DNA of 33,253 bases, from positions 1 to 33,253 of the IMG/VR virus record IMGVR_UViG_3300011253_000930, one strand, 5' to 3'. Below the pieces are notes generated by a model that worked only from the letters and a program-made list of their open reading frames with translations, ran no database searches and was not told the DNA's origin. Made by a program: the position numbers and the translations under genes. Of this stretch, positions 1-33,253 are shown piece by piece; position 1 is the first letter of the stretch; every line of letters starts with the position of its first letter. This DNA is from a virus.

Positions 1-140
1 CCGACAATCAGAAATGGCGGGTGCTGTTTTTCACATCGCCAGCCATTCCCGGCGTGGAATACAAAGAGACCCAAAGCGCCATCTTTGATTTGTACCAGAT
101 GGACGGCATTGTGTGCGACCGTGCGTTAGAGCGCACAGGC
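1..140. repeat. terminal redundancy, copy at the left end
   Basis: These 140 bases are identical to 33114-33253. The repeat lies inside the primase-helicase coding sequence, and joining the ends restores one uninterrupted reading frame. This is what an assembler produces when it closes a circular or circularly permuted molecule. A genuine T7-like terminal repeat would more usually lie outside genes. The implied unit length is 33,113 bp. Confidence 0.95.
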
Positions 141-2102
141 CAGCTGATCTTTCTGCCCAACGTCCCGCCCGAAAAGCGCGACAGCGACGGCAAGCCTCTT
201 TTCTACGCGCACCACCTCAACAAAGGCCGGACGCTCAAGATAGAGCCGGACAGCCGCATATATAAACGCCGCCAGACCGTCCGCGCTGCCGTCACAACCG
301 CAGCCGCAGAGATTGAAAAGCGCCACGCCAAGGCCGCAGCCAAGCGCGACTTGGGCGACGATGCCACCCCGGTTGAGATATTCAACGAGCGCCACGACCT
401 GGCGGCGCTGATGCTGAAATATGGCTATGAACAGCAGGGCCGATCCGACCATTGGAACAGCCCGAACCAAGCAAGTGGCAGCTATGCGGTGCGGGTCTTT
501 GAGAACCGCGCATGGGTCAGCCTGTCAGGATCAGACCTGGCCGCAGGCATCGGTGCGCAAAAGGAATATTGCTGCTATGGCGATGGCTTTGACCTGTTTG
601 TCCACTACGAGCATCAGGGCGATTACAAGGCCGCAGTGCGGGCCTATGGGCGCGAGGTTGACCCGCCAAAGGTCACTGACCCCAGCAAGCCCGACAGCGA
701 CAGCTTAGAGGGCGATTTTGGCGCACCAGAGACGCCAAGCGCCCCAGAGGCAGGCAACCCTACACCACCGCAGCAAGCGGCCCCCAGCGTGGACGAACAG
801 GACGCGGGAAACGCCAAGCTGAAAAAGTGGGTATTCCTGTCAGGTGACAATGAATTTTACCATCAGGCAACCGGGCAGGCGATGGGCGTTGCGGCCTTCA
901 ATCTGGCAATGGCCCCGCACGTTGGCTTTGTCAGCTTTGAGACCGCCAACGGAACAGTGGAGAAGAAATTCCCCGCATCCAAAACGCTGATCGAATACCT
1001 ATTCGGCACCGTTGCGCACAGCACGATGTATCGCCCCGATTGCGCGGGTGATCTGCACATCATGAGCGAGGGCATCCCCTTTATCAACAGCTACCGCGTC
1101 AAGTCGGTGCCAAGCGCTGACCCCGAATGGGAAGCCAAGGAAGCATGGCGCATCTGTCAACAGCACATCATGACCATCTTGGGCGATCATGGCCGCATCG
1201 TAATCCAGTGGATTGCGCACAACGTCCAGAACCCCGGCATGAAAATCCTTTGGGCACCCATCATCGTTGGCGTCCAGGGCGATGGCAAAACCACACTTGC
1301 AAAAATGCTGGCAGCGGTCATGGGCAAGGCAAACGTCGGGCCAGTATCCCCAGAAGCCATGTTTTCGGACTTCACGGGCTGGGCCGAGGGGTCTTGCGTC
1401 AAGGTGCTTGAGGAAATCCGCGTCCACGGCAACAGCCGTCACGATGCCATGAACAAGCTAAAGCCGCTCATCACCAACGAAACCGTTGAAATTGTCCGCA
1501 AGGGCAAGGACGGCAAGCAAGTGGTGAACGTCACCAACTACATGGCCCTGACGAACTATATGGACGCGCTGGCGCTGGACGATGGCGACAGGCGGTGGGG
1601 GGTATTCCGCACCAAGTTTGAGAGCCGAGAGGACATGCTTGCAGAGTTTGACGACGCCTATTGGGTGGCGCTGCACAGCGCGATTGACACGCAGCCGGAC
1701 GTGCTGCGGGGTTGGTTGCTGGACGTGGACTTGAGCGACTTTAACCGGGTCGCAGCGCCAGACATAAGCGAACACAAGAGCGCGATGATCCTATCTACCC
1801 GATCCCCCGATCAGGTGGATGTGGAGGAAGCCATCGACCTTGGATGGCATGGCGTTACCCAAACCGTGCTTGCCACAGATTGCCTGAATGAAGCCATCGC
1901 ATCGCTTGGCGGGCAGCGCTTGGCAACCAAGAGAGTGTCAAACGCGCTGCAAGCGGCGGGGTGGGTCAGCTACCCAAAACCCGTGAAATGGAAGGGCAGA
2001 AATCGGCGGATTTGCTTCAAGAAAAGCGCCCGTCTGGGCAACGCCACACCAGCCGAAATTCGGGCAATTCTGGACACATCGGAGGGCGAAAATGACCTCT
2101 GA
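3..2102 (+). CDS. primase-polymerase/helicase, C-terminal part (gene continues from 32723-33253)
   Basis: This is the larger part of a replication protein whose start is at 32723 across the contig junction; the joined protein is 830 aa. The N-terminal part is an archaeo-eukaryotic-type primase (see the 32723 entry). A Pro/Glu/Ser-rich linker follows at about residues 347-407, then a DUF5906-like SF3-type helicase. The Walker A motif GVQGDGKTT is at about residues 554-562 (1269-1295). A Walker B-like VLEEI lies near residue 600, the segment MALTNYMDAL follows, and an arginine-finger-like DRRWGVF is near residue 660. The C-terminal 90 residues look like a winged-helix DNA-binding domain. Such proteins prime and unwind phage DNA at the origin; no separate DNA polymerase is visible, so host polymerase is presumably used. 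The stop overlaps the next start at 2092. Coding begins in phase at base 3. Confidence 0.9.
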   Translation, partial: DNQKWRVLFFTSPAIPGVEYKETQSAIFDLYQMDGIVCDRALERTGQLIFLPNVPPEKRDSDGKPLFYAHHLNKGRTLKIEPDSRIYKRRQTVRAAVTTAAAEIEKRHAKAAAKRDLGDDATPVEIFNERHDLAALMLKYGYEQQGRSDHWNSPNQASGSYAVRVFENRAWVSLSGSDLAAGIGAQKEYCCYGDGFDLFVHYEHQGDYKAAVRAYGREVDPPKVTDPSKPDSDSLEGDFGAPETPSAPEAGNPTPPQQAAPSVDEQDAGNAKLKKWVFLSGDNEFYHQATGQAMGVAAFNLAMAPHVGFVSFETANGTVEKKFPASKTLIEYLFGTVAHSTMYRPDCAGDLHIMSEGIPFINSYRVKSVPSADPEWEAKEAWRICQQHIMTILGDHGRIVIQWIAHNVQNPGMKILWAPIIVGVQGDGKTTLAKMLAAVMGKANVGPVSPEAMFSDFTGWAEGSCVKVLEEIRVHGNSRHDAMNKLKPLITNETVEIVRKGKDGKQVVNVTNYMALTNYMDALALDDGDRRWGVFRTKFESREDMLAEFDDAYWVALHSAIDTQPDVLRGWLLDVDLSDFNRVAAPDISEHKSAMILSTRSPDQVDVEEAIDLGWHGVTQTVLATDCLNEAIASLGGQRLATKRVSNALQAAGWVSYPKPVKWKGRNRRICFKKSARLGNATPAEIRAILDTSEGENDL

Positions 2103-2391
2103 AAAAAAGGGCACAAGTGGAAGGGCACAAATGGATTTTGGAGGGCACAAGGCACAAATGGGGCACAAGTTGGAAAGCGCCATTTGTGCCCTTGTAACCT
2201 ACTGTTTTAACTACTGTATTCTTCTAAAGGGCACAAAGGGCACAAATAAAGAGGGGGGTTCAGTAGAATGTGAAAAAGGGGCTAAAAGGGCCCAAAAGGG
2301 GCAAAAACAGGTAAAATATAAAATATGTACGGGAACTGCGTTTGATTTGTGCCCTTTGACCTTCGACGGCATTTTGGGGGGCGGGGTATGA
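2092..2391 (+). CDS. hypothetical 99-aa protein encoded across the iteron-like repeats
   Basis: The start ATG overlaps the end of the helicase gene (stop at 2100-2102) and the stop forms an ATGA overlap with the next gene at 2388, which argues that the frame is translated. The protein is basic and compositionally odd: the N-terminal 30 residues are rich in Lys, Gly and Gln because the underlying DNA repeats GGGCACAA, and a short Cys-containing hydrophobic stretch follows. No domain is recognised. It may be a real coupled gene or a translated pass-through of a DNA element. Its base composition is clearly lower in GC at 2196-2260 and 2270-2345 than in the flanking genes. Confidence 0.45.
   Translation: MTSEKKGTSGRAQMDFGGHKAQMGHKLESAICALVTYCFNYCILLKGTKGTNKEGGSVECEKGAKRAQKGQKQVKYKICTGTAFDLCPLTFDGILGGGV
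2109..2354. repeat. iteron-like cluster of GGGCACAA repeats, candidate replication origin
   Basis: The octamer GGGCACAA occurs on the plus strand at 2109, 2123, 2143, 2161, 2229 and 2238, with a 7/8 copy at 2150. It occurs inverted (TTGTGCCC) at 2184-2191 and 2347-2354. The best extended unit is GGGCACAAATGG, perfect at 2123-2134 and inverted at 2180-2191, and 11/12 at 2109-2120 and 2150-2161. The copies at 2161 and 2184 form an inverted pair with a 15-base spacer. AT-rich tracts follow at 2196-2226 and 2312-2335. Direct repeats beside a replicative primase-helicase, with AT-rich DNA next to them, are typical of theta-type phage and plasmid origins. The origin role is inferred. Confidence 0.6.
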
Positions 2392-3005
2392 CGTACAACA
2401 GAGGCAAGCCGCTGCGCCGTGAAAAGACGCAAAAACCCGATGGCATTCTCAACCCAGATGCCACGGCGGCGGAAAGCGCCTGCCACTTCGCTTGCGCCCC
2501 TTTCGACAAGGCAACGAACGACGCAAACCGCAAGTGGGGCATCGACAGATTGCCGGGGCTGGTCAGCACAGAGACAGCGCGAAAGTATGGGCATTGCGTT
2601 GGCAAACTGAGCGAAGCCATCCAAGCCCGTGATGCGCCCCTAGTCGAGCAATGGGCGGGCGTCTGCATTCGCGGCATAGCCAAGCTGGAACAGGAAGCTG
2701 TTGAAGCAGGCCACAAGCCAGCCAGCGGGCTTTTCATCGAAGGCTATGCCGAAAAGACCGACGACCGCCCCGCGCTGCGTTTTGGCATCCTGATCGACGG
2801 GAACCAATGGCAAGCCGCCAAAGCGGCACGGCCCGACCTGACCTTTTTCAACATTCACGAGGCAGGGCTTGCCTTGCAGATGAAATTGGCAACGCCGCTG
2901 GTCTTGGAAGCCAAAAAGCATTTCCCCGGCGCAAACGTCACCCGCATCAAACCCGCTAACCCCGTAAATTGGGCCGCTGGGGGCGATGAAATCCCCCCGC
3001 TATAG
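2388..3005 (+). CDS. conserved early protein of unknown function, 205 aa
   Basis: I do not recognise this family. The start at 2388 is chosen because its ATG overlaps the upstream stop (ATGA) and a G-rich run precedes it; a GTG at 2349 would extend the protein by 13 residues. The sequence is soluble and mixed-charge with no membrane segment. It has a basic N-terminus (RGKPLRREKTQK), scattered cysteines in CHFACAPF, and an alpha/beta-like C-terminal half. It lies in the replication-proximal early operon between the helicase and several very small genes, so a role in replication, recombination or host takeover is possible but not shown. Confidence 0.75.
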   Translation: MTYNRGKPLRREKTQKPDGILNPDATAAESACHFACAPFDKATNDANRKWGIDRLPGLVSTETARKYGHCVGKLSEAIQARDAPLVEQWAGVCIRGIAKLEQEAVEAGHKPASGLFIEGYAEKTDDRPALRFGILIDGNQWQAAKAARPDLTFFNIHEAGLALQMKLATPLVLEAKKHFPGANVTRIKPANPVNWAAGGDEIPPL

Positions 3006-3017
3006 GAGACCCGCCAA

Positions 3018-3191
3018 ATGAAACAGATGCCAACACAGAGCTTTGAAATATCGGGCAACAGGGAAACGCAGATACGCGAATGCGTGAATAGACTGTTGTG
3101 CGGCTGGACCGAGGACCGCCTGCGCGAAAATGGATACGGAGAGGCAGCAATCAAAATTTCATTGGAACGCCTGGAGAAAATAAAAACATGA
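3018..3191 (+). CDS. small protein, 57 aa
   Basis: An ATG at 3018 is preceded by the ribosome-binding site AGGAG at 3004-3008, and the stop overlaps the next gene's start at 3188 (ATGA). The 57-aa product begins MKQMPTQSFE and ends LERLEKIKT. It looks helical, with a charged segment ETQIRECVNRLL followed by GWTEDRLRENGYGEAAI, a pattern compatible with a small helix-turn-helix or adaptor fold. Function is unknown. The good ribosome-binding site and the coupled overlap are the reasons to call it. Confidence 0.65.
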   Translation: MKQMPTQSFEISGNRETQIRECVNRLLCGWTEDRLRENGYGEAAIKISLERLEKIKT

Positions 3192-3532
3192 CAGCCCTAC
3201 CACCCCGCCAGCTTGTGCAAGCACAGCAGAACGCCGCCGCATACGAGGAAGCGCTTGCAAAGCAAATGCGCGATATTGACAAGCCCAAGCCCAAGCAGCC
3301 CAAGCCGCCCAAGCTGATCCACACGAAAATTGCAATCGCAAAGCTGCTGGCAGACGGCAGGGAGCGCACACATACGGATATTTGCAACGCCCTAGGCATC
3401 AAGCCGGGAGACCAAGCCAAATCCGTGCAAGTCACCGGGGCGCTGCGGTCAATGCTCTACAGCAAACTGGTCCGTACTGAATACGTCTCTGAAATCGGGT
3501 CGGGGTCAAAAATCTGGGTGAGCAATGTCTGA
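3188..3532 (+). CDS. winged-helix-like early protein, 114 aa
   Basis: The start at 3188 is chosen because it overlaps the upstream stop; an in-frame upstream start at 3098 would overlap the 57-aa gene completely. Residues 1-50 are a helical, Lys/Pro-rich arm with a repeated KPKQPKPP pattern. Residues 53-114 look like a winged helix: helix (AIAKLLADG), turn, recognition-like helix (THTDICNALGI), helix (TGALRSMLYSKL), then a beta-hairpin wing (YVSEIGSGSKIWV). This suggests a DNA-binding accessory or transcription regulator. It overlaps the following coiled-coil gene by 8 bases. The fold is inferred from pattern only. Confidence 0.7.
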   Translation: MTALPPRQLVQAQQNAAAYEEALAKQMRDIDKPKPKQPKPPKLIHTKIAIAKLLADGRERTHTDICNALGIKPGDQAKSVQVTGALRSMLYSKLVRTEYVSEIGSGSKIWVSNV

Positions 3533-3728
3533 TGCGGCACGGATCATGGACCTTGAGCAGATGAACGCCGTGCAGGCCGACCTGATCAAGCGGCTTTGGG
3601 TGCAAAATGAGCAGATGCAAAAGCGGATCGACAAGCTGCAACCCATCGCGGATTGGCGGCAAGCCCGCATTGACGAACTTGAGGCAGAGCGAACGCCAGA
3701 GGCGAACGCAGAAAGGCACTTCAAATGA
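3525..3728 (+). CDS. short coiled-coil protein, 67 aa
   Basis: The product begins MSDAARIMDLEQMNAV and has heptad-like spacing of hydrophobic residues from about residue 9 to 57 (LEQMNAVQADLIKRLW, then QMQKRIDKLQPI), so it is probably one long helix or coiled coil. The start overlaps the previous gene and the stop overlaps the next (ATGA at 3725). No catalytic motif is present. It may be a partner or multimerisation module for a neighbouring DNA-binding protein. Confidence 0.65.
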   Translation: MSDAARIMDLEQMNAVQADLIKRLWVQNEQMQKRIDKLQPIADWRQARIDELEAERTPEANAERHFK

Positions 3729-4243
3729 GCAGCAAAGCAGCGCGAAAGCGCAACAAAAAGCGCTTCAAGATGCCAAAAAACGTCCACGTTCAGCCCGTGG
3801 GGGAAGTTACATTGCGAACTGCCCCCACAACGCGGCCCACATGGGAACGCCTGCAACACGGCTGTTGGGCAGAGCCAAGCGGCATGGGCAAAGACATGCA
3901 GCCGATTGTGGACCTAGCAAGCGACATGATTGGGGAACTCTACCAAGGCAGGCAGATCACAACAGCGCAGGAGCAAGCCGCCAGGACGTTCCAAGAGGTG
4001 CGGGCGGCATGGGTGGCCGAACTGGACCTTGCGGGGTTTAAATCCTGTCTGGCGGGCGGCGTTGGTGGATATGATGGAGGTGACGGCAATCCAGAGGCCA
4101 AGGCAGCATATCAGGCGATTGAAAGGCGGATCGGCATGGTCAAGACCGCCATCCTTGAAATCGAGTGCGCAAAGCTGGCAGGCGCAAAGCCGAATTGCCT
4201 CATAGCATTGCGGCGGGCGCTGGACGTCATGGGGGGGTATTGA
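3725..4243 (+). CDS. hypothetical protein, candidate late-gene regulator, 172 aa
   Basis: This is the last gene before the late operon. The first 20 residues are strongly basic (SSKAARKRNKKRFK), consistent with nucleic-acid contact. The remainder is mostly helical, with a Gly-rich loop GGVGGYDGGDGN at about residues 121-132, followed by helices ending RRALDVMGGY. Its position immediately upstream of a repeat-bearing leader and the terminase genes is where phages often place late regulators or antiterminators (Q, RinA or ArpU-like). I see no family signature that proves this. It ends 152 bases before the terminase small-subunit start. Confidence 0.7.
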   Translation: MSSKAARKRNKKRFKMPKNVHVQPVGEVTLRTAPTTRPTWERLQHGCWAEPSGMGKDMQPIVDLASDMIGELYQGRQITTAQEQAARTFQEVRAAWVAELDLAGFKSCLAGGVGGYDGGDGNPEAKAAYQAIERRIGMVKTAILEIECAKLAGAKPNCLIALRRALDVMGGY

Positions 4244-4274
4244 CGCGGGGGGCGAATTGGTCTATTCTGCCAAC

Positions 4275-4335
4275 AAGTTTCGCGTGTCTAGTCGAAACTT
4301 ATAAGTGCGCCTAGTCGAAAGACAGGGCGCATTTT
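4275..4335. promoter_or_regulatory. late-operon leader: inverted repeat, direct repeats and hairpin
   Basis: The gap 4244-4395 holds several signals. There is a perfect inverted repeat AAGTTTCG/CGAAACTT (4275-4282 and 4293-4300). The direct repeat CTAGTCGAAA occurs at 4288-4297 and 4311-4320, 23 bases apart. The 10-base palindrome ACTTATAAGT is at 4297-4306, and a hairpin TGCGCC/GGCGCA (4306-4311 and 4326-4331) is followed by TTTT. TTATAA at 4299-4304 could be a -10 box. This fits a late promoter with activator sites followed by a weak terminator or attenuator. The exact roles are inferred. Confidence 0.5.
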
Positions 4336-4395
4336 GCGTTTCAGGACATACCAAAGGGCCAGCACCCCGAAAGGGACTGAGCAAAGGTAGAAAAT

Positions 4396-4692
4396 ATGGG
4401 CGAAACCCCTAAAATAGGCAAGGCTGCGGGAAATCGCGGCAAGGGCCGCAAAAAAGGTTCACTCAACAAAACGACCAAAATGGCGAAGGATGCCATCGCA
4501 ACCGCAGCCGAAAGGCTTGGCGGCGTGGATCGTTTGGTGGAGTGGGTGCAAGAGGAACCAGACAACGAAAAAGCGTTTTGGGTTTCGATATATCCAAAGC
4601 TGCTGCCGCTGCAAGTCAACGGCCCCGGCGCTGATGGCGAACACATCCACAAGATTGTGTCAGAGGTCGTTTATCCCAAGGACGCTAAGTGA
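4396..4692 (+). CDS. putative terminase small subunit (TerS-like), 98 aa
   Basis: The N-terminus has the basic GRKKGSLNKTTK motif followed by a helix (AKDAIATAAERLGGVDRLVEWV) and a terminal LLPLQVNG segment. This pattern recurs in small proteins directly upstream of phage large terminases, where they are taken to be the DNA-recognition subunit. Its stop overlaps the TerL start (GTGA). An AAAGG-type ribosome-binding site lies upstream. At 98 aa it is short for a TerS, so the assignment rests mainly on the motif and position. Confidence 0.65.
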   Translation: MGETPKIGKAAGNRGKGRKKGSLNKTTKMAKDAIATAAERLGGVDRLVEWVQEEPDNEKAFWVSIYPKLLPLQVNGPGADGEHIHKIVSEVVYPKDAK

Positions 4693-5978
4693 GCGTCTTA
4701 GGCGTCAAGGTCGCGGGCTGCTTTAGCCCGCTGCTACAGGCATCACGGTACAAAGGGGCGCACGGCGGGCGCGGCAGTGGCAAAAGCCAGTTCTTCGCTG
4801 ACGAAGTGGTCAAGGCGCACTTGGCAAACCCCGGCAGGCGCACAGTCTGTATCCGCGAAGTGCAGAAGTCACTCAAGCAATCGGCAAAGCGACTGATTGA
4901 AGATAAAATCGAGCAATACGACCTGGCGTCACAGGGTTTCAGATCAACCAACGAGTTTATCGAAACACCCGGCGGCGGCACAATCATTTTCCAGGGCATG
5001 CAGGACCACACAGCAGAAAGTGTGAAGTCTCTGGAAGGCTTTGACTGTGCATGGGTTGAGGAAGCGCAGACGCTTTCGGAACTATCGCTGCAACTGTTGC
5101 GCCCGACGATCAGAAAGCCAGGGTCAGAACTGTGGTTCAGTTGGAACCCACGCAGGGCCGATGACCCCGTTGATAAGCTGTTGCGCGGGCCAAGCCCGCC
5201 GACAGATGCAACGGTTGTCAAAGCCAACTGGAACGACAACCCTTGGTTCCCGCATGTGCTGGAAAACGAGCGCAAGGACGACCAGAAGAACAACCCAGAC
5301 CAATACGGGCATATCTGGGAAGGCGACTATATCCGCGTCATCAAGGGCGCATACTATGCCAGCGCATTGGAACAGGCGCAGCGCGAAAGCCGGATTACAG
5401 TTGTGCCAGTTGACCCTATCCAGAGGCAGTACGCCTATTGGGACATTGGCGGCACCAGCAACACCGCAGACGCCACGGCCATTTGGGTTGTGCAGTTCGT
5501 CGGTGAGCAGATCAAGGTCATCAACTATTACGAGGCGGTCGGGCAGGAGTTTGGCGACCACATCGGTTGGTTGCACAAGAACGACCACAGCGATGCCGTG
5601 ATGATGTTGCCCCACGACGGGCGCAGGCATGACATTGTGCATAGATCAACGCCACGGGGCGCATTAGAGGCCGCAGGGTTCAAGGTCGTAGTCATGGACA
5701 ACATCGGCACCGGAGCCGCAATGAAGCGCGTAGAGGCGGGCCGCAGGGTTTTCCCCCGCGTGATGTTTGACGAAGAAAAGACCAAGACCGGGCGCGATGC
5801 CTTGGGCTGGTATCACGCAAAGATTGACAGCCAGCGGAATGCAAACCTTGGGCCGGATCACGATTGGAGCAGCCACGCAGCGGACGCCTTTGGCGGCATG
5901 TGCGTTGATGTTATTGAGCGCCCGAAGAACAAGGCTTGGAAAGCACCGCCGCGCCGGAACATGCAGGGGATTGCCTGA
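4689..5978 (+). CDS. terL: terminase large subunit
   Basis: This is the packaging motor ATPase and headful nuclease. It shows Walker A GGRGSGKS at residues 26-33, Walker B FDCAWVEEAQ at 119-128, and a coupling segment ending in FSWNPRRADDP at 151-161. The RNase H-like nuclease domain has acidic residues at D253 (YWDIGGTSNTAD), D311 (LPHDG) and D400 (SHAADAFGG). The length, 429 aa, matches PBSX-type TerL proteins. The start is GTG, overlapping the TerS stop. A headful (pac) enzyme fits the circular permutation implied by the contig ends. The gene is followed by an HNH endonuclease instead of portal. Confidence 0.95.
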   Translation: MSVLGVKVAGCFSPLLQASRYKGAHGGRGSGKSQFFADEVVKAHLANPGRRTVCIREVQKSLKQSAKRLIEDKIEQYDLASQGFRSTNEFIETPGGGTIIFQGMQDHTAESVKSLEGFDCAWVEEAQTLSELSLQLLRPTIRKPGSELWFSWNPRRADDPVDKLLRGPSPPTDATVVKANWNDNPWFPHVLENERKDDQKNNPDQYGHIWEGDYIRVIKGAYYASALEQAQRESRITVVPVDPIQRQYAYWDIGGTSNTADATAIWVVQFVGEQIKVINYYEAVGQEFGDHIGWLHKNDHSDAVMMLPHDGRRHDIVHRSTPRGALEAAGFKVVVMDNIGTGAAMKRVEAGRRVFPRVMFDEEKTKTGRDALGWYHAKIDSQRNANLGPDHDWSSHAADAFGGMCVDVIERPKNKAWKAPPRRNMQGIA

Positions 5979-6025
5979 TGGCTCTTAAAGCCCTTTAGTT
6001 AAATTAGTTTTGGTGGCATAAAGGA

Positions 6026-6056
6026 AAGACCGGCGATGCGCTAACATCCCGGCCTT
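6026..6056 (+). other. stem-loop between terL and the HNH gene
   Basis: In the 108-base gap after terL, 6026-6038 can pair with 6045-6056 around a CGCTAA loop (AAGACCGGCGATG against CATCCCGGCCTT) with one mismatch and one bulge. No T-run follows, so it is not a clear terminator. It could stabilise the mRNA, be part of a homing cassette, or attenuate the HNH gene. Confidence 0.45.
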
Positions 6057-6086
6057 GTGATCGGCTAATCGTGAAAGGATTCGCCA

Positions 6087-6644
6087 ATGTATGAACAAAT
6101 ACACTCGCCTGAAATTTTCCGCAAGTTGCTCAGATACGAACCCCAAACAGGGAAGCTGTTTTGGAGGGTGCGAGGCCCTGAGTTGTTCGTGGATGGATGG
6201 AAAACCGCACAAGGTACAGCAAATAATTGGAACGCTAGATGGGCTGGCAAAGAGGCGTTCACATCGGTTGATACCAACGGGTACCGACAAGGCAACATAT
6301 TGAACAAGGTGCATCGAGGCCACAGAGTTGCGTGGATGATTCACAGCGGAAAATTGATTGACGGGCAAATAGATCACATCAACGGTGATCGGTGCGACAA
6401 TCGCCTGCTGAATTTGCGTGTTGTGTCGCCGCAGGTAAACGCGATGAACAGGTCTAACAGGTCGGACAACACGAGCGGTTGTCTTGGCGTTTGTTGGCAC
6501 CCGTCCACTCAGAAATGGCGCGCCCGCATCAAAGTGATGGGCAAGCAAAAGAGCCTTGGCTTGTTTGCAGAAAAAATTGACGCAATTTGCGCCCGTAAGG
6601 ATGCGGAGAAAAAATATGGCTTTCATAGAAATCACGGTCGGTGA
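6087..6644 (+). CDS. HNH homing endonuclease with AP2-like domain
   Basis: This is a free-standing HNH endonuclease of 185 aa. The HNH core includes HR at residues 79-80, DHINGDRCDNR at 96-106 and the downstream Asn in the VNAMNRSN region. The C-terminal part (about 129-172, NTSGCLGVCWHP then KWRARI and LGLF) matches the AP2-type DNA-binding domain often fused to HNH_3 nucleases. Such enzymes spread by cutting alleles that lack them and rarely serve the phage life cycle. It has its own ribosome-binding site (GAAAGGA) and sits exactly between two late genes, terL and the adaptor gene, so it looks like an insertion. Confidence 0.9.
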   Translation: MYEQIHSPEIFRKLLRYEPQTGKLFWRVRGPELFVDGWKTAQGTANNWNARWAGKEAFTSVDTNGYRQGNILNKVHRGHRVAWMIHSGKLIDGQIDHINGDRCDNRLLNLRVVSPQVNAMNRSNRSDNTSGCLGVCWHPSTQKWRARIKVMGKQKSLGLFAEKIDAICARKDAEKKYGFHRNHGR

Positions 6645-6647
6645 AGT

Positions 6648-7253
6648 ATGAGTTTGTCTACATACGCACAGTTGCAGGCATCAATCGCCAGTTGGCTTGA
6701 TCACGACGCACTTGACGCGGTTATTCCCGATTTTATCACAATGGCGGAAAGCAACTTCGCCCGCGACATACGCCACCGCAGCATGGTCACAACAACGGAC
6801 CTGACCATCAGCACCCGCTACACCGACCTGCCTGCCGACCACTTGCAGACGATCCGGCTGGACTGCAACGGCAAGCGCATGCTGGCGCGATCCACCGACG
6901 ACCTGACAGAAAAGCGATACACGGGCAGCGCGGCGGGCGAGCCTTGCCTGTTCGCGCCGTTTGGCGATGCAATCGAAGTCTATCCAACGCCGGACAGCAG
7001 CTATACGGGCGTCCTGCATTACTATGCCAAGCTGCCCGCGCTGGCAGACGACAACACGTCAAATTGGCTGCTTGCTGCGGCCCCTGACGTTTATTTGTAC
7101 GGGTCGCTGATCCACGCTGCGCCTTTCTTAGCAGAGGATGCGCGGTTGAACACCTGGGCGGGCATGTATGCCGCCGCCGTGAAAAACATGAATGACCGTG
7201 AGCGCTCAAGCGGCTGGCCTAGCGCCATGAGCATTCCGGCAAGGGGCGCATAA
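6648..7253 (+). CDS. head-tail adaptor, P22 gp4-like
   Basis: The 201-aa protein has the arrangement of phage adaptor proteins of the P22 gp4 type. A helical N-terminus (TYAQLQASIASWLDH, then FITMAESNFARDIRHR) is followed by beta-rich segments (DLPADHLQTIRLDCNG) and a conserved EVYPTP-YTGVLHYYAKLP stretch. Helices containing NWLLAAAPDVYLYGSLIHAA come next. It should form a dodecameric ring under the portal and bind the tail tube. The stop overlaps the following start (TAATG). Confidence 0.75.
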   Translation: MSLSTYAQLQASIASWLDHDALDAVIPDFITMAESNFARDIRHRSMVTTTDLTISTRYTDLPADHLQTIRLDCNGKRMLARSTDDLTEKRYTGSAAGEPCLFAPFGDAIEVYPTPDSSYTGVLHYYAKLPALADDNTSNWLLAAAPDVYLYGSLIHAAPFLAEDARLNTWAGMYAAAVKNMNDRERSSGWPSAMSIPARGA

Positions 7254-7726
7254 TGGCTGATGTAGTAACAACAAAATTGAGCCTGACAAAGCCGGAGGAC
7301 GGCGCGTCAAATGACACTTGGGGCGCAAAGCTGAATGCGAACTTTGACATTTTGGACAATGCAGCCACGCTTGGCGGCACCCAAACGCTGACCAACAAAA
7401 CCCTTTCGGCCCCTACAGTGACGGGGGCAATCATCGAAACCGTCTATGCAGTCACGGGCACCACCCCCGCACTTGAGCCTGCAAACGGCAGCATTCAGAC
7501 GTGGACGCTGACGGCCAACTCGACACCCACAGACAGCATCGCGGCGGGCGAGAGTATCACGCTGATGATCGACGATGGCACTGCATACACGATCACATGG
7601 CCTACAATTACGTGGGTCAATAACGCGGGTGCAGCACCAACGCTGGCAACTACCGGATACACAGTGATTGCGCTGTGGAAGGTCTCAACCACGCTCTACG
7701 GTGCGCTTGTAGGAGATGGTTTCTAA
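7253..7726 (+). CDS. tail fibre/tail-surface protein with TLTNKT repeat-type segment
   Basis: The 157-aa product begins with a short conserved block (KLSLTKPEDGASNDTWGAKL, then NFDILDN) and has the GGTQTLTNKTLSAPTVTG segment common in tail-fibre and tail-associated proteins. The remainder is Thr-rich and beta-stranded (AAGESITLMIDDGTAYTITW). It is probably a structural tail-surface protein or fibre connector. The stop and the next start overlap (TAATG). Confidence 0.65.
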   Translation: MADVVTTKLSLTKPEDGASNDTWGAKLNANFDILDNAATLGGTQTLTNKTLSAPTVTGAIIETVYAVTGTTPALEPANGSIQTWTLTANSTPTDSIAAGESITLMIDDGTAYTITWPTITWVNNAGAAPTLATTGYTVIALWKVSTTLYGALVGDGF

Positions 7727-8376
7727 TGTTGACACAGAAACTAATGGGCGCTGGAGGTGTAGGTCGTCCTACTTTGGGGTTCGTCGCCTCCAGTCACTCG
7801 TTTGACGACACCAATCCTAACGAAGCAACAATACCGTCTGAGGCGTCTACAGGTGATCTGCTCTACATGTTTGTATCAGGGTCAAACAATATTAACACCC
7901 CATCCGGCTGGACAGAGCAAGTGGCAAACTCAAGGGGTGCCATCAACTATGCCGTCTACTCCAAGGTAGCAGTCGTAACTGATCCCGGAAGCACCTTCAC
8001 CTACGACACTAGCAACGAGAATTACAGTGTGACTATAGCAGCCTTCAGCAATGCAGTTCTTAGTGTTGATGGTGGCGCGGCCAACGCTCGCACCACTGAC
8101 ATCACTTTCAGCGGGATAACCACCCTTAACGATAATGATATTGTTATCGTGTGGGCAGCTATGGAAGGCCTAGTCGATGGTGAGCACCCGATGGACCTTG
8201 TGACACCCGGCTACACTGACATCACAGGCGGAACACAGCCAACGGGTTGGGAGTATGGTGCAGGTATACACTACAAGGTTCAGGCAACAGCGGGGGCTGT
8301 GGGCAGTATCGTCTACGGTACTACTGGCGACAAGCTGTGTGGATATGGTTCCTTCTCGCTAACATCTGCACGTTAA
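7726..8376 (+). CDS. putative receptor-binding tail protein, 216 aa
   Basis: The start at 7726 (ATG overlapping the upstream stop) is chosen over an in-frame earlier one at 7675. The protein is rich in Ser, Thr, Gly and Asn, with beta-type repeats such as PSGWTEQVANSRG, YSVTIAAFSNAV and a C-terminal GYGSFSLTSAR. This fits a compact beta-sandwich tip or receptor-binding domain. It sits between the fibre-like gene and a fibre-assembly-like gene. Its base composition looks less GC-rich than its neighbours, as expected for host-range genes that are exchanged between phages. The specific fold is not established. Confidence 0.6.
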   Translation: MLTQKLMGAGGVGRPTLGFVASSHSFDDTNPNEATIPSEASTGDLLYMFVSGSNNINTPSGWTEQVANSRGAINYAVYSKVAVVTDPGSTFTYDTSNENYSVTIAAFSNAVLSVDGGAANARTTDITFSGITTLNDNDIVIVWAAMEGLVDGEHPMDLVTPGYTDITGGTQPTGWEYGAGIHYKVQATAGAVGSIVYGTTGDKLCGYGSFSLTSAR

Positions 8377-8391
8377 TAGAAAGACTGACAC

Positions 8392-8982
8392 ATGACACAA
8401 TACATCAAATCTGACGGGTCGGTCTTTCCATACACTGACCGAGACCTAAAACGCGACAACCGGAACGTCTCATTCCCTGCTGTTTTGACTGATGACACGC
8501 GGGCGTCTCTTGGTGTCTATCCAGTCACTATAGCAGCCAAGCCAGCCTATGATATTGCCACGCAGGTCGTCACTCAAGACCCGCCACAAGAGGTCAATGG
8601 TGCGTGGATTGTGGGCTGGACGGTACGAGATAAGACCGCTGAGGAACTGGCTGCTGACCGGGCTCGGGACACGGCGCGGGTGCAGGCGGAAATGTCGCGG
8701 CGTCTGCGCTTGTTGGCTGTCGATTATGAGGACGCAGAGCGCGAGACGTGGGCCACGCAGGTGGACGAGGCAAGGGCGATCAAGGCGGGCGCTACGACCG
8801 CGCCAATTTTGGCACCGCTTGCAGCCGTCAAGGGTCGGACGCTGGACGAGCAGGCCGACCGGGTTCTATATCTCGCAGGGGCATTTGCAGGGGCGTCTGG
8901 GGTCATCATGGCAGCGCGGGATGCGCTGCTTGCGTTGGAACCGATCCCGGCTGACTTTGCAGAAGATGGGCATTGGTCCTAA
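8392..8982 (+). CDS. tail fibre assembly-like protein, 196 aa
   Basis: The N-terminal half (MTQYIKSDGSVFPYTDRDL, then VYPVTIAAKP) resembles the head of phage proteins that often precede DUF4376 or tail-fibre-assembly domains. A segment WIVGWTVRDKTAEELAADRARD is followed by helical material and ends LALEPIPADFAEDGHWS. Such genes typically follow the fibre gene and encode a chaperone or a fibre-tip accessory protein. It starts 16 bases after the preceding stop and is followed three bases later by the stabilisation-protein gene. Confidence 0.6.
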   Translation: MTQYIKSDGSVFPYTDRDLKRDNRNVSFPAVLTDDTRASLGVYPVTIAAKPAYDIATQVVTQDPPQEVNGAWIVGWTVRDKTAEELAADRARDTARVQAEMSRRLRLLAVDYEDAERETWATQVDEARAIKAGATTAPILAPLAAVKGRTLDEQADRVLYLAGAFAGASGVIMAARDALLALEPIPADFAEDGHWS

Positions 8983-8985
8983 GCC

Positions 8986-10461
8986 ATGCTGATCCCGATT
9001 GACCCACCACCGGGCCAGTATCGAAACGGCACGGCATTGCAGAGCATGGGGCGCTGGCGCGATGCCAGCCTTGTGCGCTTTTATCAGGGAACAGTGCGGC
9101 CCGTTGGCGGGTGGCAGGCGTTTTCTCAGGATGTGCTTACCCAACCAGGGCGAAAACTTCACGCCTGGCGGGCCAATGACGGCACACAATGGCTTGCCGT
9201 TGCAAGCGCCGACGAAATCTATGTCTACGACGCCGAAGGGGTGCAAACGGAAATTACCCCAGCAGGTCTTACGGCGGGCCGTGAGGTCGCTTTTTTGGCG
9301 AACGGCTACGGCGGCGGTCTTTACGGAGCGGGCCGCTTTGGGAATGATACAACGTCGCCATCGAGGGTCTTGCCTGCCACGCTTCAATCTATGACAAACT
9401 TCGGGCAGGAATTGATTGCCTGCTCTGATATTGACGGGCGCATATTCAAGTGGGCGCTGAACACGGCCAGCCCGCTGGCGCTGATTGCAAACGCGCCCAC
9501 GGGCAATTTGTCTATCTGCGTCACGCAGGAGCGGTTCCTTTTTGCGCTTGGCGCGGGCGGCAATGCCCGGAAGGTGCAGTGGTGTGACCGCGAGGACTAC
9601 GACACTTGGACGCCATCTGCGACGAACGAGGCTGGCGATTTTGCCCTCAACACGGTAGGCGAAATCAAGTGCGGCATCCCGCTGCGCGGTCAGACGCTAA
9701 TTTTGACCGATCACGACGCGCACGTTGCAAATTACGTCAATGCCCCATTGGTCTATGAGTTCGAGCGGGCAGGATCATCTTGCGGCGTCGTTACCAGAAA
9801 CGCGGCGGAAGCAGTCGGAAACGCGGTTTTCTGGATGGGTTTCGGCGGGTTTTTCACATACCAGGGCGGTCAGGTCGCTGAATTGCCTTGCGAGGTTTCA
9901 GATTACGTTTTCGGGCGCGTGTCGCGGGCGTTGCAGTCACATATCGCGGCGGTGCAAGTTTCCGAGTTCTCAGAAATCTGGTGGTTTTACCCGTCAGAGG
10001 GCGCGGCAGAGAACGACAGTTATGTGGCATACAATTACGTGCAAGGCACGTGGCAGACGGGCAGCTTGAGCCGCACGGCAGGCGTTGACCGTGGCGTGTT
10101 TTTTAGCCCGCTGATGATTGGCGGCGACTTCACCGTGTACGGTCATGAGGACGGCACGGTCCCTGCGGGAAATGCAGTTTACGCAGAAACCGGACCCATT
10201 GCCATTGGGACGGGCGAACAGACGTTCACGGCGCGGCGTGTTTACACCGACGAGGCCACGCAGGGCGGCGTCAAGTTCACGTTTAAGACAAAGCGGCACC
10301 CCAATGGCCCGGAGACAGTATCTCCGCCCTATTCACCGGAAAACCCCATGGGGGTTCGCTTCACGGGGCGGCAGATGGTCATGCGTGTTGATGGCAACGA
10401 GGGCGAGGACTGGCGCGTCGGCGTACAGCGTGTTGAGGTTGCACCGAGGGGCAGGCGATGA
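8986..10461 (+). CDS. packaged-DNA stabilisation protein, P22 gp10-like
   Basis: This 491-aa protein has a conserved N-terminal signature (PIDPPPGQYRNGTALQSMGRW, then VRPVGGWQAF). A beta-propeller-like body follows, with repeated short motifs (WLAVASADEIYVYD, FKWALNTASP, VQWCDREDYDTWTPS) and a beta-rich C-terminus. P22 gp10-type proteins form the hexameric tail-tube ring that plugs the packaged capsid below the adaptor. Together with the gp4-like gene this marks a short-tailed virus. It overlaps the next gene by ATGA. Confidence 0.7.
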   Translation: MLIPIDPPPGQYRNGTALQSMGRWRDASLVRFYQGTVRPVGGWQAFSQDVLTQPGRKLHAWRANDGTQWLAVASADEIYVYDAEGVQTEITPAGLTAGREVAFLANGYGGGLYGAGRFGNDTTSPSRVLPATLQSMTNFGQELIACSDIDGRIFKWALNTASPLALIANAPTGNLSICVTQERFLFALGAGGNARKVQWCDREDYDTWTPSATNEAGDFALNTVGEIKCGIPLRGQTLILTDHDAHVANYVNAPLVYEFERAGSSCGVVTRNAAEAVGNAVFWMGFGGFFTYQGGQVAELPCEVSDYVFGRVSRALQSHIAAVQVSEFSEIWWFYPSEGAAENDSYVAYNYVQGTWQTGSLSRTAGVDRGVFFSPLMIGGDFTVYGHEDGTVPAGNAVYAETGPIAIGTGEQTFTARRVYTDEATQGGVKFTFKTKRHPNGPETVSPPYSPENPMGVRFTGRQMVMRVDGNEGEDWRVGVQRVEVAPRGRR

Positions 10462-10640
10462 GGCTTCCATCGGGCGACGCTGACCAGAACGAGCGCAACA
10501 GGCAGCTTGAAAAGGCAGACCGCGAAAATATGAAGAAGTCGCGAAAGAACTACCTAAGCGGCACCCTCTTGCTGCAATCCCCTGACGGGACGTGGTGGAC
10601 CTTGGCGGTCGATAACGCGGGCAATGTCACAGCTTCCTGA
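10458..10640 (+). CDS. small virion or accessory protein, 60 aa
   Basis: The start overlaps the upstream stop and the end overlaps the next gene by 17 bases, which supports a real translated gene. The product is hydrophilic, with a charged helix (DQNERNRQLEKADRENMKKS) and a C-terminal beta-like stretch (LLLQSPDGTWWTLAVDNAG). That C-terminal pattern is common in small phage structural accessory proteins. The function is not recognised. Confidence 0.6.
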   Translation: MRLPSGDADQNERNRQLEKADRENMKKSRKNYLSGTLLLQSPDGTWWTLAVDNAGNVTAS

Positions 10641-10974
10641 CCTGTTCGCCAAGGCGCTATCCAGGGCGGGCAACGAACACACATTTGCGGACATAGAGGC
10701 GGAAGCCCGCGCAGGGCGTATGCAGCTATGGCCGGGGGAGCAATCCCTAGCGGTGACGGAAATCCGCAACGTACCGGGCCGCAAGGCGCTGCACATACTC
10801 TATGCGGCGGGCGACGGTCCAGAACTTGAAGAAATGACGGAAGCAATGGCGGCTTGGGCAAAGGTTCAGGGCTGCACATCACTGACCGGAACGGGGCGGC
10901 CCGGCTGGGCAAAGCGCATGAAGCAGCGCGGCTGGCGTACCATCGAAACAACCTTAGAGAGGCCGCTATCATGA
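10624..10974 (+). CDS. conserved phage protein, possible GNAT-like fold, 116 aa
   Basis: The protein contains MQLWPGEQSLAVTEI, a beta strand, then a helix (ELEEMTEAMAAWAKVQGCTS) and GRPGWAKRMKQRGWR. This order of strand, helix and RxGWxxxxxxxGW resembles proteins found beside structural genes in many podoviruses, some annotated as acetyltransferase-like. No catalytic pair is clear. It lies between the tail-plug gene and the ejection genes, and overlaps both neighbours. Confidence 0.6.
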   Translation: MSQLPDLFAKALSRAGNEHTFADIEAEARAGRMQLWPGEQSLAVTEIRNVPGRKALHILYAAGDGPELEEMTEAMAAWAKVQGCTSLTGTGRPGWAKRMKQRGWRTIETTLERPLS

Positions 10975-11567
10975 GCAGCATGTTTGGATCATCCACCCAA
11001 AAGACAGAAATTCCGAAATATGCTGAGGATGCGTCAAAGCAGGCTCTTGGCATGGCGAACGCCCGCAACGAGTTGGGCTATATTCCATATTACGGCCCAG
11101 ACGTTGCCGCGTTCAATCCAATGCAGAAAGCCGGGATGCAAGGTGCCAACACCATGGCGGCAAGCATGGGGCTAGGCACAGCAGCGCCGTCCTACATGGA
11201 GGCGCAAGACTTTGGCGGCGGTGTGATGGGCCATTCTTCGCAGCCGCTCTATCAAAGCAATATGGATGCCTTGGAAGCCTCAAACCCTGAACTTTTCGCA
11301 GCCTTGCGGGCGCTGACAAAGATGACTTCGCAGGAGGCGATGATGCAGGCACCGGGCGCGTTGGCGGGTGAGAACCCATTTCAGCCGGGCGGCTTTGCGG
11401 GTGACGGCATGGGGCCGAACCAAGGCCGGACGGGCATGGTTGGCAACGGCGATATTGGCAGAGCCATCAGCGACGCGGTGGGCAACGCCACGGGCGGCAG
11501 GTTTGGCGGTGCTGGTTCGAGCAACGGCGGCGGCAAAGGGCCGGGTTCACAGGGGAGCATCTGGTAA
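10971..11567 (+). CDS. minor virion/ejection-module protein, 198 aa
   Basis: An N-terminal segment with YYGPDVAAFNPMQKAGMQGA is typical of podophage proteins encoded just upstream of ejection proteins. The rest is rich in Gly, Ala, Met and Asn and ends in a glycine-rich tail (GGRFGGAGSSNGGGKGPG), so it is probably flexible and structural. The start at 10971 overlaps the upstream stop; earlier in-frame codons from 10854 would overlap the previous gene extensively. The stop overlaps the next start (TAATG). Confidence 0.65.
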   Translation: MSSMFGSSTQKTEIPKYAEDASKQALGMANARNELGYIPYYGPDVAAFNPMQKAGMQGANTMAASMGLGTAAPSYMEAQDFGGGVMGHSSQPLYQSNMDALEASNPELFAALRALTKMTSQEAMMQAPGALAGENPFQPGGFAGDGMGPNQGRTGMVGNGDIGRAISDAVGNATGGRFGGAGSSNGGGKGPGSQGSIW

Positions 11568-12556
11568 TGTCTTTCACACCACAATTTCAGAACGGCGGGC
11601 CGTATCAAACCCAAGCGCCGTCATGGCAGAACACCGGGACAACGCTTGCGGACGTTTATCAAAACAAGCTGGGCAGAACCGGAGACGCCGCGGGTATGCA
11701 ATTCTGGCAAAGTCAGATGGACAACCCCGACAACCCGATGTCACTGGACCAAGTGCGCTCACATATTGCGGGCAGCCCGGAGGGCATGGCGTATCAAAAC
11801 GCCAACCCCGCATCAAGCATTTTTGACGTGTCAAATCAGAGCCTAATTGATGCCATGAACGGGCTTAGCGCGGGCATGAATTACCAAGCACCCACGGTGC
11901 GGGCGTCAAACATCAACGCGCGGCAGTTGAGCGACACGAACCTTGACCCATATATGAACCCGTACACGCAAGCGGTCACTGACACGACCATGAGCGAATT
12001 GGAGCGACAGCGCCAAATTGCGATGAACCAAACCAACAGCGCGGCAAGCGGTGCCTTTGGCGGGTCACGGCACGGCGTCATGCAGGCGGAAACAAACAGG
12101 GGCTTTGGCGACATTGCAGCGCGGACCACTGCGGGCCTGAACTCTGATAATTTCATGCAGGCGCAGGGCGCGGCGTTTCAGGACATTGGGAATTCGTTTT
12201 CGGCGGCACAATCCAATCAGGCCGCGCAGTTGAAGGCGCAGCTTGCCAACGCAAGCAACGGGCTGTCAGGCAACAGCCAACGGACGATGGCGGCGTCTAA
12301 TCTGGCAAACGTGTCGAATATGGGCTTTTCGCGCGGCCAATCGGCGCTTGATGCGCAAATGCAGGCGGGCAACCAGCAGCAGGCGTTGCAGCAGCAGCTT
12401 ATTGATGCGGCCAAGCAACAGACTTTTGCGGACACCGGGTTTAGCGACGAGGCCATTTCGCGCCTTATGGGCGCACTTGGCGGTATTCCGATCCCTGAGA
12501 CGCAGACGAAATCCAGCAATCCAGGCATTCTGGGCCTGCTTTCGGCGTTCCTCTGA
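11567..12556 (+). CDS. ejection/internal virion protein with DUF4214-like N-terminus
   Basis: This 329-aa protein begins with an unstructured Gln-rich arm. A DUF4214-like segment follows at about residues 28-72 (ADVYQNKLGRTGDAAGMQFW, then MSLDQVRSHIAGSPEGMAY), a motif otherwise seen in surface and extracellular proteins. The central part (LDPYMNPYTQAV, ERQRQIAMNQTNSAASGAFG) and the long Gln/Ala-rich helices match DNA-ejection proteins carried inside the capsid. These proteins leave the head to build a conduit through the cell envelope. It is coupled to both neighbours by overlapping start and stop codons. Confidence 0.7.
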   Translation: MSFTPQFQNGGPYQTQAPSWQNTGTTLADVYQNKLGRTGDAAGMQFWQSQMDNPDNPMSLDQVRSHIAGSPEGMAYQNANPASSIFDVSNQSLIDAMNGLSAGMNYQAPTVRASNINARQLSDTNLDPYMNPYTQAVTDTTMSELERQRQIAMNQTNSAASGAFGGSRHGVMQAETNRGFGDIAARTTAGLNSDNFMQAQGAAFQDIGNSFSAAQSNQAAQLKAQLANASNGLSGNSQRTMAASNLANVSNMGFSRGQSALDAQMQAGNQQQALQQQLIDAAKQQTFADTGFSDEAISRLMGALGGIPIPETQTKSSNPGILGLLSAFL

Positions 12557-14172
12557 TGAATAACCCAAGCCCCTCATTTGGTGCGCAGAATGCACAGCCG
12601 GGAGGCATATCCCCTGCGTTTGACCTTGCGGCCAAGAATATTGGCTTGAACGAAAACGACCAGAAGGCCGCTATCTCCGAATATCTGAAAAACGGCGGAC
12701 AGAACCTTGACCCAGCCACAACGGCGTGGTGCGCGGCGTTTGTAAACGCAACGCTTGCGCAGACAGGCGGGCAAGGCACAGGCGCACTTAACGCCCGGTC
12801 ATTCATGAAATGGGGCCAGGAAGTGCAAGACCCGCAGCGCGGTGATGTTGCTGTTTTCTCAAGGGGCGACCCTAACGGATGGCAAGGTCATGTTGGGTTC
12901 TTTGAGGGATTGAACGAGGACGGGTCAATCCGCGTCTTGGGCGGCAATCAGGGCGATGCAGTCAGCGTTGCGAATTACCCTGCCAACCGTCTCTTAGGCT
13001 ATCGCAGAGCGGGCGAACCAACGCAGGGCATCGCTGACGACGCAATGACGGCAATCGGCAAGCAGCCCATGCAGCGCGGCACACAAACAGCAATCGGCGG
13101 AAGCGGAGCGGATACCATGAACACACCACAGCAGGGCTTGCTAGGCCAGATTGCGCGACCAGATGAAAAAGTCGGCGGATTGCTGGGCATGATGTTTGGC
13201 AATATGTCACCGGACCGCGCGGACCAGTTGCGGGCCAACATCGGCGGGCTGATGGGCATCAACAATCAAGGCATGGTTGACGGTGCGCGTGGGCGTATGC
13301 GGGCGCGTAGCGGGGCGCGTGAGAACGACCTGAACTATAATCGCCAGCAGCAGCAGACAGAGCAAGAGCGGCAGCGTGAGGCGCAGCGCAAAGCGCAGGC
13401 CGAGGCATGGATTGCGCAGAACGCACCGCCTGAAATTGCGTCTGCGGTGCAGTCTGGCGTTCTTACGCCGCAGCAGGCTTATGCGATTGCGAACCAGCCG
13501 CCAGAAGGCGCACCCGCAGCCGTCAAGGCACTTGAGCACCGGGCGTTGCTTGGTGGTCTTAAGCCAGGGACGCCAGAATACCAGCAATTCATGATCGACG
13601 GCGGGGCAAAGAGCGGCTTGGCTCTGAACGTCGGGACTGATGGCAGCGTTTCATTCAGCACAGGCAGCGCAAGTGCAAAGCCACTGACTGAGGGCCAATC
13701 TAAAGATACCGTTTATGCCACACGCGCCGAGGGCGCTTTAACCATCCTCGACCAGTATGACAGCAACTTGGCGGGCCTGGGCAACAGGTTGCTTGACGCG
13801 GACCCAACGGGGTTAGTGCGGGGCAAGCTGCAAGATACTGACTACCAGTTGGCGCGGCAGGCGGGCGATGAGTTCTTGCAAGCCATTCTTCGCAAGGACA
13901 CGGGCGCGGCGATCACCGAGCCAGAGCAGGAACTATACGGCACGACCTACTTGCCGCAACCAGGCGACGGCCCCGAAGTGATTGCGCAAAAGAAGCAATC
14001 ACGCAAGCGGGCAATCGAAGCAATCAAGGCTGGTATGCCGCCGTCTGCCATCGTCGCAAAGGAAATGGCGTTGTTGCGGTCAGGCGATACAAAGCCGGAA
14101 GCCGCAGACGGCGCAACCGACGCGGACGGCTGGCAAACCATCGACGGCGTGAGAATTAGGGTGAAACCATGA
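12556..14172 (+). CDS. virion-associated peptidoglycan hydrolase fused to ejection protein
   Basis: The 538-aa protein starts with an NlpC/P60-like domain of the TIGR02594 type (about residues 20-150). The likely catalytic Cys is C59 (TTAWCAAFVNA) and the His is H112 (WQGHVGFFEG); the Asn-Gln pair is in LGGNQGD. The remaining about 390 residues are Gln/Ala/Arg-rich helices typical of internal virion proteins. The arrangement implies an enzyme carried in the capsid that opens the cell wall locally during DNA entry, separate from the lysis endolysin. Both ends overlap neighbouring genes. Confidence 0.8.
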   Translation: MNNPSPSFGAQNAQPGGISPAFDLAAKNIGLNENDQKAAISEYLKNGGQNLDPATTAWCAAFVNATLAQTGGQGTGALNARSFMKWGQEVQDPQRGDVAVFSRGDPNGWQGHVGFFEGLNEDGSIRVLGGNQGDAVSVANYPANRLLGYRRAGEPTQGIADDAMTAIGKQPMQRGTQTAIGGSGADTMNTPQQGLLGQIARPDEKVGGLLGMMFGNMSPDRADQLRANIGGLMGINNQGMVDGARGRMRARSGARENDLNYNRQQQQTEQERQREAQRKAQAEAWIAQNAPPEIASAVQSGVLTPQQAYAIANQPPEGAPAAVKALEHRALLGGLKPGTPEYQQFMIDGGAKSGLALNVGTDGSVSFSTGSASAKPLTEGQSKDTVYATRAEGALTILDQYDSNLAGLGNRLLDADPTGLVRGKLQDTDYQLARQAGDEFLQAILRKDTGAAITEPEQELYGTTYLPQPGDGPEVIAQKKQSRKRAIEAIKAGMPPSAIVAKEMALLRSGDTKPEAADGATDADGWQTIDGVRIRVKP

Positions 14173-16157
14173 GCGTCTTTGAAGTCGAAGGACAAGACGG
14201 CAAAATCTATGAAGTAGACGCGCCTGATCTTGCGACAGCAGCCCGCGCTGTGAAATCAATGACCGCAGCCGGGGGCGTTTCCACCGACAGCCAAGCCGTG
14301 TCAGAGTTTGAGGGCAAGGCCGCAGCGTTGATGGATGGGGCGCAAAACGGGGCGTCTTTCGGCTTTGGCGACAACATCGCGGGCGTCAGGGCTGCAATGG
14401 GCCAAGGCCAAGACGCCGAAGGCAACATGCAGTATGACTTTTCCGGAACGGCGGGTGAACGCTATCGCGAGGGCCGCGACCTACGCCGCGAACAATACGC
14501 CGAAACAGCAGAGGCAGAGCCGGGCTTGAACGCTGCGGGCAATATCGGCGGGGCGATGGTCCCTGCCGCCATGACGCTACCCATTGCAACAGGCGCAAAC
14601 CTTTTTCAAACCGCATTGCGGGGGGCAGGCATCGGCGCAACAGAAGGTGCCCTTGCGGGTGCGGGTAATGCAGACGGCGTGGACGTTGCACAGAGTGCAG
14701 GCAAGGGTGGGTTGCTAGGCGCGTTCTTGGGTGGTGCCGTCCCTGTTGGAGTGGCAGGCGCAAACCGTATCCGCCAAGGCGTTGCAGATCCGATCACAGG
14801 TCTTTTTGACATGGCGTTGAACCGCGCCAACCAGACAAAAGCCAACCGCGCCATTGCAGGCACGTTGAAGCGCAGCGGCAAGAGTGGCGACGAAGTGAAC
14901 CAAGAAATCCTGCGGGCCGCGCAAGACGGCCAAGGCATGTATACGCTGATGGACGCAACCGGGATTGCGGGGCAGCGGACAGCCAACGGCGTTGGCCGGG
15001 CTGGTGGCGATGCTGGCGTTGAAATTTCTGAGTTCCTTGCACGTCGTCAGGCGGATCAGGGCGACAGGATAGCGTCAAACGTCGATGAGGCTTTCGGGCT
15101 GAACGGCAAAACAGCGGATGACCTGCGCACAGACATGACAGCCACGCGCAAATCAAACGCAGATGACGCATATGACGCAGCAAGAGGCAATGCATCACCC
15201 GTTGATGTACGGGGCGCACTTGCGGTCATTGATGAGCGCATAGGCGGCATGAAGGGCAGCAACGTCCAGGGCGATAGCATCGACAGCAAGTTGGCGGGCT
15301 ACCGCAACAGGCTGGCAGCAAAGAACCCGCCCAACGGCGAAACTGCCCGCGAGTTGAGCGACTTTGACCGCGTTCTAGGCGTCAAGCAATCTCTGCAAGA
15401 CGACATTGGCGCGGCGGTACGCGCAGGCCGAAATAACGAAGCCCGCGAACTAACAAAACTGGTCCAACAGCTTGATGCAGCACTTGAGGACGCCAGCCTG
15501 TCTTACCGGGCTGCAAACGATGGCTTTGCCAAGGCGTCAGGCGAAATCGACGCCATCGACAAAGGCGCACAGATGGCGCGACCATCGCAGCGGGCGCAAG
15601 ACAACGTGGGCCGTTTTGGCGCAATGACGCCAGAGCAGCAAGCCGCTGCGCGGGCGGGGTATGGCAACGACCTATTGGCAAAGCTGGAAGCGGTCACATC
15701 GCCAACATCAAACAGAGCAAAGCCGCTGCAAAGCACAAAGCGCGATATGGAGGCGGGCGCAATGTCCGTTGATCCTGACCTTTACGGGCGCAGGTTGTCG
15801 CGTGAAAATGAAATGTGGGGCACACAGAACCGCGTAAACGGCGGGTCTCAGACCACCAGCAACCAAGTGGACGTTGACGCCCTAAACAATCTTTCGGGCG
15901 GCGTAATGGATGCGGTCGAGGACGTTGGCAACTTCCAATTCGGCAAACTTGTGCGGCGTGGCGCAGAGGCGCTAAGACCAGCGGCGACAGGGCAGACAGA
16001 CGCAACGCGGCAGCTTATTGCCCGCGCACTAATGTCGAAAGACCCAATGGCTATTATCGGGCCTGCGCTGCGTCAGGAAATGACAGGGCAGAAGCAGATG
16101 CGCCTGTTCGAAATGCTCTTGCGGGGCGGCGGCAATGCCTCCGCTAACTCACAGTAA
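14169..16157 (+). CDS. large ejection protein with glycine-zipper segments, 662 aa
   Basis: The N-terminus (FEVEGQDGKIYEVDAPD, then AARAVKSM) matches a short beta-alpha module seen at the start of many phage ejection or transfer proteins. Residues about 123-200 contain two long small-residue hydrophobic stretches (GNIGGAMVPAAMTLPIATGA and GKGGLLGAFLGGAVPVGVAGA). These could insert into the inner membrane as an entry pore. The remainder is a long helical region with no enzymatic motif. It is last in the ejection block, and its 3' end overlaps a minus-strand gene by 9 bases. Confidence 0.7.
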   Translation: MSVFEVEGQDGKIYEVDAPDLATAARAVKSMTAAGGVSTDSQAVSEFEGKAAALMDGAQNGASFGFGDNIAGVRAAMGQGQDAEGNMQYDFSGTAGERYREGRDLRREQYAETAEAEPGLNAAGNIGGAMVPAAMTLPIATGANLFQTALRGAGIGATEGALAGAGNADGVDVAQSAGKGGLLGAFLGGAVPVGVAGANRIRQGVADPITGLFDMALNRANQTKANRAIAGTLKRSGKSGDEVNQEILRAAQDGQGMYTLMDATGIAGQRTANGVGRAGGDAGVEISEFLARRQADQGDRIASNVDEAFGLNGKTADDLRTDMTATRKSNADDAYDAARGNASPVDVRGALAVIDERIGGMKGSNVQGDSIDSKLAGYRNRLAAKNPPNGETARELSDFDRVLGVKQSLQDDIGAAVRAGRNNEARELTKLVQQLDAALEDASLSYRAANDGFAKASGEIDAIDKGAQMARPSQRAQDNVGRFGAMTPEQQAAARAGYGNDLLAKLEAVTSPTSNRAKPLQSTKRDMEAGAMSVDPDLYGRRLSRENEMWGTQNRVNGGSQTTSNQVDVDALNNLSGGVMDAVEDVGNFQFGKLVRRGAEALRPAATGQTDATRQLIARALMSKDPMAIIGPALRQEMTGQKQMRLFEMLLRGGGNASANSQ

Positions 16158-16349
16158 CAGATAGCTTCCCGCCGCGCCTAAAAGCAACGGGCACAGTAGG
16201 CACAGGTAAACGCGGATTGGCAGTTCGTCTTGTTTCTTGCCCTCCTTTGACAGTCGGATAGCAGCGACAGCGCCAAACGCAAAGGCTGCACAGGCGGCGT
16301 TAGCCACTATGACAGCGCAGACGACTTGCAAGAAAAAATAGAAATCCAT
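16149..16349 (-). CDS. small two-helix membrane protein on the opposite strand, 66 aa
   Basis: This reading frame is antisense to the late operon in the gap before portal. The product has a hydrophobic helix at about residues 4-31 (FFLQVVCAVIVANAACAAFA), a charged loop (RLSKEGKKQDELPIR) and a second hydrophobic helix at 47-66. That is a convincing membrane-protein pattern for random antisense sequence. However, I see no good ribosome-binding site or promoter on the minus strand. It could be an inner-membrane protein active during lysogeny or a holin-like protein. Confidence 0.4.
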   Translation of the reverse strand: MDFYFFLQVVCAVIVANAACAAFAFGAVAAIRLSKEGKKQDELPIRVYLCLLCPLLLGAAGSYLLL

Positions 16350-16404
16350 CCATCAAAGATGGCGCTAAACCGTCGCCGGATCAAGCCCGCCGTTGAAATG
16401 ACAC

Positions 16405-16436
16405 AAGCCGCCCAGTTTTTGGAGCGGCTTTTTTAT
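16405..16436 (+). terminator. intrinsic terminator directly before portal
   Basis: AAGCCGC (16405-16411) pairs with GCGGCTT (16424-16430), followed by TTTT and then ATT. The T-run ends only about 12 bases before the portal ATG. It could terminate late transcripts partially or be overcome by antitermination. The mirror-image stem could also end minus-strand transcripts. Confidence 0.7.
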
Positions 16437-16447
16437 TGGGATACCCC

Positions 16448-18430
16448 ATGAAAAACGACAAACTAGACGACCAAATCAAATCCAGCGTGAAAGCGCAGAT
16501 TGAGGCCGCGCGGTCTTTCATTCAATCAGACATTGCGCCCGCACGGATCAAGGCTGAGCGTTACCGCAATGGCGAGGTTGATATTGGGCATGAGACGGGC
16601 CGTTCAAAGGTTGTCGCAACGCCAGTTTCGGACACGATCCGCGCGGTCAAGCCGGGCCTGATGCGGCTGTTCTTGCAGACCGATCCGGTTGAGTTTGTAC
16701 CGCGCACCCCAGAGGACGTGGCAAGCGCCAAGCAGCGCACCCAAATGACGCGCTACATCTTTGAGCGCGAAGGCGGGTTCATGGTCCTGCATGACGTGTT
16801 TGACGATGCGCTGACAAAGAAGGTCGGTATTGCCAAGGTTGCATGGGAAGAACGCGAAGAAATCGAGTTTGACGAATACAGCGGCCTGACGATGGAAGCC
16901 GCTTATTATCTGAACGAACAGCCCGACACAGAGACCGTTGAAGTCACGCAAGAGGACGACGGCACCGTGTCGATGAAGGTTTCGCGCACCAGCGACAAGG
17001 GGCGCATATCCATCACGGCGCTGCCGCCTGAGACGTTCTTTGTCAACGCCGAGGCCAAGAGCCTTGAGGATGCCACCATCTGCGGTCACGCAGAAAATCA
17101 GACCGTTGGCGACTTGGTTGCCATGGGCTTTGATCTTGAGGAAGTCGAAGGGCTGGACAGCGACGCCGACGACATAGAAGCAGATGAACGCTTTGACGAC
17201 CGCGAGGACGAAGAAAGCACAGACCCGCTCATGAGGAAGGTGCTTGTCACCGAAGCCTACATGAAAGCCGACATTGAGGGAACGGGCGTTCCCAAAATGT
17301 ACAAATGGATTTTGGGCGGGACCAGCTACAAGGTGCTTGATTACGAACCTTGCGACATGATCCCGTTCGCGCCCTTTGAGTGCGACCCGATCCCGCATTC
17401 GTTCTATGGACGGTCATTGGCCGAACTGCTGTTGCAGGATCAGGACGTAGCAACGGCCATGCAGCGCGGCGTTATCGACAGCATCAACATGGCAAACACG
17501 CCGCGCGTTGTGGCGCAGAAAGATGCCGTTGATGTTGACAGCCTGCTGAACAACGAGACGGGCGGCATCATCTGGGCAGACCGGATCGACGCGGTGCGCG
17601 AGTTTACCATCGGCAACGGGGCCACGCTGGCACTGCCCGCCATGCAATACCACCAGCAGCGCCTTGAGGCAAAAACAGGCGTCCAGGGCATCGGCATGGG
17701 CTTGGATGCGGATGCCCTACAGGGGCAGTCAGCAACGGGCGCTGGCATCGCTGAACGGGCCGCTATGGGCCAGACAGAACTGATTGCCCGCACTTTGGCC
17801 GAAGGCGGCATGAAAACGCTGGTCAAGCTGATTGACGCGCTGGTCCGGCAGCACCCCGATCAGAACACCATGATGCAGGTTAGCGGCGAGTTTGTCGAAG
17901 TGGACCCGCGCTCATGGACGGCTGACGCTGACGTGACGGTCAATGTGGGTCTTGGCACCAACCGCCGCGAGGAACGTACAGCCGCGATGGGCAGCATGGT
18001 GCAAATGCAGATGAACATCATTCAGACCATGGGGCCGGACAATCCGCTTGTGGGCCTGCCGCAGCTACGCGCGGGCATTGCTGAGTTTTACCGGATGCAG
18101 GGCATCTATGACGCATCCAAGTTTGTGCGCCCGTTCACTGATGAGCAAGCGCAGATGTTGGCGCAGCAGAAGGCACAGCAGCCCCCGCCAGAAGGCAGCG
18201 ACCCCAACGCGGCGTTCCTGCAAGCCGAGCAGATGAAGGTGCAGCAGCGGATGCAGGCAGACCAAGGCAAGCTGCAACTGGACGCGCAAAAGCTGCGTAT
18301 GACCGACGACCGCGAGCGCGATAAAATGGCGCAAGAATTGGCCCTTAAAACTGCTGAAATCCAAGGCAAGCACGGCTTGCAGGTCAATGAGCAGGCCATA
18401 AAAGCGGCCCAAATGGCACCCCGCTACTAA
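16448..18430 (+). CDS. portal protein, P22-like
   Basis: The 660-aa protein has the features of P22-class portals. The N-terminus contains VDIGHETGRSKVVATPVSDTI. FEREGGFMVLHDVFDDAL and WILGGTSYKVLDYEPC follow. A well-conserved core FAPFECDPIPHSFYGRSLAE leads into the helix AELLLQDQDVATAMQRGVID. A Gln/Ala-rich C-terminal helical barrel ends the protein (MAQELALKTAEIQGKH). It forms the dodecameric DNA channel and docks TerL and the gp4-like adaptor. ATG at 16448 is preferred over a TTG at 16436 because of the terminator in between. Confidence 0.9.
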   Translation: MKNDKLDDQIKSSVKAQIEAARSFIQSDIAPARIKAERYRNGEVDIGHETGRSKVVATPVSDTIRAVKPGLMRLFLQTDPVEFVPRTPEDVASAKQRTQMTRYIFEREGGFMVLHDVFDDALTKKVGIAKVAWEEREEIEFDEYSGLTMEAAYYLNEQPDTETVEVTQEDDGTVSMKVSRTSDKGRISITALPPETFFVNAEAKSLEDATICGHAENQTVGDLVAMGFDLEEVEGLDSDADDIEADERFDDREDEESTDPLMRKVLVTEAYMKADIEGTGVPKMYKWILGGTSYKVLDYEPCDMIPFAPFECDPIPHSFYGRSLAELLLQDQDVATAMQRGVIDSINMANTPRVVAQKDAVDVDSLLNNETGGIIWADRIDAVREFTIGNGATLALPAMQYHQQRLEAKTGVQGIGMGLDADALQGQSATGAGIAERAAMGQTELIARTLAEGGMKTLVKLIDALVRQHPDQNTMMQVSGEFVEVDPRSWTADADVTVNVGLGTNRREERTAAMGSMVQMQMNIIQTMGPDNPLVGLPQLRAGIAEFYRMQGIYDASKFVRPFTDEQAQMLAQQKAQQPPPEGSDPNAAFLQAEQMKVQQRMQADQGKLQLDAQKLRMTDDRERDKMAQELALKTAEIQGKHGLQVNEQAIKAAQMAPRY

Positions 18431-18442
18431 CAGGGACACCCC

Positions 18443-18691
18443 ATGAACAAAGAACAAAAGGCAGCGACCGCACGGCGGTTGCTGGACGATGAAGGCTTGT
18501 CTTTGGCCTTCACAGAAATCTTGGAAGCCGCAACGCGCGTTTTCCTTGATGCGACCTCAACAACAGAGGCGCGAGAGCAGGCGCACGAAAATGTGCGCTC
18601 CATTCAGGCACTCCGAAATCGTTTGAAACTCTGGGGAACAGAGCAGGCGATTGAGGTACACAAGAAAGGTCAGCACCGTGGAAGCGACTGA
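18443..18691 (+). CDS. small helical protein between portal and scaffold, 82 aa
   Basis: The product (starting MNKEQKAATARRLLDDEGL) is mostly helical and matches the pattern of short proteins commonly found between portal and scaffold in podoviruses. It has a repeated Ala/Glu/Arg helix (TEAREQAHENVRSIQALRNR). A GGGAC-type element precedes the ATG, and the stop lies 14 bases inside the scaffold gene. Its function is unknown; an assembly role is likely by position. Confidence 0.7.
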   Translation: MNKEQKAATARRLLDDEGLSLAFTEILEAATRVFLDATSTTEAREQAHENVRSIQALRNRLKLWGTEQAIEVHKKGQHRGSD

Positions 18692-19682
18692 ACCATTGAC
18701 CATTGATAGCGCTGTCGAGGCCATCATGGCAGACGACGACACCGAGGCACCGGAGACGACCGAAGGTGAACAATCAGAAGTAAGCGACACCGACGAAGTT
18801 GAGGCAGAGGCGTCCGACGAGGACACAACCGAAGCCGACACCGACGAGGAAGCAGAACCGGATGAGGCCGACGCGGACGAGGCCGACGAAGAAGAGACCG
18901 ACGAGGACGAGGCAGAGGACGACGCCGAACCCGAACCCGACCTGATCACCGTCAAAGTTGACGGCAAAGAACAGGCCGTCAGTTTGGATGACTTGAAGCG
19001 TTCGTACTCTGGGCAAGCCAAAATCCAGCAAGACCTAGCCACCAACGCACAGACGCGAAAGCAGCTTGAAGCGGCGGCAACGGCCTTGATGGCACAGCAG
19101 AACGCAATTCTGCAAATGCACCAGGAAGTGCAGCAACAGGGGTTTCGACCCCAGCCGCAAATGCCTGACCCTAGGCTGATTGACGACAACCCGCAGGAAT
19201 ACATGCGCCAACGCGCATCCTACGAAAACGAGGTTGCCAGCTATCAGCAGGAACAGGCGCAACTCGCACAGCTAAAGCAGCGTCAAGAAGCGTATGCGCA
19301 ACAGCAAAAGGCGCAGCACGTCGCCAAAGGTTTTGAGGCGCTTAAAGCGCGTATCCCAGAACTTGCGGACGAAAAAGCAGCGCCCGAATACGCCAAAAAG
19401 ATGATGGAGGCGGGGACACAATACCAGTTCACGCCGGAAGAACTGAGCGAGATTGACGACCCACGCGCCTTGGAAGTTTTGAACGACGCTATGAAATGGC
19501 GGCAACTCAAAGCCAAGCAGGCCACGTCAAAAGCACCGCCCAAGCCGTCACGCAATGTGAAGGCGAAGGCAGCGGTCAAATCTGCACCTGATGCAAAAGC
19601 CAAAGCTGCCAAGTCACGCTTCAAAAACAGCCGCTCATTGAATGATGCGGTTGAGGCGTTTTTTGCCAGCGACACCCCTTAA
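18678..19682 (+). CDS. capsid scaffolding protein
   Basis: The GTG start at 18678 is preceded by AGAAAGG at 18663-18669 with good spacing; an earlier in-frame codon at 18651 would overlap the upstream gene more. The protein is 334 aa. It has an extremely acidic N-terminus (about residues 15-90, runs of Asp/Glu/Ala), a conserved VKVDGKEQAVSLDDLKRSYSG patch and a Gln-rich coiled coil. The Lys/Ala-rich basic C-terminus should bind coat protein. Its position immediately before the coat gene fits an assembly scaffold. Confidence 0.8.
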   Translation: MEATEPLTIDSAVEAIMADDDTEAPETTEGEQSEVSDTDEVEAEASDEDTTEADTDEEAEPDEADADEADEEETDEDEAEDDAEPEPDLITVKVDGKEQAVSLDDLKRSYSGQAKIQQDLATNAQTRKQLEAAATALMAQQNAILQMHQEVQQQGFRPQPQMPDPRLIDDNPQEYMRQRASYENEVASYQQEQAQLAQLKQRQEAYAQQQKAQHVAKGFEALKARIPELADEKAAPEYAKKMMEAGTQYQFTPEELSEIDDPRALEVLNDAMKWRQLKAKQATSKAPPKPSRNVKAKAAVKSAPDAKAKAAKSRFKNSRSLNDAVEAFFASDTP

Positions 19683-19700
19683 TCTTCGGAGAAAAACACC

Positions 19701-20657
19701 ATGGCACAGCCAACCAACACATTCGACAGCTACGACGCCGTAGGCGAGCGCGAAAGCCTTGCGGACTACATCAGCAACGTCGATCCCTATGACACGCCGC
19801 TCTATTCCAACTCCAAAAAGGAAAAGATCAGCGCCCACAATCACGAATGGCAGACCGACGCACTGCGGGCCGCAGCGCGGAACAAGCACATTCAGGGCGA
19901 CGACACCACGGCGTCGGCCAAGACGGCAACAACCCTGCTGGGCAACTATACCCAGACGCTAAAGGATGCCGTTGCGATCCCCGACACGGACACGTCCACC
20001 AAGAAAGCCGGGCGTTCCAAGGAAATCGTTTACCAGACGATCAAGATGGGCAAGGAACTGCGCACCGACCTGGAAACTGCAATGTTCTCCAACTACGCCA
20101 AGGCGGCTGGCAACAGCACTACGGCGGCGGAAATGGCGGGCGTCCTGGCCTGGATCAATACGAACACCAGCGTTGGTACTGGCGTCCCTGCTGACCCTAC
20201 AGGCGACGGCACAGACGCCCGTACAGACGGCACACAGGTTGCGTTCACACAGGCGCGTCTGAATACTGTTCTGCAAGGCATCTGGACCGAGGGCGGCAAG
20301 CCGGACACGGTTTACCTGTCTGCATTCCAGCAGAATATTGCGTCGGGCTTCACGGGTGCCAACAACCAGCGTTCCACGGTTGATGCGTCCATGACAAAGA
20401 ACGCCGTCATCAACAGCATGGACATTTACATCACGCCGTTTGGCAAGGTGGAAATGCAGTTGAGCCGCTTCAACCGGGCGCGTGATGTGATCGTTACGCA
20501 GTCGGACATGTGGTGCGTTGGCGTTAAGCGTCAGTGGAAGGAAACCGAACTGGCGAAAACTGGCGACGCAACCAAAATGCAGGTTGTGGGTGAGTTTACG
20601 CTTATCTCCAAGAACGAGAAGGCTTCTGGCTTGGTTGCGGACAACACGACGTCCTAA
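19701..20657 (+). CDS. major capsid protein (DUF5309/SU10-type)
   Basis: The 318-aa protein begins MAQPTNTFDSYDAVGERESL and continues YISNVDPYDTPLYSNSKKEK, the hallmark of DUF5309 major head proteins with an HK97 fold. It has the expected downstream elements (NHEWQTDALRAAARNKHIQGDD, shown here in part, and NSMDIYITPFGKVEMQ). A CGGAG ribosome-binding site precedes the ATG, and a strong terminator follows the stop. It is the shell subunit. Confidence 0.9.
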   Translation: MAQPTNTFDSYDAVGERESLADYISNVDPYDTPLYSNSKKEKISAHNHEWQTDALRAAARNKHIQGDDTTASAKTATTLLGNYTQTLKDAVAIPDTDTSTKKAGRSKEIVYQTIKMGKELRTDLETAMFSNYAKAAGNSTTAAEMAGVLAWINTNTSVGTGVPADPTGDGTDARTDGTQVAFTQARLNTVLQGIWTEGGKPDTVYLSAFQQNIASGFTGANNQRSTVDASMTKNAVINSMDIYITPFGKVEMQLSRFNRARDVIVTQSDMWCVGVKRQWKETELAKTGDATKMQVVGEFTLISKNEKASGLVADNTTS

Positions 20658-20685
20658 GCCTTGCAGCTTGCCTGAAAATCTAACG

Positions 20686-20715
20686 GGACCGCAGGGCAAC
20701 TTGCGGTCCTTTTTT
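20686..20715 (+). terminator. intrinsic terminator after the major capsid gene
   Basis: GGACCGCA (20686-20693) pairs with TGCGGTCC (20702-20709) over an 8-base loop and is followed by six Ts. It sits 28 bases after the capsid stop. It would leave capsid mRNA abundant relative to the downstream head-completion and lysis genes. Confidence 0.85.
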
Positions 20716-20743
20716 ATTGCCTGATTAAAAAGGGACTACCCCC

Positions 20744-20896
20744 ATGAAAATCAAGATTTTGAATGAACGCCTGCGGGCGAATGGCGGCAAGTGGGTCGCT
20801 GGTGATGTTGTCGAAGTTGACAAGGACTTCGAAAAAGATGCCACCGACAAGGGTCTGGCAAAGATGTTTGAGGTTGTGAAGGCTTCCAAGAAATGA
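20744..20896 (+). CDS. small basic protein after capsid, 50 aa
   Basis: The ATG at 20744 follows AAGGGA at 20730-20735. The product starts MKIKILNERLRANGGKWVAG and ends VVKASKK, with a beta-hairpin-like first half and a KDFEKDATDKGLAKMFEVV helix. It is too short to identify. Proteins of this type (a short MKIKIL start, a Gly turn, and an acidic helix) frequently follow capsid genes and may be head-completion or decoration factors. The stop overlaps the next gene by ATGA. Confidence 0.7.
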   Translation: MKIKILNERLRANGGKWVAGDVVEVDKDFEKDATDKGLAKMFEVVKASKK

Positions 20897-21180
20897 AGTT
20901 GGGCGAGAAACTTTTAGCCGGGGATGATGGCAAATTCCTTGTGCAGAAAACCTTTGACCCAACGCCAAGCATGGAGCAGGTGCGCAAGCTGAAAGACGCG
21001 GGCGCATTGGGAACCAGCGACAACAAGCTGGTGGCGCGGGTGCCTGCATGGCTGATCAACGAGTGGTGCAAGGAAGCTGGCGTTTTGTGGGGCGACGTTG
21101 AAGCCCGCAAGGAAGTTGTGACCAAGAAGCTGTTGAGCGGCGATGCTGCGGCTTTCCGCGTCTGGGAAGGCACTTACTGA
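20893..21180 (+). CDS. conserved podophage protein, 95 aa
   Basis: The pattern MKLGEKLLAGDDGKFLVQ, FDPTPSMEQV, ARVPAWLINEWCKEAGV and KLLSGDAAAFRVWEGTY recurs in many podovirus genomes between capsid and lysis genes. No enzymatic motif is visible. It is alpha-helical with a conserved Trp-Cys pair, and is probably a virion or assembly protein. It overlaps the upstream gene and is followed two bases later by the amidase gene. Confidence 0.65.
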   Translation: MKLGEKLLAGDDGKFLVQKTFDPTPSMEQVRKLKDAGALGTSDNKLVARVPAWLINEWCKEAGVLWGDVEARKEVVTKKLLSGDAAAFRVWEGTY

Positions 21181-21182
21181 GC

Positions 21183-21650
21183 ATGGCGGTCTTTGCATTC
21201 TACACGGCCAAGGGCGACTTTGTGGACCGGGCAATCCGGCTTTTCACATGGTCGCGGTTTAGCCATGTGGAACTGGTCACTGACGGGCCGCTGCGGGCGT
21301 CCAACGCCGTTATCAGCGCATCCAAGCGCGACGGCGGGGTGCGCGAAAAGGTCATCGCGTGGAACCCGGCGCATTGGGTCTTTGTTGAACTACCTGACAG
21401 CGCGACCGTTCCGCCCGGCCCGTACATCATGACCAAATACTATGCGGGGCGGGCCTATGACACATGGGGGGCTGTTGCCACCGTGTTTCGGTTTGCCCGG
21501 CCCCACGCAAGCAAGTGGTTTTGCAGCGAGTTGATGGCGCACAGCCTGAACTTTGAAGATGCCGAAAGATACACGCCCGGCGCATTTTATGTGGCCCTTA
21601 TGGGGATGGGCGGCGAGACAGTAAGACCAGAAGCGCATAAGCGCATTTAG
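21183..21650 (+). CDS. permuted papain-fold (NlpC/P60-like) amidase
   Basis: The 155-aa protein shows the circularly permuted order of YaeF/YiiX-type NlpC/P60 proteins. The His-containing strand comes first (TWSRFSHVELV, H28) and the Cys helix later (KWFCSELMAHSL, C114). In between is a Tyr/Gly segment (YYAGRAYDTWGAVA). Such enzymes hydrolyse amide or ester bonds in peptidoglycan or lipids. It stands at the head of the lysis block and could act in wall degradation or lipoprotein modification. It has no signal peptide. The substrate is not determined. Confidence 0.75.
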   Translation: MAVFAFYTAKGDFVDRAIRLFTWSRFSHVELVTDGPLRASNAVISASKRDGGVREKVIAWNPAHWVFVELPDSATVPPGPYIMTKYYAGRAYDTWGAVATVFRFARPHASKWFCSELMAHSLNFEDAERYTPGAFYVALMGMGGETVRPEAHKRI

Positions 21651-21703
21651 CAGGCTGAAAGCAGTAAGCCGACGACCAACGCACGGATATAGGCGGAAAA
21701 TGA

Positions 21704-21949
21704 ATGACGGACAAATGGACGGAAACCGAATTATCGGCGTTACGTCGGATGATCGAAAAAGCGGAACAAGACCCCGACTTTTCCCCGGCGGACATAAAAG
21801 CGCTGCGGACGATGGTGGAAGCGTTCAAAGGCTTTCAGTTTTTCGGGCGGTTCGCAAAGTGGGCAATTTTTCTCTTGGCGGCGTTCGCGGGGGCCATCAC
21901 GGCTTGGGAGCAAGTGGCGGAAAAGGTGCGGCAATGGCTAGCGTTGTGA
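21704..21949 (+). CDS. small membrane protein of the lysis block, 81 aa
   Basis: The product has a charged N-terminal helix (TETELSALRRMIEKAEQ), then one hydrophobic helix at about residues 48-66 (RFAKWAIFLLAAFAGAITAW) and a short amphipathic tail (EKVRQWLAL). The ATG at 21704 is preceded by an alternative ATG at 21700 in another frame. The position and single membrane helix suggest a holin- or antiholin-like role. The end overlaps the next gene by 16 bases. Confidence 0.7.
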   Translation: MTDKWTETELSALRRMIEKAEQDPDFSPADIKALRTMVEAFKGFQFFGRFAKWAIFLLAAFAGAITAWEQVAEKVRQWLAL

Positions 21950-22350
21950 TCAGCAAAGTCGAAAGCCGGGCCATGCTTTTTGCGTCATTTTGCGTTCTGG
22001 CCTTCGCGTATTGGATCAACCTGCCGCCGACGGCGTACAGCGATGTTGAGGTTTTGCGCGTGGAGCGCGAGGGCAACACGGTCGAGGTTGTGGCGAATTT
22101 CACCAAAGGCGACTGCGAATTTAAGCGGCTTGAGGTTGTCGGCAGCGTGATCGGGGAAACCCGCTTTCTGCGCTGGCGTGATCTGGACGGCCCACCGCTG
22201 AATGAGGACCGATCCGCAGGCCATCAGACATTGCGCATTTCGTTTGATGCACCGCCTGCCATTTACGATTGGGTCGAAATCAGAACGCAGCACTTCTGCG
22301 ACGACAAGAAAGTGGACAAGGTTTTTCATCGCCTTGAACCGTTAATCTAA
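21934..22350 (+). CDS. membrane-anchored protein of unknown function, 138 aa
   Basis: The ATG at 21934 is preferred because an in-frame start at 21700 would overlap the previous gene entirely. An N-terminal membrane anchor (residues about 11-29, ESRAMLFASFCVLAFAYWI) is followed by a presumably periplasmic beta-rich domain. That domain starts VLRVEREGNTVEVVANF and contains two cysteines (GDCEFKRLE and TQHFCDDKK). No family is recognised. Placement in the lysis block suggests action at the envelope. Confidence 0.65.
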   Translation: MASVVISKVESRAMLFASFCVLAFAYWINLPPTAYSDVEVLRVEREGNTVEVVANFTKGDCEFKRLEVVGSVIGETRFLRWRDLDGPPLNEDRSAGHQTLRISFDAPPAIYDWVEIRTQHFCDDKKVDKVFHRLEPLI

Positions 22351-22359
22351 GGACACACC

Positions 22360-23016
22360 ATGAAAATCACCCCCCGCATTGCGCTAGAAGTGGCGCATCA
22401 TGAAGCCGTCATTCGCTCAACTTATGTGGACAGCGTGGGCGTGAATACGTGGAGCGTCGGCCTGACCAGCGCCACGGGCCACAATGTTGACCGATACATC
22501 AACAACCCGCAAACGATGCAGCATTGCATGGAGATATTTCTTTGGGCGCTGGAACGCTACGCAGACGATGTGCGCGAGGCTTTCAAAGGCTATCTGCTGT
22601 CCGAGGCGCAGTTTACCGCCGCGCTGAGTTTCCACTGGAACACGGGCGCGATCAAGCGGGCATCGTGGGTCAAGCGCTTCAAAGCGGGTGACGTGGCGGG
22701 GGCGCGGGCGGCATTCATGCTTTACAACAAGCCCAAGGAAATCATCCGCAGGCGCGGCGAGGAAAGAGACCTGTTTTTTGATGGCGTCTGGGCGGGTGAC
22801 GGCAAAATCACAGAATACACCAAACTGTCATCCAGACGGTCGCCCGTGTGGAGCAGCGCAATCCGGCGCGACATTCGCGGCGTGATCGAAGCGGTGTTGG
22901 CCGATGCCGATGCGCCAAAGCCCCCGGCGATTGATTACGAAAAGATAAACCCCACGCCCGCAAAAAAGCCGTGGTGGCTGGCATTGCTGGCTCTGTTTGG
23001 AAAGGCCACAAAATGA
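22360..23016 (+). CDS. endolysin, GH24 phage lysozyme
   Basis: The 218-aa protein carries the T4-lysozyme-type catalytic triad with correct spacing: E15 (VAHHEAVIRS), D24 (YVDSVG) and T30 (NTWSVGLTSATG). GH24 enzymes cut the glycan backbone of peptidoglycan. The C-terminus has a Pro-rich stretch and a short hydrophobic segment (KKPWWLALLALFGKATK), which is unusual and could associate the enzyme with the inner membrane. No N-terminal SAR signal is seen, so export would need the holin. It overlaps the holin gene (ATGA). Confidence 0.85.
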   Translation: MKITPRIALEVAHHEAVIRSTYVDSVGVNTWSVGLTSATGHNVDRYINNPQTMQHCMEIFLWALERYADDVREAFKGYLLSEAQFTAALSFHWNTGAIKRASWVKRFKAGDVAGARAAFMLYNKPKEIIRRRGEERDLFFDGVWAGDGKITEYTKLSSRRSPVWSSAIRRDIRGVIEAVLADADAPKPPAIDYEKINPTPAKKPWWLALLALFGKATK

Positions 23017-23213
23017 AGTTGGTTGACGGATGGCAGAACGCATGGCGCTGGTTTTCGGTTTGGTGCCTGACCCTATCAGGGGCCGCGCCTGCGGCATGGC
23101 TTGCGGTGCCGGATGAAATGCGCAGACAGGTGCCTGCCGAGTGGCTGGCATTTGCGGCTGTTGCGATTGCGATTGCGGGCGTCTTTGGTCGCCTTGTGGA
23201 TCAAGAGCAATGA
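23013..23213 (+). CDS. holin-like protein (DUF7940-type), 66 aa
   Basis: The pattern KLVDGWQNAWRWFSVWCLTL, a hydrophobic helix (residues about 14-33), a polar loop (VPDEMRRQVPAEW) and a second hydrophobic helix (about 44-60, LAFAAVAIAIAGVFGRL) matches the two-helix holins encoded next to phage lysozymes. It should oligomerise in the inner membrane and release the endolysin. The start at 23013 overlaps the lysozyme stop, and the end overlaps the Rz gene. Confidence 0.8.
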   Translation: MKLVDGWQNAWRWFSVWCLTLSGAAPAAWLAVPDEMRRQVPAEWLAFAAVAIAIAGVFGRLVDQEQ

Positions 23214-23521
23214 TTGCCCGTTACGCGCTTTATGCGGCCCTGTCAGTGGCTCTTGCCCTTGGCGGCTGGTCAATGTGGCTCATGCGGGCCAATGCGTCCC
23301 TGACGGTCAAAAACGCCAGCCTTGAGCGGTCCGTTGCGGCATTCCAAGCGCAGGCGGAACAGTCAGCCCTTGCGCGTGAAGTCGAAAAAGCACGGGCGGC
23401 ACGGTTTGCACAAGAAAGTGCGGATATGGCGGCTAAAATTGAAACCCTTTTAACCGGAGGTATTCCCGATGCGGCTCTTGATCCTGCCATCATTGATCTT
23501 CTTAACGGCTTGCGCGACTGA
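23210..23521 (+). CDS. i-spanin (Rz-like), 103 aa
   Basis: The start at 23210 gives an N-terminal membrane anchor (residues about 3-24, YALYAALSVALALGGWSMWL). A periplasmic coiled coil follows (NASLERSVAAFQAQAEQSAL and further), which is the architecture of inner-membrane spanins. Together with the outer-membrane lipoprotein encoded in the overlapping frame, it would fuse the two membranes at the end of lysis. It overlaps the holin stop by four bases. Confidence 0.8.
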   Translation: MIARYALYAALSVALALGGWSMWLMRANASLTVKNASLERSVAAFQAQAEQSALAREVEKARAARFAQESADMAAKIETLLTGGIPDAALDPAIIDLLNGLRD

Positions 23522-23690
23522 AACGACATTCATCAAGCCGGACATTCCAAGCGAAACCTTGACCCCATGCCCGATCAGCGCCCGCCAGGTGCAGACGGTC
23601 AATGAGTTGGCAGCGCTGGCAACCGAGCATCTACGCAGCGCGACCTGCGCAAACGGCAAGATTGAGGCGATTGCAGAGGTATTGGGCTGA
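23469..23690 (+). CDS. o-spanin lipoprotein (Rz1-like), 73 aa
   Basis: The gene begins inside the Rz frame (+1, overlap 53 bases) and extends beyond it. It has a signal sequence with lipobox LTAC, putting the lipidated cysteine at residue 15 (FLTACATET), followed by a Pro-containing linker (PDIPSETLTPCPIS) and a helical tail. This nested Rz/Rz1 arrangement is characteristic of spanin pairs. Its stop overlaps the next start (TGATG). Confidence 0.8.
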   Translation: MRLLILPSLIFLTACATETTFIKPDIPSETLTPCPISARQVQTVNELAALATEHLRSATCANGKIEAIAEVLG

Positions 23691-23896
23691 TGTGGCTCAT
23701 GGTCATCAGCATTTGCCTGCAACTCGATGCCACGGGCGCAGATTGCCGCCGTGGGGCGCAAGGTCCATACCTGACGCCCATGGAGTGCCGAACGCGCATG
23801 GAGGGCCAGCATGACGCCATTATGGCGCTTGCAGGTGAACTAGGCGCAAAGGTGCTTTTCCTGAAAGTGTCCTGCCAAAAAGGCAAAAACGGATAA
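23690..23896 (+). CDS. small cysteine-containing protein at the end of the lysis block, 68 aa
   Basis: The product begins MWLMVISICLQLDATGADC, a short hydrophobic segment that could be a weak signal, and has four cysteines in total. The central helix (QHDAIMALAGELGAKVLFLK) is followed by a basic tail. The gene is coupled to the Rz1 stop and the late terminator begins at its stop codon. The role is unknown; it may be a late envelope or lysis accessory protein. Confidence 0.6.
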   Translation: MWLMVISICLQLDATGADCRRGAQGPYLTPMECRTRMEGQHDAIMALAGELGAKVLFLKVSCQKGKNG

Positions 23897-23930
23897 ACCC
23901 CGCGTTCCTGAAAAGGGCGCGGGGTTTTTT
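23895..23930 (+). terminator. intrinsic terminator ending the late operon
   Basis: AAACCCCGCG (23895-23904) pairs with CGCGGGGTTT (23918-23927), a 10-bp stem with a 13-base loop and a six-T run. It overlaps the stop of the preceding gene and is the strongest terminator in the window. Confidence 0.9.
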
Positions 23931-24183
23931 GTCGTTTCAGCCGATCAGAACAGCCCCGCGATTTTTGCCGCGTTGCCCATTTGGCGCGGGCGCGGCGGCG
24001 GATTGTCTGGGGGTTCCCTTCATATATATTCAAACGCCCTTGCGGGGATGATTGGTTAAAATGATGCGGGGCTGATCTGGTCGGCTGCGGGCGATCACCG
24101 GGGCGGGCTTGTGAACCAAAAAACGCCAAATTCGGGACGCAACGTGTCTTGTGGTTCGTTTATGCGCAACAACTGCGGTCCTT
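23931..24183. other. non-coding interval between the late terminator and a minus-strand gene
   Basis: No credible gene is seen in these 253 bases. The first part is very GC-rich and includes CGCGGGCGCGGCGGCGG. The middle has a TATATATT-like stretch at 24023-24030. Minus-strand frames here are shadows of the neighbouring gene. A minus-strand T-run (24118-24123 read in reverse) lies downstream of the 24184 gene, but I do not see a convincing stem beside it. Confidence 0.5.
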
Positions 24184-24648
24184 TTATGTGCGGTCTGGAT
24201 CGGCTTCCCGATATTCGGGTGATTCTGGTATTGTGTAGGGGAAGGTGACGGGAACACGGCTGTCTTTATTGGTGAAGTATGTCTTGAATTTCTCGCCGGT
24301 TTCTTCGTCTGTGTACCACTCCCAAAACACGATTCCGTCGATATTGTAGGCAATGCCGTCAGCGCCCTTAAACACATTTGATGCGCGCTTGTTCTGCCAA
24401 ACGCCTTCGCCAACCTCCACCCATTCATCGTCTGCGCCAGTAACGGGCGTAAGCGGCTTGTAAGACGCAAGTTTAGCAAACAAATCAACGGCGAATGGCG
24501 CGGAACTCCCGCTGTGACCCTGATCGCAAAACACCTTTAGCAACTCAAGAGTTCCTTCCCGCAACCACTTGTTCGGCCCGTCCTCTGTGTCGCTGGCGTG
24601 GTATCCCGCAAACTCAAGTTCTGTCTCTGCCCAATTCATCATGCTCAT
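24184..24648 (-). CDS. conserved phage protein, 154 aa, divergent from the recombinase
   Basis: The protein starts MSMMNWAETELEFAGY and contains FCDQGHSGSSAPFAVDLFAK, KPLTPVTGADDEWVEVGEG, NKRASNVFKGADGIAYNIDG and a C-terminal block VPVTFPYTIPESPEY. This combination recurs in many unrelated phages, where it is hypothetical; I do not know its function. It is soluble with no membrane segment. An AGGA ribosome-binding site lies 8 bases upstream on the minus strand. It shares the intergenic regulatory region with the serine recombinase operon. Confidence 0.75.
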   Translation of the reverse strand: MSMMNWAETELEFAGYHASDTEDGPNKWLREGTLELLKVFCDQGHSGSSAPFAVDLFAKLASYKPLTPVTGADDEWVEVGEGVWQNKRASNVFKGADGIAYNIDGIVFWEWYTDEETGEKFKTYFTNKDSRVPVTFPYTIPESPEYREADPDRT

Positions 24649-24658
24649 AGTCTGGTCC

Positions 24659-24748
24659 TATCTGCTATCCGTTTCTATAACATATTCTTAGCAGATACGG
24701 AAACAGGGTCAACCAAAAAAGCAGCAGTAGCAGATTTATTTAGCAGCT
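24659..24748. promoter_or_regulatory. operator-like repeats TAGCAGATA between divergent genes
   Basis: The 9-mer TAGCAGATA is at 24689-24697 and its exact reverse complement at 24659-24667 (21-base spacer). TAGCAGAT is at 24728-24735 and TAGCAG at 24741-24746. A related ACGGAAAC/ATCCGTTTC pair lies beside the first two. The copies flank or sit inside the inferred promoters in both directions. They look like binding sites for a shared regulator, or for the serine recombinase itself (a res-like site). Confidence 0.6.
24684..24712 (-). promoter_or_regulatory. putative promoter for the minus-strand 24184-24648 gene
   Basis: Read on the minus strand, TTGACC (24707-24712) is followed by a 17-base spacer and AAGAAT (24684-24689). 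The spacer contains a copy of TAGCAGATA ending at the -10 box, so a bound protein would be expected to block it. Confidence 0.5.
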
Positions 24749-24783
24749 TTACATAAACGCTGCGCGGCGGTATGTAGTTAAAC
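24748..24783 (+). promoter_or_regulatory. strong promoter for the recombinase operon, probably leaderless
   Basis: TTTACA (24748-24753), a 17-base spacer and TATGTA (24771-24776) make a good sigma-70-type promoter. The expected start of transcription is at about 24783, at or one base before the ATG at 24784, and no ribosome-binding site precedes that ATG. The message is therefore probably leaderless. A TAGCAG repeat abuts the -35 box. Confidence 0.65.
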
Positions 24784-25449
24784 ATGAAAACATATGGCTA
24801 TATGCGCGTCTCAACAGACGACCAAGATTTCAAACTGCAAGAAGATGCGCTCAACCGATATCCGGTTGATTTCATATTCTCGGACAAAATGACGGGGGCC
24901 ACGATGGATCGCCCCGGCCTCAAGCGGGCGGTGAAGGTCATGCGGGCTGGCGATAAGCTGGTTGTGTGGCGGCTGGACCGGTTGGGGCGCACCACCATGG
25001 GCGTTCTGGATGCGGTCAAGAGTATGGAGGACGCCGGTATCAAGCTGGTGTCTATGACCGAAAGTATCGACACGTCCACGCCAATGGGAAAGATGTTCCT
25101 GACGATCTGCGCGGCATTCGCTCAGATGGAACGTGACCTGATTTCAGAGCGCACAAAGGCCGGTATCGCGGCGCACAAGGCGCGGGGCGGCACGATGGGT
25201 AAGAAACACTTTGTCAAAGATCACCCGTTGCGCTTGGCGCGGGCGCGGGAATTGGCAGATGTGGTTCTTGCTGGTGGTATCACTGGCGTCGATTTCGTCG
25301 CGGAAATGCACAAGGTTCAACCGGAGCCGCGCATCAAGTCGGTGCAATCATTCTACAATTGGAAGTCTACAAACAAGGGGAAGCGGCCCCCGTTTGAGGG
25401 TTTGATCGCAGATACGCCGCTGGAACAAGTGGAGATAGACGATGAATAG
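24784..25449 (+). CDS. small serine recombinase (resolvase/invertase family)
   Basis: The 221-aa protein has the catalytic serine at S10 (YMRVSTDDQ, with R8), the conserved LDRLGR at 64-69 and the ERDLISERTKAGIAA helix that follows the long E helix. These features define small serine recombinases, which invert, resolve or integrate DNA at short sites. The C-terminal part (about 140-221) is longer and less like the usual GRP-type helix-turn-helix, so its DNA target may be unusual. No obvious invertible segment was found nearby. The stop overlaps the next start by 8 bases. Confidence 0.9.
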   Translation: MKTYGYMRVSTDDQDFKLQEDALNRYPVDFIFSDKMTGATMDRPGLKRAVKVMRAGDKLVVWRLDRLGRTTMGVLDAVKSMEDAGIKLVSMTESIDTSTPMGKMFLTICAAFAQMERDLISERTKAGIAAHKARGGTMGKKHFVKDHPLRLARARELADVVLAGGITGVDFVAEMHKVQPEPRIKSVQSFYNWKSTNKGKRPPFEGLIADTPLEQVEIDDE

Positions 25450-25963
25450 ACGTGAATTTATTATGACCGCATCTAGCACCGCCGTTGTCGCTGCCTTACC
25501 CGTTGCGGCGTTAACGGCCCAAGCGCCATTGCCTGCAACCCGCGCCCTTAAATGGTTCGCAGTGGGGCACAGTGACGAATATTGCTACCCTATCCGCGCA
25601 GCGAACATGGCCGAGGCCATAGATGAATATGCGCATGAACACGGCCACAGGAAAGGCGACTATTGCCCAGAGTGTGAAGACGTTGACTGCACAGTACACC
25701 TTGACCCGACGCAATGGGATCAGCCGCACGACTTCATTGAGGAATACGCATCGGAACCAAAGGCGTGGGACGGGCTAGAATCTGAACCGACCAATGTTCA
25801 GTGGTTGAAAGCGGGGTTTAACGTCAAGTGTGAAGGGCCGATCTGCGAAGACAACGCCTGCTATTGGGAAACCCAAGAATGCTGGGAGCATGACGGAAAG
25901 GCGCTTTGCGAATGCTGCCTTGAGGTCGCCAGAATGAATAGCACAAAGGAGGCCAAGGAATGA
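25442..25963 (+). CDS. cysteine-rich protein with Tat-type N-terminal signal, 173 aa
   Basis: The N-terminus MNRREFIMTASSTAVVAAL, followed by PVAALTAQA, has the twin-arginine consensus (RRxF), a hydrophobic core and an AQA-type cleavage site at about residue 27. The mature part has about 12 cysteines in clusters (CPECEDVDC, CEGPICEDNAC, CECC), an ALKWFAVGHSDEYCY start and an acidic middle. It looks like a metal-binding or disulphide domain. Tat export would imply folding before transport to the periplasm. I do not recognise the family. It is co-transcribed with the recombinase. Confidence 0.7.
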   Translation: MNRREFIMTASSTAVVAALPVAALTAQAPLPATRALKWFAVGHSDEYCYPIRAANMAEAIDEYAHEHGHRKGDYCPECEDVDCTVHLDPTQWDQPHDFIEEYASEPKAWDGLESEPTNVQWLKAGFNVKCEGPICEDNACYWETQECWEHDGKALCECCLEVARMNSTKEAKE

Positions 25964-26184
25964 AAAACCCGATGCAGCTTGTTGAGGACGCCGACGATTG
26001 TCCTAGACAATTTCAAGAGGCGGGTGCCGCGCGCTACCCAGATATTGATCCGCAAGAATATGCACGAGCCGAAAGATCAGCCGAAATCTACGGCTCCGGC
26101 TATTTGGTTCTTGTTGAAGGTGTGTGGCGCAGTTTTTGCGGTGAGGAGGTTAGGATCATCAAGAAACAGAAGGAGCCGGAATGA
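25960..26184 (+). CDS. small acidic protein, 74 aa
   Basis: A strong GGAGG ribosome-binding site (25948-25952) precedes the start, which overlaps the upstream stop (ATGA). The product is soluble and mixed-charge (MKNPMQLVEDADDCPRQF, SAEIYGSGYLVLVEGVWRSF) and ends with a basic tail (IIKKQKEPE). The function is unknown. It belongs to the recombinase operon. Confidence 0.7.
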   Translation: MKNPMQLVEDADDCPRQFQEAGAARYPDIDPQEYARAERSAEIYGSGYLVLVEGVWRSFCGEEVRIIKKQKEPE

Positions 26185-26399
26185 TGGGCGACAACATTAT
26201 GAAGCCTTGCCCTTTCTGCGGATCATTCGCCATATTTGAGCCACGCGCAGATTGCGCAATTATCAGGTGTTCGCGTCGCAATAATGGATGCCCTGTCAAC
26301 ATGCGAACACCTGATGGATTTGCAACATTTAGAGAGGCGCAAGCGGCATGGAATACCCGCGCCCGCATAAATCCCGCACGGATGCAGGCAAGCCCATGA
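26181..26399 (+). CDS. Lar-like zinc-ribbon protein, 72 aa
   Basis: The pattern MKPCPFCGSFA, a second Cys pair (IIRCSRRNNGCPV) and the terminal AQAAWNTRAR is the signature of the Lar restriction-alleviation family, short zinc-ribbon proteins in which CPFCG and a C-terminal WNxR are conserved. Lar of the Rac prophage modulates host restriction; many phage homologues are of unproven function. The start may be the ATG at 26181 (ribosome-binding site AGGAG upstream) or an in-frame ATG at 26199. It is the last gene of the recombinase operon. Confidence 0.75.
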   Translation: MMGDNIMKPCPFCGSFAIFEPRADCAIIRCSRRNNGCPVNMRTPDGFATFREAQAAWNTRARINPARMQASP

Positions 26400-26576
26400 G
26401 ATAAAACGGAAATGCGTTTCCCTTCACCCGCACCACCCCTGCAACCCCCTGCAACAGTTTAGGGCGCAAAACGCAATAAACATGGGGATAACGCGGTATA
26501 AATCCAAAATCGCAGTTGCAGCTTTGACGCATCCCAACGCACCTTGTCCCGCATAAATCACGCATCGTGCGGGATT
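26362..26576. repeat. direct and inverted repeats upstream of the integrase, candidate attP/arm region
   Basis: CCCGCATAAATC is duplicated at 26362-26373 and 26548-26559. AATCCCGCACGGATGC (26370-26385) recurs inverted, with one missing base, as GCATCGTGCGGGATT (26562-26576). CCCCTGCAAC is tandemly repeated at 26436-26445 and 26446-26455. No gene lies between 26400 and 26586. Paired direct and inverted sites next to int are typical of attP core and arm sites, or of an int operator. Which role applies is not shown. Confidence 0.5.
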
Positions 26577-26586
26577 CGGGGGCGAG

Positions 26587-27549
26587 ATGGCAAGTTTCAG
26601 AAAACACGCGAAGGGATGGCGGGCCGAAGTGCAGCGCAAGGGCGTCAGGCGGTCAAAGGTATTTCCAACACGCCAAGAGGCCAAGGATTGGGCCGCGCAT
26701 GAGGAATACCGGATATTGAACGCGCCCAAGGTCGCGGCGGCGGTGTCCCTGGCCGAGGTAATGCTGCGCTATGCCCGCGAGGTTTCCACCACCAAGCGCG
26801 GGGCGCGGTGGGAGGACGTGCGGCTGCACAAGCTGGCACGGGACAGGATCGGGCGCATGGGGATCGGCGCGGTAACATCAACCGACCTTTCAGATTGGCG
26901 GGACAGACGGCTGCTTGAGGTCGCACCGGGATCAGTCAGGCGTGAAATGAACCTGCTTTCGGCGGTGTTCACGCAGGCCCGGCGCGAGTGGCGCATGATT
27001 GACGCCAATCCGATTGCTGATGTGCGTTTGCCGCCGCCGCCGCCCAAGCGGTCCAGACTTCCGAGCGCGGGCGAAATGGAGCGCCTGGCGCTTTCTGCGG
27101 GGGATGATCTGACAAAAAAGACGGCGCGGGCGTTCCATGCTTTTCGGTTTGCGATTGAAACCGCCATGCGGGCCGGGGAGATTGTGAAGTTGACGCCTGA
27201 CCGGGTGTTCATTGATCGGGCGTTTTTGGCCTTAGACAAGACGAAAAACGGACAGGCGCGGGAGGTGCCGCTATCCAGTGAGGCGCTGCGCTTGCTGGAC
27301 GCGCTGCCGGACGCTGATCCTGTATTCGGGCTGACAAGCAGGGAATTGGACGTTTTATGGCGCAAGCTGCGGGACCGGGCCGGGGTTGCTGACCTGACAT
27401 TCCATGACAGCCGACATTTGGCAATCACGCGCCTATCGCGCAAGCTGGACGTGCTGGCCTTGGCGCGGATGGTCGGTCATCGCAACATATCGCAGTTGAT
27501 GACCTACTATGACGCTAGCGCCGAGGACTTAGCAAAACGGCTTGATTAG
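26587..27549 (+). CDS. int: tyrosine integrase
   Basis: The 320-aa protein has an AP2-like/arm-binding N-terminus (GWRAEVQRKGVRRSKVF), a core-binding SAM-like domain and a complete catalytic set. The residues are R195 (AMRAGE), K220 (DKTKNGQ), H273 and R276 (FHDSRH), H298 (VGHRNIS) and nucleophile Y307 (LMTYY). It inserts the phage genome into the host chromosome at attP/attB, marking the virus as temperate. A GGGGGCGAG stretch precedes the ATG. The 3' end overlaps the excisionase-like gene on the other strand by 21 bases. Confidence 0.95.
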   Translation: MASFRKHAKGWRAEVQRKGVRRSKVFPTRQEAKDWAAHEEYRILNAPKVAAAVSLAEVMLRYAREVSTTKRGARWEDVRLHKLARDRIGRMGIGAVTSTDLSDWRDRRLLEVAPGSVRREMNLLSAVFTQARREWRMIDANPIADVRLPPPPPKRSRLPSAGEMERLALSAGDDLTKKTARAFHAFRFAIETAMRAGEIVKLTPDRVFIDRAFLALDKTKNGQAREVPLSSEALRLLDALPDADPVFGLTSRELDVLWRKLRDRAGVADLTFHDSRHLAITRLSRKLDVLALARMVGHRNISQLMTYYDASAEDLAKRLD

Positions 27550-27777
27550 CACCCGGCGCAGCCTGCCTTCGCCCTTGGCTTGCAGTGACCCGCCCGCAAT
27601 GCGGCGATGCACCGTGCTGCGGTCAACCCCCAGCTTGTCAGCAGCCTGGCCGATGGTCAGCCATTCGGGCGAAGGCGTGACCGTGGCACCGTCGAGGCGG
27701 GTGGCAAGGTCCATGATTAGCCGCTCCATGCGGTCCAGGCGTTCGACCGGGACCAGCGTAAATGCTTGGTCGCTCAT
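27529..27777 (-). CDS. excisionase-like/MerR-type helix-turn-helix protein, 82 aa
   Basis: The start at 27777 (MSDQAFTLVPVERLDR) is preferred because it overlaps the upstream gene's stop; a longer reading to 28041 would cover two other genes. A helix (LDRMERLIMDLATRL) precedes the HTH WLTIGQAADKLGVDRSTVHR, and a wing-like RRIAGGSLQAKGEGRLRRVLI follows (quoted in parts). This matches excisionases and related recombination directionality factors. Its stop lies inside the integrase tail, antisense to it. It is the last gene of the leftward operon. Confidence 0.75.
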   Translation of the reverse strand: MSDQAFTLVPVERLDRMERLIMDLATRLDGATVTPSPEWLTIGQAADKLGVDRSTVHRRIAGGSLQAKGEGRLRRVLIKPFC

Positions 27778-28001
27778 TTGACGTTCTCCGTCGGCCTTTC
27801 GGCCTTGAAACCCCAGTCGTCGTGGCGGTCTTTCGGCATCGGCGCGGGGCGAATATAGGTGTATTGCGTCCGGTGATGCGCCACCATGTTGCCGCAGCAC
27901 AGCGTTGCGGTTGTTGCGCGGCCACCATAGCGCATCACGTTTTCCCTTGCGTAATTGTGCGCCAGGCGCAGTTCTTGTTCGCAGTGGGGGCAAATGGTCA
28001 T
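27774..28001 (-). CDS. small zinc-finger-like protein, 75 aa
   Basis: The product begins MTICPHCEQELRLAHNYARE and has a second cysteine pair in TATLCCGNMVAHH, giving a CxxC...CC pattern of a zinc ribbon. The rest is basic (APMPKDRHDDWGFKAERP). It overlaps both neighbours by ATGA junctions. The function is unknown; it belongs to the leftward early operon. Confidence 0.6.
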   Translation of the reverse strand: MTICPHCEQELRLAHNYARENVMRYGGRATTATLCCGNMVAHHRTQYTYIRPAPMPKDRHDDWGFKAERPTENVK

Positions 28002-28201
28002 ACCGTTTCCCCGCAGCTTTCGCAGGCAACATCGTCGCCAAATTTCACCATCAGCCCACCGCAGGGCCGCGCCCGATACTTGATCGGCTGATCTTCGTCC
28101 GGTTCGGGATAGCGCCCGCAGGCGTCCCCTTCATCAATGCCGATTTCGTGATGTTCGTCAGGCCCGGCCAAGCGCCAGGCGTCATATCCGGGAATATTCA
28201 T
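27998..28201 (-). CDS. small acidic cysteine-containing protein, 67 aa
   Basis: The product starts MNIPGYDAWRLAGPDEHHE, has an acidic middle, and ends ARPCGGLMVKFGDDVACESCGETV, quoted here for its C and CxxC pattern, suggesting metal binding. It is joined to both neighbours by overlapping start and stop codons. The function is unknown. Confidence 0.6.
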   Translation of the reverse strand: MNIPGYDAWRLAGPDEHHEIGIDEGDACGRYPEPDEDQPIKYRARPCGGLMVKFGDDVACESCGETV

Positions 28202-28836
28202 GCTGTTTCCTTTTCGGTGACTTGGATAGCGACGGCGCGGGCAAAACCGAGCGGGGTTTTATTGCGAAAATCCTTGCGACCGGGGCCGGGCGGGGCTTTA
28301 TGTATCCGGTCGTCAGGCTTGCCAACATCGACCCTCCGGGGGGGCGGCATAGAAAATCCGTTTCCCGTCCATATACACGTTTTCTTTGTGTAATTGTCAC
28401 CAAGAGCAAATGCCGTGTAGTCGAACGGATGAAACGACGCATCCGGCTTGCGCCAATAGGTGCTAATCGTGCTGACGGGGTTTTCTATAAAGTACGGCGC
28501 ACCGTACCTAGCAGCCAGTTCCGCAGCCGTGGCAAACATGGCGATAGATGACTGCAAAGCCCGCAAGCCTTTACCTTTAAACCAACGCGCTCCGGAAACT
28601 GCGAGGTGGTCGCAAGGCGGGAACGCTGCAAGAAAGCCCACATCGTGAGATTGCCCCTTAAATCCATCAATCATCATTTCGGCATCAAGGGTGTCTGAAA
28701 GGTCGCAACGCGCGTATAAAATATTACCTTCTGTCCTGTCATCATTGCCCGCGTCTAAGCAAATGCAGCGCCATCCACGAGCCTCAAATTCACGCGCCAA
28801 GACCCCCGACTTTTCAAACAATCCAACGTAAATCAT
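28198..28836 (-). CDS. divergent C5-methyltransferase-like protein, 212 aa
   Basis: The protein shows the catalytic-type PPC at residues 73-75 (AFPPCDHLAVSGARWF), ENP at 118-120 (APYFIENPVS) and TKKTCIW at 150-156. The N-terminus (VGLFEKSGVLAREFEARGW) looks like a truncated cofactor-binding motif I. This pattern is shared with DNA (cytosine-5) methyltransferase-like phage proteins. At 212 aa it is far shorter than true C5-methyltransferases, and the target-recognition domain is missing. It may modify phage DNA or nucleotides, or bind DNA without methylation. It sits in the leftward early operon. Confidence 0.65.
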   Translation of the reverse strand: MIYVGLFEKSGVLAREFEARGWRCICLDAGNDDRTEGNILYARCDLSDTLDAEMMIDGFKGQSHDVGFLAAFPPCDHLAVSGARWFKGKGLRALQSSIAMFATAAELAARYGAPYFIENPVSTISTYWRKPDASFHPFDYTAFALGDNYTKKTCIWTGNGFSMPPPRRVDVGKPDDRIHKAPPGPGRKDFRNKTPLGFARAVAIQVTEKETA

Positions 28837-29045
28837 TGCATCACCTTTCTTGCTTGTTCATGGGCTATCCGCCCCAGACGGTCAGACAGATCAGCCAGGG
28901 CGGCGGCGTCAATCTCTTTCCCTGCGGCTTGCCTTAGAATGAAGTGGTCATGGACCAGCCTGCAAACGGCGCGGCTGCACAGCACAAGCAGCTTTTCCGT
29001 TGCGGTGCTGGTCACGGCGCGGGGTATGTCTCGGAGCATCATCAT
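28833..29045 (-). CDS. small helical protein, 70 aa
   Basis: The product (MMMLRDIPRAVTSTATEKLL, then LSDRLGRIAHEQARKVMQ) is helical and Arg/Ala-rich. It is preceded by GAAGGGA on the minus strand and overlaps the methyltransferase-like gene by ATGA. The function is not recognised. Confidence 0.6.
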   Translation of the reverse strand: MMMLRDIPRAVTSTATEKLLVLCSRAVCRLVHDHFILRQAAGKEIDAAALADLSDRLGRIAHEQARKVMQ

Positions 29046-29057
29046 TGCGGCGTCCCT

Positions 29058-29357
29058 TCAATTAGGTAGATTTGCGCAGTAGCCAAGAGAGGGCTGCGGA
29101 TAAACGGCGTCTGGTTCTTGGTCGTATGTTGTTTCATCCTCCCAATCCGCCCAATCGCCGCCTTCAAAGACCTGCAATCCACCAGCGTTGCAGTAGTCTT
29201 GCTTGATGTTATTGATGAACTGAAATGCGTCATATTCGGCCAGTACGTTCAAGATGATTGCTCCATGCTCCACGCTATTCACTGGAACCTTAAACGCCTT
29301 GCAAGGAACCTGCGGCACCCACCAGACCCTCAAGTCACCCTCTTTTGGTTTTCCCAT
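29058..29357 (-). CDS. conserved phage protein, 99 aa
   Basis: The start at 29357 (MGKPKEGDLRVWWVPQVPCK) is preferred to an earlier in-frame ATG at 29408 because AGAGAAC upstream provides a plausible ribosome-binding site and the conserved part starts here. Segments NVLAEYDAFQFINNIKQDY and GGLQVFEGGDWADWED recur in phage proteins of unknown function. No motif for catalysis or membrane insertion is visible. Confidence 0.7.
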   Translation of the reverse strand: MGKPKEGDLRVWWVPQVPCKAFKVPVNSVEHGAIILNVLAEYDAFQFINNIKQDYCNAGGLQVFEGGDWADWEDETTYDQEPDAVYPQPSLGYCANLPN

Positions 29358-29386
29358 GTCTGTTCTCTTTTTCGTGTTGCTGTTGA

Positions 29387-29740
29387 TTACGAGAAATGCC
29401 CGCTGCAATAGGCAACGCTGCGCTGAAAATCGGCTTCGCTCTGTTCGGCATCGCTGGACGACAAGCCGCGCTGTTCCTCAATATTTTGCATTTCATATTC
29501 AAATTCAGCCGTAACATCTTCGGCCATGCCGTCATCGTGCAGCGCCCAGACAACCAAGTCAGCGTGGGGCCAGAATTTGTGGCTATCCGCGTAGTCATCA
29601 TAGGCGGCGGCATGGGTGGCATGGGTGTCCCCGACAGGCTCAAGGGTGCCGTCTGGCTGGCGGTAATCAACGCGCCATGTGACGACAGGCGCTGCTGCTG
29701 CTGCGCGGGCCATATTCTCGAATGCGGTGTAGGTGTTCAT
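29387..29740 (-). CDS. first gene of the leftward operon, unknown function, 117 aa
   Basis: The product starts MNTYTAFENMARAAAAAP, has a short beta segment (VVTWRVDYRQPDGTLEP) and an acidic, helical C-terminus (DVTAEFEYEMQNIEEQRG). It is directly downstream of the leftward operator-bearing promoter (29767-29795), so it should be expressed early and repressed in lysogens. The family is not recognised. Confidence 0.65.
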   Translation of the reverse strand: MNTYTAFENMARAAAAAPVVTWRVDYRQPDGTLEPVGDTHATHAAAYDDYADSHKFWPHADLVVWALHDDGMAEDVTAEFEYEMQNIEEQRGLSSSDAEQSEADFQRSVAYCSGHFS

Positions 29741-29766
29741 TGTCTATCTCCATTTGTGCTTGGGAT

Positions 29767-29818
29767 AGAGTATGACTAATTTAGTCACTTTGCAAGGACG
29801 AAATGACGGAATTAGTCA
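29767..29818. promoter_or_regulatory. leftward early promoter with two repressor operators
   Basis: The palindrome TGACTAATTTAGTCA lies at 29773-29787 and a variant TGACGGAATTAGTCA at 29804-29818; centres are 31 bases apart, about three helical turns. On the minus strand, TTGCAA (29790-29795), a 17-base spacer that holds the first palindrome, and TACTCT (29767-29772) form a promoter for the 29740 gene. Matching sites at 30353 make this an OL-like element. Confidence 0.7.
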
Positions 29819-29983
29819 CTTTCGCTTTTAGGTTATATATGCGAAGGTGGCGCACGGCTGGCGACAGTAGGGGGGGGTAATCCCCTTCATTAGCAGCTTG
29901 GGGGTAATATGACCGAACAAAGCGCAGATGTGCTGTTTCGCCTTGCGAAACAAGCAGCGCAAACTGGCGAAAGTCTTGACCGT

Positions 29984-30313
29984 CTATTCAGGGTCAACCG
30001 CCCTGATCTTTTCGGAGAGAGCAACCGGAAGGTTGGAAGCGTCTCCCAGGATGAGGTAGTCAAGGGTCACGCCGAACCGGATAGTCAGCAGGGCTGCAAC
30101 GGAGTCTGACAACCCCTGCCTGCCCTTCTCGAACCTGGACCAATAGGTTCTTTCTATCCCAAGGTAGTCCGAAATCTCAGATGGTGTCAGGCCAAGCGCC
30201 ACCCGCAGAAGCCGCAGGCGTTCACCGACAGCCCTGTTCGACATTCTCTGCGCCACTTCCTGCGGCAGCAATGATTCGCTTTTGATAGACATTGGCAGAA
30301 CGTGCATTGTCAT
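29984..30313 (-). CDS. XRE-family lysogeny repressor (CI-like), 109 aa
   Basis: The HTH lies at about residues 29-85 (ERLRLLRVALGLTPSEISDY, LGIERTYWSRFEKG). It is preceded by a Met-rich arm with possible starts at 30313, 30307 or 30292, and ends with about 20 extra residues. It lacks the S24/LexA-type self-cleavage domain, so induction cannot be by RecA-stimulated cleavage. It lies between the two operator-bearing promoters, as cI does in lambda. Autoregulation through the 30353 site is likely since that site lies just upstream of its start. Confidence 0.8.
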   Translation of the reverse strand: MTMHVLPMSIKSESLLPQEVAQRMSNRAVGERLRLLRVALGLTPSEISDYLGIERTYWSRFEKGRQGLSDSVAALLTIRFGVTLDYLILGDASNLPVALSEKIRAVDPE

Positions 30314-30343
30314 GGCTGTTTTCTCAATTGCTGAAATAGTCTC

Positions 30344-30373
30344 TTGACACTATGACTAAAATAGTCATTTATA
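30344..30373 (+). promoter_or_regulatory. rightward early promoter with repressor operator
   Basis: TTGACA (30344-30349), an 18-base spacer and TTTATA (30368-30373) form the promoter for the Cro-like gene. The palindrome TGACTAAAATAGTCA (30353-30367) fills the spacer. The predicted transcription start is at about 30380, at the ATG (30379), so the message is probably leaderless. A half-site TAGTC lies at 30337-30341. Confidence 0.7.
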
Positions 30374-30378
30374 GGGCT

Positions 30379-30618
30379 ATGAAAAACACCATTCAAGATA
30401 TTTTGGCCCAGACGGGGGCGCGGGACGAAATCGCAAATGAGTGCAATGTTGCGCCGATTGCGGTCTATCGGTGGGCGCAAAATGCGTCCATCCCGTCCCG
30501 ACACTTCGCGGGAATTTTGCGTGTTGCTAAACGAAATGGCGCTGCTGTTACCGCAGAAGTGCTTTGTGCTGCACATGATAAAACTCCATCGGCTGACCCT
30601 ACTGTGAGGGCTATATGA
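30379..30618 (+). CDS. Cro-like transcription regulator, 79 aa
   Basis: The start at 30379 (MKNTIQDILAQTGARDEIAN) is preferred to the ATG at 30352, which lies inside the operator and upstream of the -10 box. The HTH is ARDEIANECNVAPIAVYRWA with the following QNASIPSRHFAGIL, of the YdaS/Cro-like type. It is the first gene of the rightward early operon, divergent from the repressor, so it is the expected lytic-side regulator. It overlaps the next frame by ATGA. Confidence 0.8.
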   Translation: MKNTIQDILAQTGARDEIANECNVAPIAVYRWAQNASIPSRHFAGILRVAKRNGAAVTAEVLCAAHDKTPSADPTVRAI

Positions 30619-30857
30619 TGCGCGATGGTTTCTTGCCAACACTTGATATAGCGCAGTTTTCCGCAAAAATCAACAATCATCAGCAGGGGCTTTCCTCCCT
30701 GTGTACCTCGGAGGCGGGCCGGGCTGCTGATGTTCCCGCCACATTTACTGCCCCTCCCTACCGCGTCTTTAACAACCCAGACGCGGCACCTTGCGCAGCG
30801 CCCTATCGGGCAACCCCGACGAACGGCGCTGCGCATTTTTCACAAGGGGCGTTCTAA
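30615..30857 (+). CDS. uncertain small gene between cro-like and nuclease genes, 80 aa
   Basis: The frame opens with an ATGA overlap to the Cro-like stop and closes with a TAATG overlap to the nuclease gene, which favours translation. The product (MMRDGFLPTLDIAQFSAKIN, then many Ala/Pro) has no recognisable fold, and the last third is encoded by a strong hairpin. It may only couple translation or be chance. Confidence 0.35.
   Translation: MMRDGFLPTLDIAQFSAKINNHQQGLSSLCTSEAGRAADVPATFTAPPYRVFNNPDAAPCAAPYRATPTNGAAHFSQGAF
30793..30840 (+). terminator. nested stem-loop with T-run, tR-like
   Basis: GCGCAGCGCC (30793-30802) pairs with GGCGCTGCGC (30825-30834), and an inner TCGGG/CCCGA hairpin sits in the loop. 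A TTTTT run follows at 30836-30840. It lies 16 bases before the nuclease gene and would stop transcripts after the Cro-like gene unless antitermination or translation interferes. Confidence 0.7.
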
Positions 30858-31228
30858 TGGCACAGCCGGAAATGAAAGTGCAAATCGCCATCATCAAATG
30901 GCTGCGGGCAGTAATGCCAGGCGTCATTGTGCAGCACTGCGTCAACGAACACGGCAAGCGCGGCAAGGCTGGCATGATTGCCGCCATGCGCAACAAATCC
31001 GCAGGCATGTTGCCCGGCTTTCCTGACCTGATCGTGCTGCCCTTCGCAACAACAGGCCCATTCTTTCTTGAGGTGAAAGCCCCAAAAGGCCGCGTCAGCC
31101 CCGCGCAGACCGCTGTGCATGATATGCTGCGGCACAAGGGCTACCGCGTGGCCGTGGTGCGCAGCGTCGAGGAAACCCGCGAGTTTATGCGGGCAAATCA
31201 CATCGGATTTTCGGAGGTCGAGTTATGA
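30857..31228 (+). CDS. VRR-NUC nuclease, 123 aa
   Basis: The protein contains the PD-(D/E)XK core of VRR-NUC nucleases: D57 (PGFPDLIVL) and E72/K74 (FFLEVKAPKG), followed by Q84 (SPAQTAVHDML) and a C-terminal VAVVRSVEET. Stand-alone VRR-NUC proteins in phage early regions probably cut branched or flapped DNA during replication or recombination. The start overlaps an upstream stop (TAATG) and the stop overlaps the next start. Confidence 0.85.
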   Translation: MAQPEMKVQIAIIKWLRAVMPGVIVQHCVNEHGKRGKAGMIAAMRNKSAGMLPGFPDLIVLPFATTGPFFLEVKAPKGRVSPAQTAVHDMLRHKGYRVAVVRSVEETREFMRANHIGFSEVEL

Positions 31229-32259
31229 CCTTTGATGTGCTTGACGCAGACCCCTTTGCAGGGCTGGACACCGACGACGCCAGCGCCACCCCCACGCCAA
31301 AGTCTGACATTGTGGACGACACAATGGGCGTCCGTTTCACCAACTGGACGCGGGCAGACCGCACCAAGCGCCAAATCATCGAAGCCATTGAAGGCATCGA
31401 AACACTTGAAACACTCGACGAATATTTGATTGCAGAAAGCCTGATGATTGACGCCCTGTTTCTGTTTGACAGCAGCATGGCCGACGACATTGCAGAAGCG
31501 CACCGCGATCAGCAAGCAATTCTCAAGGGGGCGATAGAAGCCGCCGAGAGAACGGCCAAGGCTGCGGCCCAACTAGCAGCCATAAACACGCCAGCAATAC
31601 GGAAGGAACACGTAATGGCTAATCCTGACTTCAAGAAATTCGTTTTCAAAAATGTGACCTTTGCATGGCCCCGGCTCGACCAGCCGTACCGCTACAATCC
31701 CAACACGGAAAAAAGCGAACCATGCCCAGCAAATGCGCAAGGCGCGGGCTACTCACTGGCCTGGACCATGCCCTACAGCGAGGCCAAAGGCATTTTCGAG
31801 GAAATGAAGGCCCACTATAACGACTGCCGCAGCCGCAATTCGCGCCTGCCGGACTTCGGCACCGTCTTTGGCCTTAAAAAGCTGAAAGACGAACAGGGCA
31901 ACGATACCGACACCGCGCAATTCACCGCAAAGAAGGGCGCAATGTCAAACGATGGCAAGATCAACAAGGTGCCAACCGTTGTGAAGGCCGATCACTCACC
32001 CCTTGAGGATCGTGCCATCTGGGGCGGTTCTGAGGGCCATGTGCGCGTCTTGGCCTTTGCCGCAACCAACCCGCAGGACAAGAGCGGCGGCATTAGCCTG
32101 TTGCTGGATGCCGTGGTTGTCACGAAGGCCGAATATGGCGGCGATGGCTTGGGTGATGATTTTGGCTCACCCGAAATCGTGGACGACCTGCCGCCAAGCG
32201 CAGACGTTGCCGCGCAATCAAAAACGGACCTGATCACTGACTCCGAAATCCCGTTTTAA
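31225..32259 (+). CDS. DUF2815-like ssDNA-binding protein with N-terminal extension, 344 aa
   Basis: Residues about 131-344 match DUF2815 ssDNA-binding proteins (MANPDFKKFVFKNVTFAWPR, then YRYNPN, WTMPYSEAKGIFEEM), which act like T7 gp2.5. The C-terminus ends in DSEIPF, resembling the acidic tip of bacterial SSB that recruits partners. Residues 1-130 are a separate acidic, helical domain. An internal ATG at 31615 with a strong GGAAGGA ribosome-binding site would produce the ssDNA-binding domain alone. It acts with the primase-helicase encoded downstream. Confidence 0.8.
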   Translation: MTFDVLDADPFAGLDTDDASATPTPKSDIVDDTMGVRFTNWTRADRTKRQIIEAIEGIETLETLDEYLIAESLMIDALFLFDSSMADDIAEAHRDQQAILKGAIEAAERTAKAAAQLAAINTPAIRKEHVMANPDFKKFVFKNVTFAWPRLDQPYRYNPNTEKSEPCPANAQGAGYSLAWTMPYSEAKGIFEEMKAHYNDCRSRNSRLPDFGTVFGLKKLKDEQGNDTDTAQFTAKKGAMSNDGKINKVPTVVKADHSPLEDRAIWGGSEGHVRVLAFAATNPQDKSGGISLLLDAVVVTKAEYGGDGLGDDFGSPEIVDDLPPSADVAAQSKTDLITDSEIPF

Positions 32260-32264
32260 CTAAC

Positions 32265-32342
32265 GCAGCGGGCGGCACCAGCCTCCAAGCACAACGCCGC
32301 CCGCTGCCAGCCGAACAACCGACCGACTCACCAAAGGGTGAG
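32265..32342 (+). other. two stem-loops after the ssDNA-binding gene
   Basis: GCAGCGGGCGGC (32265-32276) pairs perfectly with GCCGCCCGCTGC (32296-32307). A small second hairpin CTCACC/GGTGAG (32327-32332, 32337-32342) follows. No T-run follows either one. They may be RNA-processing, stability or attenuation elements in the early transcript. Confidence 0.6.
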
Positions 32343-32372
32343 CGGTGCCATCAATAACACAGAGGCACGAAA

Positions 32373-32723
32373 ATGGAACTTTTCGCAAATCCCCGCAGAG
32401 ACGACTATTTCCAGCAGCTTGAGAACAACGACGGGTTCAGAGAACTGACCTACCGTTTCCCGCAGTTGGAGTTTTACCAGCCATCCCCAGAAAAAGCGCC
32501 TTGGCACGTTCAAACCATCGTCGGTGACGAACTGGCAGGCACCAGCATCACCGTTAATTTCTGGCCGCACACGGGAAAATCCCAACGGGAATACTGCAAG
32601 GCGGTTATCGGCTGGGACAAGGCCGAGGAAGTCTTGAAAGACTGCATTGCAGAGGTTGGCGTTGATAGCCACTCAGACGAAATCGACCTGGTTGACACAT
32701 TTGATACGTTTGCGGCTGAATAA
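32373..32723 (+). CDS. early protein of unknown function, 116 aa
   Basis: The product starts MELFANPRRDDYFQQLENND and contains ELTYRFPQLEFYQ, SITVNFWPHTGKSQRE and an acidic end (DLVDTFDTFAAE). It is a small alpha/beta protein without recognisable family. It is coupled to the primase-helicase by a TAATG overlap at 32721-32725, so a role in replication is plausible. Confidence 0.7.
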   Translation: MELFANPRRDDYFQQLENNDGFRELTYRFPQLEFYQPSPEKAPWHVQTIVGDELAGTSITVNFWPHTGKSQREYCKAVIGWDKAEEVLKDCIAEVGVDSHSDEIDLVDTFDTFAAE

Positions 32724-33253
32724 TGACAGTGCAAGCCACAAGCCCGCAAATGGTGACGGGCAATGGACAGAGCGACACCCACGCCCTGACCATTTCAACA
32801 CGCAACGGCGATGCGCCAAACCCCAGCGCCAAGGCCGGGCAGGATTACGGCACCGTCACGGCCAAGATGATTGCAGCGCAGGCGGCAAACCCCGACAGCT
32901 TGCCCAAGATGCAAGCGCCGTGGTTCATCGGATCCGACTATAACGGGCCGGACGCCCGCAGCCACGAAGCGCAGCGCATCAACGGACAGTTTCACGTTCT
33001 GCCCGTCGATATAGACAAGGGCAATCATACCCTTGAGGAAGTCACGCGCATCACCGAAACCATCGTCGGTGCTGGAACGTCATTCATCGTTTACAGCAGC
33101 AGCAGCGCGACAGCCGACAATCAGAAATGGCGGGTGCTGTTTTTCACATCGCCAGCCATTCCCGGCGTGGAATACAAAGAGACCCAAAGCGCCATCTTTG
33201 ATTTGTACCAGATGGACGGCATTGTGTGCGACCGTGCGTTAGAGCGCACAGGC
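32723..33253 (+). CDS. primase-polymerase/helicase, N-terminal part (continues at base 3)
   Basis: This is the start of the 830-aa replication protein; ATG 32723 overlaps the upstream stop. An unstructured N-terminus leads into the archaeo-eukaryotic primase core. Motif I is VDIDKGNHTLEE at about residues 95-106, with the two catalytic acidic residues. Motif II is FIVYSSSSATADNQKWRVLF, where the usual sxH histidine is not seen. Motif III with an Asp lies in DRALERTGQLIFLPN just past the contig end. Such domains make primers and can polymerise DNA. The last 140 bases duplicate bases 1-140. Confidence 0.9.
   Translation, partial: MTVQATSPQMVTGNGQSDTHALTISTRNGDAPNPSAKAGQDYGTVTAKMIAAQAANPDSLPKMQAPWFIGSDYNGPDARSHEAQRINGQFHVLPVDIDKGNHTLEEVTRITETIVGAGTSFIVYSSSSATADNQKWRVLFFTSPAIPGVEYKETQSAIFDLYQMDGIVCDRALERTG
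33114..33253. repeat. terminal redundancy, copy at the right end
   Basis: Identical to bases 1-140. One copy should be removed to obtain the circular unit of 33,113 bp. Confidence 0.95.

Follow-up and report, generated by a model that had tools for sequence, protein, structure and literature searches.

The locus and its genes

The window examined in this study, meaning the whole stretch of 33,253 nucleotides that was analysed (IMG/VR virus record IMGVR_UViG_3300011253_000930), has termini that are identical over ~140 bp (positions 1-140 and 33114-33253), which indicates that it represents a complete phage genome read past its own start. Profile searches of the window proteins identified an SU10-type portal and capsid, a terminase, a primase-polymerase relative, a tyrosine integrase and a repressor/Cro-like switch. 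The stretch from the lysis genes to the integrase contains a small serine recombinase gene, which is transcribed divergently from tad3, with 135 bp separating the two start codons (Table 1). Elsewhere in the genome, palindromes of the type TGACTAAWTTAGTCA (29773-29818 and 30353-30367) adjoin a repressor gene (29984-30313, minus strand) and a Cro-like gene starting at 30379; this region is likely the lysogeny switch, and the Cro-like gene, too, seems to have a leaderless start (TTTATAGGGCTATG). A Lar-like restriction alleviation protein (26181-26399) scored 28.2 bits, just below the Pfam cut-off of 28.6.

Judged by its resolvase N-terminal catalytic domain and the core residues in it, the recombinase is a member of the small serine recombinases. 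The protein matches PF00239 (3.1e-43) and phrog_125, annotated as 'DNA invertase' (1.7e-59), and S10 and the core residues of DRxGR and ERxxIxxRT are invariant in seven relatives. Its catalytic domain is nearest to that of Gin (3.7e-37), followed by gamma-delta resolvase (4.9e-24), while the similarity to Sin is weak (E 5e-12). The C-terminal domain lies outside the Pfam and PDB matches and does not align with Gin.

The product of the divergent gene scores 126.8 bits against Pfam PF25185 (curated cut-off 27) and is predicted to be a type I Thoeris inhibitor. It is 92% identical to a Tad3 homologue in another phage (contig L006), where the gene lies inside an operon and AGGACC also precedes tad3 and its neighbour genes. 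At the DNA level, the tad3 segment (24176-24661) is 87% identical to L006 3988-4472, and the similarity stops sharply at each end, near AGGACC Shine-Dalgarno sequences, a pattern resembling gene exchange at these short shared motifs.

Table 1. Observed and predicted features of the divergent intergenic region and its flanking genes (positions in the window).
Feature	Position	Strand	Basis
Tad3 homologue, divergent accessory gene, 154 aa	24184-24648	-	Pfam PF25185
tad3 Shine-Dalgarno AGGACC, 5 nt from ATG	24654-24659	-	Sequence
Left arm TATCTGCTA (TAGCAGATA on the minus strand)	24659-24667	-	Exact match
Candidate divergent -10 region TATGTTAT	24677-24689	-	TATGT/TGTAAT-like words aligned in relatives
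Conserved control region shared with the recombinase gene	24678-24783		Alignment of relatives
Right arm TAGCAGATA	24689-24697	+	Exact match
Conserved element TAGCAKATAYGG, holds the right arm	24689-24700	+	Kept in window, L003, L004, L005
Alternative divergent promoter: TTGACC, 17-bp spacer, AAGAAT	24712-24707 (TTGACC)	-	Scan score 9/12
Third copy TAGCAGATT	24728-24736	+	8/9 match
TAGCAGATTTATTTAGCAGCTT, third and fourth copies, A+T-rich, just 5' of -35	24728-24749	+	Window and relatives
Fourth copy TAGCAGCTT	24741-24749	+	7/9 match
Recombinase promoter -35 TTTACA	24748-24753	+	Invariant in window and three close relatives
Recombinase promoter -10 TATGTA, 17 bp from -35	24771-24776	+	TATGT invariant in six loci
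Small serine recombinase, 221 aa	24784-25449	+	PF00239

Conservation of the control region and exchange of its neighbours

Scans of viral contigs and GTDB genome contigs yielded three distinct close relatives (viral contigs L003, L004 and L005, with recombinases 79-85% identical), in addition to L006, L019 and L102. A fourth close contig, L152, matches L005 exactly throughout their overlap and was not counted separately; the close comparison comprises four sequences in all (the window, L003, L004 and L005). Only recombinases of 44-52% identity were found among 385 alphaproteobacterial genomes, GenBank phages gave no DNA match, and a search for Roseobacter-type genomes by 16S probe identified none among 113 genomes.

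The genes flanking the recombinase and its control region are unrelated between the four phages on both sides, and the divergent position is occupied by tad3, a cytosine methyltransferase gene and two unknown genes, of 79 and 92 aa. Across the same four sequences, positions 24678-24783 are 55-71% identical, compared to 37-56% at the 4-fold degenerate sites of the recombinase. Left of 24678 the four phages could not be aligned and homology is absent, and the DNA similarity of the window to L005 starts at 24689. Since the control region is conserved above the level of 4-fold sites and its flanks are unrelated, it is under selection and is shared with the recombinase. A control region without a recombinase was not found, the combined element pattern matching only contigs that were already known.

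On the lysis side, 21627-24090 is 92.7% identical to the phage of L005 (L159 5096-7561), and this match is followed by unrelated accessory DNA up to the control region, spanning 0.6 kb in the window and ~2 kb in the phage of L005. Read from these alignments, the DNA between the lysis side and the recombinase control region is a variable accessory slot. In L006, and likewise in L102, the gene after the recombinase encodes a cytosine methyltransferase.

Promoters and repeat words

In the window, TATGTA is followed by 7 nt and then by the ATG at 24784, the predicted leaderless start; no Shine-Dalgarno sequence was found 5' of this ATG, where there is little space for one. The arrangement TTTACA-17 bp-TATGT-6/7 nt-ATG is kept in the window and in all three close relatives, while the spacer between -35 and -10 has diverged (6-9 identities of 17). 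Two loci with recombinases of about 41-44% identity (L019 and L102) have TTGCAA-17-TATGT-6/7-ATG, with TTGCAA aligned with the -35. In a set of 116 recombinase starts, all from related genes, TATGTN at this spacing was observed six times compared to 0.65 expected, and these six cases are exactly the window, the three close relatives, L019 and L102. With the E. coli consensus as a yardstick, TATGTA agrees with only three of the six bases of the -10, and L006 (44% identical recombinase) has TGTAAT 8 nt 5' of the ATG and no clear -35. Because the window, three close relatives and two distant relatives have the same promoter geometry, the original prediction of a leaderless recombinase gene lacking a ribosome-binding site is well supported in silico, and the recombinase mRNA is predicted to be leaderless. 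Leaderless mRNAs are known in alphaproteobacteria, with 171 such starts mapped in Sinorhizobium meliloti and others reported in Rhodobacter sphaeroides (PMC3616915); therefore, the recombinase would not be an unusual case. As in those mRNAs (PMC3616915), a -10 element is located 6-7 nt 5' of the AUG without a Shine-Dalgarno sequence; the phage start is predicted by comparison only. A hairpin-forming dyad spanning the promoter (24748-24776, with the spacer between -35 and -10) was also seen in four relatives with differing sequence (sum P 0.0005, post hoc); it was spotted after the fact, and its inner stem varies between relatives.

Promoters in both directions had been proposed to overlap the repeats. 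While the recombinase promoter is conserved, the divergent promoter is plausible and less certain, with two candidate registers, AAGAAT with TTGACC or the minus-strand TATGTT. The left arm falls within what is predicted to be the 5' leader of the divergent transcript, where it abuts the tad3 Shine-Dalgarno sequence, and it lies at a seam, given that the tad3 segment shared with L006 starts at 24661.

The perfect inverted pair was confirmed, with arms of 9 bp and 21 bp between them. The two further copies are also present, in direct orientation and 13 bp apart, but are inexact, and the 17-mer of their element occurs once in the window. A genome-wide search for additional copies found TAGCAGATA exactly only twice, as the pair itself. 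Exact recurrence of a 9-mer is frequent (seen in 114 of 736 tiles, each 135 bp long; shuffle P 0.0625), whereas five copies within two mismatches are rare (shuffle P 0.0025 with similarity, 0.0275 by number alone); the inverted pair alone is unremarkable, and the whole repeat set is unusual. Upstream of the three close relatives, the repeat family did not reach significance (P 0.41, 0.05 and 0.62). The left-arm word TATCTGCTA resembles a putative resolvase half-site consensus; that consensus string was not found in a literature search, and the resemblance is not used as evidence.

Conservation of the repeats upstream of homologous recombinases differs between copies. In the window, L003, L004 and L005, respectively, the right arm reads TAGCAGATACGG, TAGCATATATGG, TGCCAGATACCGG and TAGCATATACGG, and the copy at 24728 reads TAGCAGATTTATTT, TACCAGAATTATTT, TAGCATTATTATAT and TAGCAGAATTATTT. 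Both are largely kept at 79-85% recombinase identity, but the left arm is not: it matches at six of nine positions in L003 at equal spacing and is not recognisable in L004 or L005, so among these phages only the window phage has the perfect inverted pair. The TAGCAGATA word was not found in the relatives of 41-44% identity. Together, the non-conserved inverted pair and the missing word do not support a single fixed operator. Upstream of the L006 recombinase, a different perfect inverted repeat, GTTCATAA-N9-TTATGAAC, was observed at 2984-3008 (minus strand).

Potential control by the recombinase

At the level of sequence, these comparisons identify the intergenic DNA as a conserved region with promoters in both directions that belongs to a subfamily of phage serine recombinases; a predicted leaderless recombinase gene lies on one side and an exchangeable, conventionally led accessory gene on the other. 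The explanation that we favour, with a probability of roughly 0.55, is that the recombinase is the most likely binder of this bidirectional control region, damping both promoters, and that the region is perhaps a res-like site. Its basis is computational and consists of the conservation of the region, the promoter geometry, the exchange of neighbours and the absence of a second site. Rightward transcription from a sigma-70-type promoter would start at, or 1-2 bases from, the recombinase ATG and produce a leaderless mRNA, while a leftward promoter would produce a normally led mRNA for the accessory gene in the slot (tad3 in the window). Words of the type TWRCA, which occur near -105, -94, -55, -42 and -34 from the ATG and recur in relatives in the same orientation, overlap the predicted divergent promoter and are also located just 5' of the recombinase -35; the recombinase would bind these words and dampen both promoters, and an encounter between two copies might let the region serve as a res-like site. 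We infer the start point, recombinase binding, autoregulation and any recombination from the sequence comparisons. The recombinase is the likeliest dedicated binder because it is the sole gene that is always beside the conserved words. In addition, 9-bp inverted repeats are in excess in the 120 bp upstream of 57 non-redundant distant relatives (mean 3.07, compared to 0.52 in shuffles) and are individually significant at 44% of these loci, as would be predicted for enzymes that bind upstream of their own genes.

Known serine recombinase systems provide partial parallels. In Tn3, the res region carries the promoters of the two divergent genes, each of which is repressed by resolvase (PMC7157771). 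The phage region resembles Tn3-family res/TnpR in being an intergenic region with promoters (predicted in the phage) for the recombinase and a divergent neighbour, in its similar length of ~110 bp, and in that accessory genes, which are toxin-antitoxin genes in the Tn3 family, can occupy the neighbour position (PMC7157771, PMC9943657). However, the divergent gene in the window is tad3 rather than the transposase gene tnpA, and no transposase was found among the window proteins searched, which cover part of the window's genes. Tn3 res has three dimer sites, each an inverted pair; in the phages the conserved words are mostly direct, and the inverted elements seen are the promoter-spanning dyad noted post hoc and the perfect pair that only the window has. 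The phage catalytic domain is nearer to Gin than to gamma-delta resolvase. Site II of Sin is a direct repeat, and bound Sin represses an overlapping test promoter in a reporter (PMC2428073). The phage region is similar to Sin/beta-type res in having motifs in direct repeat that overlap a promoter (PMC2428073), but the enzymes are only weakly similar (E 5e-12) and no site I was identified in the phage. The catalytic domain is like that of the Gin/Hin invertases (Gin E 3.7e-37; PMC3798978); in contrast to those systems, neither a second 26-bp site nor an invertible segment was found, and the C-terminal domain is unaligned. By analogy with the logic of Tn3 and Sin, autoregulation by the recombinase via a res-like region is considered probable.

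A possible, clearly less probable explanation is that these are plain back-to-back promoters, in which the words are promoter parts plus chance matches and host RNA polymerase acts alone or with nucleoid proteins. Two of the TWRCA places coincide with promoter elements, namely the recombinase -35 and, on the minus strand, the divergent -10 region, and the conserved blocks in general coincide with promoter elements on either strand. As the words overlap TGCTA/TATGT (minus strand), TTTACA and A+T-rich upstream DNA, their conservation may in part reflect promoter function only. The high chance frequency of an exact 9-bp pair, the non-significant repeat family in relatives and the position of the left arm in a leader beside a Shine-Dalgarno sequence are also consistent with this explanation. 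Against it, the conserved TAGCAKATAYGG is longer than a -10 hexamer, the words hold their positions while the intervening sequence diverges, and inverted repeats are in excess upstream of related recombinases.

It is improbable that the words are instead an operator through which a phage regulator other than the recombinase controls both promoters. The words do overlap both promoters, but TAGCAGATA is found at no other promoter and each relative has different flanking genes. The CI-type operators (TGACTAAWTTAGTCA) are confined to 29773, 29804 and 30353; the words were rejected as a CI operator, this palindrome being a different sequence located elsewhere.

Finally, the original prediction also considered the repeats as recombination sites, and a Gin/Hin-like invertase acting on an invertible segment, flanked by the pair or by the region and a second site, would fit the Gin-like catalytic domain and the 'DNA invertase' annotation of phrog_125; this is highly improbable, since a second site is absent from the 33-kb genome beyond chance: no 12-, 20-, 26- or 34-bp partner of 24650-24790 exceeds shuffles on either strand (the best 26-bp match is 18/26, compared to 18-20 in shuffles), two relatives likewise lack a 26-bp partner in their 14-kb contexts, none of the long inverted-repeat pairs of the genome includes the control region, and the 39-bp pair encloses just 21 bp.

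The locus is a compact system, open to experiment, in which a phage serine recombinase that has no visible partner site may regulate both its own gene and an anti-defence gene. In a broader and rather unlikely version of the favoured explanation, the recombinase and its control region would form a portable slot for swapped counter-defence and accessory genes, with the recombinase regulating the cargo and perhaps helping to exchange it. The interest of the locus lies in this exchangeable accessory slot, which is already occupied by tad3 in one phage and by a cytosine methyltransferase gene in another; the combination of a constant control region and changing cargo makes it a place to look for counter-defence genes in these phages.
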